From the NCBI GenBank assembly GCA_025359265.1, contig JANYHB010000072.1, positions 1 to 64,000 of the forward strand: a stretch of 64,000 nucleotides of DNA, given 5' to 3'. The translations under genes and the position numbers were made by a program. Below are positions 1 to 64,000 of this stretch, in pieces; position 1 is the stretch's first letter; each line of letters opens with the position of its first letter. Below the pieces are notes generated by a model. The model worked only from the letters and a program-made list of their open reading frames with translations, had not been told where the DNA came from and searched no databases. Origin of the DNA: Hyphomicrobiales bacterium. GTDB taxonomy: Bacteria; Pseudomonadota; Alphaproteobacteria; Rhizobiales; Aestuariivirgaceae.

Positions 1-1
1 G

Positions 2-1837
2 GATTTCACTTCGCATTATTATAAGTCGATGCCGGACATTGAGAACGCTTCTGGGCAAGGCCATGTGAGAGACAACAGTTTCAATTTGGATATTGATGCC
101 GCCACCGCCAGATTGGCCAGCGGCGATGTGATCAAGCTGCGCTCGGGAAATTTTGATGCAGAAGATCTGCAGACCGCCGAGGTGCAAGCCAAGTTCTCAC
201 TGGATTTGGATGCCCCGCTTTCGGCCATGATTGCCGTGGCCAGCAACCCGGACATTAAAATGTTGACGCCAGAGCAAGTGGCCAGCCTTCCCAAAGCCAG
301 CGGCAATGGCAATGTGAAAATTCAATTGCAAATGCCGATGATCAAAGACCCGCCAAAAGAGCGGGTTTTGGTAAAAACTGAAGTGGCCCTGAAAGATGCA
401 ACGGTGAGCAACCTGGCACCCGGTGTTGATTTAACCAATGGCGACTTGGCCATCGCCTTTTCACAGGAACGCATAGATATTTCGGGGCCAGTCAAACTGA
501 ACGGCCAACCTGCCAAGATTGCCTGGACAAAGCCGCGCGATGCGGGCGAAGCCACCGCCCAAATCAGCGCCATATTGGATGAAAAATCACGCAGTAAACT
601 GGGCCTGAAGCTTGACGATTACATCACCGGACCCATTTCGATTGATGCCATGTTGAGCAAAGACCAGGCGAATAATCCGGTTTTTGATATCAAGGCCGAT
701 CTCTCACAGGCAGCCATGCGGCTGGCCACAATCAGTTGGACGCGCGCGCCGGTTGCCGGAACCACAGCCAGCTTCAAGCTGGTGAGCACAGAGCAGGGCC
801 GCAGCATTCGCAATTTCATTTTGGATGGCGAGGGCCTGCATTTGAAGGGGGCCATTGAGCTTTACAAAGACGGCAAGTTGAAAGCCGTGAACATGTCTGA
901 AATCAAATTGGATGAAGATAATGTGTTCAGCGTGCGGGCCATTCCCGGGGAAGACACCACTGATTTGACCATCACCGGCACCAACCTGGATGCCAGGCCT
1001 TATATCAAAGCCATTCTGGCACCGCCCAAACCCACCGGCCTGCCCAGTAAAAGCAATACGCAAGATTTCACCATGCGGGCACATTTTGATAAAGTGGCTG
1101 CCAATCGCGGCGAGATTCTCAAAAACGTTTCAGCCACTTTGCGCGCGCGCGGAGGGCGCATTGCTGAGGCCAATATTACCGGCAGTTTTGTGAACGGCCA
1201 AACCCTTACGGCAACAGTAGTGCCCACAGCAGAAGGCCGCCAATTGAAAGTGCGCAGCCCAGACGCGGGGTCGGCGCTGCGGGCCGCAAATTTTTATTCC
1301 AAAGTGGCGGGCGGGCTTCTCGATTTTTCGGCTTTGGTGGGCAATGAAGATGGCTCACCCTTGCGCAACGGCAATCTGACAATTCGCGGATTTGATGTGC
1401 GCGATGAAGCCACCTTGGGCCAGCTTGATCAGCGCGGCAAGCCCACCAAACCCGGCCCGCGCGCAGAGTCTGTGGCCTTTGAAATGCTATATCTGCCATT
1501 TTCAGCCGACGACAAATTCATCCGCTTTAAACAAGGTACGATCAGAGGCCCCACGGTGTGCGCAACCGCGGAAGGCGTGATCCGCAAAGCTGATAATGCG
1601 TTGGATATTTCCGGCACTGTGGTTCCGGCTTGTGGGGTTTCGCGGGCTTTAAACGCGGTTCCAATAATCGGCGATATTTTAAGTGGCGGCAACAATAACG
1701 AGGGCATCTTTGGTTTGACCTATGCCATGGGCGGCACTTTTGCTGACCCAAAAATTCAGCTGAATCCGCTGTCTGTTTTGGCGCCGGGCATATTCAGAAG
1801 GTTGTTTGACTTCAGCCCAAAAGGGGCCGCGCAATAA
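2..1837 (+). CDS. AsmA-like / YhdP-type envelope protein, 5' end cut by window
   Basis: The reading frame is open to the left edge, so the start and N-terminal membrane anchor are missing; about 611 codons remain. The visible part is a long run of short beta-rich units without cysteine-rich or catalytic motifs. It ends in the AsmA-like C-terminal region: an ATAEG stretch, a 'SGTVVPA' strand, then '[11 protein letters not shown]' and '[12 protein letters not shown]'. Proteins of this family are large, anchored in the inner membrane, and are thought to help move or organise lipid between membranes; that role is inferred from family. The last 26 bases overlap the 3' end of the convergent tyrS. 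Any ATG inside the window, such as the one at 29, is unlikely to be the true start. Confidence 0.8.
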
Positions 1838-3077
1838 CCTGGCTTTGTCTGAGCAGCACGTGCTTCTTTTTGCCGAGTGATAGTTTGATTGCACCCTGGG
1901 CATTCAGCGCGGCCACCGACAGTACAAATTTATCATCTGCTACCGCTGCATCATTCACTTTCACCGCGCCGCCCGCAATGTTGCGTTTGGCATCGCCGTT
2001 TGATGAACATAGGCCAGCCGACACCAGCGCCAGCAAAATACTGGTGGGCAGGGAGATGATGACGGTGGGCAGCCCTTCGGCCGTGCCCCCTTCTTCAAAC
2101 GTTTGGCGCGCCGTTTCACTGGCCAGGCCTGCTGCCTCTGCACCGTGCACCATGGCGGTTGCTTGATCGGCTAAAATTTTCTTGGCCTCATTGATCTCTG
2201 CGCCGCCCAGGCTTTCAAGTTTGGCAACCTCGCTGAGCGGCACCTTGGTGAACAGCTTGAGGAAGCGGCCAACATCCGCATCTTCGGTGTTGCGCCAAAA
2301 CTGCCAGTAATCATAAGGCGTGCGCATATCAGCATTCAACCACACTGCACCCGCCGCCGTTTTGCCCATTTTAGCGCCTGATGCCAAAGTGATGAGCGGA
2401 GTGGTGAGGGCATAAAGTTGATGGGTGCCCATGCGGCGGCCAAGGTCTATGCCGTTGACGATGTTGCCCCATTGATCAGAACCGCCCATTTGCAAGTTAC
2501 AGCCTTCGCGTTTTGCCAGTTCAACAAAGTCATAAGCCTGCAGCACCATGTAGTTGAATTCAATGAAGGAAAGCTCGTGCTCACGGTCCAGCCGCAGCTT
2601 AACCGAATCCATCGCCAACATGCGGTTGACGCTGAAATGCTTACCCACATCACGCAGCATTTCGATCCAATTCAGCTTGGTGAGCCATTCGGCATTATCG
2701 GGCATGACCGCATCTTTGGGGTTGCTGCCGAATTTCAGAAATTTCGCAAACACCTGCTTCATGCCGGTTTTGTTTGTTTCGATATCGTCCAGAGAAAGAA
2801 TTTTGCGCGACTCATCCTTGCCCGAAGGATCACCCACCCGCGTGGTGCCGCCCCCCATCAGGGCAATGGATTTATTGCCGGTGTTTTGCAACCAGTGCAG
2901 CAGCATGATTTGCACGAGAGAGCCCACATGCAACGAGGCAGCCGTGCAATCAAAGCCGATATAGCCCACGGCTTTGCCCGCCGCAGCAAGCGCGTCCAGC
3001 CCGGCAAAATCCGAACATTGATGAATATAACCACGCTCTGCTAGCGTGTTAAGAAAGTCTGATTTATATTGCGCCAT
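1812..3077 (-). CDS. tyrS: Tyrosine--tRNA ligase
   Basis: This class I aminoacyl-tRNA synthetase charges tRNA-Tyr in the cytosol. The 421-residue length is normal for bacterial TyrRS. The HIGH-type signature is seen as HVGS at residues 50-53. Substrate-binding segments include '[13 protein letters not shown]' and '[10 protein letters not shown]'. The KMSKS loop is KMGKT at 236-240. The last part, roughly 350-421, reads as an S4-like RNA-binding domain ('GGAVKVND'). The gene runs opposite to anmK with only 21 bases between the two start codons, so its promoter must lie within or very close to anmK. Its 3' end overlaps the tail of the AsmA-like gene. Identification is secure. Confidence 0.97.
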
Positions 3078-3098
3078 GATGCGGGCCTCATAACATAG

Positions 3099-4232
3099 GT
3101 GGCAAACTTGTCAAAAACCCTTCGCGCTCTTGGCCTGATGTCTGGCACGTCATTGGACGGGATCGACGTGGCCCTGTTGGAAACCGATGGCGAGCACATC
3201 GTGCGGCGCGGCCCCACGCACACTTACGCTTATGATGCACTCCAGCAGCAAACATTGCGCCAGGCTTTGCAAGACGCCGCAGGGATTGCACGGCGCGAAC
3301 AACGGCCGGGGAGCCTGGCCCGCGTTGAAGCAGAGTTAACCCAATGGCATGCCAAAGCTGTTGCGGCGTTTCTTTCGCAAAATGGTTTAAGCGATTCAAA
3401 CATCGACGTAATTGGCTTTCACGGGCAAACGGTGTTGCACAGGCCAGACGCGCACCTCACCATACAGTTGGGTGATGGTGCAGCACTGGCCGATGCCACG
3501 GGCATTGCTGTGGTTTATGACATGCGTGCGGCTGATGTGGCCGCCGGCGGGCAGGGCGCACCACTGGTGCCGATTTACCATGCGGCGCTTGCACCAACGA
3601 GGCCCTGCGCTTTTGTGAATATCGGTGGTGTTGCCAATGTCACGTTTGTTGGCAGCGAAGGCGGACTTTTGGCTTTCGATACGGGCCCGGGCAATGCGCT
3701 CATCAATGATTGGATGATGAAACACCAAGGTTTGGCCTTTGACGCAGGCGGCGAAGCTTGCTTGGAGGGCAAGGTTTCACGAAAACATTTGGACCTCGCC
3801 TCGGCCCACTTATTTTTTTCCCAAAGACCACCGAAGTCGCTTGATCGCAACAGCTTTGCCAAACTGGATTTCAACGAATTATCCTTTGCGGATGGGGCCG
3901 CAACCTTGGCTGCGTTTACTGCCCACAGCATTGCCAAATCGGCCATGTGGCATGGTGAGGTTCCGCAGCAGTGGATTATTTGCGGCGGCGGCAGGCATAA
4001 CGCTGCAATCATGAAAAATTTATCAGCACTTCTGCCGCATGTCACATCAGCTGAGGCCATCGGCCTGAATGGCGACAGCATGGAAGCGGAAGCCTGGGCT
4101 TACCTCGCGGTGCGATCGCTGCGGGGGTTGCCACTCTCATACCCCACGACCACTGGCGTGCCGAAACCATTGACGGGTGGAATTTATTCAGCCGACCATC
4201 GTTCAAAGATAGCCGGACTGAATGAGCGATGA
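3099..4232 (+). CDS. anmK: Anhydro-N-acetylmuramic acid kinase
   Basis: AnmK phosphorylates and opens 1,6-anhydro-MurNAc released from the cell wall, giving MurNAc-6-phosphate for peptidoglycan recycling. The family signature MSGTSLDG is at residues 14-21, followed by the ASKHA-fold phosphate and ATP segments '[11 protein letters not shown]', '[10 protein letters not shown]', 'FDTGPGN' and 'ICGGGRHN'. The length of 377 residues fits the family. The start is a GTG, the first initiation codon in frame after the tyrS divergence point; no better downstream start with a clear ribosome site was found. It is tail-to-tail with the His/Met-rich mini-gene, 7 bases apart. tyrS next to anmK is a familiar alphaproteobacterial pairing. 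Confidence 0.95.
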
Positions 4233-4239
4233 GAACCGA

Positions 4240-4443
4240 TTAGTATTTCATCATGTGTTTCATCATATGATGCCTCATATGGTGCCGATGCTTTTTCTTC
4301 ATGCCGAACGTGGCGCTCTTATGCAGGGTTTTGGCACTATCAGTTGCACCAGGCATTGGTGCTGGCGCGGCCTGAGCCACCGTGCTGGCGGCAAAGATGC
4401 CAAGACCAACCAGCGTTGCCAGCATTATTTTGGAAATTTTCAT
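4240..4443 (-). CDS. Small exported His/Met-rich protein
   Basis: This is a 67-residue protein with an N-terminal Sec signal (MKISKIMLATLVGLGIF, then a small-residue AQA site near residue 24). The C-terminal third is packed with histidine, methionine and lysine ('KKKHRHHMRHHMMKHMMKY'). The start at 4443 is preferred over an in-frame ATG 27 bases upstream, because AAGGAG lies at 4449-4454, correctly spaced. The mature peptide would be only about 43 residues. A metal-binding role (copper, silver or another soft metal) in the periplasm is inferred from composition only; no named family is recognised. It lies between convergent anmK and a separately oriented exporter gene, so context gives no help. 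Confidence 0.75.
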   Translation of the reverse strand: MKISKIMLATLVGLGIFAASTVAQAAPAPMPGATDSAKTLHKSATFGMKKKHRHHMRHHMMKHMMKY

Positions 4444-4547
4444 GACATTCTCCTTGTTTGCCCTCGCCAATCAAGGGTTGAGAATTGAATGTTTGAAATG
4501 GCATTTGGTTCCGTCTGTGGTGGTTGAGAAACTGGAATGCGCGATCT

Positions 4548-5474
4548 TCAACCAAGGTGGCGCTGCGGCCTGATCCACCGCAAGGCGCGCCCGTCAATAA
4601 TTGCCAATGCTAAAATGATCATAACCCCACCGATGAATTGATTTACGCTCAAGGTTTCATGCAGAACGGCAACGCCCAGAATTACAGCAGAGATTGGCAC
4701 CAGCATGGTCACCAGAACTGTAAAACTTGGGCCCGCGGTGTTGATCAGTTTAAAGAAAATAAGATAAGCCACAGCGGTTGAAAGTGTGGCGATGGCGACG
4801 AGTGCGGCCCACGTGCTGCTGCTGGCCGAAAAATAAAGTGCTGGCGTTGAAAACCCAAAAGCCAAAATCCCCATCACGACTGCAGAAACCGTGAGCTGGC
4901 ACGTGGCGGTTGTCATCGCGGGTATGCCCACCAGCATGGCTTTTGACCAAGGTGTTGAGAGCCCATAACAGCATGAAGCAAATGCCACAGCGAAAATGCC
5001 CAGGGACTGCATGCCCAGATCTCCAAAATTGCCGCCTTGGAGAATGATCACGCCCACCAGGCCCAGCAGCAAGGCAATGCCCTTGCGCAAACTCAGGCCT
5101 TCAAGCCCGAAGGCCGCCATGAACACCGCACCGAACATGGGCGTTGTGGCGTTGATCACGGCTGCCAGGCCAGAGCCGATATAGTGCTGGCCCCATGCGA
5201 TTGCGGTGAACGGCAGAATATTGTTGAGCACCGCCATGCCGCCGCACGCCACCCAGGTTTTAAGATCGCGCGGCAAAGGCCCTTGGTTGAAAAGATGAAC
5301 GGGGATGAGGATGAGCGCGGCAAGACCGACACGCGCAAAGACGATGAGCAAGGCCGGTAAATCATGCACAGCAATGCCCACAAAGAAAAACGATCCACCC
5401 CAGATGAGAGAAAGCAGGAAAAGCAGGCCCCAGGATTTTGAATCGATTTTTGCTTCGGTCATTTTGCATTCCAT
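4548..5474 (-). CDS. EamA-family (drug/metabolite) transporter
   Basis: This is an inner-membrane protein of 308 residues with about ten hydrophobic helices arranged as two EamA repeats, roughly residues 15-140 and 155-300. The first helix shows the 'LLSLIWGGSFFF' motif typical of the family. Members export small metabolites or toxic compounds; the substrate cannot be read from sequence. A second ATG four codons in (5462, MTEAKID) is an equally plausible start. The gene ends about 100 bases before the His/Met-rich mini-gene on the same strand. Its own promoter would lie in the 70 bases between it and the hydrolase gene. Confidence 0.9.
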   Translation of the reverse strand: MECKMTEAKIDSKSWGLLFLLSLIWGGSFFFVGIAVHDLPALLIVFARVGLAALILIPVHLFNQGPLPRDLKTWVACGGMAVLNNILPFTAIAWGQHYIGSGLAAVINATTPMFGAVFMAAFGLEGLSLRKGIALLLGLVGVIILQGGNFGDLGMQSLGIFAVAFASCCYGLSTPWSKAMLVGIPAMTTATCQLTVSAVVMGILAFGFSTPALYFSASSSTWAALVAIATLSTAVAYLIFFKLINTAGPSFTVLVTMLVPISAVILGVAVLHETLSVNQFIGGVMIILALAIIDGRALRWIRPQRHLG

Positions 5475-5542
5475 GTTTCAATGCCGTCACACACGGGCGT
5501 TCTGCATGGCTTACCCAAGCAAAGCGCAGCCCGCCACCCGGT

Positions 5543-6190
5543 TTACCCCTCCAGCGTCAACCGTTTATCCACATAGTCGGCGCAAATCTTGGCCAGCTCT
5601 TCGACGCGGTCTTGGAAGAAGTGGTTCGCATCGGGCATGACCTTATGTTCGATGGTAATGCCTTTTTGGGTTTTCAATTTTGAAACCAACGTGTGCACGG
5701 CCTCAGGCGAAGTGACGGTATCTTTGCCGCCATTCACAAACAAACCGGAAGCGGGGCAGGGTGCCAAGAACGAGAAATCATAATGTTTGGCTAAAGGTGC
5801 AATGGAGATGAAACCAGATATCTCTGGCCGCCGCATGAGCAGCTGCATGGAAATCCACGCGCCAAAGGAAACACCGGCAATCCAGCAGATCTTGCTTTCG
5901 CGGTTGAAGCTTTGCAACCAATCCAGCGCCGAAGCGGCATCGGCCAATTCACCAGCCCCATTATCAAACATGCCCTGGCTGCGGCCCACGCCGCGGAAGT
6001 TAAACCGCAATACGGAAAAGCCGCGCGATTGGAACATTTGATATAGCGAATGCACGATTTGATTGTTCATCGTGCCGCCGAAGGTGGGGTGCGGATGCAG
6101 CACAATGGCGATGGGCGCACCGGAGGCCTTGGCCTGATTATAGCGCGCTTCGATGCGGCCGGCAGGCCCGTTGAAAATCACTTCTGGCAT
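5543..6190 (-). CDS. Alpha/beta hydrolase (dienelactone-hydrolase-like)
   Basis: This 215-residue cytosolic protein has an alpha/beta hydrolase fold. The early strand 'IAIVLHPHPTFGGT' holds the oxyanion region, the nucleophile elbow is GVSFG with Ser108, and the acid and base are Asp157 ('GGKDTV') and His190 ('DANHFF'). The 'LRFNFRGVGRSQG' segment is typical of the small hydrolase family often annotated as dienelactone-hydrolase-related or as CocE/NonD esterases. The substrate is unknown. The gene diverges from iscR across a 188-base region that carries the iscR promoter, but the IscR box lies closer to this gene's start than to iscR. An effect of IscR on this gene is possible but unproven. 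Confidence 0.9.
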   Translation of the reverse strand: MPEVIFNGPAGRIEARYNQAKASGAPIAIVLHPHPTFGGTMNNQIVHSLYQMFQSRGFSVLRFNFRGVGRSQGMFDNGAGELADAASALDWLQSFNRESKICWIAGVSFGAWISMQLLMRRPEISGFISIAPLAKHYDFSFLAPCPASGLFVNGGKDTVTSPEAVHTLVSKLKTQKGITIEHKVMPDANHFFQDRVEELAKICADYVDKRLTLEG

Positions 6191-6236
6191 GGTGTTTTAT
6201 AATAATCCTATTTGCAATCCTGCGGTGCGCGATCAA

Positions 6237-6261
6237 ATAGTTGACTAATGCACTCGGATTT
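6237..6261 (+). promoter_or_regulatory. Putative IscR type-1 binding site
   Basis: Positions 6237-6261 match the E. coli IscR type-1 consensus (ATASYYGACTRWWWYAGTCRRSTAT, recalled from the literature) at 21 of 25 positions by hand alignment. The left half reads ATAGTTGACT and the right half ACTCGG. The site covers the -35 hexamer of the iscR promoter, the usual arrangement for repression by cluster-loaded IscR. This is strong for a by-eye match, but the recognition code of the alphaproteobacterial protein may differ. Confidence 0.65.
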
Positions 6262-6269
6262 ATTATTTG
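6241..6269 (+). promoter_or_regulatory. Probable promoter of the iscR-suf operon
   Basis: TTGACT at 6241-6246 is five of six to the sigma-70 -35 box. It is followed after 17 bases by TATTTG (6264-6269), with alternative AT-rich -10 registers in the same run. Transcription would begin near 6276, leaving a leader of about 100 bases before iscR. The -35 box lies inside the IscR site. Confidence 0.5.
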
Positions 6270-6345
6270 TCGATGAAACAGCACAATTCTTCTCACTCTT
6301 GGCGAGGGAGTTGGGGCGCTTTAGCACGATGCGGGGGGCAAAAAG

Positions 6346-6365
6346 CAAGCCTTTCGTGAGGCTTG
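6346..6365 (+). promoter_or_regulatory. Hairpin next to the iscR ribosome-binding site
   Basis: A perfect 7-base-pair inverted repeat (6346-6352 with 6359-6365, loop TTCGTG) ends directly before the purine-rich ribosome site around 6365-6372. It may affect translation or stability of the iscR leader. There is no U-run, so it is not a terminator. Confidence 0.4.
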
Positions 6366-6378
6366 GAAGGGAAACGTC

Positions 6379-6846
6379 ATGAAAATGAGCACCAAAGGCC
6401 GCTATGCCGTGATGGCCATGATTGATATCGGCGAAAACAGCGCCGGAAAGCCCGTGTCATTATCTGATATTGCTGAACGCCAAGACATCAGCCAGGAATA
6501 CCTGGAACAGCTATTCAGCAAACTGCGCCGGGCGGGCTTGGTGACTTCTGCGCGTGGGCCAGGCGGCGGCTATGTGTTGGCCCGCGCCCCAGATGAAATT
6601 GCCATGTCAGACGTTATCCAAGCCGCGGATGAAGAATTGAAAGTGACGCGCTGTTCGGGCGACGCCGTGCTGGGCTGCGTGAGGGGTGAGCGTTGCAGCG
6701 CCCATGACCTGTGGAGCAGCATGGGCCGCCAGCTGATGCACTTTCTGGAAAGTGTGACGCTGGACGATGTTGTGTGCAAACGCAACCTCGCACTGGCCTC
6801 CTCCATCAAGCAGGCCAAAGACCGCCATGTGAGGCCTTTGGCGTGA
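6379..6846 (+). CDS. iscR: Rrf2-family Fe-S cluster regulator, IscR type
   Basis: This 155-residue winged-helix regulator senses Fe-S status and controls cluster assembly genes. The Rrf2 N-terminus 'KMSTKGRYAVMAM' and recognition-helix region 'SQEYLEQLFSKLRRAGLV' are present, followed by 'SARGPGGGY'. Three candidate cluster cysteines are at 92, 100 and 106, followed by 'SAHDLW'. E. coli IscR has them at 92, 98 and 104, so the first gap here is two residues longer. The gene heads the suf operon, its stop overlaps the next gene by GTGA, and an IscR-like box covers its promoter, suggesting autoregulation. RirA, another Rrf2 iron regulator in rhizobia, is an alternative name, but the context and sequence favour IscR. 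Confidence 0.9.
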   Translation: MKMSTKGRYAVMAMIDIGENSAGKPVSLSDIAERQDISQEYLEQLFSKLRRAGLVTSARGPGGGYVLARAPDEIAMSDVIQAADEELKVTRCSGDAVLGCVRGERCSAHDLWSSMGRQLMHFLESVTLDDVVCKRNLALASSIKQAKDRHVRPLA

Positions 6847-7925
6847 GAACTTATCTTGACCATAATGCCACCAGCCCGCTGCGCCCAGCGGTGAAGGCAG
6901 CGATGCTTGCGGCCATGGAAATTGGCGGCAATGCCTCTTCCATTCACGCTGAGGGCAGGGCGGCACACAAGCTGATGGATGATGCGCGCGAGAAGCTGGC
7001 CTTTTGGCTGGGTTGCTTGCCGCAGATGATCGCCTTTACCAGTGGCGGAACCGAGGCCAATAATATGGCGCTGCGGGGGGTTGCGGTGGATCGCCTTTTG
7101 GTTTCGGCGATTGAACATCCCTCAGTGATGGCGGCGGCGAGAGCTTCAGGTAAAAAAGTTGAAATCATCCCCGTGGATCAATTTGGCCGCGTTGAAATGG
7201 CGGCGTTGGAGAAACTGCTGGTTGGCGGCAGGGCGCTGGTTTCGGTGATGATGGCCAACAATGAAACGGGTGTGATCCAGCCCATCTCTGAGATTGCGGG
7301 CCTGGTTCACGCCGCAGGTTCACTGCTGCATGTGGACGCCGTGCAAGGCGTTGGCAAGCGCCAGGTAAATTTTGGTTTGCTGGGCGTTGATCTGCTGACG
7401 GTGGCCGCGCATAAAGTGGGCGGGCCAACCGGCATCGGCGCTTTGATCATTCGCGATGGCCTGGTGGTTGAGCCATTGTTACACGGTGGTGGCCAAGAGC
7501 TGCGCCGCCGCGCTGGCACCGAAAACCTGATCAACATCGCCGGCTTTGCCGCCTTGGCTGATGTGCCGCAGCTTGATGCAAATGACGTGAACAACCGGCT
7601 TGAAGCCTCACTTGAGGGGGCAACGATATTCAGCGGCGGCGCTGCACGCCTTGGCAACACCACGTGTTTTGCGATCCGTGGGCTGAGTGCCGAAACCTTG
7701 CTGATGAAATATGATCTGGAAGGCATCGCGGTTTCATCTGGCTCAGCCTGTTCTTCCGGCAAAGTGGGGCCCAGCCACGTGTTGCAAGCCATGGGCGTGG
7801 CACCTGATCTGGCGCGCTCTGCCATTCGTATCTCTTCAGGGTGGAACACCACTGAAACCGACATTCAACATTTCATTTCAATCACTCAAAAATTCAGGGC
7901 GCGGGCTTCCGCGAAGGCAGCATAA
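6843..7925 (+). CDS. Cysteine desulfurase, NifS/IscS class
   Basis: This PLP enzyme takes sulfur from cysteine for cluster assembly. It has 360 residues from a GTG at 6843 that overlaps the iscR stop (GTGA); in-frame codons further upstream lie inside iscR and lack family similarity. Landmarks are '[12 protein letters not shown]' at the N-terminus, the PLP lysine Lys191 in '[12 protein letters not shown]', and the active-site Cys303 in '[17 protein letters not shown]', on the long loop typical of the NifS/IscS group. It is the first of two desulfurases in this operon; sufS is the second. Which one serves SufBCD cannot be told from sequence, although SufS is the expected partner. Confidence 0.93.
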
Positions 7926-9439
7926 TGGCTGATCAAGACACCATAAACCTCGTCAAAACCATTGAGGTTGATAAATATAAATATGGCTTCGAAACCGACA
8001 TCGAAAGCGAATACGCGCCCAAGGGTTTGAACGAAGATATCGTGCGCTTCATTTCAAACAAGAAGGGCGAACCCGCCTGGATGCTGGAGTGGCGGCTGGA
8101 AGCCTACCGCGTTTGGCAACAGATGGATGAACCCACGTGGGCCCGTGTGCACTATCCTAAAATTGATTTTCAGGATTTGTATTATTACGCGGCACCAAAA
8201 TCCATGTCGGCACCCAAGTCGCTTGACGAAATTGATCCCAAACTTTTGGAGACCTATGCCAAGCTGGGCATTCCGCTGAAGGAGCAGGAAATCCTTGCCG
8301 GTGTGCGCAAACAAGGCGAGAAGAGCAAGCTGGATGATGAAGGCAATGAGATCAACGAGTCTCGCGTGGCCGTTGATGCAGTGTTTGACTCCGTTTCGGT
8401 TGTCACCACCTTCAAGGATGAACTGGCCAAGGCTGGCGTGATCTTTTGTTCAATTTCTGAGGCGCTGCGTGAGCACCCGGAACTGGTGCGGAAATATCTG
8501 GGCAGTGTTGTGCCGCAGGGCGATAATTATTATGCCGCCCTCAACGCCGCGGTGTTTTCTGATGGCTCTTTCGTCTACGTGCCACCGGGTGTGCGCTGCC
8601 CGATGGAGCTTTCCACCTATTTCCGCATGAACGCCAAAAACACCGGGCAGTTTGAGCGCACCTTGATCATCGCAGACAAAGGTTCTTACGTGAGCTATCT
8701 CGAAGGCTGTACCGCACCCATGCGCGAGCAAAGCCAGCTGCACGCCGCCGTGGTGGAACTGATCGCGCATGATGATGCCGAAATCAAATACTCCACCGTG
8801 CAGAATTGGTATCCGGGTGATGCCGAAGGCAAAGGCGGCATTTATAATTTCGTGACCAAGCGCGGCGACTGCCGGGGCGACCGCTCCAAAATTTCATGGA
8901 CGCAAGTGGAAACCGGCTCGGCCATCACATGGAAATATCCGTCTTGCATTTTGCGTGGCGAAAGTTCGCGCGGCGAATTCTATTCCATCGCCATTTCCAA
9001 TGGCAGGCAGCAGGTGGACAGCGGCACCAAGATGATTCACCTGGGCAAGAATTCCTCCAGCCGCATCATCGCGAAAGGCATAGCCGCAGGCCGGAGTGAC
9101 AACACCTATCGCGGATTGGTGAGCGCCCACCGCAAAGCCACCAATGCCCGCAACTTCACGCAGTGTGACTCACTGTTGATCGGCGATCAATGCGGCGCGC
9201 ATACGGTGCCTTATATTGAGGCCAAGACTTCGACAGCGCAATTCGAACATGAGGCCACCACCTCCAAGATCAGTGATGACCAGATGTTCTACTGCATGTC
9301 GCGTGGCCTGTCGCAGGAGGAGTCTGTCGCGCTGATCGTCAACGGCTTCGTGCGCGACGTGCTGCAACAACTGCCGATGGAGTTTATGGCGGAGACACAG
9401 AAATTGATTGGGATTTCACTGGAGGGGAGTGTTGGATGA
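7925..9439 (+). CDS. sufB: Fe-S cluster assembly scaffold SufB
   Basis: SufB is the core scaffold subunit of the SufBC2D complex, on which [4Fe-4S] clusters are built in the cytosol. The 504-residue length and full-length similarity are typical: '[24 protein letters not shown]' region at the N-terminus, '[18 protein letters not shown]', 'YLEGCTAP', '[26 protein letters not shown]' region, and C-terminal '[18 protein letters not shown]'. The start ATG shares one base with the upstream stop (TAATG). The ribosome site would lie inside the desulfurase gene. Downstream is an unexpected gene (orf148) where sufC normally follows. Confidence 0.97.
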
Positions 9440-9882
9440 TTTTCCGTTTATTCAAGAAAAAACCAAACGAGATTGAACAGTTGCGAGACTTTGTTTCTCG
9501 ACTTTCTATTTTGCCTCCAGACAATTTGGGAATTGCAATTGCAACGATCGAGCATACCGCAAATACTTATTTTTATCGGGGGAACTTCTATACTCCGCAG
9601 GATGTACTAAAGAAAAATCCTGAAATTATTAAAGTGGGTTTAGACGAAGTGCGCCGACTTAAGATGGTCAGGCTTGAGATTATGTCGATCGCATGGATGG
9701 CTTGGGTTCATACATTTAGAGCAGTTGTCGATCCAAACTTGATGCCATTAGCCAAGAATATGTGGTCGGTCTTAGCTAAGGGTGCCCCGCACGCAAAAAA
9801 ACACGCAACTTCTCTTGTACCACTACTTGGGTTTGAGTTGGATGTTGATCAGCCAGACCGAATACCTGTCGGTTTCAGTTAA
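9436..9882 (+). CDS. Unknown 148-residue protein inserted between sufB and sufC
   Basis: No family is recognised. The protein begins [16 protein letters not shown], is mixed alpha in character, has a hydrophobic-aromatic stretch near residues 80-95 ('[12 protein letters not shown]'), and has no signal peptide, cysteine or obvious active-site motif. Its ATG overlaps the sufB stop by ATGA, and it ends 18 bases before sufC, so it is placed as a translated operon member. Base use is foreign: hand counts of three 60-base lines (9481-9660) give 72 of 180 G+C, about 40%, against 40 of 60 in sampled lines of both sufB and sufC. Codons such as CGA, TCT and ATA-rich or TTT-rich runs are unlike the neighbours. 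Recent acquisition is likely; function is unknown. Confidence 0.75.
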
Positions 9883-9900
9883 TAGAGCAAGGGCAATCAA

Positions 9901-10656
9901 ATGCTTAAAATCGAAAACCTCCACGTCAAACTCTCGGACGAATCTCGCGAAATTATTAAAGGGCTTTCACTCACCGTGAAGCCCGGCGAAGTTCATGCCA
10001 TCATGGGGCCGAATGGTTCTGGCAAATCCACGCTGTCCTATGTGCTCTCTGGCCGCGAGGGCTATGAGGTCACCGAAGGCAGCGTCACCTATAACGGCAA
10101 AGACGTGTTGGCGATGGAACCGAACGAACGCGCCGCCAAGGGCATGTTCCTCGCGTTCCAATACCCGATTGAAATTCCCGGCGTGCAGACCATGCAGTTT
10201 CTGCGGGTGGCGCTCAATGCCCAGCGCAAGGCACGCGGCGAGAAGGAATTGGCCATTCCGGAGTTCATGCGCTTTGTGAAAGATCGCGCGGCGAAACTGA
10301 ACATTTCCCAAGACATGTTAAAGCGGCCAGTGAATGTGGGCTTCTCGGGCGGTGAGAAAAAGCGCGCCGAGATTTTGCAAATGGCGGTGCTGGAGCCTTC
10401 GCTCTGCATTCTCGATGAAACTGATTCCGGCCTGGATATCGACGCGCTGAAAGTGGTGGCCGAAGGTGTCAACGCCCTGCGCTCTCCCCATCGCGCCATG
10501 ATCGTGATTACCCATTATCAACGCTTGCTCGACCATATTATTCCAGACGTGGTGCATGTGCTTTCCGGCGGCCGCATTGTGAAAACCGGTGGCAAGGAAC
10601 TGGCGCTGGAATTGGAAAAGAACGGCTATGCCGATTATGCGGAGAAAGCCGCGTGA
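9901..10656 (+). CDS. sufC: Suf complex ATPase SufC
   Basis: SufC is the ABC-type ATPase that binds SufB and SufD and drives the structural change needed for cluster assembly. It has 251 residues with the Walker A GPNGSGKST at 36-44, the signature 'FSGGEKKRAEI', Walker B 'CILDETDSGLDID', and the switch histidine in 'IVITHYQRLLD'. The long insertion and the 'GFSGGEKKR' variant are characteristic of SufC rather than transporter ATPases. A purine-rich stretch (GAGCAAGGG) lies ahead of the ATG, so initiation here does not depend on overlap with orf148. The stop overlaps the sufD start by GTGA. Confidence 0.97.
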   Translation: MLKIENLHVKLSDESREIIKGLSLTVKPGEVHAIMGPNGSGKSTLSYVLSGREGYEVTEGSVTYNGKDVLAMEPNERAAKGMFLAFQYPIEIPGVQTMQFLRVALNAQRKARGEKELAIPEFMRFVKDRAAKLNISQDMLKRPVNVGFSGGEKKRAEILQMAVLEPSLCILDETDSGLDIDALKVVAEGVNALRSPHRAMIVITHYQRLLDHIIPDVVHVLSGGRIVKTGGKELALELEKNGYADYAEKAA

Positions 10657-11819
10657 GCCAAGCGCTGCAACGCACCGCCGCTGAGCAAGCGCTGGGCATT
10701 TCATTGCCCCACCGCCGCATGGAAGACTGGCGCTGGACAGATTTGCGCGCCCGCATCTCCAAACCCTATGTGCCGCAGAACGTTGTAGCCGCAGCCCAAG
10801 ATGTTGAACGCCTGCTGGCATCTTCGCCCTTTGCCAGAGCCGCACGGGCGCGTGTTGTGTTTGTGAATGGCGTGCTGGACGAAGCCCATTCCAAACTCAC
10901 AGGTTTGGAAATTTCGAAATCATGTGCGGCCATTGCAATGCAAGACCCGGTTTTAGAAATGAACGCCAAACTGCAACCCCAAGGCGTCACTCTGAAATTC
11001 GTCGGCCAAGCCGAGTTGCTGGTTGAAATGATCCACATTTCTACCAACGCCAACGCTCGCGCCATGGGCTTGCACAACGCCATTGAAGTGGCTGCTGGCG
11101 CTTCGGCCTCCGTCATCGAGACTTTTCTGGGCGAGGGCGATTATGTGATGAACGCCGTCACCCAGGTTACGCTGGGCAAAGGCGCACATCTGGACCGCTT
11201 GAAACTGCAAAATGATGCAGCCGCTGCAACCCATCTGTCGCATGTGATCTATGATCTGGGCGAGAATGCGCGGCTGAATGACATCACCGTCACCATCGGG
11301 GCTGCCCTTACCCGGCAAAACGGAACCTGCACTTTCAATGGCGAAAACGCAGAGGCTAAAATCTCAGGTGCATATTTGCAGCGCAACAAGCAACATGTGG
11401 ATACGGCGCTGGTGATCAACCACGCTGTGCCCCACTGCACCAGCCGCGAGATGTTCAAATGCGTGATGGACGATCATGCCCGCGGCATTTTTCAGGGCAA
11501 AGTTGTGGTGGCCAAGCATGCGCAGAAAACCGATGGCAAGCAATCCAGCCACGCTTTGCTTCTGTCAGAAAACGCTGAATTTGATGCCAAGCCGGAATTG
11601 GAAATCTTTGCCGACGATGTGGTCTGCGGCCATGGCGCAACCGCCGGTGATTTGAATCACGACCATTTATTCTATCTCACATCGCGCGGCATTCCCGAAG
11701 CCGAAGCCAAGTCTCTGCTGATCGCCGCCTTTGTGGGCGAGGCCTTTGATCTGGTTGCCAATGATGATGTGCGCGATGCGCTGGTTGAATTGGCAGAAAA
11801 ATGGGTGACGGCGAAGTGA
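10653..11819 (+). CDS. sufD: Fe-S cluster assembly protein SufD
   Basis: SufD is the SufB paralogue that completes the SufBC2D scaffold and is linked to iron entry. The protein has 388 residues. The N-terminal helical part includes 'PHRRMEDWRWTDLR', and the beta-helix core ends in the shared SufB/SufD element 'FYLTSRGIPEAEAKSLLIAAFVGE' (residues about 340-365). The candidate functional residues in 'CTSREMFKCV' and 'VVCGHGATAGDLN' are present. The start is a GTG overlapping the sufC stop. The 3' end overlaps the most upstream start of sufS by 19 bases. Confidence 0.95.
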   Translation: MSQALQRTAAEQALGISLPHRRMEDWRWTDLRARISKPYVPQNVVAAAQDVERLLASSPFARAARARVVFVNGVLDEAHSKLTGLEISKSCAAIAMQDPVLEMNAKLQPQGVTLKFVGQAELLVEMIHISTNANARAMGLHNAIEVAAGASASVIETFLGEGDYVMNAVTQVTLGKGAHLDRLKLQNDAAAATHLSHVIYDLGENARLNDITVTIGAALTRQNGTCTFNGENAEAKISGAYLQRNKQHVDTALVINHAVPHCTSREMFKCVMDDHARGIFQGKVVVAKHAQKTDGKQSSHALLLSENAEFDAKPELEIFADDVVCGHGATAGDLNHDHLFYLTSRGIPEAEAKSLLIAAFVGEAFDLVANDDVRDALVELAEKWVTAK

Positions 11820-13036
11820 CTTATGACGTCGAGCGCATTCGGTATGACTTCCCCATCCTCGCGCGCGAGGTTTATGGCAGGCCACTGGTTTATCTGGACA
11901 ACGCGGCCTCGGCGCAAAAGCCCCAAGCCGTGATCGATGCCATGATGAAATCAATGACGCAAGAATATGCCAATGTGCATCGCGGCCTGCATTTTTTGTC
12001 GAACGCCGCAACGCAAAGCTTTGAGGATGCGCGTGAATCGGTGCGGCGTTTTATCAACGCGCCAAGCAAAGACCAGATTATTTTTACCCGCAATGCCACT
12101 GAGGCGATCAACCTTGTGGCGCAGAGTTTTGGCGGGATGGTGATTGGGCCGGGGGATGAGATCATTCTTTCGATCCTCGAGCACCACTCCAACATTGTGC
12201 CTTGGCATTTCCACCGAGAGCGGCATGGCGCCGTGATCAAATGGGCGCCGATTGACGACCAAGGCAATTTTCTGCTCGACGAATTTGCCAAACTCATCAG
12301 CCCACGCACGAAGATAATTGCCGTGACGATGATGAGCAATGCGCTGGGCACTGTGGTGCCTGTGGCTGAGATCATCAAAATCGCCCGGGCGCATGGCATT
12401 CCCGTTCTCGTGGATGCCAGCCAGCAGGCGGTGCACGGCGCTGTTGATGTGCAAGCGCTGGATGCGGATTTTCTGGTTTTTACGGGCCATAAAACCTATG
12501 GGCCCACGGGCATTGGGGTGCTTTACGGCAAGGCCGAGCACCTGAAAAACATGCCGCCCTATCAAGGCGGTGGTGAAATGATCAATGAAGTGACGATGGA
12601 AAACGTGACCTATAACGAGCCGCCGCATCGCTTTGAAGCAGGCACGCCAGCGATTGCGGAGGCCATCGGGTTGGGCGCGGCGCTTGATTATATGACGGCA
12701 GTGGGGCTTGACAAAATCGCTGCTCATGAGAAACAGCTTCATGAGTATGCCATGCAGAGATTGAAAGAAATCAACAGCTTGCGCATTTTTGGTCAAGCAA
12801 GACATAAAGGCCCGATCATTTCGTTTACAATGAACGGCGCGCATGCCCATGATGTTGCCACGGTGATTGATCGGCAAGGTGTGGCCGTGCGGGCGGGCAC
12901 CCATTGCACCCAGCCGCTGCTGCAACGTTTCGGCGTGACTGCCACTTGCCGCGCCTCATTTGCCATGTACAATACCTTGGCTGAGGTTGATAAACTGGCC
13001 GAAGCGCTTATCTCTGCCCAGAGGATATTCACGTGA
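11801..13036 (+). CDS. sufS: Cysteine desulfurase SufS
   Basis: SufS is the PLP enzyme that supplies persulfide sulfur to the Suf scaffold. It has 411 residues from the ATG at 11801. A GTG at 11816 overlaps the sufD stop (GTGA) and matches the overlap style of the rest of the operon, so a protein five residues shorter is quite possible. The PLP lysine is Lys231 in 'FTGHKTYGPTGIG', and the active-site cysteine is Cys369 in 'RAGTHCTQP', on the short loop of the SufS group. Group-typical 'YLDNAASAQKP' and 'NVHRGLHFLS' are at the N-terminus. No sufE gene lies nearby in the window. Confidence 0.95.
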   Translation: MGDGEVTYDVERIRYDFPILAREVYGRPLVYLDNAASAQKPQAVIDAMMKSMTQEYANVHRGLHFLSNAATQSFEDARESVRRFINAPSKDQIIFTRNATEAINLVAQSFGGMVIGPGDEIILSILEHHSNIVPWHFHRERHGAVIKWAPIDDQGNFLLDEFAKLISPRTKIIAVTMMSNALGTVVPVAEIIKIARAHGIPVLVDASQQAVHGAVDVQALDADFLVFTGHKTYGPTGIGVLYGKAEHLKNMPPYQGGGEMINEVTMENVTYNEPPHRFEAGTPAIAEAIGLGAALDYMTAVGLDKIAAHEKQLHEYAMQRLKEINSLRIFGQARHKGPIISFTMNGAHAHDVATVIDRQGVAVRAGTHCTQPLLQRFGVTATCRASFAMYNTLAEVDKLAEALISAQRIFT

Positions 13037-13413
13037 GCGAAGCGAGCACCATCATTGCAGTTTCCGGCGAAAACGCCCCCGACCTTTCGGCTATTCCCGC
13101 TGATGAATTGGCGCGCATGACTGATGACATCGTGGCCGCTTTGAAAACGGTTTACGACCCGGAAATTCCCGTCGACATTTATGAACTCGGCCTGATTTAC
13201 AAAGTGGATATTGACGATGACCGCAATGTGGCCATCGACATGACGTTGACCGCGCCCGGCTGCCCTGTGGCTGGCGATATGCCAGGGTGGGTGGAGAATG
13301 CAGTATCCTCCGTGCCAGGCGTTGGCGGTGTGAAAGCCAAAATTACATTTGATCCGCCGTGGGACCATTCACGCATGAGTGAAGAGGCCCGCATGGCGAT
13401 GAATATGTGGTAG
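13033..13413 (+). CDS. sufT: SufT-type Fe-S maturation protein (DUF59/MIP18)
   Basis: This is a 126-residue cytosolic protein with one MIP18 (DUF59) domain at about residues 30-110. The family motif is 'DPEIPVDIYELGLIY', and the conserved cysteine lies in 'TLTAPGCPVAGDMP'. SufT proteins help deliver or mature Fe-S clusters in recipient proteins. The GTG start overlaps the sufS stop by GTGA, and the position at the end of sufBCDS is the usual one. The first 25 residues are variable. Identification is by motif and position and is firm at family level. Confidence 0.92.
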   Translation: MSEASTIIAVSGENAPDLSAIPADELARMTDDIVAALKTVYDPEIPVDIYELGLIYKVDIDDDRNVAIDMTLTAPGCPVAGDMPGWVENAVSSVPGVGGVKAKITFDPPWDHSRMSEEARMAMNMW

Positions 13414-13421
13414 TTTGGCAA

Positions 13422-14111
13422 ATGGCGCGACTAATCACGATAGGCGCATGCACGGGAGGGGCCGCATTTTTGGCCATTTCCTTCATGGCTGGCCAAGCTT
13501 TGGCGGCAGAATGCACCGATGCTGATTTCGCGGCATCGGTCGATTACACGACGGCCTTGGCCAAGAAGAAGACCACTTTTCTGGACGACAAAGGCGCGGC
13601 CACCCACAGCTATGTGTTGAAGGGCGATGAAGTCATTGTCACCTCGCGCGAGGGTAACAAGGCCTGTGTGACCTATGCGTCGGTAAAAGGCGGTGCCAGT
13701 GGCTGGGTTCCCATGACAGACCTGACCACACCAAACAAACCGCCCAATGATATTGCATCTTGGACCGGACGCTTTGAACGGGACGAATTAGGCAGCTACA
13801 TAACGCTGACGGCGTGCAAGGGTGGCAAAATATTGGCGAGTGGTCTGGCGCTCTGGGCCATGAGCCTCGAAAATGCCAAAAACGGCGGTGCCAATGAAGG
13901 CGATATGGAGGGAGAAGGCGCGCCCAACAAGGGCCTGTTGCATATCGACGGCAAGCAAGCCGACGGTAACGATTGCAGTGTAGACTTGCGCCTGCTCAGT
14001 CGCCATTATCTGATTGCCACGAATGAGAGAATTGGCACAGGTGGCAAGGCCGAAATCTGCTGGGGCCACAATGTCAGGTTTGAAGGCCTTTATGTGAGGG
14101 TAAAAAAATGA
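13422..14111 (+). CDS. Exported SH3-like protein within the suf operon
   Basis: This is a 229-residue protein. A Sec signal (MARLITIGACTGGAAFLAI, small-residue cleavage near 28-29, AxA type) is followed by a segment resembling a bacterial SH3 domain (about residues 45-100, ending 'GGASGWVPMTDL'). A second part (about 110-229) has four cysteines that could form disulfides. The ATG at 13422 is chosen over a GTG at 13407 because it gives a clean signal peptide. The stop overlaps the sufA start by ATGA. No known function is recognised. An envelope protein embedded between two cytosolic Fe-S factors is odd, and its tight coupling to sufA suggests a maintained arrangement rather than an accident. 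Confidence 0.8.
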   Translation: MARLITIGACTGGAAFLAISFMAGQALAAECTDADFAASVDYTTALAKKKTTFLDDKGAATHSYVLKGDEVIVTSREGNKACVTYASVKGGASGWVPMTDLTTPNKPPNDIASWTGRFERDELGSYITLTACKGGKILASGLALWAMSLENAKNGGANEGDMEGEGAPNKGLLHIDGKQADGNDCSVDLRLLSRHYLIATNERIGTGGKAEICWGHNVRFEGLYVRVKK

Positions 14112-14476
14112 ATATTCATGTCAAGCAACGCGCCGCCGTGATGAAGATCACGCCCGCCGCCATCTTGCGGCTGCAAGAATTGATGAACAAACAGGAAGGC
14201 GTGGGCCTGCGCGTGGGCGTCAAAAATGGCGGCTGTGCGGGCATGGAATACACCATGGAGTGGGCCACCGAACAGGGCCGCTTTGATGAAGTGGTGGAGC
14301 AAGACGGAACCCGCGTTTTGATTGATGCCAAGGCCGTGATGTTCTTGCTGGGCACCGAGATGGATTATCAATCCTCAACTTTAAAGGCCGGTTTTGTGTT
14401 CAACAACCCGAACCAAATCTCAGCCTGTGGCTGTGGCGAAAGTGTGCAGCTGAAGGCCGCCGAACACGCGCATTGA
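14108..14476 (+). CDS. sufA: A-type Fe-S carrier, SufA/IscA family
   Basis: A-type carriers accept and hand on clusters or iron. The 122-residue protein has the HesB/IscA core 'ITPAAILRLQEL' and the three ligand cysteines at 43 ('GGCAGMEY'), 107 and 109 ('CGCGES'). The spacing of 64 and 2 is the same as in E. coli IscA. The N-terminal 12 residues are a variable extension. The start overlaps the preceding stop (ATGA). It closes the suf operon; a weak imperfect hairpin about 30 bases downstream might serve as terminator, but there is no good U-run. The names sufA and iscA cannot be separated on sequence; the context favours sufA. Confidence 0.93.
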   Translation: MNIHVKQRAAVMKITPAAILRLQELMNKQEGVGLRVGVKNGGCAGMEYTMEWATEQGRFDEVVEQDGTRVLIDAKAVMFLLGTEMDYQSSTLKAGFVFNNPNQISACGCGESVQLKAAEHAH

Positions 14477-14667
14477 GTGAGTGCCCCGTTGCGGCAATCC
14501 ACGCCAAAGCATGGTGTTTTGATATATGATGGGTTGCGGCTGTCGCGGGGTAGACGCAGGGGCAAAGATGGTGCAGTGCGAGACGCCGCGCCCCATGTAT
14601 TGCAGGTGCAATGTAATATTATGCTGGTGTTTTTACGCGCCTGTGGCATTCAAACCGCTTTGAGAGA

Positions 14668-16521
14668 ATGCGATTGAGCGCCGCCCCGCAGGATACATTG
14701 CTTTTTGATTTGCGTTTCAACCGCAGTGAGCACGATCTTTTTTCAGCATTCCGCAAAATCTATGGGGAAAAGCCCGCAGTCGAAAAACGCCTGAAGGCCC
14801 TGCTGCAGCGTCACTGGCTGGCGCGGTCAGAAGCATTGAAGAATCTCGATCTGAAACGTGACTTAAACCCAGACTGGTTTCTCTCCGAAAAAATGGTGGG
14901 TTATGTTTTTTACGTGGATCGCTTTGCCGGGAACTTCAACGGTGTTTTAGATCACATTGGTTATTTCGAAAGCCTGGGGATTAATTATGTGCACTTTATG
15001 CCGTGCCTGAAGCCGCGCCCAGGCAACAGTGACGGTGGCTATTCAGTGATGGATTACCGCGCCATCAATCCCGCCTTGGGAACCATGCAGGAATTTGAGG
15101 CGGTGGCCCAAGCCCTGCGCGAACGCGAAATCTCTGTCACGATTGATCTGGTTTTGAACCACACCGCCAAAGAGCATGAGTGGGCCATGAAAGCCAAGGC
15201 GGGAGATATACAATATCAAGACTATTATCTGATGTTTGACAGCCAAGCGGAGGTGCTGGCTTATGAGAAAACGCTGGTTGAAGTTTTTCCCAACGATGCG
15301 CCTGGCAATTTCACCTATTACCCCGAATTCAACAAATATGTCTGGACCACATTCAACGAACACCAGTGGGATTTGAATTGGGCCAACCCTGAAGTGTTTT
15401 TGGAAATAGCCGACATCATGCTTTTTCTTGCCAACAAGGGCGTGGATTGTTTGCGCCTCGACGCTGTGGCTTTCATGTGGAAACGGCTTGGCACCAACTG
15501 CCAGAACCTTCCCGAAGTGCATGACATTCTGCAAGCCTTGCGCGCCGCCACCCGCATTGCAGCGCCGGCCATGATTCATAAGGCAGAAGCCATTGTGGCG
15601 CCGCGCGATCTGGTAACGTATTTGGGGGTTGGGCGCCATACGGGCCGGGAAGCCAATCTGGCCTACCATAATAATTTGATGGTGCACTATTGGTCATCTC
15701 TCGCCACGCGCGACACGCAATTGATGACTTATGTGTTGCGCAAACATTTTCCTGAGCGATTTCGCAATGCCAGTTGGGCCACTTATCTGCGCTGCCATGA
15801 CGATATTGGCTGGGCGATCACTGATGAGGATTGTGCGCAGGTGCCGGGCATTGAAGCCTTTGCGCACCGCAAATATCTGGCGGATTTTTACGCCGGGCAA
15901 TTTCCTGGCTCTTTCGCGCGCGGCGGGATTTTTCAGGAAAACCCTTTGACGGGAGACAAGCGCAACAGCGGCAGCTTTGCCAGCCTGGCCGGCCTGGAAA
16001 GTGCCGAAACCGAATTGGAAATGGAGGCCGCAATCAACCGCATTTTGATGGGCGTGGCTTTGATGGCATCTTTCGGGGGCTTGCCGCTGCTCTTTATGGG
16101 CGATGAGATTGGTTTGCTGAATGATTACGCGTTTGCACAAGTGCCTGAACATGCCCACGACAATCGCTGGCTGCACCGCCCCGAAATGCCCTGGGGAAAA
16201 CGCAGTGCCATTCAACAACGCGTGTTCGATGGCACGCGCTACATCATCCAGCAGCGCAAGGCTTGCCCGCATTTGGCCGCCGATATTCCAACGCGAATTG
16301 TTGCTGTGGGCAACAGCGCGGTTTTTGCTTTTGTGCGTGAGGGCGATGAAGGGCCGTTGCTTGCCATGTTCAATTTTTCAGAACTGTGGCAAAATGTTCC
16401 AAACGAATTTTTATCTGCGCAAGGAGCCTTGAAGTTTTTGGATGTTCTGAGTGCTGCGAGCGTGGCGACGCCCGAAGGCTATGTGCAGCTGCCGCCTTAT
16501 GCCAGAGTTTGGATAACCTAA
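14668..16521 (+). CDS. GH13 glucosyltransferase, amylosucrase type
   Basis: This 617-residue protein belongs to glycoside hydrolase family 13, subfamily 4. Amylosucrase builds alpha-1,4-glucan from sucrose and frees fructose. The helical N-terminal domain occupies about residues 1-75. The (beta/alpha)8 barrel carries DLVLNH at 160-165, the nucleophile Asp265 in 'CLRLDAVAFMWK', the acid/base Glu307 in 'HKAEAIV', and 'RCHDDIGW' with Asp378. The segments around the nucleophile and acid/base are close to those of Neisseria amylosucrase (Asp286, Glu328). The length is a little short and the stretch from acid/base to the HDD motif is about six residues longer. No signal peptide is seen, so it is probably cytosolic. 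Sucrose hydrolase activity is an alternative. No sugar transport or glycogen gene is adjacent. Confidence 0.85.
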   Translation: MRLSAAPQDTLLFDLRFNRSEHDLFSAFRKIYGEKPAVEKRLKALLQRHWLARSEALKNLDLKRDLNPDWFLSEKMVGYVFYVDRFAGNFNGVLDHIGYFESLGINYVHFMPCLKPRPGNSDGGYSVMDYRAINPALGTMQEFEAVAQALREREISVTIDLVLNHTAKEHEWAMKAKAGDIQYQDYYLMFDSQAEVLAYEKTLVEVFPNDAPGNFTYYPEFNKYVWTTFNEHQWDLNWANPEVFLEIADIMLFLANKGVDCLRLDAVAFMWKRLGTNCQNLPEVHDILQALRAATRIAAPAMIHKAEAIVAPRDLVTYLGVGRHTGREANLAYHNNLMVHYWSSLATRDTQLMTYVLRKHFPERFRNASWATYLRCHDDIGWAITDEDCAQVPGIEAFAHRKYLADFYAGQFPGSFARGGIFQENPLTGDKRNSGSFASLAGLESAETELEMEAAINRILMGVALMASFGGLPLLFMGDEIGLLNDYAFAQVPEHAHDNRWLHRPEMPWGKRSAIQQRVFDGTRYIIQQRKACPHLAADIPTRIVAVGNSAVFAFVREGDEGPLLAMFNFSELWQNVPNEFLSAQGALKFLDVLSAASVATPEGYVQLPPYARVWIT

Positions 16522-16829
16522 ATCATCGATCCATTTTGCAATTTGATGGCGGGCGCTTTTTCAGGGCCAGAGGTGAAGCGCACGCCAGCAAAATCACCCC
16601 TGCGCCAAATCACCGAAGCGGTGCGCATGATACCATCAGAGGGGATCAAAAACTGCATGTCATTGGGCAGGGCCATTTGATCGCGGCAGGTTATTTTGCA
16701 GCCGGTTGCCGAGATGTCTTTCATTGTCACGTCTAACGCGAATTTGCCATTGAGCCGATAAATTTTTGCGGCTTTGAGAACCCGGTTGCGACGGGTGGTG
16801 CGCTGGTTTTCGTCAGTGGTCAAGGTCAA
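16518..16829 (-). CDS. PilZ-domain protein
   Basis: This is a 103-residue single-domain protein of the PilZ fold. The RxxxR-like motif is in 'RRNRVLKAAK', the 'DISATG' turn is the second c-di-GMP contact, and 'AGVRF' closes the barrel. Members bind cyclic di-GMP, or have lost binding, and act as small adaptors. The start appears to be TTG; no ATG lies in frame before the domain. The stop overlaps the stop region of the amylosucrase gene by 4 bases, tail to tail. It lies downstream of the helicase gene on the same strand, 48 bases away, and may share its transcript. Confidence 0.82.
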   Translation of the reverse strand: MTLTTDENQRTTRRNRVLKAAKIYRLNGKFALDVTMKDISATGCKITCRDQMALPNDMQFLIPSDGIMRTASVIWRRGDFAGVRFTSGPEKAPAIKLQNGSMI

Positions 16830-16877
16830 TCACTTTTGGCTTTCGGGCATTTTATGCCTTTTTGCCCTTAGAAGTGG

Positions 16878-18212
16878 TTAACGCCGCGTGAGAAAAGCCG
16901 GCATGTTTCCCGAGTGGAAACCATGGGATGCTTCTTGGCTTTCTTCGGCTACAGGTTTGGCGGGCTGTGGCGGGCTGATATCAGCGACAGGCGGCGCGGG
17001 CCGATTTGGCCCTGGCCGTTTGGTGCCCGCCAGGGATTTGCGCACCGAAGACTTCGCAACCGGAGTGGCTGCTTCCGCCAGAGCTGCACCGGCAATCTCA
17101 AAATACGGCAGGTCTTTTTTTATGAGCGCCAGAATGGCATTGATATATTTGCTCTCTTCTTTTGTGACCAATGTGAAGGCATGGCCGACGCGACCGGCAC
17201 GGCCCGTGCGGCCAATGCGGTGCACATAATCTTCCGAGTGGATGGGCACATCAAAATTGAACACATGGCTGACGTCTGGAATATCAAGACCGCGAGCCGC
17301 CACGTCTGAGGCAATGAGAATGGTTATTTCATTGGAGCGGAAACCAGCCAAAGTTTTGGTGCGCGCCGATTGATCCATATCGCCGTGCAATGCGCCCACG
17401 TTGAAGCCGTGCCTTTTCAGAGACTTTTCGAGAAGGGCCACAGTGGTTTTGCGATTGGCGAAAACAATGCCGTTCTTGATGTTATCCTGGCTGCGAATAA
17501 GGGCGCGCAACGTGTCGCGTTTGGCCGCGGCTTCATGCGGGGCTTTGACGAGGTTTTGCTCAATACTTTCTGCCGTGGAAGAGCGCGTTGCCGTTTCCAC
17601 CTTTTCAGGGTTGTGCAGAAACTGCGCCGTGAGGCGCTGAATTTCCGGCGGCATGGTGGCTGAAAAGAACAGCGTTTGGCGCGTGAAGGGCAGCAATTTG
17701 CAGATGCGCTCAATGTCGGGAATAAAGCCCATATCGAGCATCCGGTCTGCCTCATCAATCACCAGCATCTCAATGCCGTTCATCAAGAGGCGCCCGCGCT
17801 CAAAATGGTCCAACAGGCGGCCTGGTGTGGCGATCACCACATCGGCCCCACGGTCAATCTTGGCGGCTTGTGGATCAAAGGCCACGCCGCCGATGAGCAA
17901 AGCCACAGTGAGTTTGTGATTTTTGCCCAGTGTGGCGAAGCTTTCTTCCACTTGTGCGGCAAGCTCGCGCGTGGGCTCTAAAATCAGCGTGCGCGGCATG
18001 CGGGCCCGGGCGCGGCCACTTTCCAACATCGACAACATGGGCAGAACAAACGCTGCCGTTTTGCCAGAGCCGGTTTGGGCCAAGCCCAACACATCTTTGC
18101 GCTTTAAAGCATGGGGAATAGCTTGGGCCTGAATGGCGGTGGGGGTTGTGTATCCGGCAGCAGTAACGGCCTCAAGCACTTTAGGGCTAAGCCCCAATTC
18201 AGCAAAACTCAT
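16878..18212 (-). CDS. rhlE: DEAD-box RNA helicase, RhlE type
   Basis: This 444-residue ATP-dependent RNA helicase is likely involved in ribosome assembly and RNA turnover. Motifs in order: Q-motif region 'GYTTPTAIQAQAIP', motif I AQTGSGKT at 45-52, 'PTRELA' near 80-85, DEAD at 153-156, 'FFSAT', and 'HRIGRTGRAGR' in the second RecA domain. A basic, proline-rich tail covers about 380-444. No Shine-Dalgarno sequence precedes the ATG; instead the leader is T-rich. A promoter-like pair and an intrinsic-terminator-like hairpin lie in the 150 bases upstream, so expression may be controlled by attenuation. The assignment to RhlE rather than another DEAD-box group is by overall resemblance. Confidence 0.9.
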   Translation of the reverse strand: MSFAELGLSPKVLEAVTAAGYTTPTAIQAQAIPHALKRKDVLGLAQTGSGKTAAFVLPMLSMLESGRARARMPRTLILEPTRELAAQVEESFATLGKNHKLTVALLIGGVAFDPQAAKIDRGADVVIATPGRLLDHFERGRLLMNGIEMLVIDEADRMLDMGFIPDIERICKLLPFTRQTLFFSATMPPEIQRLTAQFLHNPEKVETATRSSTAESIEQNLVKAPHEAAAKRDTLRALIRSQDNIKNGIVFANRKTTVALLEKSLKRHGFNVGALHGDMDQSARTKTLAGFRSNEITILIASDVAARGLDIPDVSHVFNFDVPIHSEDYVHRIGRTGRAGRVGHAFTLVTKEESKYINAILALIKKDLPYFEIAGAALAEAATPVAKSSVRKSLAGTKRPGPNRPAPPVADISPPQPAKPVAEESQEASHGFHSGNMPAFLTRR

Positions 18213-18236
18213 TAAACAAAAAAAACCAATCCGGCG

Positions 18237-18282
18237 AAAAAATTAAAGCGCCCTTGGGGCTTCGCCAACACAAAAGGGCGCT
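18237..18282 (-). terminator. Intrinsic terminator between aqpZ and the helicase gene, possible leader attenuator
   Basis: On the minus strand a perfect 9-base-pair stem (18282-18274 with 18255-18247, 18-base loop) is followed by a T-rich run TTTAATTTTTTC. It could end aqpZ transcription. If the promoter at 18324-18296 is active, it also sits in the leader of the helicase mRNA, where it would act as an attenuator. Confidence 0.65.
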
Positions 18283-18295
18283 GGATTTAGCCAGC

Positions 18296-18324
18296 CGAAT
18301 AGGCGCTATTCTTGCATAAGTCAA
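18296..18324 (-). promoter_or_regulatory. Possible promoter of the DEAD-box helicase gene
   Basis: On the minus strand, TTGACT (18324-18319) and TATTCG (18301-18296) are separated by 17 bases. The -35 is good and the -10 weak. Transcription would start near 18289, just ahead of the terminator-like hairpin. Confidence 0.4.
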
Positions 18325-18328
18325 ACCC

Positions 18329-18350
18329 GGCAGGGGCAAAAACCCCTACC
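18329..18350 (-). other. Hairpin just downstream of aqpZ
   Basis: AGGGG and CCCCT arms around a run of five A (five T on the coding strand), with two more outer pairs after one mismatch. It starts 14 bases after the aqpZ stop. There is no U-run after it, so it is a weak terminator or an mRNA 3'-end stabiliser. Confidence 0.35.
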
Positions 18351-18363
18351 GTCAAAATTATGT

Positions 18364-19041
18364 TTAACGATTGTCGCCCAGCGCCTTATCAACCGCACCA
18401 CCAATATAGCCGCCGACGAGGGGTGCCAAAATGAACAGCCAGAGCTGTTGCAGCGCCCAGCCGCCCTCTATCACCGCTGTGGCAATTGATCGGGCTGGGT
18501 TCAATGACGTATTGGCGATGGGGATGGACATAATGTGCATGGCCGCCAAGGTGAGGCCAATCGCCACGGGTGCAAGGTTGCCCGCACCATCGCGGCGTGT
18601 AACCCTTGCGATGATGAAAATGAACAAAGCCGTTTGCATAACTTCCGCCAACAAGGCCGCCAACATGTTGAACTTGCCACCAGAATGTTCGCCATAACCA
18701 TTGGATGCAAACCCTGCTGGAACACTTCCATCACCGGCGTTCTTGAAAAGAATGTAAAAGAAAACGGCAGCGGCAACGCCGCCCACAACTTGGGCAATCC
18801 AATAAGAAATTAGTTTGCTGCCTTCAAAACGGCCCGCCGCAAACAAACCCAATGACACTGCTGGATTAAAATGCCCGCCAGAGATGGGCCCTACCGCATA
18901 AGCCATGGCCATAACTGTTAGGCCGATGCAGATTGCCACACCCAGACCGGCAGCATTGCCCGACACCAGTGCAGCGCCCAAAACCGCGGCAACCAATGCA
19001 AATGTACCCAAAGCCTCTGCAAATAAAACACGAGAATTCAT
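18364..19041 (-). CDS. aqpZ: Aquaporin Z
   Basis: This 225-residue inner-membrane channel protein of the MIP family has six helices and two half-helices. The first NPA box is at residues 59-61 ('GGHFNPAVSLG') and the second at 181-183, followed by the selectivity arginine Arg184 ('NTSLNPARS'). The small water-selective subfamily is indicated by length and by the second-half sequence; glycerol facilitators are longer. The start at 19041 is chosen over an in-frame ATG 30 bases upstream because it gives the usual short N-terminus 'MNSRVLFAEALGTF' and has a purine-rich AGAAGGGG site ahead. Confidence 0.94.
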   Translation of the reverse strand: MNSRVLFAEALGTFALVAAVLGAALVSGNAAGLGVAICIGLTVMAMAYAVGPISGGHFNPAVSLGLFAAGRFEGSKLISYWIAQVVGGVAAAVFFYILFKNAGDGSVPAGFASNGYGEHSGGKFNMLAALLAEVMQTALFIFIIARVTRRDGAGNLAPVAIGLTLAAMHIMSIPIANTSLNPARSIATAVIEGGWALQQLWLFILAPLVGGYIGGAVDKALGDNR

Positions 19042-19175
19042 CCTAAACCCCTTCTGTTGCAAAGCAGGCAATTACCCGATTCGCCGCAGTTTCAGGAATT
19101 TCGTTTGTTACGATTTCGATTAACCTCTTCTCCAGCTTCATTTGTATTTTGCGGTTTTGCTGATAGAACGAGCGC

Positions 19176-19736
19176 ATGCTGACGTTGCCCTTGTTCCATA
19201 GTGTTGAAACCCCAAACCTCATGCTGCGTGAATTGCGCCATGAGGATGCCGCCGCACTTTCTGGTTTTATGACGCAGACCCGGTATCATCGCTTCATCTC
19301 GCACCGCCTTCGCGATGAAGCCGAAGTGAGCGCTTTTATTGGCAGGCAGGTGGCCGCACAGGCCGACGCGCACCGCCAGGTTTTTCATGTGGCGGCGGTT
19401 GAACGCCACTCGCGCGAAGTTGTGGGGGATGGATTTCTGATCGCGCACCATGATCAATCAATTGAGATTGGCTGGGGCCTGCACCCGGCTTTGTGGCGTG
19501 TGGGCTTTGGCACCGAGATTGGGCGCGCCCTGCTGGGCATAGCAGTGGAGAGGCTGAAAGCCAAATCGGTTTGGTGCAAAGTGATGAAGCCCAACGTGGC
19601 ATCGGCGTTCTTGGCCAGGCGCATTGGTTTGAAACTCACCGAGACGAAGCGGAATTTCCCCGTGGGGCACGGGCATTATGAGGACGTGGACATATTCAAA
19701 ATCAGCGACGAAGACTATTTTAATCTGCCCTATTGA
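19176..19736 (+). CDS. GNAT-family N-acetyltransferase
   Basis: This 186-residue cytosolic protein is of the RimJ/RimL-like branch of the GNAT fold: N-terminal 'VETPNLMLRELRHEDAAAL', the central strand 'IEIGWGLHPALWRVGFGTEIGRALLGIA', which carries the acetyl-CoA pyrophosphate loop (GFGTEIG), and 'VMKPNVASAFLARRIGLKL' at the end. The family acetylates amino groups of small molecules or protein N-termini; the substrate is not readable. It stands between divergent aqpZ and a flavoprotein gene that begins about 10 bases after its stop, so the two are probably cotranscribed. Confidence 0.87.
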   Translation: MLTLPLFHSVETPNLMLRELRHEDAAALSGFMTQTRYHRFISHRLRDEAEVSAFIGRQVAAQADAHRQVFHVAAVERHSREVVGDGFLIAHHDQSIEIGWGLHPALWRVGFGTEIGRALLGIAVERLKAKSVWCKVMKPNVASAFLARRIGLKLTETKRNFPVGHGHYEDVDIFKISDEDYFNLPY

Positions 19737-19745
19737 TCTCAAGTG

Positions 19746-20879
19746 ATGCGTGAAAACGTGCAGATCGTGGGGGCGGGGCCTGCGGGCTTGATTTGCGCCG
19801 ATATAATTTCAGCTGCTGGAATTTCTGTGCATATCGTGGACCACATGCGCCAGCCGGGACGGAAATTTTTGTTGGCGGGCAGGGGCGGATTGAACCTCAC
19901 CCATTCTGAACCATTGGAAAAATTTCTTTCCCGCTATGGCGCGGCGCGGACTTTTTTGGAACCCATGATCAGAGGTTTTTCACCTGAAGACATTCGCAGC
20001 TGGTGCCTTGGTTTGGGCGTTGAAACTTATACCGGCAGCTCAGGACGCATTTTCCCAACGGCGATGAAGTCTTCGCCTTTGTTGCGCGCGCTCTTGAGGC
20101 GGTTGAACGAGCGCGGCGTAAGGCTGAGCGCAAAAACACAATGGCAGGGCTTCGACGCCATACCAACGATTTTCGCCATGGGTGGAGCGAGTTGGCCAGA
20201 GCTTGGCTCGGACGCAAGCTGGATGAGCACGTTCCGCAATGCCGATATTAATGTTAACGATTTTCAACCGTCAAATTGCCGCGTCAAGTTTTTGTGGTCG
20301 CCCCATTTTGCCACGCGATTTCAAGGCCAGCCGCTCAAAAATATCGGACTGCGCCATGGTTCATCGCACAGCAAGGGTGAACTGATTATCACGCGTGATG
20401 GGCTGGAGGGCGGGGCAATTTATAACTTGTCCCATGCCATGCGTGAGCAACCCACACGAGATTTGCACATTGATCTGAAACCCGCCCTGAACGCTGATGC
20501 GATTGCCAAACGCTTGTCGCAACCACGCGGCAAGATGAGTGAGGCCAATTTTTTACGAAAAGCTTTGGGCCTCACCCCGCCCGCGATTGCTTTGCTGCGC
20601 GAAGCCGGACGAAAAGTGGATGCGCAGCACATCAAGGACGTGATTTTAAAGCCACAAGGATTGGCCGGGCTGAAACGGGCCATTTCATCAGCCGGAGGTG
20701 TTGCCCTGTCCGAACTTGATGAACATTGCCAGCTTCGCAAGATGCCGTTCAACTATTGTATTGGCGAAATGCTGGATTGGGAGGCACCCACCGGAGGATA
20801 TCTGTTGCAAGCCTGTTTCTCCACCGCAGTTGCTGCCGCCCGCCACGTGATTAAAAATCACGCCAAACCGCTGCCATAA
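19746..20879 (+). CDS. FAD-dependent oxidoreductase, YhiN/HI0933 family
   Basis: This is a 377-residue flavoprotein. The dinucleotide-binding glycines are in 'VQIVGAGPAGLICADI', and the family motif 'GRKFLLAGRGGLNLTHSE' follows. Later landmarks are 'MGGASWPELGSD' and the C-terminal 'AGGVALSELDEHCQLR' and 'GGYLLQACFSTAVAAARHV'. It fits the subgroup typified by the TIGR03862 flavoprotein, whose reaction is not established. The start could be the ATG at 19746 or a GTG one codon earlier. It follows the acetyltransferase gene closely, and no partner enzyme nearby suggests a pathway. Confidence 0.85.
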   Translation: MRENVQIVGAGPAGLICADIISAAGISVHIVDHMRQPGRKFLLAGRGGLNLTHSEPLEKFLSRYGAARTFLEPMIRGFSPEDIRSWCLGLGVETYTGSSGRIFPTAMKSSPLLRALLRRLNERGVRLSAKTQWQGFDAIPTIFAMGGASWPELGSDASWMSTFRNADINVNDFQPSNCRVKFLWSPHFATRFQGQPLKNIGLRHGSSHSKGELIITRDGLEGGAIYNLSHAMREQPTRDLHIDLKPALNADAIAKRLSQPRGKMSEANFLRKALGLTPPAIALLREAGRKVDAQHIKDVILKPQGLAGLKRAISSAGGVALSELDEHCQLRKMPFNYCIGEMLDWEAPTGGYLLQACFSTAVAAARHVIKNHAKPLP

Positions 20880-20916
20880 TTGGCGCTTTCAATCAACTTC
20901 TCTATGGGAGTGAGTG

Positions 20917-21327
20917 ATGAAGAAGGTTATTTTTGCAAGTCTTGCGTTGTGGATATTTGCCGGGCCTGCATTGGCCGACAAGGCGGCTTATTGCCAAGCC
21001 TATGCGCGGGATTTTTCGGATCAGGCCACGACTGACAAAACCCTGTGGCAACATAAATTCCAAATCGCGCTCGATGCGTGTTTGGCCCAAGGCCGGCAGG
21101 CGGCAAAAGCCTCTGTGCCGAAACGCATTGCGGCCTCGAAGCCCGCACCAGCGCCGGAAAAAGTTATTGTTGCGAAAACGCCTTCAGCAACCCTTGTGGC
21201 GGGCACGCCGGAGTGGAACTCTTATTGCGCCAAAAAATATACTTCCTTCACACCAAAAACTGGCATGTATCAATCAAACACCGGCGTGGCGCGCAAGTGC
21301 ATGGTGACGGCCGATTTTAAGGGCTAG
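20917..21327 (+). CDS. Small exported protein with BA14K-like C-terminus
   Basis: This 136-residue protein carries a Sec signal (MKKVIFASLALWIFAGPALA). An alanine/lysine/proline-rich linker covers about residues 65-95, and the C-terminal motif 'WNSYCAKKYTSFTPKTGMY ... C' resembles the BA14K repeat of rhizobial and brucellar surface proteins, which have been linked to lectin-like or immunoreactive properties. Four cysteines are seen, two in each half. The function is unknown. A GTG one codon upstream is an alternative start; GGGAGTG ahead of the ATG can serve as ribosome site. The stop overlaps the GMC oxidoreductase stop region by 4 bases, tail to tail. Confidence 0.75.
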   Translation: MKKVIFASLALWIFAGPALADKAAYCQAYARDFSDQATTDKTLWQHKFQIALDACLAQGRQAAKASVPKRIAASKPAPAPEKVIVAKTPSATLVAGTPEWNSYCAKKYTSFTPKTGMYQSNTGVARKCMVTADFKG

Positions 21328-22940
21328 TTGCCTTTCAACACCATCTCAGCCCCTCGCCAGCCGATCATCATTGAGGCGGCATTGAGATTTCCTGAAACAA
21401 TGCTGGGGAAAGCCGAAGCATCAATAACCCGCAAACCGTCGATGCCGTGAACGCGGAACTGCGCATCGACCACGCCGTGCTTTGCATCGGGCCCCATGCG
21501 CGCGGTGCAACAGGGATGATAAACCGTGCCACTGCGCTGGCGGATATCGGCGACCAGATCAGTATCATCTTGCACCGCCGGGCCAGGGCGCAGTTCCTCC
21601 TCAATCAGATTTGCCAAGGGCTTTTGCGCTGCAATCTTGCGAATGAATTTCACCGCTTCCAGCATTTCCTGCATATCATGGTCAGTCGAAAAGGCATTGG
21701 CAATGATCCGCGGATGCACCAGGGGATTAGGTGAGTTGGCGATGATTTCACCCACTGAGGTGGGCCTGCAATTGGACAGCCCTATTGACATTCCGGGAAA
21801 CGGATCTGGAGAGAGGATCGGCCTTTCATTCGCGCGTGGGATTAAGGTTGAAAAAGCCTGATAGTAAAGCTGCATATTGGGGCGTGTGCGCGCAGGGTTG
21901 GTGCGGAAAAAACCGCCAGCTTGATTCATGCTGATCGACAGCGGGCCCGATTGAAACAACAGATATTGCAAACCAACGCGTAGCTTGCCCCACCACGGGC
22001 GCAACACTTGATTGAGCGTGGGAACATTCAGGCGGTAGGTATAATTGATGCCTTGATGGTCTTTGAGGTTGCGGCCCACGTGGCGATTTTCGTGCAAAGT
22101 CTTGATGCCCAGGCTTTGTAAATGGGCGCCGTCACCAATGCCGGAAAGTTGCAACAGCTGCGGCGTGTTAATGGCACCTGTTGCAACAATCACTTCGGCT
22201 TTTGCATGGGCACGCTTTAAAACCCCATCTTGCAGATATTCAACGCCAACGGCCCGTCTATCGTCAAACACCACTTGTGTGGCGTGGGCATTTAACAGCA
22301 CGGCCAGGTTTTTTCGTTTCAGGGCAGGGCGCAAAAACGCCCGCGATGCCGAATTGCGCCGACCGTTCTGGACAGTCAGTTGAAAGTGCCCAACGCCTTC
22401 TTGTGTTGCCCCGTTCAGATCGCGATTATGGCTCAGCCCCGCGGCAATGCTGGCCTCCAGAAAGGCTTTTCCTGTCCAATGGCGCTGCGTGTTATTTGCC
22501 GAAATGAACAGCGGCCCACCGTGGCCGCGCCATTCATTTGTGCCCGCCTCATTATGCTCCATGGCTTTAAAAGCCGGAAGCACATCATCCCAGCCCCAGC
22601 CCACATTTCCAGCGCTGCGCCAATCATCAAAATCAGAAGCGTCGCCGCGCACATAAACCATGGCATTGATGGAACTGGAACCGCCAACCACTTTGCCGCG
22701 CGGCCAGAAATCTTCTTGTCCGGCCAAGCCTGCATCAGCCTCTGCCTTATACATCCAGTTGATCGACGGGTCGTAAAAGGTTTTGCCATAGCCCATGGGC
22801 ATGTGAATGAAGAACCGCCTGTCGCTGCCGCCCGCCTCCATCAACAGAACCCTGTGGCGGCCGTTTTCTGTCAACCGATTGGCCAACACGCAACCGGCCG
22901 CCCCGGCACCCACAATGATATAATCAAATTCACCCAGCAT
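21324..22940 (-). CDS. GMC-family FAD oxidoreductase (choline-dehydrogenase-like)
   Basis: This is a 538-residue flavoenzyme that oxidises alcohols. The FAD-binding motif 'DYIIVGAGAAGCVLANRL' is at the start. GMC signature 1 is 'GGSSSINAMVYVRG', signature 2 lies around 'GAINTPQLLQLSGIG', and the catalytic His is in 'YHPCCTARMG' with the partner Asn in 'SGNLNAAS'. The start at 22940 is chosen because the FAD fold begins right there; longer in-frame forms to 23060 add a tail without family similarity. The gene diverges from an enolase-superfamily dehydratase and a beta-hydroxyacid dehydrogenase, suggesting a joint role in polyol or sugar-acid use. That role and the substrate are inferred. Confidence 0.9.
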   Translation of the reverse strand: MLGEFDYIIVGAGAAGCVLANRLTENGRHRVLLMEAGGSDRRFFIHMPMGYGKTFYDPSINWMYKAEADAGLAGQEDFWPRGKVVGGSSSINAMVYVRGDASDFDDWRSAGNVGWGWDDVLPAFKAMEHNEAGTNEWRGHGGPLFISANNTQRHWTGKAFLEASIAAGLSHNRDLNGATQEGVGHFQLTVQNGRRNSASRAFLRPALKRKNLAVLLNAHATQVVFDDRRAVGVEYLQDGVLKRAHAKAEVIVATGAINTPQLLQLSGIGDGAHLQSLGIKTLHENRHVGRNLKDHQGINYTYRLNVPTLNQVLRPWWGKLRVGLQYLLFQSGPLSISMNQAGGFFRTNPARTRPNMQLYYQAFSTLIPRANERPILSPDPFPGMSIGLSNCRPTSVGEIIANSPNPLVHPRIIANAFSTDHDMQEMLEAVKFIRKIAAQKPLANLIEEELRPGPAVQDDTDLVADIRQRSGTVYHPCCTARMGPDAKHGVVDAQFRVHGIDGLRVIDASAFPSIVSGNLNAASMMIGWRGAEMVLKGN

Positions 22941-23062
22941 CGCTTGATGTGGCCCAAGCAGGGCTGCTTTGGCAAGTGACCAGAGCATTGAAAAAATCTG
23001 TCCCTTGGTTAATTGCCGATTCCGTTTTGCTGGCCTAGTCTTGCAAGGATGAGGGAGCAATA

Positions 23063-24259
23063 ATGAAAATCCAGGATCTCAAAGTGTTCATCGTGGCAAC
23101 GCCGCCCAAAACCTGGGGCGGGCGCTATTTCACTTTCGTAAAACTGACCACCAGCAACGGCATTGTGGGTTATGGTGAGTGTTACGGCGCAACGTTCGGC
23201 CACAAAGCCATGACGGCGATGATTGAAGACACCTTCCAGCGCTATGTGCTGGGCATGAACCCATTTGACATCGAAGCCATGTGGCGCAAGGCTTACATGT
23301 CTGGTTACACATTGCGCCCTGATGCCAGCTTGCAGGGCGTGATGTCTGGTCTGGAAATTGCCCTGTGGGACATTATGGGCAAGGCCACGGGCCGCCCGGT
23401 GTTTGAACTTCTGGGCGGGCGCGTGCATGAGAAGCTGCGCTCCTACACGTATATTTATCCAGACTTGGCCCAGGGCCAGGACGATTCAATTTTTTGGAAT
23501 GCGGAGGCATCGGCCGAGCGAGCCGCCGACTACGTGAAGATGGGATTTACGGGCATCAAATTTGATCCCGCCGCACCATACTCAGCTTTTGATCCACGCC
23601 AGCCTTCTTTGGAATCCATGGAACTGTGCCGCAAATTTTGTAAATTGATACGCGAAGCCGTGGGCAACAAGGCAGATTTGCTGTTTGGCACGCACGGCCA
23701 ATTTACCACGTCAGGCGCCATTCGTTTTGCCAAACACGTGTTGGAACCCTTTAATCCATTGTGGTTCGAAGAACCCACCCCGCCGGAGAAGCCTGAGGAA
23801 ATGGCCTTGGTGGCGCGGGCCACGTCTGTGCCCATAGCAACGGGCGAGCGCTTGGTGACCAAGTATGAATTTTCACGCGTGCTCGAGTGCCGTTCGGCCT
23901 CCATCCTGCAAATGGCACTGGGTCGTGTGGGCGGCCTGATGGAAGCCAAAAAGATTGCGGGCATGGCTGAGGCTTACTATGCGCAAATTGCGCCGCATCT
24001 TTATGCTGGCCCGATCGAGGCTTTGGCCAACATTCATTACGCAACGACATTGCCCAATTTCCTGATTTTGGAATCAATTGAAACCTTTGACAATTTTCAC
24101 AACCAATTGCTTACAAAACCCATCCGTTGGGAGCAGGGCTATGTGATTGCGCCAACAGAACCCGGCCTCGGCAGCGATTTGAATGAAGCGGTAGCGCTCG
24201 CCCATCCCTACACTGGCGACAGGTTGCATTTGGAAGCCACCAACACGGTTGTGCAATGA
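23063..24259 (+). CDS. Mandelate racemase/muconate lactonizing-type enzyme (sugar-acid dehydratase-like)
   Basis: This is a 398-residue member of the enolase superfamily. The N-terminal capping domain ends near 120, followed by the barrel. Candidate residues: Lys in 'GIKFDP', His in 'FGTHGQF', Glu in 'WFEEPTPP', Glu in 'ATGERL', and a C-terminal His in 'APHLYAGP'. The pattern is nearest to galactonate-type dehydratases. The first metal ligand, usually Asp two residues before the His (as in DgoD 'DFHG'), reads Gly here ('GTHG'). The start is preceded by GAGGGAG, a good ribosome site. The stop overlaps the next gene by ATGA. Substrate unknown; an acid-sugar dehydratase is the best guess. Confidence 0.85.
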   Translation: MKIQDLKVFIVATPPKTWGGRYFTFVKLTTSNGIVGYGECYGATFGHKAMTAMIEDTFQRYVLGMNPFDIEAMWRKAYMSGYTLRPDASLQGVMSGLEIALWDIMGKATGRPVFELLGGRVHEKLRSYTYIYPDLAQGQDDSIFWNAEASAERAADYVKMGFTGIKFDPAAPYSAFDPRQPSLESMELCRKFCKLIREAVGNKADLLFGTHGQFTTSGAIRFAKHVLEPFNPLWFEEPTPPEKPEEMALVARATSVPIATGERLVTKYEFSRVLECRSASILQMALGRVGGLMEAKKIAGMAEAYYAQIAPHLYAGPIEALANIHYATTLPNFLILESIETFDNFHNQLLTKPIRWEQGYVIAPTEPGLGSDLNEAVALAHPYTGDRLHLEATNTVVQ

Positions 24260-25155
24260 AAATAGGATATATTGGCCTCGGTGAATTGGGCGGCTATCTG
24301 GCCATGAGTCTGATTCGGGGTGGGCATGATCTCGTGGTGTTCGACACCGTTGCTGGGCGCGCGGAACGGCATGTGGCGGCCGGTGCCAAACTTGCGGGTT
24401 CGATTGCTGAACTTTCCCGCCAAGTCGAACACATCTTCACCTGTTTGCCCTCGCCGATGATTTCTGAAAAAGTGCTGGATGAAATCTTGCTGCAGGCCAG
24501 CGCGGGCACTGTGTGGATTGAAAATTCGACACTTGGTCGCGACGAGATTTTGCGGCTCTCGACAAAAGCTGATGCCGCTGGCCTTAAAGTGTTGGAAGCG
24601 CCCGTAACCGGCGGCGTGCATTTGGCAGCGCGGGGCGAGATTACGGTTTTAGTGGGCGGTGACGAAGCGCTTTACGAATTACACAAGCCCGTGCTTGAAA
24701 AACTGGGAAACCGCATTTTCCACATGGGGCCCATTGGCTCTGCCGCCGTGATCAAAGTAATCACCAACATGTTGGCCTTCATCCATTTGGTGGCAGATGC
24801 TGAGGCTTTGATGCTGGCCAAGCGCGGCGGGCTGGATTTGGCGAAGGCGTGGCATGCCATCTCGGCCTCGAGCGGCACCAGTTTTGTGCATGAAACCGAA
24901 GGCCAGCTGATCTTGAACGGCAGCTACGACATTGCCTTCACCATGGACCTGGCCCTGAAAGACCTTGGTTTTGCCATGAAGTTTGGACAAGACTTTGGCG
25001 TGCCGCTGGATTTGGCCACCAAGACATTTGAAACATTCAAGAAGGGCAAGGCGGCTTATGGCGGATCTGCACAATCCACGCAGATTGCCAAACTGCTGGA
25101 AGATGCCCTAAACACCGATTTGCGGGCCGAAGGCTTTCCCGCGCGGTTGAAATGA
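24256..25155 (+). CDS. NAD(P)-dependent beta-hydroxyacid dehydrogenase (3-hydroxyisobutyrate type)
   Basis: This is a 299-residue enzyme with the Rossmann motif 'IGYIGLGELGGYLA' at the N-terminus, the substrate-binding 'EAPVTGGVHLAARGEITVLVGG', and the catalytic lysine in 'AAVIKVITNMLA' (near residue 170). The family includes 3-hydroxyisobutyrate, tartronate semialdehyde and 6-phosphogluconate-related dehydrogenases. It is translationally coupled to the dehydratase gene (ATGA), so it probably acts on a product of that pathway. Specificity is not assigned. The next gene starts 90 bases downstream and appears unrelated. Confidence 0.9.
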   Translation: MKIGYIGLGELGGYLAMSLIRGGHDLVVFDTVAGRAERHVAAGAKLAGSIAELSRQVEHIFTCLPSPMISEKVLDEILLQASAGTVWIENSTLGRDEILRLSTKADAAGLKVLEAPVTGGVHLAARGEITVLVGGDEALYELHKPVLEKLGNRIFHMGPIGSAAVIKVITNMLAFIHLVADAEALMLAKRGGLDLAKAWHAISASSGTSFVHETEGQLILNGSYDIAFTMDLALKDLGFAMKFGQDFGVPLDLATKTFETFKKGKAAYGGSAQSTQIAKLLEDALNTDLRAEGFPARLK

Positions 25156-25245
25156 CGGTGTGGGAACCACGTGGTTCATCTGCTGTTCAGCTTCATCAGG
25201 TTAGAAATTGCTCAAGTTTAATGACATCAACGCCAGGAGTTTAAA

Positions 25246-25587
25246 ATGAAACCGATATTGAATGTGACACTTGCTGCGCTTCTCGCCGCCTCGACATTAG
25301 CCATTGCGGTGAGCGATGCCAATGCGATGAGCCGAAAGCGCTATTGCCAATCTTATGCACGCCGTGCGGCAGCGCATGTTCAAGGTGATCATGTGGCCGG
25401 TGGCGCGGCCTTGGGTGCCGCAGCAGGCGGCGTTTATGGCGGATTGACTGGCGGCGGTGCAGCCAGCAACTTGATTACGGGCCTTGCGCTGGGCGCCGTC
25501 GGCGGCGGCATTGCTGGCGCGGTTGCCGGAGATGACGCCAAGAAGGAAGCCTATTGGAACGCCTATCACGATTGCTTGGGTTATTAA
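25246..25587 (+). CDS. Exported glycine-zipper protein
   Basis: This is a 113-residue protein with a Sec signal (MKPILNVTLAALLAASTLAI, AxA-type site near DANA at about 27). The central region, residues about 50-90, is a glycine zipper: repeated GG/AxG units with small residues, ending 'GGGIAGAVAG'. The C-terminal 'YWNAYHDCLGY' pairs with an early 'YCQSYARR' cysteine, so a disulfide is possible. Such proteins sit in or near the outer membrane; function is not known. AGGAG at about 9 bases before the ATG is a good ribosome site. A strong inverted repeat follows the gene. Confidence 0.8.
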   Translation: MKPILNVTLAALLAASTLAIAVSDANAMSRKRYCQSYARRAAAHVQGDHVAGGAALGAAAGGVYGGLTGGGAASNLITGLALGAVGGGIAGAVAGDDAKKEAYWNAYHDCLGY

Positions 25588-25623
25588 GCGAACGCGGGTT
25601 TAACCCAGATAACCCCTTAATTT

Positions 25624-25649
25624 GTCATTCCCGCAGTGGCGGGAGTGAC
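25624..25649. repeat. Intergenic palindrome, possible bidirectional terminator or REP-like element
   Basis: Arms 25624-25634 and 25639-25649 pair over 11 positions with one G-T wobble around the loop AGTG. The element lies between the 3' ends of the glycine-zipper gene and the LysE-type gene. The GTCATTCCCGC core resembles short palindromes repeated in many proteobacterial genomes. A related sequence is at 62186-62225. Confidence 0.6.
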
Positions 25650-25668
25650 GACCAAAATTATTTACAGT

Positions 25669-26313
25669 CTAACTGCGACCTTGGGTGAAGGCGATTTTCA
25701 GTGCAAACAGCGCAAAGACCCCGGCAAAGGTAAAATCAATGCCGCGCAACACTTTGGGCCGCGCCTTTAGCCAACCCACCAAGCGCTCTGCCACCAAGAT
25801 TGTCGCAATCGAAAGCGGAATGCTCAAAGCCACAAAATAGAGACCCAAAAACAACAGTTTTTGCCTGATGAACGGATCTCCCGCAGTGATAAACTGCGGC
25901 AGAAACGTGATGAAGAACAGAACCACTTTGGGGTTTGTCAAATTCACCATGACGCCCATCATGAACGAACGTGCCGTGCTTGTTGCTGTGCCCTGTTTGG
26001 CCGCCACGTTCAGCGATGAGCCATGGCGCAGGGCATCCACCGCAAGCCACAAAAGATAGCCCGCGCCCACGATTTTCAAAACCAGAAAGCCGGTTTGGGA
26101 AGCCGCAATCAGCGCAGAAATTCCAAACACGGCCAAGAATGTGTGCACAATGCAACCAAGATTTGCACCCATCGCCGATGCAATGCCAGCAGCGCGGCCA
26201 GAACCGATGGTGCGCGAGAGAAACAAGCTCATATCCGGCCCCGGTGTGGCAAACAGCAAGATGGAAGCAGCTGTATAAGCGAGAAAAATGGGGAGGCTTG
26301 GCAAAAAATTCAT
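25669..26313 (-). CDS. LysE/RhtB-family amino acid exporter
   Basis: This 214-residue inner-membrane protein has about six helices. The family motif 'LLFATPGPDMSLFLSRTIGSGRAAGIASAMGA' region lies in the first loop (residues about 19-50), and 'MMGVMVNLTNPKVVLFFITFLPQF' is in the middle. RhtB-type members export homoserine, threonine or related amino acids; the substrate here is unknown. The gene ends 19 bases from the intergenic palindrome and starts 43 bases before the divergent tRNA-Val, so the promoter regions overlap. Confidence 0.92.
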   Translation of the reverse strand: MNFLPSLPIFLAYTAASILLFATPGPDMSLFLSRTIGSGRAAGIASAMGANLGCIVHTFLAVFGISALIAASQTGFLVLKIVGAGYLLWLAVDALRHGSSLNVAAKQGTATSTARSFMMGVMVNLTNPKVVLFFITFLPQFITAGDPFIRQKLLFLGLYFVALSIPLSIATILVAERLVGWLKARPKVLRGIDFTFAGVFALFALKIAFTQGRS

Positions 26314-26318
26314 GATGC

Positions 26319-26347
26319 TTGCAACCTGGCTTTCAAATGGCTATGTC
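26319..26347 (+). promoter_or_regulatory. Probable promoter of tRNA-Val
   Basis: TTGCAA (26319-26324) and TATGTC (26342-26347) are 17 bases apart, and the tRNA begins 10 bases after the -10 box. Spacing is right; the hexamers are moderate. Confidence 0.45.
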
Positions 26348-26356
26348 CGCCCCATT

Positions 26357-26432
<76 letters not shown>

Positions 26433-26449
26433 GCCTTTTCCCGTGCGTG

Positions 26450-27691
26450 CTAAACCACCGAATTTGGCTCTAGATCAATCTTCGGCAATGGCTTGCCTTC
26501 GATCACGGCTTCCAGTGCGCGCAGCCGTTTGAAGATTGAAATGAGGGAAATGATCGTGGGCCACGAATTGATCAGAAACTGGAATGAACTCCGCACCTGA
26601 TCAAACGAATTTTGCACCTGCTGCATGGGCCCCAAGGTAATTTTCTGGGCAACGAGGGTTGGGATCAAAACAATAATGGGAAATATATTGTCGGTTTGCA
26701 GATAAAGAATGCGGCCCAGATTGAAATAGAGATAGTGAAAATAAAGGGTGAAATAATTCAGGCGCACATTGCGGAAGAACTCTGCCAGTGTTTCGGGCTG
26801 CGCCCGGGTGGGATCATCTTCGCCGTATACCAATTCTTTGCGGTAGGCGGCTTCCACCCGTTGGTTCTTAAATTCAAGCCCCGGCAATCTAATGCCAATG
26901 CTGGCCAGAAAGCCTGTGCCAAACAACGACCATAAAATGGCAGCGGTGACGAGGGGATAGGGAACAACGCCAATGATGGGCAGTTCTTCCACATAATGCT
27001 CCAGCCCATGCAACACCGGCAAGAACGCAATCAACGTCATGAACGCATCAAGAAAACTGGTGCCCAGTCCTTCCATGGTGCTGGAAAAACGCATTGTATC
27101 ATCCTGGACACGCTGCGAGGCGCCCTCAACGGTGCGGATGGTTTGCCAATGCGAGGCGTAATATTCATTCATGGCGGTGCGCCAGCGAAAATTATAATGG
27201 CTGACAAAAAATCGGGTCAACGTGCCCACCACCACAGCGACCACTGCTATCCCCATAAACACCAGCAATGAGTTGATAAATTCTGAGGCCGGGGTGGGCC
27301 GAGATTTTGCCACTGAAGCCTGAATGAGATCATAAAACGGCCCGTACCACGCATTGATGGCAACGCTGACCTCAACCTGAAAATAAGTTACAAATACGAT
27401 GAGAGCCGAGCCCCACACTGACCAGTTGAACCATGGATGGGGCGACACCGTGCGCCACACCAGCCCAAAAGCCAAAACCACAAATGCGAAATATAAATAA
27501 AACCAAATGAAAGCAGCAGACCAAAAGCCCTGGATGCCGATGATGGGTGCCACCTCCGCCGGCGGATTGGCCAAGCCAATGATGCCGCCTGCACCTTTGG
27601 CCACAAAAAACCAGAACAATACGGCGATCAAACCCCAAAGGGCCGCTGACCCAAAGAAATAACGAGGGTTTGGAAAAAACGATCTGAACAT
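26450..27691 (-). CDS. bacA: SbmA/BacA-type peptide transporter
   Basis: This is a 413-residue inner-membrane protein with about seven to eight helices and no ATPase domain. SbmA/BacA proteins import proline-rich and nodule-type antimicrobial peptides and some modified peptides; rhizobial and brucellar BacA are needed for chronic infection. Diagnostic stretches are 'NPRYFFGSAALWG', 'TVEGASQRVQDDTMRFSSTMEGLG' split across residues about 190-215, and 'FQFLINSWPTIISLISIFKRL' near the C-terminus. The length is between SbmA and BacA. The choice of name between sbmA and bacA is by taxon. It stands alone, divergent from rsm22. Confidence 0.93.
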   Translation of the reverse strand: MFRSFFPNPRYFFGSAALWGLIAVLFWFFVAKGAGGIIGLANPPAEVAPIIGIQGFWSAAFIWFYLYFAFVVLAFGLVWRTVSPHPWFNWSVWGSALIVFVTYFQVEVSVAINAWYGPFYDLIQASVAKSRPTPASEFINSLLVFMGIAVVAVVVGTLTRFFVSHYNFRWRTAMNEYYASHWQTIRTVEGASQRVQDDTMRFSSTMEGLGTSFLDAFMTLIAFLPVLHGLEHYVEELPIIGVVPYPLVTAAILWSLFGTGFLASIGIRLPGLEFKNQRVEAAYRKELVYGEDDPTRAQPETLAEFFRNVRLNYFTLYFHYLYFNLGRILYLQTDNIFPIIVLIPTLVAQKITLGPMQQVQNSFDQVRSSFQFLINSWPTIISLISIFKRLRALEAVIEGKPLPKIDLEPNSVV

Positions 27692-27771
27692 GGCGGCCTT
27701 TCAGGACTTGAGATTCGGATGATGATACTCTCTAATCTGAGAGGAAATGCAATGCTTGTCACGTCACCGTT

Positions 27772-28734
27772 ATGTCAACTGAAATTCCGGCCGCATTGCG
27801 TGATAGGCTCGCAAGCTGGTTGGCTGAGCAATCGCCCGCTGGTTTGCGGCAGCAGACAGAGCAACTGCGGCAAGCCTATGCGGGTGGCCAGAACTCGGCT
27901 TCGGTTGATCTGGCGGCTTATATCTCCACACGCATGCCTGCAACTTATGCCGCGATAGCTTTTGTGCTGCGCGAAGTGGCTTTGGTGCAGCCGGATTTTG
28001 CGCCTGCATCGATGCTGGATGTTGGGGCTGGGCCCGGCACGGCGAGTTTTGCGGCGCAGACCACATGGCCAAGTTTGAGCACCTTCATTTTGGTTGAGCA
28101 GGATGCGCGTTTTGCAGCCTTGGCTGAAACCTTGGCCAAAACACTTTTACCAACTCATGACGTTATAAGGCAAAACCTTTTCTCTGCAGCACCGCAAGTT
28201 GATGCGGTTATTGCAGCCTATGTTTTGGCGGAATTGCCGAAAGCGCAAATCATGAAAGCCGTGCTCCATCTTTGGCGGCAAACGCAACACACTTTGGTGG
28301 TGGTAGAGCCTGGAACACCACAAGGCTTTGCTCGCGTTCGCGCCAGCCGTGATGCGCTGTTGGCGGCTGGGGCCTACCTTATCGGGCCATGCACCCATGC
28401 TCAGGCTTGCCCCATGGTCGCACCAGACTGGTGCCATTTCAAAACCCGGCTGCCGCGCAGCCGCGCCCATATGCACGCCAAGGCGGCCTCTGTGCCTTTT
28501 GAAGATGAGGCATTCGCCTGGCTTGCCGTTTCGCGGTTTGCCGCACCATTGCCACAAGCGCGGATCCTTGCCCCGCCCCGTACAAACAAAGTGGCAGTGA
28601 CCATGCGGGTTTGTGATGCGCTGGGCCTGCATGATGAATCATTTGCCTCGCGCCATAAGGCCACTTACAACGCGGCCAAGAAATTGAAATGGGGAGACTC
28701 GCTGCCCTTGCCGCGTGTGCCAGATGATGATTGA
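27772..28734 (+). CDS. Rsm22-family methyltransferase-like ribosome factor
   Basis: This is a 320-residue protein with a SAM-binding Rossmann motif ('MLDVGAGPGTASF', residues about 81-93) and the Rsm22 family C-terminus. Four cysteines at 207, 213, 221 and 281 ('GPCTHAQACP', 'DWCHF', 'MRVCDALG') sit where the mitochondrial homologues Rsm22/METTL17 bind a [4Fe-4S] cluster. Mitochondrial members act in assembly of the small ribosomal subunit; the bacterial role is inferred from them. It opens a four-gene overlapping run: the next gene begins inside its last codons. The start has no strong ribosome site. Confidence 0.88.
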   Translation: MSTEIPAALRDRLASWLAEQSPAGLRQQTEQLRQAYAGGQNSASVDLAAYISTRMPATYAAIAFVLREVALVQPDFAPASMLDVGAGPGTASFAAQTTWPSLSTFILVEQDARFAALAETLAKTLLPTHDVIRQNLFSAAPQVDAVIAAYVLAELPKAQIMKAVLHLWRQTQHTLVVVEPGTPQGFARVRASRDALLAAGAYLIGPCTHAQACPMVAPDWCHFKTRLPRSRAHMHAKAASVPFEDEAFAWLAVSRFAAPLPQARILAPPRTNKVAVTMRVCDALGLHDESFASRHKATYNAAKKLKWGDSLPLPRVPDDD

Positions 28735-30040
28735 TCTCGAAACCTACAAAGCCATGGCGCAAAGCTGGTTGCAAATTTTGCTGGGCTGGTTGAGTTCGCC
28801 ACAGTTTTATGCGCAGGTGGGGGCCATTCTGGCCTGCTGGTTGCTGGCGCGCATTCTTGCGCGAACACTTTTGGCCCGCGTTGGATTTTTGCGCGAAGAG
28901 CCCAGCGAAGGGCGCCTCGCCAAAATTCTGCGCACGTTATACTCGTGCCGCGACTTGGTGCAGCCGCTGCTGCTGGTGTTCGCTTTGGCGGTTGTTGCAC
29001 AAATTGCCGACCAGACTTTGGGCTCTTCCTTTCTGGTGCGGGCGGCGCAGAGCGTGGCGCTGATCACGCTGCTGCATAGCGCCATCAACCGCTTTCTGAA
29101 ACACCCGTTGGTGAATGCCGGGGCGCGATGGATTGGCCTTCCGGCCGCTGCGGCTTATGCCTTTGGCTATATGCCCAGTGTGGTGAGTGGCCTGGATCAC
29201 ACCGCTTTGGAAGCCGGCAATCTGCGCATATCGCTGCTGACGATAATCAAGGCGGCAGCTTTTGGCGGCGCCTTGTTCTGGCTGGGCCGCGTTTCCTCGC
29301 GCGCCGGGCAAAGCGTCATTCGCAAGCAAGAGTCGGTTGATATTCAAACCAGGGAGCTTGCGGCCAAAGGACTTGACCTTTTTGTCGGCTGCTTTGCCGG
29401 TTTGCTTCTGCTTAATCTGCTTGGCATTGATCTTTCGATCCTTGCGGTATTCTCTGGTGCGGTGGGCGTGGGCCTTGGCTTTGGTTTGCAGCAAATCGCT
29501 TCCAACTTCATGTCTGGCTTGATCATCTTGTTGGAGCGTTCCCTGAAAGTGGGCGATTTCATCGAGCTTGAAGATGGCCGCAGCGGGCATTTGAAGGAAA
29601 TCAACATGCGCCAAAGCCGATTGGGCACGTTTGATGGCAAAGACATTATGGTGCCCAATGATCGTTTCATCACCACGCGGGTGATAAATTGGACGCATGC
29701 TGACCCGCGCCAGCGCTATGAAGTGCCGTTCACGGTAACGTATGACACGGATCTTCATTCTGTGCCGCCGTTGATTGTGAAAGCCTTGCTTAAAATCAAA
29801 GGCGTGCTGCGCGCACCGGAAATGCCAGAATGCGCGTTGAAGTCTTTTGGTGAAACCAGCGTGGCCTTCACCGCGAAATTCTGGGTGGAAGGCATCGATG
29901 ACGGAGTGAACAGCTATACCTCTGATGCGTTGTTTGCCGTTTGGGATGCGCTGAAGGAGGCTGGCATCGCCATGAAGGCGCCACCGCCAAAAATTCAATA
30001 TGCCACGGCACCTGTTGCCGCCAAGAAAGCGAAAGCATGA
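28724..30040 (+). CDS. MscS-family mechanosensitive channel
   Basis: This is a 438-residue inner-membrane protein. Several hydrophobic helices come first (residues about 15-170), then a pore helix and the MscS beta domain: 'FSGAVGVGLGFGLQQIASNFMSGLIILLERSLKVGDFIELE' region at about 240-285, 'GHLKEINMRQSRLGTFDGKDIMVPND', and a C-terminal alpha/beta domain to about 420. The channel opens under membrane tension to release solutes. The ATG at 28724 (or 28727) overlaps the rsm22 end by about 10 bases; an upstream GTG at 28715 is less likely. The last residues are lysine/alanine-rich. The stop overlaps the next gene by ATGA. Confidence 0.9.
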   Translation: MMIDLETYKAMAQSWLQILLGWLSSPQFYAQVGAILACWLLARILARTLLARVGFLREEPSEGRLAKILRTLYSCRDLVQPLLLVFALAVVAQIADQTLGSSFLVRAAQSVALITLLHSAINRFLKHPLVNAGARWIGLPAAAAYAFGYMPSVVSGLDHTALEAGNLRISLLTIIKAAAFGGALFWLGRVSSRAGQSVIRKQESVDIQTRELAAKGLDLFVGCFAGLLLLNLLGIDLSILAVFSGAVGVGLGFGLQQIASNFMSGLIILLERSLKVGDFIELEDGRSGHLKEINMRQSRLGTFDGKDIMVPNDRFITTRVINWTHADPRQRYEVPFTVTYDTDLHSVPPLIVKALLKIKGVLRAPEMPECALKSFGETSVAFTAKFWVEGIDDGVNSYTSDALFAVWDALKEAGIAMKAPPPKIQYATAPVAAKKAKA

Positions 30041-30417
30041 GAAGACTTATTTCATCCGGTTCCAGTTTCGAATCTTCGATAGGTTATTCGCGCGCCGTGG
30101 TGGACGGTGACTGGTGTTTCGTTTCGGGCACCACCGGTTTTGATTACGATACCATGGCGATTTCCGATGACGTGGTTACGCAAGCTGAGCAATGCTTCAA
30201 GAATATCATCAAAGCGATGGGGCAGGCAGGTTTTGAATTGGCAGACGTGGTGCGCGTGCATTATCTTTTGCCGCGGGCCGAGGATTTTGAACCGTGCTGG
30301 CCGATGCTGCGCGCATACTTGGGCGATATACGCCCCGCCGCTACCATGTTTGTGGCCGGACTTGCCGATCCGCGCATGAAAATTGAAATCGAAGTGACGG
30401 CCAAGAAAAAAACATGA
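30037..30417 (+). CDS. RidA-family protein
   Basis: This is a 126-residue member of the YjgF/YER057c/UK114 family. RidA proteins remove reactive enamine or imine intermediates. The family core is seen in 'GDWCFVSGTTGFD', 'QAEQCFKNIIKAMGQAGFELADVVRVHYLL', and 'RPAATMFVAGLADPRMKIEIEV'. The arginine of the canonical active site ('NPxRPA') has a counterpart in 'DIRPAATMF'. The start at 30037 is set by the ATGA overlap with the preceding stop and by the family N-terminus; longer in-frame ORF sequence upstream lies inside the channel gene. The stop overlaps the next gene the same way. The substrate in vivo is unknown. Confidence 0.9.
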   Translation: MRRLISSGSSFESSIGYSRAVVDGDWCFVSGTTGFDYDTMAISDDVVTQAEQCFKNIIKAMGQAGFELADVVRVHYLLPRAEDFEPCWPMLRAYLGDIRPAATMFVAGLADPRMKIEIEVTAKKKT

Positions 30418-31307
30418 AACGCGGTCATGTCGCGCTGGCGGTGTTGATTGCTGCGATCTGGGGCTTCAACTTTGTTGCCATTAAACTGGGTGTGACGGGG
30501 GTTCCGCCGTTCTTCCTCACAGCGGCGCGCTTTTCCTTGGCTGCCTTTCCCGCCCTGTTGTTCATTCGCAGGCCGCAAGAAAATTGGCGCTGGGTGGCGG
30601 GTTTCGGTTTGATGCTGGGTGTTGGGCAATTTGGATTTCTATTTCTAGCGGTGCGCCTGGGGTTGCCGGTGGGATTGACCTCCTTGGTGATGCAGGCCCA
30701 AGCGTTCTGGACCATGGTATTCGCCTGGATAGTGTTGAATGAGGTGCCTTCGACGCGCCAAATCTGGGGTGCCAGCATTGGCTTTGCCGGAATCGCCACA
30801 ATTGCACTTGGCCGCTGGACGGGGCCAGATCTTGTGCCGTTGCTGTTATGCCTGGTTGCCGCAGCAGGATGGGGAGCGGCCAACATCATCTCCAAAAAAG
30901 CCAAACCGAAAGACACGTTGTCTTTCGTGGTGTGGTCCAGCCTTGCGGTGCCGTTGCCGATGCTGGTGTTATCGTGGATTTTTGAAGACCACGCGCAAAT
31001 CATGTCGGCGATAACGGCGCCGACCCTGTCGGTTTTGGGCTCATTGCTTTATCTGGCGTTTCTCTCAACGCTGTTTGGTTATGCCGCGTGGAATTATCTC
31101 TTCAACCACTACGCCGCTTCAACGGTAGCTCCATTTTCCCTGCTGATCCCGCTGTTTGGAATTCTGGGCGGCATCGTGGTTTTCGCAGAGCGATTTGACG
31201 TGTTTGAGTTTGGCGGTGCGGTCTTGATCATCTGCGGCCTGCTCGTCAGCAATTTTGGCAGCCGCCTCAAATTGAAAAAGGCGGAACCCGAAGGTTCCGC
31301 CAATTAA
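30414..31307 (+). CDS. EamA-family transporter
   Basis: This is a 297-residue inner-membrane exporter with ten predicted helices in two EamA repeats. The N-terminal 'LIAAIWGFNFVAIKLGV' motif is typical, and 'LFGILGGIVVFAERFDVFEFGGAVLIICGLL' marks the last two helices. The sequence is distinct from the other EamA protein in this window. Members include the O-acetylserine/cysteine exporter EamA; that substrate is a possibility only. It is translationally coupled to ridA (ATGA). A perfect hairpin overlaps its last codons and could terminate the four-gene unit. Confidence 0.9.
   Translation: MKRGHVALAVLIAAIWGFNFVAIKLGVTGVPPFFLTAARFSLAAFPALLFIRRPQENWRWVAGFGLMLGVGQFGFLFLAVRLGLPVGLTSLVMQAQAFWTMVFAWIVLNEVPSTRQIWGASIGFAGIATIALGRWTGPDLVPLLLCLVAAAGWGAANIISKKAKPKDTLSFVVWSSLAVPLPMLVLSWIFEDHAQIMSAITAPTLSVLGSLLYLAFLSTLFGYAAWNYLFNHYAASTVAPFSLLIPLFGILGGIVVFAERFDVFEFGGAVLIICGLLVSNFGSRLKLKKAEPEGSAN
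31280..31301 (+). terminator. Hairpin at the end of the rsm22-mscS-ridA-eamA run
   Basis: A perfect 9-bp stem (31280-31288 with 31293-31301) with tetraloop CGAA lies inside the last codons of the EamA gene. It is followed by AATTAATGGGTTTCTCGTTT, which is T-rich but not a clean U-run. A terminator is likely but not certain. Confidence 0.5.
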
Positions 31308-31529
31308 TGGGTTTCTCGTTTATACTGGTGCTTCTTATGGTCACCAGATCGGCAGCAGCATTAGTTGCGCTTGCTCAATTCCTCCCTAGACTTGGGCTAT
31401 CGACCCAATCTGTGTTCGCGGTTCTGTCACAATCAGGTGGGCTTGCCAAGTGAATAATGCAGCCCTGCTTGCCTTGACTCTCGAAAGCCCTAAAAGGCAA
31501 TGAGTTTCAGTTAAAGACAGAGATTCTTG

Positions 31530-32855
31530 ATGCGCCTTTCCCAGTATTTTATGCCCATTCTGCGCGATGACCCGAAGGAAGCTGAAATTATCTCCCATCG
31601 GTTGATGCTGCGTGCCGGCATGATCCGCCAGGAAGCGGCTGGCAGCTACTCCTGGTTGCCGATGGGCTTCCGCGTTCTCAAAAAGATTGAGCAAATTGTG
31701 CGCGAGGAACAAGACCGCGCCGGTGCCATCGAAGTGTTGATGCCCACCCTGCAATCGGCTGATCTGTGGAAAAAATCTGGCCGCTATGACGCTTATGGCA
31801 AAGAAATGTTGCGCGTCAAAGACCGGCATGACCGCGAAATGCTTTATGGCCCCACCAATGAAGAGGTGATCACCGATATTTTTCGTTCCGGCATTCAATC
31901 CTACAAAGATGTGCCGCGCAATCTTTACCATATCCAATGGAAATTCCGCGATGAAGTGCGCCCGCGTTTTGGCGTGATGCGTGGGCGCGAATTTTTGATG
32001 AAGGATGCCTATTCTTTTGATTTGACGGCGGAGGCTGGCCAGCATTCTTATAACAAAATGTTTGTGGCCTACCTGCGCACCTTTGCGCGGCTTGGTTTGA
32101 AAGCCGTGCCCATGCGCGCCGACACCGGCCCCATTGGCGGCGACAGCAGCCACGAATTTTTGGTTCTGGCCGAAACGGGAGAAAGCGGCGTGTTTTTCGA
32201 TAAAGACTTTCACGCCATGGACTGGGAAAACTTTGATATTGACTATGACGATGTGGGCGCGGTGAAAAACCTGGTAGCAGAATTTACCAGCAAATATGCG
32301 GCCACAGACGAAAAACACGATGTTGTCGAGTTTGATGCGCGCGTGGCAAAAGACAAGCAGCTTTCTGGCCGTGGCATTGAAGTGGGCCATATTTTCTTTT
32401 TCGGTGATACGTATTCCAAGCCTCTGGGCTGCGAAGTGCAAGGCCCTGATGGCAAGAAAGTTACGCTGCAATCCGGCTCTTATGGCATTGGCGTTTCACG
32501 CTTGGTGGGCGGCATCATCGAAGCCAGCCATGACAAGGGCGGCATCATCTGGCCGGAAGCCGTGGCCCCTTTCAAAGTTGGCCTGATCAACATCAAGGCC
32601 GGTGACGCTGAGGCTGATGCGGCCAGCGATAAGATTTACAAGGCCCTGCAAGCCAAAGGCGTTGAGGTTCTCTATGATGACCGCGCCCAACCGGGGGGTG
32701 CGAAATTCGCGACCATGGATCTGATTGGCCTGCCTTGGCAAGTGATCATCGGCCCGCGTGGATTGAAAGACGGCATGGCCGAAGTGAAGCACCGCAAAAC
32801 GGATGCACGTGAAAATGTGGCGCTGGATAAAGTGGTGGAGAAATTCACGGCATGA
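31530..32855 (+). CDS. proS: Proline--tRNA ligase (short alphaproteobacterial type)
   Basis: This class II synthetase charges tRNA-Pro. The 441 residues match the alphaproteobacterial short form, which lacks the INS editing domain between motifs 2 and 3. Landmarks are '[22 protein letters not shown]' region at about 26-50, motif 2 '[26 protein letters not shown]' around 135-165, motif 3 '[15 protein letters not shown]', and the anticodon-binding domain from about 340. The start is the ATG at 31530; a TTG one codon earlier is possible. The 222-base upstream gap shows no clear gene; a TTGACT with a poor -10 is the best promoter trace. The stop overlaps the lolC/E start by ATGA. Confidence 0.96.
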
Positions 32856-34156
32856 GCCTAGCCAGCACACGGCCTTTTGCCGGTTTTGAATGGATGCTGG
32901 CGCTGCGCTATTTGCGCCCGCACCGTGGCGAAGGTTTTGTATCGGTGATCACCATGTTTTCGCTGTTGGGGATTCTCACCGGTGTGGCCACGCTGATTGT
33001 GGTGATGTCGGTGTTCAATGGTTTCCACGAAGAACTGCTGGGCAAAATCCTGGGTTCCAGCGGCCACGCCGCCATTCTGCGCAGCGATGGTTCAACGATC
33101 CAAAATTATGATGCGATGGCTTCTCGCATTGCCAAGGTGGCTGGCGTCACATCTGTTCTCGCCCTCGTTGAAGGCCAGGTGCTGGCCTCATCGCCACGGA
33201 ATTCCAGCGGTGCATTAGTGCGTGGCATGAGTGAGAAAGATTTGGCCTTGCTGCCCGACATCAACAACAAGGATTTGAAAACCGCGCTTGGCAATTTCCC
33301 CAACATTGATCCACAGCCCACATTCAACGGCTTGGAAAAAGCCGCCGGCGTTATCATCGGCGAAGGCATGGCGCGTCGCCACCAACTGGTGCTGGGGGCA
33401 AATTTCAATCTTATCGCACCGGACGGGCCCGACACACCGGTTGGCAACATTCCGCATTCGCGCAGCTTTCCCGTGGTTGGCATCTTCAAAGCGGGCATGT
33501 CTGAGATTGATGACAATGTGATTTTTCTGCCGATTGGCGAGGCCAAGGATTTCTTCGCAACGGAAAATGGCGCCACCAGTTTGCAAGTGATGGTGCAAGA
33601 GCCTGACAAAGTGCAGGGCCAGGTTGCAGCCATTCTGGCCGCCGCTGGCCCCGATATTTTGGTGCAAACCTGGCAGGCCCGCAACCTTGCCTTTTTCAAT
33701 GCACTGGCGGTGGAGCGCAACGTGGTGACCGTGGTGCTTTCTTTGGTGGTGTTGGTTGCCGCACTCAACATCATTTCAGGCCTCTATATGATGGTGAAAG
33801 ACAAAGGCTCTAACATTGCCATTCTGCGCACCATGGGGGCTACCAGCAGCACCATTATGCGCGTGTTCTTTTTGGTGGGCGCGATCATTGGCACGGTGGG
33901 GACTTTGTCGGGGCTGGTGATTGGCGTTTTAATCTGTTGGAATGCGGAGAACATTCGCAAATTGGTTCAATGGATTTCAGGTGTTGATCCCTTCAATCCG
34001 GAATTTTACTATTTGGCGCAGCTTCCGGCCCGCATCAATTACACGCAAACCTTTGCGGTGGTTCTTTTCGCACTGCTGTTGTCTTACGTGGCCACGCTTT
34101 ATCCGGCATGGAAAGCCTCAAAGCTTGATCCGGTTGAAGGCCTGCGTTCCGCATGA
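32852..34156 (+). CDS. lolC: Lipoprotein-releasing transporter permease LolC/LolE
   Basis: This is a 434-residue inner-membrane permease of the LolCDE system, which lifts lipoproteins out of the inner membrane for transfer to LolA. The N-terminal '[23 protein letters not shown]' and first helix (residues about 25-55) are followed by a large periplasmic domain (about 60-270) and three C-terminal helices. The FtsX-like domain has '[27 protein letters not shown]'. Only one permease gene is present with lolD, as usual in alphaproteobacteria, so it probably acts as a homodimer (LolF-type). It overlaps proS upstream and lolD downstream by 4 bases each. Confidence 0.95.
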
Positions 34157-34836
34157 GTTTGAAACCGACTTTGCAACTCTCTAATGTGTCGCGCACCTAT
34201 GGTTCTGGCGAACGTGCTTTGAAGGTTTTTGAACACCTGTCACTGCACGTGGCCGCAGGTGAGATTGTGGCGCTGGTGGGCCAATCTGGTTCCGGCAAGT
34301 CATCCCTGCTGCATATCGCGGGGTTGTTAGAGAAACCATCTTCTGGTGAGGTTTTTATCGCCGGGCAAAATTGTTCGGCAATGGATGACAATAGCAGAAC
34401 CGCTGTGCGTCGCTCTGGCATCGGGTTCGTTTATCAGTTTCATCATCTGCTGCCGGAATTTTCGGCGTTGGAAAACGTCATCATGCCGCAGCTGATTGCC
34501 GGAGAGCCAAAAGCCAAAGCCCATGCAAGAGCCAAGGACTTGCTGGGTCGCATGAAGCTGGAGCATCGCTTGGAACATCGCCCCGCCGAACTTTCTGGCG
34601 GGGAACAGCAACGCGTTGCGATTGCCCGGGCCATCGCCAATCGCCCTTTATTGCTTTTAGCCGACGAGCCCACCGGAAATCTCGATCCACCCACGGCTGA
34701 ATTGGTGCATCAGGAATTCTTGCGCATGATCCGTGAGGAGGGCCTTGGCGCGTTGATTGCCACGCACAACGTGGAATTTGCCAGCCGGATGAGCCGGATG
34801 TTGAGAATGGTGAATGGTGCGCTGGTTAGCCACTAG
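34153..34836 (+). CDS. lolD: Lipoprotein-releasing ATPase LolD
   Basis: This is the 227-residue ATP-binding subunit of the Lol transporter. Walker A is '[15 protein letters not shown]' near residues 38-52, the Q-loop region is '[22 protein letters not shown]', the signature is [15 protein letters not shown], and Walker B is '[12 protein letters not shown]'. '[12 protein letters not shown]' is the usual LolD stretch. It overlaps the permease gene by ATGA. Its last 23 bases overlap the start of the lytic transglycosylase gene in another frame. Confidence 0.96.
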
Positions 34837-35653
34837 TCTTTTGGTGCTGATGGGCGCTGGCACCAGCGTTGCCGAAGACCGGCAAGCTTTGGCCATGCGC
34901 ATTTGTGTGAGTGCCGAGGAAAGTGCCAAGGCAAACGGCTTGGAACCCGCTTTCTTCGCCCGCCTTCTGTGGCGCGAAAGCCTGTTTGATCCCAATGTGG
35001 TTTCCTACAAGGGGGCGCAGGGTATCGCGCAATTTATGCCGGAAACGGCGGCCAAGCGCGGTTTGGCTGATCCATTCGAACCGATGGCCGCCGTGAAGGC
35101 CTCAGCCGCTTATCTGGCTGATCTTAAAAAGCAGTTTGGCAACATGGGTTTAGCGGCGGCGGCTTATAATGCCGGTGAGGCGCGAATTGATAAATGGCTG
35201 GCAGGCCAAAGCGGTTTGCCCGGCGAAACCCAAGATTATGTGGCTTTCATTACCGGCCACCTGGCTGAAGAGTGGAAAGCGCCGACGGCAAGTTTTGCAT
35301 CGCCTGCGATCGGCAAGGGCGGAACTTTCATTGAAGATTGTGTGGCCTTGGCTTTGCGCAAGGGCCAGTTGGCACCTTCGGGCGCGCCTTCCTCAGCCAT
35401 GCGCCCATGGGGCGCTTTGCTGGCGGTAAACTTCAATGAAAGCCGCGCGTTGGGCATGTATCGCCGCCTCAAATTGCGTTTTCCTGCCGCCATCGCAAAC
35501 CGTGATCCGCTCATTATCCACAAACGCAATTTATCACGCGGCACGAGAAAGCTGACCTATGTGATGCTGGGCGAGAATAGCCGCGAGGCCGCCGTTGCGA
35601 GCTGTGCGGTGCTAACCGCTGCGGGTGCGCCATGCATTGTGCGGAAAAACTGA
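34814..35653 (+). CDS. Lytic transglycosylase, SLT domain
   Basis: This is a 279-residue periplasmic enzyme that cleaves peptidoglycan. A Sec signal (residues 1 to about 20, ending 'GTSVAED') is followed by the SLT domain at about 35-155: catalytic Glu in '[10 protein letters not shown]', then '[18 protein letters not shown]' and '[11 protein letters not shown]'. The C-terminal part (about 165-279) has conserved cysteines and resembles a SPOR-like or family-specific tail; that reading is uncertain. The ATG lies 23 bases inside lolD. Linking a wall enzyme to the Lol genes is consistent with envelope biogenesis but does not show a direct partnership. Confidence 0.9.
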
Positions 35654-35697
35654 AAGCATGGCTTTTGGCGCGGGCCGTAAAAGGCTAGGTTGTTAAT

Positions 35698-38600
35698 ATG
35701 GCTCACCCAACTTTCATTCATTTGCGCAACCATTCAGCTTTTTCTTTGTCTGAAGGGGCTTTGCCCATCAAGAAATTGGCGAGCCTGGCCAAAGATTTCA
35801 AAATGCCGGCCTTGGCCATTACCGATTCCAACAACCTGTTTGGCGCACTTGAATTCTCTGAAACACTTTCTGAAAAAGGCATTCAGCCGATCGTCGGCAT
35901 TGACCTGCGTGTCGATATGGTTGGCGATGCTACAGCACCGAATAGGTTTCAGCAGCAAACCGGCTTGAAGCGCTTCACCTCTCTGGTGCTTTTGGCCAAA
36001 GATGAAGCTGGCTACCGCAATTTGATGCAACTCACGTCCGCGGCATTTCTGGACATTGCAGACAATGCCGAACCGCATGTGAGTTGGGAATTGCTTAGCA
36101 CCAATAGCCAGGGGCTGATCTGTTTAACCGGAGGGCCGGGCGGGCCGTTGAATGAGGCCTTGGTCAACAACCAAAAGGCACTGGCGGAAAAGCATTTGAA
36201 GCTGTTGCAAAATTTATTCCTTGATCGGCTTTACATTGAATTGCAACGCCATGGCACTGCAGCTGAAAAAGCCGCAGAAGCGGGGTTGATTGAGCTGGCC
36301 TATGAATCTGGCATTCCTTTGGTGGCCACCAATCAGTGCTTTTTTGCAACGCCAGATGACTATGTGGCCCATGATGCCTTGATTTGCATTGCCGGAGGTG
36401 AGGTGGTTTCACAACCAGACCGCCGCCGCCTGACGCCGGAGCATTATTTCAAATCCCAGCAAGCCATGGCGGCCCTGTTTGCCGATGTGCCTGAGGCGAT
36501 TGAAAACACCATCGAGATTGCCAAGCGTTGCTCTTATTGGGTGAAGGGCCGCAAACCGATTTTGCCGCGCTTTGCCGACGGTGATGAGGCAGAAATGCTG
36601 CGCCAGCAAGCCATGGAGGGGCTGAGCAACCGCCTTGCATACACCGGGCTCGCACCTGACATGACGCGCCAAGACTATGACATGCGCTTGGATTTTGAGC
36701 TGAGCGTGATCAACAAAATGAAATATCCCGGCTATTTTTTAATCGTGGCTGATTTTATCAGATGGGCGAAAGCGCAAGGCATTCCCGTGGGGCCAGGCCG
36801 TGGCTCGGGGGCCAGTTCACTGGTGGCCTATTCGCTGACGATCACCGATGTTGACCCGTTGCGATTTGGCTTGTTGTTTGAACGCTTCCTGAATCCTGAC
36901 CGCGTGTCGATGCCGGATTTCGACGTCGATTTTTGTCAAGATCGGCGCGACGAAGTTATTGCCTATGTCCAGCGCCGCTATGGTGTTGACCGCGTGGCGC
37001 AGATTATCACCTTCGGTAAATTGCAATCGCGCATGGTGACCCGTGACGTGGGCCGCGTGTTGCAAATGCCATATGGGCAGGTTGACCGCCTATCGAAATT
37101 GATTCCGAACAATCCGGCCAATCCGATTTCGCTGGGACAGGCGATTGAGATGGAGCCGCGCTTGCAGGAAGAGCGCGACCGCGACCCCAATGTGAAAAAC
37201 CTGTTTGATATCGCCTTGAAGCTGGAAGGGCTTTATCGCAACGCTTCCACTCATGCGGGCGGAATTGTGATTGCGGATCGGCCGCTCACCCAATTGGTGC
37301 CGCTCTATCGTGATACTTCCGCCGCTTTGCCAGCATCGCAATTCAACATGAAATATGTTGAGAAAGCCGGTTTGGTAAAATTCGACTTCCTGGGCCTCAA
37401 AACCCTGACCGTGATCGACAAGGCGCAGAGGCTTATTCACCAGCGTGTGCGCGATTTTGATGTCCAAAAAATTCCTTTGGATGATACAAAAACTTATGAA
37501 ATGTTGGCGCGTGGCGAAACGTTGGGTGTGTTCCAGCTGGAAAGCGCTGGCATTCGTGATGCTGCCCGCATGGCCAAGTCAGACAGGTTTGAAGACTTGA
37601 TTGCTCTCATTGCGCTGTATCGGCCAGGCCCCATGGCGCAGATTCCGATTTATTGCGCCCGCAAGCTGGGCAAAGAGAAGGTGGAATATCTGCATCCCTT
37701 GTTAGAGCCAGTGTTGCGCGAAACCTTTGGGGTGATCACTTACCAAGAACACGTGCAACAAGTGGCGCGCGTTTTGGCGGGCTATACGCCGGCGGAAGCC
37801 GATCTTTTGCGCCGCGCCATGGGCAAGAAAATCAAAAGTGAAATGCATGCCCAGCGCGTTCGCTTTATGGCCGGTGCGCAAGCCAATGGCGTGGACATTG
37901 ACACGGCGACTTTGGCTTTCGATGCCTGTGCCAAATTTGCCGAATATGGCTTTCCCAAAGGCCACGCCGCACCCTATGCGCTTATTGTTTATCAAACGGC
38001 TTATTTGAAGGCGCATTTTCCGGTTGAATTTCTTGCCGCATCAATGACGCTGGAATTGGGCAACACCGACAAATTGATGGCCTTCCACCGTGAAGCCCAA
38101 CGCCTGGGTATTCGCGTTGCCCCGCCGTCTGTCAACGCAGGCGGGGTGGATTTCGCAGTGCAGGACGGTGCCATTATTTATTCCATGGCCGCCCTCAAAA
38201 ATGTGGGTGCGGGTGCCATTGGGCAAATCATTGAAGCGCGCCAAAACGGCGGGCCGTTCAAATCTCTCGCAGACTTTTCCAAACGCGTCGATGCCAAAGC
38301 GCTGAATCGCCGAGCGCTTGAAAGCCTTGGCAGGGCTGGGGCCTTTGATGGCTTAAATCCTAACCGTGCGCAAGTTGTGGAAGGCATTGACAGCATCATC
38401 GGCATTGCCAATCGTACGGCCAGTGAATCTGCCGCTGGCCAAAATGATATGTTTGTTGGCCTTGCATCGGCCAGTGATGACATCGTCTTGCCGCGCCGCG
38501 AGGCGTGGTTGCCAATGGAACGTTTGGGCCATGAATTTGACGCGGTGGGATTCTATCTTTCTGGCCACCCGCTGGATGAATATGCCAAGCCTCTCAAAAG

Positions 38601-39132
38601 CCTTGGCATCGACACGTGGGCCAGTTTTCGCGAGAAGGCGATGACCAAGGGCGTGACATCAGCGAAATTGGCGGGCACGATTACGCATAAGCAGGAGCGG
38701 CGTTCCAAGCAGGGCAACAAGTTTGCCTTCGTGGGCTTTTCTGATCCAACCGGGCAGTTTGAGGCTGTGGTATTTGCCGATACTTTGGCAAATGTGCGTG
38801 ATTTATTGGAGCCGGGCAAAGCCGTGGTCATTCGTGTTGAAGCGGAAGTGGAAGGCGAAGAGATTAAACTGCGCCTGCAAACGCTGGAGTCATTAGACAA
38901 GGCCGCCGCAGCGGTAGTGCAAGGCGTGCAAATCTTTGTGCGCGATGCCAGCGCGATTGACTCCATCGCCAAACGCTTGCAGGCCGGCGGAAAGGCCCCG
39001 GCACGCCTGACACTTTTGTTGGAGAATGGCCGAGAGGTGGACATTGGCCTTGGCACAAAGTTCCAAATTACCCCGCACGTAAAAGGCGCAATCAAGGCTA
39101 TTCAGGGCGTTGTCGATGTGCAGGATTTGTAA
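35698..39132 (+). CDS. dnaE: DNA polymerase III subunit alpha
   Basis: This is the 1144-residue catalytic subunit of the replicative polymerase. The N-terminal PHP domain (about 1-270) begins 'FIHLRNHSAFSLSEGALPIKKL'-like. The palm holds the catalytic aspartates Asp407 and Asp409 in 'MPDFDVDF'. The nucleotide-binding 'GPGRGSGASSLVAY' and the third-Asp region 'KFDFLGLKTLT' are present. An HhH region follows near 'SVNAGGVDF', then an OB fold near 970-1060 ('LAGTITHKQERRSKQGNKFAFV'). Length and order fit DnaE1; error-prone DnaE2 lacks this C-terminus. The ATG follows a 44-base gap after the transglycosylase. The stop is 3 bases from a convergent PilZ gene. Confidence 0.97.
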   Translation: MAHPTFIHLRNHSAFSLSEGALPIKKLASLAKDFKMPALAITDSNNLFGALEFSETLSEKGIQPIVGIDLRVDMVGDATAPNRFQQQTGLKRFTSLVLLAKDEAGYRNLMQLTSAAFLDIADNAEPHVSWELLSTNSQGLICLTGGPGGPLNEALVNNQKALAEKHLKLLQNLFLDRLYIELQRHGTAAEKAAEAGLIELAYESGIPLVATNQCFFATPDDYVAHDALICIAGGEVVSQPDRRRLTPEHYFKSQQAMAALFADVPEAIENTIEIAKRCSYWVKGRKPILPRFADGDEAEMLRQQAMEGLSNRLAYTGLAPDMTRQDYDMRLDFELSVINKMKYPGYFLIVADFIRWAKAQGIPVGPGRGSGASSLVAYSLTITDVDPLRFGLLFERFLNPDRVSMPDFDVDFCQDRRDEVIAYVQRRYGVDRVAQIITFGKLQSRMVTRDVGRVLQMPYGQVDRLSKLIPNNPANPISLGQAIEMEPRLQEERDRDPNVKNLFDIALKLEGLYRNASTHAGGIVIADRPLTQLVPLYRDTSAALPASQFNMKYVEKAGLVKFDFLGLKTLTVIDKAQRLIHQRVRDFDVQKIPLDDTKTYEMLARGETLGVFQLESAGIRDAARMAKSDRFEDLIALIALYRPGPMAQIPIYCARKLGKEKVEYLHPLLEPVLRETFGVITYQEHVQQVARVLAGYTPAEADLLRRAMGKKIKSEMHAQRVRFMAGAQANGVDIDTATLAFDACAKFAEYGFPKGHAAPYALIVYQTAYLKAHFPVEFLAASMTLELGNTDKLMAFHREAQRLGIRVAPPSVNAGGVDFAVQDGAIIYSMAALKNVGAGAIGQIIEARQNGGPFKSLADFSKRVDAKALNRRALESLGRAGAFDGLNPNRAQVVEGIDSIIGIANRTASESAAGQNDMFVGLASASDDIVLPRREAWLPMERLGHEFDAVGFYLSGHPLDEYAKPLKSLGIDTWASFREKAMTKGVTSAKLAGTITHKQERRSKQGNKFAFVGFSDPTGQFEAVVFADTLANVRDLLEPGKAVVIRVEAEVEGEEIKLRLQTLESLDKAAAAVVQGVQIFVRDASAIDSIAKRLQAGGKAPARLTLLLENGREVDIGLGTKFQITPHVKGAIKAIQGVVDVQDL

Positions 39133-39135
39133 GGT

Positions 39136-39798
39136 TTATGATTGAGCCGGAATTTTAGCAGTGGGCGAAGGCGCCTGATCCAGCTGCTTTACGAATTCAA
39201 TGGCCACGCCATGTTCAAGATAGCGCACCACGCGACCCCGCATTTTGCCTAACATCACATAGGTGCCCACACTGGGCACCACTTCGGTTTTAATACCAGC
39301 ACCAGAAACCGAAATATCGAGCACTTCGCAGTTATAAACGCGGCCATCGGGCAAAGTGACTTGCGAAACACGGTCGCCAGGTTCGTAACGGGAATGGCGG
39401 CGACTGTCAGACGCATCATCGGTGCCCCGCTGCTGCAGCCATTCCACCCGTTGCTGAAAACGCTCCAGGCGTGGGCCCTTGAGATTAAATGTAATTGCAA
39501 AACCGCCTGGTTGAGGGGCACCCGTCAGCGCTTCCACCCGGCCAATTTCCTCAATGTAAGCCACGATCAACTGTCCCGGAGGCGGAACGCTGGGTGTAAT
39601 AAAAATCGCCCCGTCCACCGAAAGATTGATGACTTGGCAGGCATGTTCACTGAGATCAGGCAACATGAAACGCCCCGTCACCAAGCTTTCCGCGCTTGCT
39701 TCATGGGCAGTTTCAAGTTTTTCTGCGGACGTTTCGCTCACCTGTTTCTCCTGCAAGCTTTGCACAAAGCTGCACAAGAGCTGGTTTCGAATCTGCAT
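39136..39798 (-). CDS. Two-domain PilZ protein
   Basis: This is a 220-residue protein with two PilZ-like domains, a layout common in Hyphomicrobiales. The first (about 40-115) has 'INLSVDGAIF' but no clear RxxxR. The second (about 131-210) has RRHSR at the start and 'DISVSGAGI', so it is the likely cyclic di-GMP binder. The N-terminal 40 residues are polar and may be flexible. No output domain is present, so it probably acts as an adaptor. It is convergent with dnaE and starts 50 bases after the PAS-domain gene on the same strand, which may share its transcript. Confidence 0.82.
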   Translation of the reverse strand: MQIRNQLLCSFVQSLQEKQVSETSAEKLETAHEASAESLVTGRFMLPDLSEHACQVINLSVDGAIFITPSVPPPGQLIVAYIEEIGRVEALTGAPQPGGFAITFNLKGPRLERFQQRVEWLQQRGTDDASDSRRHSRYEPGDRVSQVTLPDGRVYNCEVLDISVSGAGIKTEVVPSVGTYVMLGKMRGRVVRYLEHGVAIEFVKQLDQAPSPTAKIPAQS

Positions 39799-39848
39799 AA
39801 GTTAACGCTATTTGTGGTAAATAAAGGCTTAAGCGACGGGGCTGAAAG

Positions 39849-40472
39849 CTAAACTGAAAGGCCACCTTGGATGACACGCAGCGCCACTGGCGCTTTGCGG
39901 CCGACGTGTTCGAGCAAATTATCGCCGTGTTCATGCTCGGTCCAAATCACGCGTGCCGAAACCAACTCCCGCCGTTGCAATAGCGCTGAGGTGTGGTCTT
40001 TTTCGCCTTTGAAGGCAAAGAGGCCTCCCACCAACTGCACCTTGTGGGAAGCATTGTCCCACACGGGGAGTGCCAACATTTCGGCGGCAACGGGTTCAGC
40101 GCCGACGTATATAAGCCGCATCCGCACGAGTGCCGGTTGCAGGCGTTCCGCGGCTAAATCAAGGGTTTTGCCGACCACATCGCGTTCAAATAAATCAAAT
40201 CCCAAGAGCGCGTCTTTGCCTGTGGCCTGGGTTTGCATCAAATCACACACCGCGCTGCCCGCGAGGCGGAAATGCCATGGGCCGAGCTCTGATTTCTGCA
40301 AAATTGCAATATTCGGAAGCACTTTTGCCAGCTTGGCCATTTCCACCTCGTCTCGGCTGGGGCAGGGGCGTTCAGCCCGCAACGCCTCCCAATAGCGGAA
40401 AAGATGACGGCTGCCCGTATGGATAATGTGGGCCGAAGTTTTATCGATGTCATTGCGGTCATTGGCCTGCAT
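39849..40472 (-). CDS. PAS_5-domain protein
   Basis: This is a 207-residue protein matching the PAS_5 (PF07310) family: 'FRYWEALRAERPCPSRDEVEMAKLAKVLPNIAIL' region at the start, 'FRLAGSAVCDLMQTQATGKDALLGFDLF' in the middle, then 'GAEPVAAEMLALPVWD'. These proteins are frequent in alphaproteobacteria, often several per genome. They contain a PAS-like fold without a fused kinase or cyclase, and their partners are unknown. The double PilZ gene follows on the same strand 50 bases away, hinting at a link with cyclic di-GMP or surface signalling; this is inference. Confidence 0.82.
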   Translation of the reverse strand: MQANDRNDIDKTSAHIIHTGSRHLFRYWEALRAERPCPSRDEVEMAKLAKVLPNIAILQKSELGPWHFRLAGSAVCDLMQTQATGKDALLGFDLFERDVVGKTLDLAAERLQPALVRMRLIYVGAEPVAAEMLALPVWDNASHKVQLVGGLFAFKGEKDHTSALLQRRELVSARVIWTEHEHGDNLLEHVGRKAPVALRVIQGGLSV

Positions 40473-40589
40473 GGCTTATCCTGATGGCGAAGGGTGGGCT
40501 TGCCGCCTGTCCCATAATTGAACTTGTGCCTTTCTAATTGCAGGGGCCGTGCCAAACGCCCTGCGCATTAACCTTCTGCGGAGCTGCAT

Positions 40590-41330
40590 GTGAACACCGA
40601 TAACTTAGCCAAAACGGCATTTTCCAAGAAACCGCCCCCCGCTATCAATTTGCCGCGCGTGGTGTGGATGTTGATTTTGGCCCTGGTTGGCATCCACCTG
40701 GTTTTGCAGGCGGGCGGGGCGCATTGGCAGGCTTTCGCCATATATACATTTGCCTTCATTCCAGCGCGGCTGAGCTTGGAACATTTTCCACAGCCGCCGG
40801 GGGCCGCGGTGTGGAGCTTTCTCACCTATGGTTTGCTGCATGGTGATTGGATGCACGTGTTGGGCAACTGCCTTTGGCTGGTGGTATTTTCAAAGCCTGT
40901 GCAGGCGCGGCTTGGAACATTGCGCTACCTGCTGTTGCTCGCGTTGAGTGTGATCGCCGGCGCGGCCTCCACCTTGCTGCTGCATTGGGGTGAGCCTCTG
41001 CAACTGGTTGGCATTTCGGGCGGTGTTTCGGGCCTTCTGGCTGCCGCCATTCCCCTGATGTATGGGCACCGCGAACCGTCTCCGAGCGGCCGTTTAAGGC
41101 CCTTGGCACCGATGGAAATACTGCGAGACCGCCGCGCCTTGACGTTCAGCTTGATGTGGCTGGGGATTACAGCGCTGACGGCAACGTCGCAATTTCTCAC
41201 CACCAACGCAATCATCGCGCAGCAAGTGGTGGCATGGGAGGCCCATGTAGGCGGCTTTATCATGGGGCTGCTGGTCTTCTATGGGCTGGACCATGCAAAC
41301 CGCTCGGAAATCGTTCACACGCTGCACTGA
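40590..41330 (+). CDS. Rhomboid-family intramembrane serine protease
   Basis: This is a 246-residue inner-membrane protein with about six helices. The catalytic serine is Ser143 in 'VGISGGVSGLL' (GxSG) and the histidine is His219 in 'WEAHVGGFIMG'. The 'LHGDWMHVLGNCLWL' loop carries the conserved HxxxN-type oxyanion residues. Rhomboids cut membrane proteins within or near the bilayer; the substrate is unknown. The start is a GTG, since the overlapping ATG runs straight into TGA. A polar 20-residue N-terminus precedes the first helix. The CBS gene follows after 37 bases. Confidence 0.9.
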   Translation: MNTDNLAKTAFSKKPPPAINLPRVVWMLILALVGIHLVLQAGGAHWQAFAIYTFAFIPARLSLEHFPQPPGAAVWSFLTYGLLHGDWMHVLGNCLWLVVFSKPVQARLGTLRYLLLLALSVIAGAASTLLLHWGEPLQLVGISGGVSGLLAAAIPLMYGHREPSPSGRLRPLAPMEILRDRRALTFSLMWLGITALTATSQFLTTNAIIAQQVVAWEAHVGGFIMGLLVFYGLDHANRSEIVHTLH

Positions 41331-41367
41331 ATGTGTTAGCTTTAACAAAAATACAACGGAGGAAGCC

Positions 41368-41802
41368 ATGTCTGTTTCTCACATTCTGCAGCAAAAGGGC
41401 CGAGACGTTATTACCGCCAAGCCCGCTGATACGGTTAAGCAGGTTGCCGAAGTGCTGGGCTCTAAGCGCATCGGCGCCGTCATAATTTCCAGCGGCAATG
41501 GCATAATTGATGGCATTGTGAGCGAGCGGGACATCGTTCGCGCGATCGGCCTTCATGGGGCTGCAGCTCTGGATAAGCCGGTTGCCACCTTCATGACAAA
41601 ATCCGTCAGGAACTGCAACGACGACGACAGCGAAACGGAATTGATGGCCTTGATGACGCAACACCGCATCCGCCATTTGCCCGTTGTTACCGCAGGCAAA
41701 CTCTCTGGCATGATTTCAATTGGCGATGTGGTGAAATTCAGAATTGAGCAGATCGAACGCGATGCAGCCGATATGAAGGCCTATATTTCGGGCGCGGTTT
41801 GA
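41368..41802 (+). CDS. CBS-domain pair protein
   Basis: This is a 144-residue protein made of two CBS motifs (about 5-65 and 75-135), the typical stand-alone adenosine-nucleotide-binding pair. 'DGIVSERDIVRAI' and 'RIRHLPVVTAGKLSGMISIGDVVKFRI' are family-typical. The start at 41368 has a strong ribosome site, GGAGGA, seven bases upstream. Longer in-frame sequence to 41281 lies inside the rhomboid gene. Such proteins sense ATP/AMP or bind partner enzymes; the target is unknown. Confidence 0.9.
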   Translation: MSVSHILQQKGRDVITAKPADTVKQVAEVLGSKRIGAVIISSGNGIIDGIVSERDIVRAIGLHGAAALDKPVATFMTKSVRNCNDDDSETELMALMTQHRIRHLPVVTAGKLSGMISIGDVVKFRIEQIERDAADMKAYISGAV

Positions 41803-41817
41803 GCCGCCATGGCGGCT
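41802..41817. repeat. 16-base palindrome at the CBS-gene stop codon
   Basis: AGCCGCCATGGCGGCT is fully self-complementary and begins on the last base of the CBS stop codon. It can form a 6-bp hairpin, but no U-run follows on either strand. It lies between convergent CBS and hisI genes. Confidence 0.4.
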
Positions 41818-41867
41818 GAAGTCAAAAAGCTGGACGGCGCGGTTGCTCCCCACGCCTGGCGGGCCGC

Positions 41868-42239
41868 CTAGACCATCTCCAACCCGCCGGCCTCTACCCG
41901 CCGGTAGAAGCAACTCCGCCGACCGGTATGGCAGGCGGCAGCCTTGGGCCCTTGGGGGGTGACTTTCAGCAACACGCAATCCATGTCGCAATCGACCAGC
42001 AGCTCATCCACGCGGAAAGTCTCGCCCGAAGTTTCGCCCTTCAGCCAGAGCTGCCCGCGTGACCGACTATAAAAATGCGCCAGGCCAGTGTCGCGGGTTT
42101 TCTGCAAAGCCTCGGCATTCATGTGGGCGAACATCAGCACTGTGCCGTCTTTGGCATCCTGCATGATGGCGGGCACCAAGCCAGCATCATTAAAGCGCGG
42201 GGTGAAAGTAAGCGTTTCATCAAGGTGGGAATGGGTCAT
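41868..42239 (-). CDS. hisI: Phosphoribosyl-AMP cyclohydrolase
   Basis: This enzyme catalyses the third step of histidine synthesis, opening the adenine ring of PR-AMP. The 123-residue monofunctional form, without the HisE pyrophosphohydrolase domain, is usual here. The metal-binding residues are in 'LLVDCDMDCVLLKV' and 'AACHTGRRSCFYR'. The N-terminal 'PRFNDAGLVPAIMQDAKDGTVLMFAHMN' region is family-typical. It stands apart from other his genes and diverges from the IscU-like gene over 92 bases. Confidence 0.95.
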   Translation of the reverse strand: MTHSHLDETLTFTPRFNDAGLVPAIMQDAKDGTVLMFAHMNAEALQKTRDTGLAHFYSRSRGQLWLKGETSGETFRVDELLVDCDMDCVLLKVTPQGPKAAACHTGRRSCFYRRVEAGGLEMV

Positions 42240-42331
42240 GGTGGGGGTCCGTCATGCGTGGGCAAGTTCAAGATGATGCGACGTGTAGGGCTATTGGAAA
42301 AAGGATTCAATATGCCTACATTGGAAGCAAG

Positions 42332-42793
42332 ATGATTGACGAAATCTATAACCGTAAAATTCTCGAATATGCCGCGGACATTCCACATTTGGAACGCTTG
42401 GCGCATCCGGATGTGACGGTGGTGGCCCATTCAAAACTCTGCGGCTCGAAAGTCACGGTGGATGTGGCCATGAAAAACGGCGTGGTTTCGGATTTTGGCC
42501 AAGATGTGAAGGCCTGTGCCTTGGGCCAGGCTTCATCATCCATCATGGGCCGCCATGTGGTGGGTTCATCTGCTGATGAACTGCGCACCGTGCGAGAGCA
42601 GATGTACAAAATGTTGAAAGAGACAGGTGCTCCACCCTCTGGCAAATGGGCCGAGCTTGAAGCGCTGCTGCCCGTGCGCGATTACAAGGCGCGCCATGCC
42701 TCGACATTGTTGACCTTTGATGCTGTGGTGGATGCGGTGAATCAAATCGAGGCCAAAAATGACCAAACAACCCAGCTTCATCGCAGCCTTTGA
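42332..42793 (+). CDS. IscU/NifU-like Fe-S scaffold protein with reduced cysteine set
   Basis: This is a 153-residue protein of the IscU fold. Cys37 ('HSKLCGSKV') and Cys62 ('KACALGQASSSIM') match the first two ligands of IscU. The third cysteine is replaced: the IscU segment HCS reads HAS at 122-124. The Asp next to Cys37 is also changed, to Ser39. Family-level memory says this variant is widespread in alphaproteobacteria. It may bind clusters in a different way or be non-catalytic. GGAAG lies ahead of the ATG at 42332; longer in-frame sequence to 42254 is not conserved-looking. The cupin gene starts 35 bases inside its end. Confidence 0.85.
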   Translation: MIDEIYNRKILEYAADIPHLERLAHPDVTVVAHSKLCGSKVTVDVAMKNGVVSDFGQDVKACALGQASSSIMGRHVVGSSADELRTVREQMYKMLKETGAPPSGKWAELEALLPVRDYKARHASTLLTFDAVVDAVNQIEAKNDQTTQLHRSL

Positions 42794-43232
42794 GGCGCCC
42801 ACGCGGACCGGTTCACGCTATCCAACACCCCATGATGAACCGTGCGAGGCCCGCACGAAATATGTTTTGGGCGATGTTTTCGGGCTCGATCAATTTGGGG
42901 TGAACCTTGTGACGCTGGAAGCGGGCGCATGGTCAAGCCAACGCCACTGGCATGAAAAAGAAGATGAGTTCATTTATGTGCTTTCCGGCGAATTGGTGTT
43001 GAGCGACGACAACGGCGATCATACATTGCAGCCTGGCATGTGCGCTGGCTTCAAGGCCAACACTGGCAACGGCCACTGCCTTAAAAACGTGACGGGCAAA
43101 CCCGCGCAATACCTTGAAGTGGGAACACGTGGTTCGGCTGAAGTGGCGTGGTATTCCGATATCGACATGAAGGTGACAATATCCAACCGCGTTGGAACTT
43201 ATACCCGCAAGGATGGCGCACCCGTGCGGTAA
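42759..43232 (+). CDS. Cupin-domain protein
   Basis: This is a 157-residue single-domain cupin. The first motif holds 'RHWHEKEDEFIYVLSGE' (HxH and E), the second has 'GNGHCLKN' (His), so a metal site with three His and one Glu is likely. Members include sugar isomerases, dioxygenases and regulators; function is not readable. Its start lies 35 bases inside the IscU-like gene, so the two are translated from one transcript. The last 34 bases overlap the 3' end of the convergent MFS gene. Coupling with an Fe-S scaffold gene is unexplained. Confidence 0.87.
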   Translation: MTKQPSFIAAFEAPTRTGSRYPTPHDEPCEARTKYVLGDVFGLDQFGVNLVTLEAGAWSSQRHWHEKEDEFIYVLSGELVLSDDNGDHTLQPGMCAGFKANTGNGHCLKNVTGKPAQYLEVGTRGSAEVAWYSDIDMKVTISNRVGTYTRKDGAPVR

Positions 43233-44353
43233 CTGCGATGAAGTGTGATCCACACGCCCAGCGTGCCCAACACACCCATGGCAATGGGCCACGTGAGGCT
43301 GTAGCCCATCCAGGTGAGCAGGGCTGCGATAAGTCCGCCAAGTGCGCCTCCCAAATCCCAGCCGCCTTCACCCCACACTTGAAAGCGCAAGGCATCGCCG
43401 GATAATTTGGATAGATTGTAGACACGGGCATTGAACGCCGAAGCATAAAGTGGCCCAACCACGGCACCCATTGCCAGCGCTAAAACCGCAGTGATGGGCC
43501 TGTCATAGCCCAAGGCAGCAATGAGGACGAAAACCCCAGCGCCCGTCATGCCAATGGCTGTTGACCATTTGTGATGACCCAAATCAAACATGCGTCCAAT
43601 TCCAAGGGCCATCACCGCGCCGAATACCGCAGCCATGGCAAGGGCCAGCCCAAAGCTTTGAAAGTTTTCACCCAAGGTCATGAACAATGCCAGCGAGAAG
43701 GCATTTCCGGCGCAGACCTGGGCAAAGCCGTCACAGAAATAAACCTGTGCCGCAAAACGTTTTGAATGACGAGAAATTTTTGCGCTGCGCTCAATCACCA
43801 TCTCGGGTGTTTGCAGCAAGGGCCAAGCGCTCAACAGGCGTACGGCACCTGCAATGCCAAAGGCCCAAACGGGCCCAGCCCCCACTTGCAGCAAACCGCC
43901 CAGCAACGGCCCGGCAATATTGCTGAGGGAATAGACCAGTTGCACAACGCTCACTTGCGCACCTCGCATTTCGGCATCGCCCAGCTTGGCCGACATGGCG
44001 TGAAAACACGCCCAATAGAAGGCATCGCCCAATCCCGCCAAAACCAGAAATAAAACCAGCATTGGCCCTGCATCCTGCACATGGCCGATGGGGATAAAGG
44101 CCAAGGCGCCAATCACCAGGCCGGTGATCAATGCCGTTCGAATGCCAAAAATTTGGGCAAAGGGAATGACAATCTGCCGAAACAGCAAACGCAACAAGAC
44201 GATGGCGACCAGCGACAGAAACACCAGCGGAAGGGTGAGGTTAGCCTTGAGCAAAAATACAAGTACGAAGGCACCGCCTCCGTATTCAGAAAGGCCAAGC
44301 AGGGCGGAATGGAGATAGATTCGGTTGATGGCGCCGTTGTCGAAAAATCGCAT
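43199..44353 (-). CDS. MFS transporter
   Basis: This is a 384-residue inner-membrane carrier with about twelve helices of the major facilitator type. Helix 1 begins right after 'MRFFDNGAINRIYLHSALLGLSEYGGG'. A charged loop in the middle ('ERSAKISRHSKRF') separates the two halves. The substrate is unknown. An in-frame ATG at 44449 would add 32 residues, but that region covers the -35 and leader of the divergent tRNA-Asp promoter and has no helix, so the start at 44353 is preferred. The 3' end overlaps the cupin gene. Confidence 0.85.
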   Translation of the reverse strand: MRFFDNGAINRIYLHSALLGLSEYGGGAFVLVFLLKANLTLPLVFLSLVAIVLLRLLFRQIVIPFAQIFGIRTALITGLVIGALAFIPIGHVQDAGPMLVLFLVLAGLGDAFYWACFHAMSAKLGDAEMRGAQVSVVQLVYSLSNIAGPLLGGLLQVGAGPVWAFGIAGAVRLLSAWPLLQTPEMVIERSAKISRHSKRFAAQVYFCDGFAQVCAGNAFSLALFMTLGENFQSFGLALAMAAVFGAVMALGIGRMFDLGHHKWSTAIGMTGAGVFVLIAALGYDRPITAVLALAMGAVVGPLYASAFNARVYNLSKLSGDALRFQVWGEGGWDLGGALGGLIAALLTWMGYSLTWPIAMGVLGTLGVWITLHRSYRTGAPSLRV

Positions 44354-44427
44354 GACTGCGCCATAAGCCAGTCCAAATGGCTGTTCACGGCCCCGTCGCA
44401 AATTAAAACCAACTGTTGCAGTGCTGC

Positions 44428-44456
44428 TTGACAGGGCAGGGGGCCTCATCTATCCA
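44428..44456 (+). promoter_or_regulatory. Promoter of tRNA-Asp
   Basis: A perfect TTGACA (44428-44433) is followed after 17 bases by TATCCA (44451-44456), and the mature tRNA begins 15 bases later. This is the clearest sigma-70 type promoter seen in the window. Confidence 0.7.
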
Positions 44457-44471
44457 GCGCCCATTGGAAAT

Positions 44472-44548
44472 GCGGAAGTAGCTCAGTTGGTTAGAGCGTC
44501 GCCCTGTCACGGCGAAGGTCGCGGGTTCGAGCCCCGTCTTTCGCGCCA
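44472..44548 (+). tRNA. tRNA-Asp (anticodon GTC)
   Basis: Hand-folded cloverleaf: acceptor GCGGAAG with CTTTCGC (one G-T pair), D arm AGCTCAGTTGGTTAGAGC, anticodon stem CGCCC-type with loop giving GTC, T loop TTCGAGC, discriminator G and encoded CCA (44546-44548). No clear terminator follows, so read-through into nuoA, 114 bases downstream, is conceivable. Confidence 0.96.
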
Positions 44549-44662
44549 TTTGCCACCGCCATGCCACTGTTGAGTGCGACAGTATAGAAGCCAGCTTATG
44601 CTTGCTTCATACGTTACGCTGGGGTATTTGCAGCGCATCGCAAATGAGGCTCTGAACCACGC

Positions 44663-45028
44663 ATGACTGATCTGCTTTATTCCTATTTGCCGATCGTGAT
44701 TTTTATGGGAGTGGCCGGTTTTATTGCACTCTCGTTGATGCTGGCACCTTTGCTGATCGCCTTCAAAGCGCCAGACCCGGAAAAACTTTCAGCTTACGAA
44801 TGTGGTTTCAACGCCTTTGACGATGCGCGCATGAAATTTGATGTGCGCTTTTATCTGGTCTCGATTCTTTTTATCATTTTTGATCTTGAAGTGGCCTTTC
44901 TGTTTCCATGGGCCATTTCGCTTGGCAAAATTGGGCTGTTTGGCTTCTGGTCGATGATTGTGTTCCTTGGGGTTCTCACCGTCGGTTTCATCTATGAATG
45001 GCGGAAGGGTGCGCTGGAATGGGATTGA
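44663..45028 (+). CDS. nuoA: NADH-quinone oxidoreductase subunit A
   Basis: NuoA is a small membrane subunit of complex I at the junction of the two arms. The 121-residue protein has three helices and the conserved loop '[44 protein letters not shown]' region (residues about 38-80), which carries the cysteine and acidic residues near the quinone cavity. It opens the nuo operon. The start ATG follows a 114-base gap after tRNA-Asp; a clear promoter of its own was not found. Its last 10 bases overlap nuoB. Confidence 0.96.
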
Positions 45029-45543
45029 TCGAACACGCATCGGGCGATCAACGCGCCTTCTTCAGCGATGTAAATAATGAGTTGGCCGATAAGGGCTTTC
45101 TTGTCACCTCAACCGAAGACTTGATCACCTGGGCGCGCACCGGCTCGCTGATGTGGATGACTTTTGGTCTGGCCTGTTGCGCCGTTGAAATGATGCACAC
45201 CTCCATGCCGCGTTATGACGTGGAGCGATTCGGGTTTGCGCCGCGCGCCAGCCCACGCCAATCGGACGTGATGATCGTGGCTGGCACGCTCACCAATAAA
45301 ATGGCCCCCGCTTTGCGCAAGGTTTATGATCAAATGCCAGAGCCGCGCTATGTGATCTCCATGGGAAGCTGCGCCAACGGCGGCGGCTATTATCACTATT
45401 CCTATTCAGTTGTGCGCGGTTGTGACCGCATTGTACCGGTTGATATCTATGTGCCCGGCTGCCCACCCACCGCCGAAGCTTTGCTCTACGGCATCTTGAT
45501 GTTGCAAAAGAAAATTCGCCGCACCGGAACGATTGAGCGCTGA
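45019..45543 (+). CDS. nuoB: NADH-quinone oxidoreductase subunit B
   Basis: NuoB carries cluster N2, the last electron donor to quinone. The 174-residue protein has the tandem cysteines in '[11 protein letters not shown]', a third in '[13 protein letters not shown]', and the fourth in '[12 protein letters not shown]'. The start at 45019 (MGLIEH) is preferred over an in-frame ATG seven codons earlier because it gives the usual overlap of 10 bases with nuoA. Stop and nuoC start are two bases apart. Confidence 0.97.
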
Positions 45544-45545
45544 TC

Positions 45546-46133
45546 ATGATTGATTTGGCAACACTGCAAGGCAAACTGGGCGCCGCGATCACGGGTGGCG
45601 CAACGGCTTTTGGCGAAGTAACTTTATATGCAGAACCTGAGCAGATTTTATTTGTGTTGAGCAAGCTGCAATCAGACCCAGACTTTCGCTTCGTTTCATT
45701 TATTGATTTGTGCGGTGCGGATTACCCCGAGCGTGAAAAGCGTTTCGATGTGGTCTATCATCTGCTGAGCCCCTACAAAAATTCGCGCGTCCGCATTAAA
45801 GTGCAAGTGGATGAGGCAGGCGAAGTGCCTTCAGCCTTTGAAGTGTTTCCTGCCGCCGATTGGTTTGAGCGCGAAGTTTATGATCTTTACGGCGTGGTCT
45901 TCTCTGGCCACCCCGATCTGCGCCGCATCCTCACCGACTATGGCTTCAGCGGCCACCCCTTGCGCAAAGACTTTCCCGTCACCGGCCATGTTGAATTGCG
46001 TTACGATGATGAAAAAAAACGCGTGGTCTATGAGCCCGTGAAACTCGTCCAGGAAATGCGCCAATTTGATTATCTCTCGCCATGGGAAGGCACGGAATAT
46101 GTGCTGCCTGGCGATGAAAAGGCCAAACAGTGA
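45546..46133 (+). CDS. nuoC: NADH-quinone oxidoreductase subunit C
   Basis: NuoC is a peripheral-arm subunit that packs against NuoD and NuoI. The 195-residue protein shows the 30-kDa subunit signature '[22 protein letters not shown]'-type strand and '[43 protein letters not shown]' at about 100-145. It is separate from NuoD, unlike the fused NuoCD of E. coli. The stop overlaps the nuoD GTG start by 4 bases. Confidence 0.97.
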
Positions 46134-47320
46134 CGGAACAAACCCTGCGCAATTTCACGCTCAATTTTGGCCCGCAACACCCGGCGGCGCATGGGGTTTT
46201 GCGCATGGTGCTGGAGCTTGATGGCGAGATCATCACCCGGGTGGATCCGCACATCGGCCTTTTGCACCGTGGCACTGAAAAGCTGATTGAGCAGAAAACC
46301 TATCTGCAGGCTTTGCCCTATTTCGACCGCCTGGATTATGTGGCACCAATGAACCAAGAACATGCTTACTCCTTGGCTGTTGAGAAATTGCTTGAAATTT
46401 CAGTGCCTAAGCGTGGGCAACTCATCCGCGTTCTTTATTGTGAAATTGGCCGCATTCTGTCTCACATGCTCAATGTAACGACGCAAGCCTTGGATGTTGG
46501 CGCCCTGACGCCGCCGGTCTGGGGTTTTGAAGAGCGCGAAAAACTGATGGTGTTTTATGAGCGCGCCAGCGGCAGCCGCATGCACGCAGCCTACATTCGC
46601 CCCGGCGGCGTGCACCAGGATCTGCCGCAAAAACTGATCGACGACATTGGCCATTTCTGTGACACGCATCCGGCACGTTTGGATGACATCGAAACGCTTC
46701 TTACTGAAAACCGCATCTTCAAACAGCGCAATGTGGATATTGGTGTTGTGTCTTTGGAAGATTGTTTCAAATGGGGTTTCTCTGGTGTGATGGTGCGTGG
46801 CAGCGGCGCCGCCTGGGATTTGCGCAAAGCCCAGCCTTACGAATGCTATTCCGAAATGGATTTTGATATTCCCATTGGCAAGAACGGCGATAATTATGAT
46901 CGCTATTTGCTGCGCATGCAGGAAATGCGACAATCTGTGAAGATCATGAAGCAGTGTGTGAACTTGTTGTCGAGCCGCCCAGGTGCCGGGCCAATTGCTT
47001 CGGATGACGGCAAGATCGTGCCACCATCGCGCCCTGAAATGAAGCGCTCAATGGAAAGCCTGATCCATCACTTCAAATTATATACAGAGGGCTACAAAGT
47101 TCCGGCAGGTGAAGTTTACGTCGCCGTGGAAGCCCCCAAAGGCGAGTTCGGTGTTTATCTGGTGAGTGACGGTTCGAATAAACCCTATCGATGCCGCATC
47201 CGCGCCCCGGGCTTTGCCCATTTGCAAGCCATGGACTTCATGTGCCGTGGCCACCAACTGGCCGATGTGAGTGCTGTGTTGGGGTCTTTGGACATCGTGT
47301 TTGGTGAGGTGGATCGGTGA
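46130..47320 (+). CDS. nuoD: NADH-quinone oxidoreductase subunit D
   Basis: NuoD (49-kDa subunit) forms the quinone-binding cavity with NuoB. The 396-residue protein starts from GTG with '[26 protein letters not shown]', the conserved His-bearing loop near residues 15-25, and continues through '[12 protein letters not shown]', '[13 protein letters not shown]' and '[42 protein letters not shown]' at the end. The active-site Tyr is in '[13 protein letters not shown]'. It overlaps its neighbours on both sides by 4 bases. Confidence 0.97.
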
Positions 47321-48516
47321 GTGTTCGTCGTTTAGACGCAGTCCAACCCGCTGGCTTTTCATTCACGCCCGATAACCTGTCGCGTGCCAAGCGCACCATT
47401 GCGAATTATCCACAGGGCAAGCAGGCCTCGGCGGTGATCCAGCTTTTGTGGTTTGCGCAGGAACAAGATGGCTGGGTGTCTCGGCCAGCGTTGGAATATG
47501 TGGGCAAAATGTTAGACATGGCTTACATCCGGGTTTTGGAAGTTGCCACGTTTTACACCATGTTCCAACTTTCGCCCGTGGGCCGCAAAGCGCACATTCA
47601 AGTGTGCGGAACCACACCTTGCATGTTGCGCGGTGCTGAGGATTTGATCGCGGTTTGCAAAAGCAAAATTCATGCAGAGCCGCAGCATTTGAATGCTGAT
47701 GGCTCAATGAGTTGGGAAGAGGTTGAGTGCCTTGGCTCTTGTGTAAACGCGCCAATGATTCAGATTGTGAAAGATACCTATGAAGACCTCACGCCGGAGA
47801 GCCTGAGCGCCATCATTGATGATTTCCAGGCGGGCCGCCCGGTGCGGCCGGGTTCGCAGAATGGCCGGCAGTTTTCAATGGCTTTGACAGGCGCAACTTC
47901 ACTCACCGATAAATCGTTGTATAACAAGCAGCGCACCTATACCCGGGTTGAAGCGCCTCCACCGCCCGTGGCAACCGCGCCTGCAGTTGCTTCAGCGCCC
48001 GCGATTGATTTGCAAAAGCCAGCGACACCGGGCGCTCCGGTTTCGGCCGATCTCTCAGCCAAGCCACCCATGGCGCCCGTTCCGGTTGCGGCACCCGTTG
48101 CCCCGCCGCTTCTGGCGAAAGCCGAAGTTCAAGCCACGGCGCGTGCCTCAGCACCGGTGGCCAGCCCGCGCGTTAAGCCTGCCGCCGTGTCTTCCAGGAA
48201 GACGCCGGCCAATAAGGTGGCCCCCGCCAAATCTGCTGGCCCCGAACTGTTGAAACGCCCGCGCGGCAAGGCCGACGATTTGAAGCTGATTTGGGGTGTG
48301 GGGCCAGCTTTTGAAAAACTGCTGAACAAAATTGGCTTGTGGCATTTCAACCAAATCGCCGCGTGGACACCTGCTGACATATCGCATGTGGATAAATTGT
48401 TGAAAGGCTTTCAAGGCCGCATCGCGCGCGATGAATGGGTGAAGCAAGCCAAGAAACTGGCCAAAGGCTGGCGGCCTGACAATCCGATCGGCGAACGCCC
48501 TTCAGGAAAGAAATAA
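47317..48516 (+). CDS. nuoE: NADH-quinone oxidoreductase subunit E with C-terminal HhH extension
   Basis: NuoE holds cluster N1a beside NuoF. The core (residues 1 to about 190) has the [2Fe-2S] cysteines at 97, 102, 138 and 142, with the same spacing as E. coli NuoE. At 399 residues the protein is far longer than the core. A linker of about 110 residues rich in Ala, Pro and Val (about 205-315) leads to a C-terminal domain (about 318-390) with '[29 protein letters not shown]', a helix-hairpin-helix type fold. Similar extensions are known from Hyphomicrobiales; the role is unknown. The start is GTG in overlap with nuoD. Confidence 0.95.
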
Positions 48517-48517
48517 G

Positions 48518-49834
48518 ATGCTCGCTGACAAAGACCGCATTTTCACCAACCTTTACGGCCTGCATGATTGGGGTCTTGAGGGTGCGAAACAGCGCGGCTG
48601 TTGGGTGGATACCAAGTCCTTCATCGACAAGGGCCGCGATTGGATTGTGAATGAAGTGAAGGCCTCGGGCCTGCGGGGCCGTGGCGGCGCTGGCTTTCCG
48701 ACTGGGTTGAAGTGGAGCTTCATGCCCAAGGTGGTGGGGGAGCGTCCGCATTACCTCGTGGTCAACGCTGACGAATCTGAACCCGGCACCTGCAAAGACC
48801 GTGAGATCATGCGCCATGATCCGCATTTGCTGGTGGAAGGTTGCCTGCTGGCGGGCATGGGCATGGCCTGCAAGGTTGGCTATATTTATGTGCGTGGCGA
48901 ATATATTCGCGAGCGTGAGCATTTGCAGGCTGCGATTGATCAAGCCTATGAGGCCCGATTGATCGGAAAAAACAATATTCACGGTTGGGATTTTGACCTT
49001 TATGTAACGCATGGCGCAGGCGCTTATATCTGTGGCGAAGAAACCGCGATGCTCGAAAGCCTGGAGGGCAAAAAGGGCCAACCGCGCATGAAGCCGCCAT
49101 TCCCCGCCAACGTTGGCCTCTATGGTGCGCCAACCACAGTGAACAATGTGGAATCGATTGCCGTGGCCGGAACAATTCTGCGCCGCGGTGCAACGTGGTT
49201 TAATTCCATGGGCCGCCCCAACAACGTGGGCACGAAATTGTTTTGTATTTCGGGCCATGTGAATACACCTTGCAACGTGGAAGAAGAACTGGGCATCACC
49301 TTCCGCGAATTGATTGAAAAACATTGCGGCGGCATTCGCGGCGGTTGGGATAATCTGCTGGCGGTGATCCCTGGTGGCTCATCGGTGCGCATGGTGCCTG
49401 CTGCTCAGATTATCGACACGCCGATGGATTTTGATTCACTCTCCAAACTGCGTTCCGGCCTCGGCACAGCGGCGGTGATCGTGATGGACAAATCAACTGA
49501 TCTCATCAAGGCCATCGCGCGGCTTTCTAAATTCTACATGCACGAATCCTGTGGCCAGTGCACGCCCTGCCGCGAAGGCACCGGCTGGATGTGGCGGGTG
49601 ATGACCCGCATGGTGGAAGGCCGCGCCGAAAAGCGTGAAATCGATATGTTGCTGGATGTAACCAAACAAATCGAAGGCCACACCATCTGTGCGCTGGGCG
49701 ATGCGGCGGCTTGGCCGATCCAAGGTCTCATCACCCACTTCCGCCCAGTGATCGAGGCGCGGATTGACCAGTATACGTATCGTTCCACCAAAGACGGCGC
49801 GGTTGTTAAGCCCGAACGAATGGCGGCAGAGTAG
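48518..49834 (+). CDS. nuoF: NADH-quinone oxidoreductase subunit F
   Basis: NuoF binds NADH, FMN and cluster N3. The 438-residue protein shows the NADH/FMN region '[20 protein letters not shown]' (about 48-67), '[23 protein letters not shown]', and '[30 protein letters not shown]'. The N3 cysteines are in '[14 protein letters not shown]' and '[13 protein letters not shown]'. It begins 1 base after the nuoE stop. The next gene is not nuoG, as would be expected, but a DUF3291 gene. Confidence 0.97.
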
Positions 49835-49838
49835 GCCC

Positions 49839-50300
49839 ATGCATCTCGCTGAACTCAACATCGCAAAGTTCAAATATGCAACTTCAGATTCGCGCATGGC
49901 TGGCTTCATGAACAATCTGGACGCAATCAACGCGTTGGCAGATCGCGCGCCGGGATTTATCTGGCGCTTGAAAAGCGATGGTAGCAACAACGCCACAGAC
50001 TTGCGGGTGAGCGAAGAGGAATATGCCGTCAATATGTCGGTATGGACAGATGCAAAGAGCTTGGAGAATTACGTTTTCAAAACGGCACATGTTCAAATTT
50101 ATCGCCGTAAAAGCGAATGGATGGAGCTGATGGAAAAGCCGCATATGGTATTTTGGAACGTGCCGGAGGGCCATCAACCTTCACTTGCCGAAGCGATGGA
50201 CAAACTGCAAGATTATGAAAACAACGGCCCATCGGAACGTGCATTTGGCTGGGCGCAGGTGATGGATATTGAACACATGCGTTCATTGAGGTGTGCCTAA
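49839..50300 (+). CDS. DUF3291-domain protein inside the nuo operon
   Basis: This is a 153-residue soluble protein that resembles the DUF3291 family, a ferredoxin-like dimeric alpha/beta barrel. Landmarks are '[43 protein letters not shown]' region at the start, '[26 protein letters not shown]', and '[20 protein letters not shown]'. No catalytic role is known. The ATG is 4 bases after the nuoF stop, and the stop codon shares a base with the nuoG start (TAATG). It is therefore cotranscribed and perhaps coupled with nuoG. Similar proteins are often stand-alone monooxygenase-like or heme-degrading-like barrels, but no residues prove either. Confidence 0.85.
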
Positions 50301-52366
50301 TGCCAAAACTGAAAATTGACGGCATCGAGATTGAAGTTGAAAACGGCACCACGCTTCTGCAAGCCTGTGAAGTGGCGGGCAAAGAAGTGCCGCGCTTCTG
50401 CTATCATGAACGCCTCTCGGTGGCGGGCAACTGCCGCATGTGTCTGATTGAAGTAAAGGGTGGCCCGCCGAAGCCGCAAGCTTCTTGCGCCATGAGCGTA
50501 AACGATTTGCGCCCCGGCCCCAATGGTGAAGCCCCGGAAATCTTCACCAACACGCCGATGGTGAAAAAAGCCCGTGAGGGTGTCATGGAATTTCTGCTGA
50601 TCAATCACCCGTTGGATTGCCCGATTTGCGATCAAGCCGGTGAGTGTGATTTGCAAGATCAGTCTATGGCTTATGGCAGCGATCATAACCGCTTTTATGA
50701 AAACAAGCGCGCCGTTGAAGATAAATATCTCGGCCCCCTGGTCAAAACCGCAATGAACCGCTGCATTCAATGCACACGCTGCGTGCGTTTCACCACGGAA
50801 GTGGCAGGCATCGAAGAATTGGGCGCCACTGGTCGCGGCGAAGATATGGAAATCACCACCTATCTCAGCAAGGCAATTTCTTCTGAACTGCAAGGCAACA
50901 TTATTGATCTGTGCCCGGTGGGCGCGCTCACCTCCAAGCCTTATGAATTTAAGGCCCGGCCCTGGGAACTGCGCAAAACTGAAACCATTGATGTGATGGA
51001 TGCGGTGGGTTCCAACATCCGTGTGGACGCACGCGGCCGCGAAGTGATGCGCATTCTGCCGCGCACCAATGAAGAAGTGAATGAAGAATGGATTTCAGAC
51101 AAGACGCGTTTTGTGTGGGATGGGTTGCGCACCCAGCGCCTTGATCAACCTTACGTGCGCGATCTTGGCAAGCTGCGCCCAGCCTCTTGGGATGAGGCAT
51201 TGTCTCGTGCGGCGGCAAAGCTGAAGGCCGCTGCGCCAGAACGCGTGGGCATCTTGCTGGGTGATCTTGTCGCTGCCGAAGAAGCCTTCGCTTTGAAAGA
51301 ACTGGCGCTGAAAATGCGCATCGCCAATATCGACTGCCGGCAAGACGGCACACCGCTGGGCGAGCATGGCGGCAGAAGTGGATATATTTTCAACAGTGGC
51401 ATCGCCGCAATAGAAGAAGCCGATGCGATCATGTTGATTGGCTGCAACCCGCGCTTGGAAGCCCCGGTGCTCAATGCGCGGATTAAAAAACGCGCCAACA
51501 AAGGCGGCTGCTTGATCGGCGTTGTGGGTGAACAAGCTGATCTGACTTACACCTACACTTACCTCGGCGCAGGGCCGGAAAGCCTCGCGGCCTTTCTCGA
51601 TCATCCCCCCGCGAACAAGCAGAAGCCCATGTTCATCATTGGGCAGGGCGCTTTGGCCAGGCCCGATGGTGCGGCACTGTTGGCCATGGCGCAAAAGGCT
51701 GCCGTTTCCTTGGGGGTGATCAAAGACGGCTGGAATGGCTTCAACATTCTGCACACTGCAGCCGGTCGCGTGGGGGCATTGGATGTTTGCGCGCTTCCCG
51801 GCGAGGGCGGCAAAAACACCACGGCGATGTTGCAGGGCGAACTTGATGTAATGATCCTCGCCGGCGCTGACGAAATTGATATGTCCAAACTGGGCAAGAC
51901 TTTCGTCATTTATATTGGCAGCCACGGTGATGCTGGCGCAGCCCGCGCCGACGTGGTTCTGCCCGGCGCGGCCTACACCGAAAAATCCGCCACTTACGTC
52001 AACACCGAAGGTCGCCCGCAGATGGCTGTACGCGCGGCGTTTCCACCGGGTGATGCGCGCGAAGATTGGGCCATTATCGCGAGCTTGGCCAAGCAAGCGG
52101 GCGCAGACTTGGGCTTCACTTCCCTCGCGGCCCTACGCGCGGCCATGTATAAGGTGGCACCGCAGTTGCTGCTGTTGGATCAACGTGTGGTAGCAGATGC
52201 CTTTGCTTTGGATGAGCTGCAACGCGGCGCAGGCGAAGCGTTTAAAAGCCCTTTCGTATCGCCGGTGAAGGACTTCTATTTCACCAATCCGATTGCGCGT
52301 GCGTCCGCCATCATGGCGGAATGTTCGGCCTTGAAGAATGCCCAAAAACTTCAGGCAGCGGAGTAG
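50300..52366 (+). CDS. nuoG: NADH-quinone oxidoreductase subunit G
   Basis: NuoG is the 688-residue peripheral subunit with several clusters. The N-terminal ferredoxin part has the [2Fe-2S] N1b cysteines in '[23 protein letters not shown]'. Then come '[22 protein letters not shown]', which supplies N5 ligands, and '[18 protein letters not shown]' with N4. The molybdopterin-like domain from about 230 to the end has lost its cofactor and lacks the N7 cysteines, as in most alphaproteobacteria. The start at 50300 is preferred over a GTG at 50291. It is followed by nuoH after 3 bases. Confidence 0.97.
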
Positions 52367-52369
52367 GGG

Positions 52370-53407
52370 ATGGCTGAGATTTTCTTCACCCTGGCTCTGA
52401 TTGTGCTGGAAAGCCTGGGCCTTCTGGTGGCCTTGCTGATCAGTGTTTCCTTCCTCATCTATTTTGATCGCAAGGTATGGGCCGCCGTGATGATGCGCCG
52501 CGGGCCCAATGTTGTCGGGCCCTGGGGGGTGCTGCAAAGCTTCGCTGATCTGTTGAAGTTCGTTTTTAAAGAAGTGATCATTCCTGATGGTGCCAACAAA
52601 GTTGTCTTTGTGATCGCCCCCATCGTCACATCGCTTTTGGCACTCTCAGCTTGGTCGGTGATGCCGATTAGTGAGGGGTGGAGCATTTCCAATATCAATG
52701 TCGGCGTGTTGTTCCTTTTCGCCATCTCATCCTTGATGGTTTATGGCATCATTATGGGCGGCTGGGCGTCTAATTCCAAATATCCATTCCTGTCGGCATT
52801 GCGCTCTGCCGCGCAAATGGTGTCCTATGAAGTGTCCATCGGATTTGTGATCATCACGGTTCTGCTCTGTGCCGGGTCTCTGAACCTTACTGATATTGTG
52901 CACGCCCAAAACCATGGGCTTGGAACCAAGCTGGGTCTGCCGCCATCCTTTTTGGATTGGTATTGGCTGCCCCTGTTCCCCATGTTCATTATCTTCTTTA
53001 TTTCAGCGCTGGCAGAAACCAACCGTCCGCCATTTGATTTGGTGGAAGCGGAATCTGAACTTGTGGCGGGCTTCATGGTGGAATATTCTTCGACGCCCTA
53101 TTTGCTGTTCATGCTGGGGGAATATGTAGCTATCACCACGATGTGCGCATTGACGACCACGCTGTTCCTCGGCGGCTGGTCTCCCATCATCGCTATTGCC
53201 CCCTTCACGTGGGTGCCGGGCGTTATCTGGTTCCTGATCAAAGTGGTTTTGGTGTTTTTCATGTTCGCCATGGTGAAAACCATTGTGCCGCGCTATCGCT
53301 ATGATCAGCTGATGCGCTTGGGCTGGAAAGTGTTTCTGCCGATATCTCTGGCCTGGGTGGTGATCACCGCCGGCGTTTTAGTTAGCATGGGATGGTTGCC
53401 ATCATGA
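52370..53407 (+). CDS. nuoH: NADH-quinone oxidoreductase subunit H
   Basis: NuoH is a membrane subunit with eight helices that forms the roof of the quinone tunnel. The 345-residue protein shows '[38 protein letters not shown]' region at about 27-65 and the acidic loop '[30 protein letters not shown]' at about 205-235. The N-terminus '[25 protein letters not shown]' is the first helix. The stop overlaps nuoI by ATGA. Confidence 0.97.
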
Positions 53408-53898
53408 GCCTTTCTCTCACTGGCGTAGGCCGCCAACTTTTTTTGAAGGAATTTGTCAGCGCTTTCTTGCTGGCGATGAAGTATTTCTTTGCCCCGAAAG
53501 TCACGCTCAATTATCCCCATGAAAAAGGCATGCTCTCACCGCGCTTCCGTGGCGAGCACGCGTTGCGCCGATATCCCAATGGCGAAGAGCGCTGCATCGC
53601 TTGCAAGCTCTGCGAAGCCATTTGTCCGGCCCAAGCCATAACCATTGAAGCTGGCCCACGCCGCAATGATGGCACACGCCGGACCACGCGCTATGATATT
53701 GATATGACCAAATGCATTTATTGCGGCTTCTGCCAAGAAGCTTGCCCAGTGGATGCCATCGTCGAAGGCCCCAATTTTGAATATGCAGTGGAAACCCGCG
53801 AAGAGCTGATGTTCGACAAAGCCAAATTGCTGGACAATGGTGATCGCTGGGAACGCGAAATTGCCCGCAATCTGGCGCTTGACGCGCCGTATCGTTGA
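53404..53898 (+). CDS. nuoI: NADH-quinone oxidoreductase subunit I
   Basis: NuoI is a ferredoxin-like subunit that carries clusters N6a and N6b between NuoG and NuoB. The 164-residue protein has two CxxCxxCxxxCP motifs, '[12 protein letters not shown]' and '[12 protein letters not shown]', after an N-terminal amphipathic anchor ('[16 protein letters not shown]'). The start at 53404 is taken because of its ATGA overlap with nuoH and the family N-terminus; an in-frame ATG 4 codons earlier is within nuoH. nuoJ begins 12 bases after the stop. Confidence 0.97.
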
Positions 53899-53910
53899 CG
53901 GGGGGTTAAG

Positions 53911-54507
53911 ATGATTGCAACAACGTTTTTCTTTTACTTGTTCTCGCTCTTCGCCATTGCCTCCGCGGTGCTGGTGATTACCATGAAGAACCCCGTGCAT
54001 TCGGTGCTGTTCCTTATCTTGTGTTTTTTCAACGCCGCAGGCCTGTTTGTGCTGACGGGCGCTGAATTCCTGGCGATGATTTTAGTGGTGGTTTACGTGG
54101 GCGCGGTAGCCGTGCTCTTCCTCTTCGTGGTGATGATGTTGGATGTGGATTTCACCGAACTGCGCTCTGGCATGTTGAACTATTTGCCCGTGGGTGGTGT
54201 CATCGGCATGATCTTGCTGGCTGAACTTGTGCTGCTGTTCAGCACTTGGGCCGCACCAGCAGGTGATGTGGCCGCATCGGTTGAGGCTGCCCAAAACACC
54301 CGCGCCCTGGGTTTGGTGCTTTACACCAAATACGTTTTCTTTTTTCAGACCGCGGGTCTCATTCTGTTGGTGGCCATGATCGGCGCCATTGTGCTGACAC
54401 TTCGCCACCGCACCGGCATCAAACGCCAAGATGTCAATACGCAAGTGGCGCGTGGCCCCGCAACTGCGATGGAAATCAAAAAAGTAGAATCAGGGCAGGG
54501 GATTTGA
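53911..54507 (+). CDS. nuoJ: NADH-quinone oxidoreductase subunit J
   Basis: NuoJ is a five-helix membrane subunit with a pi-bulge helix that couples quinone chemistry to proton movement. The 198-residue protein begins '[31 protein letters not shown]' and has '[28 protein letters not shown]' at about 50-78, a helix conserved among NuoJ proteins. The C-terminal 35 residues are polar and variable. The stop shares one base with the nuoK start. Confidence 0.95.
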
Positions 54508-54812
54508 TGATCGGACTTACCCATTACCTCACCGTTGCTGCCATACTTTTCACCATTGGCATTTTCGGAATATTCCTCAACCGCAAGAATGTGATCGTGA
54601 TTATGATGTCGATTGAGCTGATACTGCTGTCCGTAAACATCAATCTGGTGGCGTTCTCGTTTTATTTGCATGACCTCACGGGCCAAGTGTTTGCGTTGCT
54701 CATCCTCACCGTGGCCGCAGGCGAAGCGGCGATTGGTCTGGCTATTCTGGTAACCTATTTCCGCAACCGTGGCACAATCGCGGTTGAAGATATCAACATG
54801 ATGAAGGGCTGA
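54507..54812 (+). CDS. nuoK: NADH-quinone oxidoreductase subunit K
   Basis: NuoK is a small proton-path subunit with three helices. The 101-residue protein has the two buried acidic residues expected for the subunit, in '[21 protein letters not shown]' and '[18 protein letters not shown]'. The start at 54507 overlaps the nuoJ stop by one base. It ends with a stop that overlaps nuoL by one base. Confidence 0.96.
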
Positions 54813-56848
54813 TGATGGTTCAGGCAATTCTTTTTCTGCCACTCATCGGCGCAGTGATAGCCGGGCTGTTCGGCACCAAAGCGTTCAAGCAGCTGGGCAC
54901 TGATGATGAAGTTTATGCGGACCATGCGCATAATGCGCCAAGTGTTGAGCATAGCCACGATCAGCACGGGTACAATGGCCCCCCTTGGCCCATGTATCTC
55001 ACGACGGGTTTGCTCTGCATCGGTGCGGTATTGTCCTGGATAATCTTCTTTGGTTTCTTGCAAGGTGGCCACGATGGCGAAATTGAATTACTGCCATGGA
55101 TCACCTCAGGCTCATTAAAAGCGGCCTGGTCCATCCGCCTCGATGCGCTTACCGCTGTGATGCTTGTGGTGGTGAACACGGTGTCTGCGCTCGTTCATGT
55201 TTATTCGCTGGGTTATATGAGCCATGATGAAAGCCAACCGCGCTTTTTTGCTTATCTCTCGCTCTTCACCTTTGCGATGCTGGCCCTTGTCACCGCTAAC
55301 AATCTTATCCAGATGTTCTTCGGCTGGGAAGGCGTTGGCCTTGCTTCTTATCTTTTGATCGGTTTCTGGTACACGCGTGAAAGCGCCAATGCCGCCGCCA
55401 TCAAGGCCTTCGTCGTTAACCGCGTGGGAGACTTTGGTTTTGCATTGGGCATTTTTGGCGTGTTCATGGTTTATGGCTCGGTGGAATTTCCAGTGATTTT
55501 CGCCCATGCGCCAGACGCAGTGGGCAAGACCATCCATTTCCTCGGCCATGACTGGGATACGCTAACCACTTTGTGCCTGCTGTTGTTTATGGGTGCGATG
55601 GGCAAGTCTGCGCAATTTTTGCTGCACACATGGTTGCCGGATGCCATGGAAGGCCCAACGCCAGTGTCCGCTTTGATTCACGCTGCCACCATGGTGACGG
55701 CGGGCGTGTTTCTCGTGGCGCGTCTTTCTCCACTGTTTGAATTGGCACCCCACGCGCGCGAAGTTGTGACGATCGTTGGGGCCATCACCGCTTTCTTCGC
55801 CGCCACCGTTGGCCTTGTGCAAAACGACATCAAACGCGTGATCGCTTATTCAACCTGTTCGCAACTTGGCTACATGTTTGTGGCCATGGGAGTGGGCGCT
55901 TATGGCGTTGGCATTTTCCACCTCTTCACCCACGCGTTTTTCAAAGCCCTGTTGTTCCTGGGCGCAGGTTCTGTCATTCACGCCATGTCGGGTGAACAAG
56001 ACATGCGCAAGATGGGCGGGCTGGGACCTTATGTTCGCATCACCCAAGCCGTGATGTTGATCGGCACGTTCTCTCTCACGGGCGTCGGCATTCCCGGGAT
56101 TGGGGGATTTGCCGGCTTTCATTCGAAGGATGCAATTATCGAAGCCTCTTATGCGGGCGGCAGCACTTTTGCCTTTGCACTTTTGGTGATCGCTGCGCTC
56201 TGCACATCCTTCTATTCATGGCGTTTGGCCTTCATGACATTCTCTGGCCCGACGCGGGCTGATAAAGAAGTATTAGATCATGCCCACGAAAGCCCGCCAG
56301 TTATGCTTGTGCCGCTTTACGTGCTGGCGGCGGGCGCAATCATTGCGGGTTTTGCATTCCAACATTGGTTTATGGGCGAGGGCCAAGCAGAATTCTGGGG
56401 GGCCGCGATTTATCGCTCTCCCGATAACCATATCCTCACGCAAATGGAATCCGTTCCCCTGTTGGTGAAATGGTCTGCAACCATCGCGATGCTGGCTGGC
56501 TTGGGGCTGGCCTGGTTGTTTTATATCCGCGATACCAGCTTGCCTAAAGCTTTGGCTGCGGTGAACCAACCCGCTTATCAATTCCTGCTCAACAAATGGT
56601 ATTTCGATGAGCTCTATGATTTCATTTTTGTTCGCCCCGCCAAATGGATTGGCCGCGTGTTCTGGAAAGGCGGAGATGGCGCGGTGATTGACGGATTGGG
56701 CCCCGATGGCGTTTCCGCCGCGATTTCAGGTGTAACAGCGCAAGCCGTGAAGCTACAAACCGGATATGTTTACCACTATGCCTTCGCCATGCTCATTGGC
56801 GTGGCTGCGATTATTTCCTGGTTCTCATTTGGGGGCATCCACCCATGA
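54812..56848 (+). CDS. nuoL: NADH-quinone oxidoreductase subunit L
   Basis: NuoL is the largest antiporter-like subunit, with about fourteen to sixteen helices and a long lateral helix at the C-terminus. The 678-residue protein shows the core '[42 protein letters not shown]' region at about 165-210, and '[35 protein letters not shown]' around 270-305. A hydrophilic, His- and Asp-rich loop (about 30-60) follows the first helix. Overlap with nuoK is 1 base and with nuoM 4 bases. Confidence 0.96.
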
Positions 56849-58356
56849 ATTGGCCTCTGCTTTCGGTCATCACTTTTCTGCCTCTGGTGGGCGTTGCGGC
56901 AATTCTGTTGGCGCGTGGCGATGATGAAGCGGCCGCGCGTTACGCACGGTGGGCAGCGCTGTGGGCAACCACTGGCACTTTCCTCATCTCGCTATTGATC
57001 CTGCCTAATTTCAATGCGCAAACCGCAGGTTTTCAACTTGTTGAAAACCACGCGTGGCTCGGGCTGGCCAACTACCGCATGGGTATCGACGGCATTTCCA
57101 TGCCCTTCGTTTTGCTCACCACATTCTTGATGCCCATTTGCATTGGTGCCAGCTGGTTTGTGAAAATCCGTGTGCGTGAATATATGATCGCGTTTCTGGC
57201 TCTTGAAACCCTGATGATCGGTGTGTTCTGCGCGCTTGATCTGGTGTTGTTCTATGTGTTCTTCGAAGCGGGCCTCATCCCGATGTTCTTGATCATTGGT
57301 GTGTGGGGTGGTGCGCGGCGCGTTTATGCCAGCTTTAAATTTTTTCTCTATACATTGTTAGGCTCTGTGCTGATGCTGATCGCCATCATCGCCATGTATT
57401 GGCAGGCAGGCACCACGGACATTGCCGTATTGCTGACACGTGCTGATGGCTTTCCGGCCGCCATGCAAACCTGGCTGTGGCTCGCCTTCTTCGCGTCTTT
57501 CGCGGTGAAAATGCCGATGTGGCCTGTGCATACGTGGTTGCCAGATGCGCACGTAGAAGCGCCCACTGCGGGCTCGGTTGTTCTCGCCGCAATCTTGCTG
57601 AAGATGGGTGGCTATGGCTTCTTGCGGTTCTCTCTGCCGATGTTCCCGGACGCCAGCCTGTATTTTCAACCGCTGATATATACACTCTCCATCGTCGCCA
57701 TTATTTACACGTCGCTGGTGGCGCTGGTGCAGGAAGATATGAAGAAGTTGATTGCCTATTCGTCTGTCGCCCATATGGGCTTCGTCACTATGGGGATTTT
57801 CTCATTCACGCGCCAAGGCATTGATGGCGCAATCTTTCAAATGATCAGCCACGGCTTCGTGTCAGGCGCTTTGTTCCTCTGCGTCGGCGTGGCTTATGAC
57901 CGGATGCATACACGAGAGATTGCTGCCTATGGCGGCCTGGTCAACCGGATGCCGCTTTATGCTTTTGTTTTTCTGCTCTTCACCATGGCCAATATTGGCC
58001 TGCCGGGCACTTCTGGCTTCGTGGGTGAATTCATGACGTTGCTGGGAGCTTTCAAAAACAATACGTGGGTGGCGTTCTTCGCAACATCCGGCATGATCTT
58101 GTCTGCCGTCTACGCATTACCGCTTTACCGTAAGGTGGCCTTGGGTGCCTTGGTGAAAGACTCTTTGAAGCACTTGCCCGATATCACACCGCGTGAATTG
58201 GCCACCCTTGCGCCACTGGCAGCATTGGCCATTTTCTTCGGCTTTTATCCCTCTCCCATTCTCAATCTCTTCGGTGTGCCTGTTGAAGGCTTGCTGAAAA
58301 CCCTTCATATTGCGGCGGCAAACGCTGGCGATATCCTTTCAATCGCAATGCGGTGA
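56845..58356 (+). CDS. nuoM: NADH-quinone oxidoreductase subunit M
   Basis: NuoM is a second antiporter-like proton channel. The 503-residue protein has about fourteen helices, the pore segment '[43 protein letters not shown]' region at about 135-180 with its conserved Glu and Lys, and '[48 protein letters not shown]' at about 215-260. The start overlaps nuoL by ATGA. The gap to nuoN is 4 bases. Confidence 0.97.
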
Positions 58357-58360
58357 CCTG

Positions 58361-59803
58361 ATGAGCATCTTCCAACAACTTGGCGCTGCGGCGGCACTTC
58401 CAGAGATCCTTCTGGCCATCATGGCCATGGTGCTTTTGCTGGAGGGTGTTTTTGTCACCGCCCACACACCCAACACCATTCGCTGGGGCGCCATCGCTTC
58501 AATGGTTGCGGTAGCGGGTTTGGTGATCTGGAAATCCGGCAGCGGTTCGGTTGAAGCTTTCGGTGGCGCGTTTGTGGCCGATGGTTTTGCGCGTTTAATG
58601 AAAGTGCTGGCGCTGCTCGGCGGCGCTGTCACGTTGGCCATGAGCGGGAAATATCTGGCCCGAACCAGGATGGACAGTGAAGAATATCCCGTTCTGATCA
58701 TGTTGGCCTCTGTCGGCATGATGGTGATGATTTCGGCGGGTGATTTGATCTCGCTTTATGTTGGCTTGGAATTGCAATCTTTGCCCCTTTATGTGATTGC
58801 CGCCATCAATCGCGACAATGCGAAATCTTCTGAAGCGGGTCTCAAGTATTTTGTATTGGGTGCACTTTCATCGGGCATGTTGCTTTACGGCGCGTCGCTG
58901 GTTTATGGCTTCACCGGACACACGGATTTTGCCGGCATCTCTGCGGCTCTTGCTAAAACCGGCGCAACGCCGGGCGTGGTCTTCGGCCTGGTTTTCATCA
59001 TCACCGGTCTTGCATTCAAAGTTTCCGCCGTGCCCTTCCACATGTGGACGCCCGACGTTTATGAAGGTGCGCCTACACCCGTCACCGCGTTCTTCGCCGC
59101 CGCACCGAAAATTGCGGCCATCGCCTTGTTTGCCCGCGTTATGGTGGGGCCTTTTGCCGGCGTCACCCATTCTTGGCAGCAAGTGGTGATCTTCATCTCG
59201 ATAGCCTCAATGGCGTTCGGTGCCGTAGCCGCCATCGGCCAAAGCAACATCAAGCGCCTGATGGCCTATTCTTCGATTGCCAATATGGGCTTTGCGCTGG
59301 TCGGCCTGGCAGCTGGCACTGTGGAAGGCGTTGAAGGCCTGATTGTTTATATGCTTATTTATCTTGCCACCACCCTCGGCACGTTCGCCTGCATCATGGC
59401 CATGCGCCGCAAGGGCATTTATGTTGAGCAGATTTCTGATCTTGCGGGCCTTTCACGCAACGACAAAGGCCTTGCCTTTGTGTTGGCCATGTTGATGTTC
59501 TCAATGGCTGGCATTCCGCCACTGGCTGGCTTTTTCGGAAAGCTATTCGTGTTCTTGGCTGCCGTGAAAGCCGGGCTTTATGTATTGGCGGTTCTTGGCG
59601 TTGTGGCCTCTGTGATCGGCGCCTATTATTATTTGCGCATTGTGAAGCTGATATATTTCGATGAAGCCGCGGAAAAGTTTGATGGCGCGGATATGGAATT
59701 GGCGATCGTGGCTTATGCATCACTGGCTTTCGTGCTGGGTTTTATCGTCTTTGCACAGCCCTTGGTAAATCTGGCCAGCGCCGCAGCCAAGAGCCTGTTC
59801 TAA
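58361..59803 (+). CDS. nuoN: NADH-quinone oxidoreductase subunit N
   Basis: NuoN is the third antiporter-like subunit, next to NuoK. The 480-residue protein starts at ATG 58361 (MSIFQQLG), chosen because in-frame sequence upstream lies in nuoM. 'DLISLYVGLELQSLPLYVIAAINRDNAKSSEAGLKYFVLGALSSGMLLYG' at about 125-175 and 'FKVSAVPFHMWTPDVYEGAPTPVTAFFAAAPKIAAIALFARV' at about 220-260 carry the conserved pump residues. It closes the nuo genes proper. birA follows 3 bases later. Confidence 0.97.
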   Translation: MSIFQQLGAAAALPEILLAIMAMVLLLEGVFVTAHTPNTIRWGAIASMVAVAGLVIWKSGSGSVEAFGGAFVADGFARLMKVLALLGGAVTLAMSGKYLARTRMDSEEYPVLIMLASVGMMVMISAGDLISLYVGLELQSLPLYVIAAINRDNAKSSEAGLKYFVLGALSSGMLLYGASLVYGFTGHTDFAGISAALAKTGATPGVVFGLVFIITGLAFKVSAVPFHMWTPDVYEGAPTPVTAFFAAAPKIAAIALFARVMVGPFAGVTHSWQQVVIFISIASMAFGAVAAIGQSNIKRLMAYSSIANMGFALVGLAAGTVEGVEGLIVYMLIYLATTLGTFACIMAMRRKGIYVEQISDLAGLSRNDKGLAFVLAMLMFSMAGIPPLAGFFGKLFVFLAAVKAGLYVLAVLGVVASVIGAYYYLRIVKLIYFDEAAEKFDGADMELAIVAYASLAFVLGFIVFAQPLVNLASAAAKSLF

Positions 59804-59806
59804 GCG

Positions 59807-60502
59807 TTGCGCATTATCCGCCTCGACACCGTGGACTCAAGCAATCTGGAAGCACGGCGGCGAGTTGCAGCCGGTGAGCGCGGGCCTGTGTGGATCGTCA
59901 GTGCTGAGCAAACGGCAGGCAAGGGCCGGTTGGGGCGCAGGTGGGAGTCTAAACCAGGCAATTTCTACGGCACATTGGTGTGGCCAACTGCCGCCCCACA
60001 GAGTGCTTTCGCGCAACTCAGTTTTGTCGCGGCTGTGGCGATGCACAGAACTGCAACAGAGTTTGCAGCCTCAAGTCGTCTCTCATTGAAATGGCCAAAT
60101 GATTGCCTTTTGGATGGGGCCAAATTTTGCGGGATTTTATGCGAAAATTTGGGGCCGGGCGTGCTGGGGATTGGAATTGGCATCAACATCGCCCAGGTGC
60201 CCGACGGTTTGCCTTATCCAGCGGCGCGGTTGGAATTGGCCAATGTTGAAGCAGTTTTTGAAACACTTCAGCTAAGTCTCTCAGATAACTTAGCTATTTG
60301 GAACGAAGGCCAGGGGTTCGAAAGCATCCGCCAAAATTGGATGGCGCGCTGTCTGCACCTCGGCGGAATGGTCAGCGTGGATGGCGTGGCAGGCCGTTTC
60401 GAGGGCTTGGGCCCAGACGGTGCGTTTCTGCTGCGGCTAACCGACGGTGAATGCAAACAAATTTATGCAGGTGACGTGCGCGTAGAGTATGAGAAGCCAT
60501 GA
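59807..60502 (+). CDS. birA: Biotin--[acetyl-CoA-carboxylase] ligase, monofunctional
   Basis: BirA attaches biotin to the carboxyl-carrier protein of acetyl-CoA carboxylase and similar enzymes. The 231-residue protein lacks the N-terminal DNA-binding domain of E. coli BirA, so it does not act as a repressor. The biotinyl-AMP loop is 'TAGKGRLGRRWES', and 'LKWPNDCLLDGAKFCGIL' binds ATP and biotin. A short C-terminal SH3-like domain follows (about 185-231). The start is a TTG 3 bases after nuoN; the family begins at this point, and no better start is seen. It overlaps rnj by ATGA. Confidence 0.92.
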   Translation: MRIIRLDTVDSSNLEARRRVAAGERGPVWIVSAEQTAGKGRLGRRWESKPGNFYGTLVWPTAAPQSAFAQLSFVAAVAMHRTATEFAASSRLSLKWPNDCLLDGAKFCGILCENLGPGVLGIGIGINIAQVPDGLPYPAARLELANVEAVFETLQLSLSDNLAIWNEGQGFESIRQNWMARCLHLGGMVSVDGVAGRFEGLGPDGAFLLRLTDGECKQIYAGDVRVEYEKP

Positions 60503-62172
60503 ATGCAAAATCCGTGAAACGCAAACTCGATCAAGGTGAAGACCTGGTGCTATTGCCCTTGGGCGGCACCGGCGAAATTGGCATGAACTGTTATTGCTAT
60601 GGGGTTGGCCCCGCGTTGACGCGCGATTGGATCATGGTTGATCTGGGCGTGAAATTTGGCGACGAACGTGACCCTGGCATTGATGTGATTATGCCAGACG
60701 TGGGTTACATCACCAAAAACCGCAAACGCTTCCACGGCCTTGTGGTGACCCATGCCCATGAAGACCACATCGGCGCAATTGCGCACCTGTGGCCGCAGCT
60801 GCAATGTGAAGTTCATTGCACGCCTTTTGCCGCAGAGTTGTTGAAGTTGAAACTCATCGAGCATGGGCTTGATGAGGACGTTAAACTGATTGTTCACAAA
60901 CCCGGTAGCAAATTTGCGCTGGGGCCATTTAAGCTGGAACTGGTGCCCGTCACCCATTCCATTCCGGAATCCTGCGCCTTGTTCATCGACTCCGGCCGCG
61001 GCACGGCCTTGCATTCCGGTGATTGGAAAATTGATCGCTTCCCACAGATGGGCCATAACATTGCCGAGAAACGTTTGCGTGAATTGGGCGATCGCGGCGT
61101 TGATGCCTTGGTGTGTGATAGCACCAACGTGTTGCGTGAAGGCGAGTCACCCTCTGAAAAAGATGTGGCGGCATCGCTTGGGGATATTATCGCCAACGCC
61201 AAGGGCCGCGTGGCCGTTACCACGTTTGCCAGCCATGTTGAACGCATCTCCTGCGCCGTAAAAGCGGCGCGTTCAGCCGGCCGTGAAGTGGTTATTGCGG
61301 GCCGCGCCATGCGCAACACCATAGAAGCCGCACGCAAATGCGGCTATCTGAAAGACGCAGGCGCGTTTCTGGATTTTGAGGAATTTGGTTATCTGCCCAA
61401 TGACCGCGTTTTATTGCTGTGCACCGGAAGCCAAGGCGAAAGCCGTGCGGCCATCGCGCGCATCGCTGAAGACAGCCACCCGCAAATTGCTTTGGAAAAA
61501 GGTGATCTGGTAATTTTTTCCGCCCGCACGATTCCGGGCAATGAAAAAGAAGTCAGCGCCGTCATCAACAATCTGGCCAAGCTTGAAATTGATGTGATCA
61601 CGGCTGATGATGCCTTGGTGCATTCCTCCGGCCATCCGCGCCAAGGTGAATTAAAACAGATGTATGAATGGCTGCGGCCCAAAATTCTCATTCCCATGCA
61701 CGGTGAGCCGCGCCACTTGCGCGCCCATGTTGAATTTGCCAAGGCGCAGGGCATTTCCGAAACTTTGCTTCTGCAAGACTTGAAGATTGCGCGGCTAAAA
61801 CCCGGCCAGGCAGAAATCATCGATGAAGCCCCGGGTGGGCGTTTGCATCTGGATGGCAAATTGATCGTTGATAGTGAAGATGGCCCCGCGCGTGAGCGCC
61901 GCAAACTGGCGATGAGCGGCATTGTTTTCCTCAGTGTGCTGATGAATGACAGGGGCGACTTGCAAGATTTGGTATTAGAGGCCGATGGCGTGCCCGCTGC
62001 CTTGCCGCAAGAGCTTGAGGAATTGGCCGAAGCAGCCTTCACCGCCATGCCACGGGCGCGGCGCAAGGACGATAACGTGGTGGCCGAAACGCTCCGCACC
62101 GCCGTTCGCCGTGCGTGCGACAACGCGTGGGGAAAAAAGCCGGTGTGTAAGGTTGTGGTGCACCGAACATAG
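60499..62172 (+). CDS. rnj: Ribonuclease J
   Basis: RNase J is a metallo-beta-lactamase fold enzyme with endo- and 5'-exonuclease activity in RNA maturation and decay. The 557-residue protein has the metal motif HAHEDH at 85-90 ('VVTHAHEDHIGAI'), the next ligand in 'PVTHSIPESCALF', 'HSGDWKIDRFP', and 'DSTNVLREGESPSE'. The beta-CASP domain lies at about 220-340 ('CTGSQGESRAAIARIAEDSHP'), and 'MHGEPRHLRAHVEFAKAQG' carries the last histidines. The end of the nuo-birA transcript continues into it (ATGA). Confidence 0.96.
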   Translation: MNAKSVKRKLDQGEDLVLLPLGGTGEIGMNCYCYGVGPALTRDWIMVDLGVKFGDERDPGIDVIMPDVGYITKNRKRFHGLVVTHAHEDHIGAIAHLWPQLQCEVHCTPFAAELLKLKLIEHGLDEDVKLIVHKPGSKFALGPFKLELVPVTHSIPESCALFIDSGRGTALHSGDWKIDRFPQMGHNIAEKRLRELGDRGVDALVCDSTNVLREGESPSEKDVAASLGDIIANAKGRVAVTTFASHVERISCAVKAARSAGREVVIAGRAMRNTIEAARKCGYLKDAGAFLDFEEFGYLPNDRVLLLCTGSQGESRAAIARIAEDSHPQIALEKGDLVIFSARTIPGNEKEVSAVINNLAKLEIDVITADDALVHSSGHPRQGELKQMYEWLRPKILIPMHGEPRHLRAHVEFAKAQGISETLLLQDLKIARLKPGQAEIIDEAPGGRLHLDGKLIVDSEDGPARERRKLAMSGIVFLSVLMNDRGDLQDLVLEADGVPAALPQELEELAEAAFTAMPRARRKDDNVVAETLRTAVRRACDNAWGKKPVCKVVVHRT

Positions 62173-62185
62173 GATTGGATTGCTT

Positions 62186-62225
62186 GTCGTCCTGCCCCGC
62201 GAAGGCGGCAGAAGTCGAGGATGAC
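62186..62225. repeat. Intergenic palindrome between rnj and parC
   Basis: An imperfect dyad: an inner stem around CCGC-GAAG-GCGG, and outer arms GTCGTCC and GGATGAC that match with one wobble. It shares the GTC-TCC-CGC-loop-GCGG-GAC pattern with the element at 25624-25649. It may be a REP-like repeat or a terminator of the rnj transcript. Confidence 0.4.
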
Positions 62226-62257
62226 GAATCCCTTGGTCTCCTCTAATCCCGTTCACA

Positions 62258-64000
62258 ATGTCAAAAAAGCCCATCGAAACTCCGCCACCCGCACCTATCC
62301 GAGGCATCGAACTGAAGGATGCGTTGGAAGAGCGCTATCTGGCCTATGCGTTATCCACCATCATGCACCGCGCTTTGCCCGATGTGCGCGACGGGTTGAA
62401 GCCGGTGCATCGCCGCTTGCTGCATGTGATGCGTTTGCTGCGTCTTGACCCCAACACCGCCTTCAAAAAATCGGCTAAAATTGTGGGTGACGTGATGGGC
62501 GGTTATCATCCGCATGGCGACCAGGCGATCTATGAGGCCATGGTGCGTCTCGCCCAGGATTTTTCGTCGCGCTATCCGTTGGTCGACGGCCAAGGAAACT
62601 TCGGCAACATCGATGGCGATGGGGCTGCTGCTTATCGCTATACCGAAGCGCGGATGACTGAAGTGGCGCGGTTGCTGATCCAGGATTTAGATGAAGGCAC
62701 GGTTGATTTTAAGCCGAACTATGATGGCACAGTGGAAGAGCCGGTGGTGCTGCCGGGCGCCTTCCCCAACCTTTTGGCCAATGGTTCCGCAGGCATCGCT
62801 GTGGGCATGGCCACCTCCATACCGCCGCATAACGTGGCCGAGATTTGCGATGCGGCATTGCATCTGATTAAAACCCCAAACGCTGGCGTGGATAAGCTGA
62901 CGCAGTTTATCATCGGCCCCGATTTCCCCACGGGCGGTATCGTAATCGATAGCCGCGAAGATATCAGTTTGGCTTATAAAACCGGCCGTGGCGGTTTCCG
63001 TTTGCGCGCGCGCTGGGCCAAGGAAGATCTACCCCGCGGCGGTTGGCAGATCGTCATCACCGAAATTCCCTATATGGTGCAAAAGAGCCGATTGATCGAG
63101 CGCATCGCTGAGCTGCTGAATGACAAAAAGCTGACATTGCTGAACGACGTGCGCGACGAAAGCGCTGAAGATGTGCGCGTTGTCCTTGATCCGAAATCAC
63201 GCAACGTGGAGCCTGAGTTGTTGATGGAGCAAATGTTCCGCAACACTGAGCTTGAAAACCGCATTCCCTTAAACATGAATGTGATCAGCGGCGGCAAAGT
63301 ACCGAAGGTGTTGTCCCTCAAAGACGTTCTGCAAGAATGGTTGAACCACCGAAGAGAAGTTCTGCAGCGCAAATCGCAGCATCGATTGGATGAGATTGGC
63401 CGTAGATTAGAAATTCTCGGCGGCTATCTCATTGCTTATCTGAACATTGATGCGGTGATCAAAATCATCCGCGAGCAGGATGAAGCCAAGCCCGCGCTTA
63501 TGGCCCGCTTCAAGCTGACAGATGTGCAGGCCGAGGCCGTTCTCAATTTGCGTTTGCGCGCCTTGCGCCGCCTTGAAGAGATGGAAATCCGCACTGAGAA
63601 TGACAACCTTCTGAAAGAGCAGGGCGGATTGAATGCTCTGTTGGGATCAGAGGCACAGCAGTGGGCCGCAATCTCTGAAGACATTAAGCAACTGAAAGAA
63701 AAATTCTCAAAAAAAACGCCGCTCGGCAAGCGCCGCACCGATTTTGCCGAAGCGCCAGAGATGGACGAGGATTTCGATCAAGCGATGATCGAAAGGGAAC
63801 CCATAACCGTGATCTGCTCTGAAAAGGGTTGGATCCGCGCCATGAAGGGCCACATCGAAGACGCCGGCACGCTTTCCTATAAAGATGGCGATGCCGCCAA
63901 ATTTATTGTGCCGGCAATGACGACAGATAAAATCATGTTGTTCTCATCGTCTGGCAAATTTTACACACTGGATGCCGCAAAGTTGCCGGGGGGCCGTGGC
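62258..64000 (+). CDS. parC: DNA topoisomerase IV subunit A, 3' end cut by window
   Basis: ParC decatenates sister chromosomes together with ParE. The frame is open from ATG 62258 to the right edge, 581 codons with no stop, so the C-terminal part is missing. The breakage domain begins '[38 protein letters not shown]'-like, with the quinolone-pocket '[28 protein letters not shown]' at about 70-97 and the catalytic tyrosine Tyr128 in '[11 protein letters not shown]'. The C-terminal beta-propeller starts near residue 500 ('[15 protein letters not shown]'). GyrA is the alternative; the short N-terminal extension and '[13 protein letters not shown]' favour ParC. Confidence 0.92.

Follow-up and report, generated by a model that had tools for sequence, protein, structure and literature searches.

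Core operons are usually regarded as closed to foreign genes. Foreign or orphan genes can enter conserved operons and exploit the transcription they find there, and among phages the rex genes of lambda illustrate a related habit, being prophage accessory genes (morons, or lysogenic-conversion genes) that lie beside the CI repressor and are expressed in lysogeny. The closest described parallels to the present locus lie at the junction of sufB and sufC. In Muricauda olearia this position is occupied by momL, also a foreign-looking gene (encoding an AHL lactonase), at a location that its authors called unique; the available excerpts of that paper describe operon genes left intact and co-transcription with suf, and contain no statement of a recurring slot, while the phylum and the gene are both other than those considered here (PMC5484670). 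In Rhodobacter sphaeroides the position is held by RSP_0439, likewise an unrelated or unnamed ORF, within a co-transcribed operon and, in the excerpts available, as a single annotation only (PMC4618611; PMC6956336). A small ORF in this position has been published for Caulobacter crescentus too. Single cases have thus been published, and a description of the junction as a variable slot was not found in the open-access literature. What distinguishes the sufB-sufC junction from operon acquisition in general is that, in one genus, the gene it holds changes from nearly every species to the next, with the start codon most often placed on the upstream stop codon.

The window analysed here is the whole stretch of 64,000 nucleotides, in which an ORF at 9436-9882 separates sufB from sufC (Table 1). 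The original prediction of a 148-residue ORF at this position held good, the frame being intact and on the + strand, as did the proposed ATGA overlap of its start codon with the sufB stop. The 18 nt between its stop and the sufC start (9901) leave little room for the attC site of an integron-type cassette. A ribosome site for sufC had also been proposed and AAGGG is indeed present, but it is weak, with a duplex of -4.7 kcal/mol against -12.1 kcal/mol for the anti-Shine-Dalgarno duplex in the 22 nt before the ORF ATG.

Table 1. Features at and around the ORF between sufB and sufC in the window.
Feature	Positions	Strand	Description and basis
sufB, upstream neighbour	7925-9439	+	504 aa; ends SLEGSVG; Pfam SUFBD_core E 2.7e-78
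Shine-Dalgarno-like GGAGGGG	9421-9427	+	in last sufB codons, 8 nt 5' of ORF ATG; sequence
ATGA, ORF start codon on sufB stop	9436-9439	+	sequence
Cargo ORF	9436-9882	+	148 aa, intact; unnamed, mostly helical family with phage relatives
Family-core coding region	9691-9792	+	W90, H92, R95, W110, L113, G116; 10-member alignment
Weak sufC ribosome site AAGGG	9889-9893	+	sequence; duplex -4.7 kcal/mol
sufC, downstream neighbour	9901-10656	+	251 aa; ORF and Pfam
sufD, supplies control junction sufC-sufD	10653-11819	+	ORF and Pfam

The base composition of the ORF is unusual for the window. Its G+C of 0.421 and GC3 of 0.403, measured over the whole ORF, may be compared to a mean G+C of 0.548 (sd 0.016) and a GC3 of 0.616 for the 42 non-overlapping window ORFs of at least 200 aa, and its AT-richness is equalled by 1 of 1,272 sliding 447-nt windows along the 64 kb. 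The suggested check of codon adaptation, run against the same 42 ORFs, gave it the worst fit, none of them being poorer. Of the compositional figures first put forward, some 40% G+C for 9481-9660 was accurate (0.400) and about 67% for the flanking genes was wrong, sufB having 0.539 and sufC 0.553 (whole window 0.543); the contrast itself is real.

The ORF had been described as belonging to no known family and we agree, finding no match in Pfam, NCBIfam, PHROGs or PADLOC at loose thresholds. Its sequence had no relative in the PDB (best E 0.86), nor was one found in viral contigs or genome contigs, and three further family members, compared with the same viral and genome contigs, added no new locus. 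Among 99 other relatives a single-sequence search clearly matched one, G002 of the same genus (E 1.1e-10, 23% identity), whose copy lies on a contig other than that of its sufB and adjoins a HigBA-like pair as judged by reading of the sequence. Weak matches of the same search in G039 (E 0.029) and G081 (E 0.064) were regarded as fortuitous and set aside. Profile searches, with the window's genome counted each time, matched 7 and then 9 of 397 genomes sampled from the order, 5 of 385 from the class and 2 of 299 from the phylum, so that the family totals 13 different genomes including the window's, several of the matches being fragmentary or weak. Close homologues of the ORF were not found in these searches, family members being 17-28% identical to the window copy. 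In an alignment of ten members W90 and W110 are invariant and F19, G49, H92, R95, L113, P144 and G146 nearly so, G116 being less conserved than the other core columns. The window protein shares significant similarity, the W..(H)..R..W core and the C-terminal P.G with the family. The ten members yielded six weak, single-member matches to Pfam (E 0.022-0.14), and of the seven family proteins scanned against the known anti-phage defence models of PADLOC two gave weak partial matches only, to different models (E 0.0095 and 0.016).

These homologues also bear on whether the ORF is a gene at all. Among the 34 loci searched with it, matches were obtained only at the window's own locus and at the non-suf locus of G002, and the window's own genome is accordingly the only one of the 34 to have the ORF at sufB-sufC, as a non-coding frame or an assembly error might produce. 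Such an explanation is most improbable and mainly refuted by the homologues: the 148-codon frame stands in exact ATGA register, the G002 match is strong, the flanks are continuous in an assembly 99.94% complete, and the same arrangement recurs in two other genomes.

Relatives were also found among phages. Matches were obtained in 3 of 50,697 phage records (27.7% identity over 91%, E ~1e-8) and in 2 of 72,556 plasmid records, one of these with E 0.04. The relatives from Pseudomonas aeruginosa comprise three phages and a phage-like plasmid (27.7% identity, E 8e-9 to 3e-8); a Cupriavidus plasmid was matched through the family member of G499, and the P. aeruginosa phage protein, used as a query, retrieved five near-identical viral contigs. 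Neighbourhoods were examined in three of the four P. aeruginosa records. In BK061477 the family gene is directly behind a CI repressor, an assignment supported by PHROGs, and in CP124637 directly behind an S24-type repressor, while in PP003919 one hypothetical gene intervenes between it and a CI-like repressor; in each case it is on the same strand as the repressor. The arrangement thus resembles that of the lambda rex type, a small gene beside the repressor or one gene away. No sequence or fold relation to a named moron product was found, however, and the window copy sits in a housekeeping operon and has no phage neighbours. In each of the three Pseudomonas records examined (L122, L123 and L124) the family gene is followed by one for a 304-aa protein, that of L122 being phrog_4506, of unknown function; the two genes possibly form one lysogeny operon.

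Elsewhere, the G310 copy lies behind a phage internal virion protein, with a metallo-protease gene nearby that reads as ImmA/IrrE-type, and the truncated G337 copy adjoins a head-morphogenesis-like ORF with an integrase beyond. Inspection by eye of the surroundings of the G144, G739, G601 and G776 copies revealed no clear phage genes. The short G776 contig carries a tandem pair of distant family members (L140, 2221-3660), and the copy on a Pseudorhodobacter plasmid has alongside it what reads as a serine recombinase. To judge from these sequences, namely phages recorded from a single host species together with two neighbourhoods of prophage type, the family would be phage-borne at least in part, as a lysogeny-type accessory or 'moron' gene.

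Structure prediction added little to this picture. The best of five AlphaFold models of the window protein, made from three sequences, had a pLDDT of 71.3 and a pTM of 0.69, the other four having pLDDT values of 41-47; its predicted fold contains seven helices and two short strands. The model of the phage relative was all-helical and poor (pLDDT 60.3). With the predicted model Foldseek returned nothing convincing from the PDB (best E 0.64) or from viral structures (best E 1.2), and the best VIA-align Z of 6.0, to a designed protein, is within the chance range for helical models, so that no fold is assigned to the ORF.

Three genomes, each of a different family, have a family gene between sufB and sufC: the window's own, G192 from another family of the same order and G499 from another family of the same class. 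The three copies differ. The G192 protein has 43% identity to the prophage-like protein of G310 and the G499 protein 42% to that of the P. aeruginosa phages; for the window protein the highest identity to any other in that alignment is 27%. A tree that unites all three suf copies in a single clade is rejected (AU p 2.5e-5), which implies that the family entered sufB-sufC at least twice; a clade of the window and G499 copies is not rejected (AU p 0.115). The two other species of the G192 genus are without the gene, and the G192 homologue is the only one seen at this position in the order sample, rather than the series of orthologues of normal composition across the order that would have spoken against a foreign gene.

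This recurrence could suggest that the protein works with SUF, as an auxiliary factor or regulator of SufBC(D) that was drawn into the operon by a link to Fe-S assembly or iron stress, in line with the selected function in cluster assembly that was one of the two options originally offered. A rare family does appear at sufB-sufC in 3 of its 13 genomes, from different families, through at least two independent captures, and in the window the anatomy couples the ORF to sufB. We nevertheless consider such a role rather unlikely. The gene is absent from the sister species; ten of the 13 genomes with a family match carry a family gene outside sufB-sufC, and the members in phages, G310 and G337 have no suf neighbours. 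The protein has neither a Cys-rich motif nor a known SUF-related domain, Pfam giving no match, and the search of the 34 loci disclosed no conserved association with suf. Furthermore, some 46 clusters of cargo, dozens of them unrelated, share the slot, so that position alone says little about SUF function. A toxin-antitoxin pair is not indicated either, a single gene occupying the slot of the window and Pfam offering no toxin or antitoxin match.

The junction itself was compared across several sets of loci. Set A contained the window and 32 loci of its genus (33 of 34 genomes with a sufB match, the gap being measurable in 28), set B 21 of the 24 genomes in the G499 genus that had a sufB match (20 measurable), and set C the best 80 named loci listed, mostly Hyphomicrobiales (78 measurable). 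Set E was drawn from 142 genomes of the class, of which 89 had a sufB match; 80 of these were used, the window, G499, G486 and six genomes whose matches were cut or poor having been left out. Gaps of at least 250 bp between sufB and sufC were seen in 7/28 (A), 15/20 (B), 19/78 (C, best 80 listed) and 8/80 (E), compared to 0/26, 0/20, 0/76 and 1/76, respectively, between sufC and sufD of the same operons. Fisher tests of the one junction against the other gave p values of 0.010 (A), 8e-7 (B), 1e-6 (C, best 80 listed) and 0.034 (E), which are descriptive because the loci share kinship. At the same threshold sufD-sufS gave 0/25 (A), 0/20 (B), 2/73 (C, best 80 listed) and 1/74 (E), and iscS-sufB 0/32 (A), 0/21 (B) and 1/75 (C, best 80 listed), the 3/21 measurable in E coming from stretches too short upstream for comparison. 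The sufS-sufT junction gave 0/25 (A), 0/20 (B) and 0/71 (C, best 80 listed) but 39/70 in E, where sufE is taken as usually lying between.

The contrast is less exclusive under other thresholds. At 150 bp, iscS-sufB in set C (best 80 listed) is as open as sufB-sufC, 28/75 against 28/78, with 12/73 for sufD-sufS and 1/76 for sufC-sufD; in set E the figures are 14/80 for sufB-sufC against 4/76 for sufC-sufD. The sufT-sufA junction is also variable, gaps of at least 250 bp occurring in 4/24 (A), 0/20 (B) and 10/55 (C, best 80 listed), and those in A and C all reach at least 400 bp. The hotspot is, moreover, uneven across taxa, since most slots of the class sample are empty (53/80 sufB-sufC gaps of set E being below 50 bp).

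Within the genus of the window, 9/28 gaps are below 50 bp, 4/28 are of 50-149 bp and 15/28 are of at least 150 bp, 14 of these 15 having an ORF of at least 45 aa. The premise that sufB is followed directly by sufC is therefore wrong for this group. The recommended comparison of suf operons in close relatives showed contents that vary across the genus and an empty slot, with a 1-bp gap, in the sister species G033 (L227). Of the suggested very recent insertion, the comparison supports only an arrival younger than the split from G033 (79% DNA identity over iscS and sufB), a split that may itself be old. Slot states, assigned by hand, were placed on trees of iscS and sufB, two set A loci without a complete sufB being excluded. 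At least 16 changes of state are needed on the 31 rows of set A, a number as low in 14 of 200 shuffles, which indicates slight clustering, and at least 17 on the 21 rows of set B with their 16 states, a number as low in all 200 shuffles, which indicates none. In Alphaproteobacteria the space between sufB and sufC is a slot whose contents turn over.

Taking one ORF of at least 45 aa from each slot of at least 150 bp gave 66 cargo proteins, which fall into 46 clusters including 33 singletons, the number of clusters being approximate since some of the ORFs lie in repeats or overlap GIY-YIG in another frame and are likely spurious. Set A cargo includes a cupin, VOC-like and HIRAN-like proteins (Pfam matches just below cut-off), a phasin-like protein recognised by reading of the sequence and lacking a Pfam match, and, in several species, a probable membrane protein of 62 aa, with repeats or nothing elsewhere. 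In the G499 genus nearly every species has a gene of its own, the kinds comprising lipoprotein-like proteins, DUF1330, membrane proteins, toxin-antitoxin-like pairs, GIY-YIG and unknowns, where labels without a Pfam match again come from reading of the sequence. The Pfam cut-off was passed by 7 of the 30 cargo proteins scanned (DUF1330, ParE, two GIY-YIG, ABM, Cupin_2 and Tautomerase). Cargo genes are not AT-rich as a rule, several equalling or exceeding their own sufB in G+C. GIY-YIG-like ORFs occupy the slot in L080, L119, L166, L169 and L178, from Rhizobium and the G499 genus, some of them within repeat-like sequence; Pfam was applied to the L080 and L166 proteins, and these ORFs are possibly a mobile repeat element. 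Related small slot proteins were also noted in L289 and L295 (families f99 and f141), one having a MazG match below the Pfam cut-off.

Turnover of this kind raises the prospect that the ORF is a neutral passenger, useless to its host and kept until swapped or deleted because a nonsense or frameshift mutation in it would have polar effects on sufC. Rapid changes of slot content that do not follow the phylogeny, as in the G499 genus, would be expected of passengers, as would the apparent deletion remnants of the 62-aa cargo gene in L213, L223 and L226 (by reading of the sequence) and the unadapted codon use of the ORF. We think it unlikely all the same, as the intact ORF retains W90, H92, R95, W110, P144 and G146 at around 25% identity to its relatives; this indicates constraint somewhere in the history of the family, not necessarily in the lineage of the window.

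The end of sufB offers a likely reason for the hospitality of the slot. Among 214 loci, in which a few genomes are counted twice, 195 have the C-terminal sequence SLEGSVG, and its Glu-Gly codons yield a GAGG- or GAAGG-type Shine-Dalgarno sequence, so that a gene starting on the sufB stop could be translated at once. Across loci the 22 nt before the overlap position form an anti-Shine-Dalgarno duplex with a median of -7.8 kcal/mol, compared to a median of -3.0 kcal/mol for random 22-mers in sufB, 4.2% of which are as low. An NTGA start-stop overlap ends sufB in 42/65 occupied slots against 7/77 empty ones (p 2e-12), and 51/66 cargo ORFs start at -4 or -1, a fraction that leans high since the choice of ORF favoured such starts where present. 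In L188, L190, L193, L204 and L212, and for the toxin-like ORF of L195, the cargo stop also overlaps the sufC start (end +1).

Some slots contain partial copies of the flanking genes. In three genomes of the G499 genus, L137 (5722-5838), L194 and L199, the cargo is directly followed by a partial second sufC start of 117, 101 and 113 nt, respectively, which breaks off at the Walker-A codons or close to them. Beyond it come a toxin-antitoxin-like pair and then sufC, complete in L137 and L194 and running off the end of the stretch in L199. The pair is recognised as ParE by Pfam in L199 and by similarity or reading of the sequence in L137 and L194; one of the three pairs has no DNA match to the other two. 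In L200 (G827) a GIY-YIG element is followed by a second copy of 34 nt from the sufB 3' end (slot positions 569-602) and then by an 85-aa ORF. These copies may have been left by recombination with a foreign sufB-cargo-sufC segment. Among 103 slots compared, that of the window gave no match indicative of such scars. A match of L209 to the supposed sufC start of L232 was dropped, the position being inside the L232 cargo, and replacement of sufC in the sister G033 was likewise discarded, the low sufC identity going with an ambiguous (X), shortened stretch. Nor did gene histories differ clearly across the slot in 25 and 20 loci: distances for the sufB 3' half and sufC correlate at 0.654 in the genus of the window (25 loci), on a par with other neighbours, and at 0.206 in the G499 genus (20 loci), where this is the lowest value among five pairs by a small margin, the others lying at 0.301-0.388.

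Taken as a whole, the ORF at 9436-9882 is probably a horizontally acquired, single-gene cargo of a phage-type family, coupled to sufB in a slot of rapid turnover. The idea that a foreign gene has been retained in frame and tied to the operon gains support from the composition, the phage relatives, the empty slot of G033 and the combination of ATGA with a strong Shine-Dalgarno sequence. Directly observed are the anatomy, the composition, the phage relatives, the empty sister slot, the turnover and the link between occupancy and an NTGA overlap; the horizontal arrival, the expression and coupling within the cell and the job of the protein are inferred. Ribosomes finishing sufB would meet the Shine-Dalgarno sequence in the conserved last codons (LEGSVG) and restart at the overlapping ATGA, so that the cargo would need no promoter or ribosome site of its own; it would be made together with the SUF proteins, its translation stopping 18 nt before sufC. 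A lysogenic-conversion or anti-phage accessory function may be put forward for it, as a guess.

More speculatively, sufB-sufC might be a general plug-in bay, in which the LEGSVG ribosome site would express any frame placed on the sufB stop while selection on sufC guarded that frame until its replacement by recombination. If sufC is translated by ribosomes that have first passed through the cargo, the purifying selection acting on sufC would protect the cargo frame; replacement would proceed by recombination of sufB-cargo-sufC DNA, the partial copies of sufC in three genomes and of sufB in a fourth being its scars.

The larger point is the slot itself, beyond the ORF at 9436-9882. In the main Fe-S operon of Alphaproteobacteria one junction differs in nearly every species of at least one genus, and the majority of the scanned cargo genes belong to no known family. 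Should coupling protect the frame of the cargo, the junction would offer orphan and phage genes a simple route to expression and retention, and the slot would represent a natural collection of small genes worth screening.
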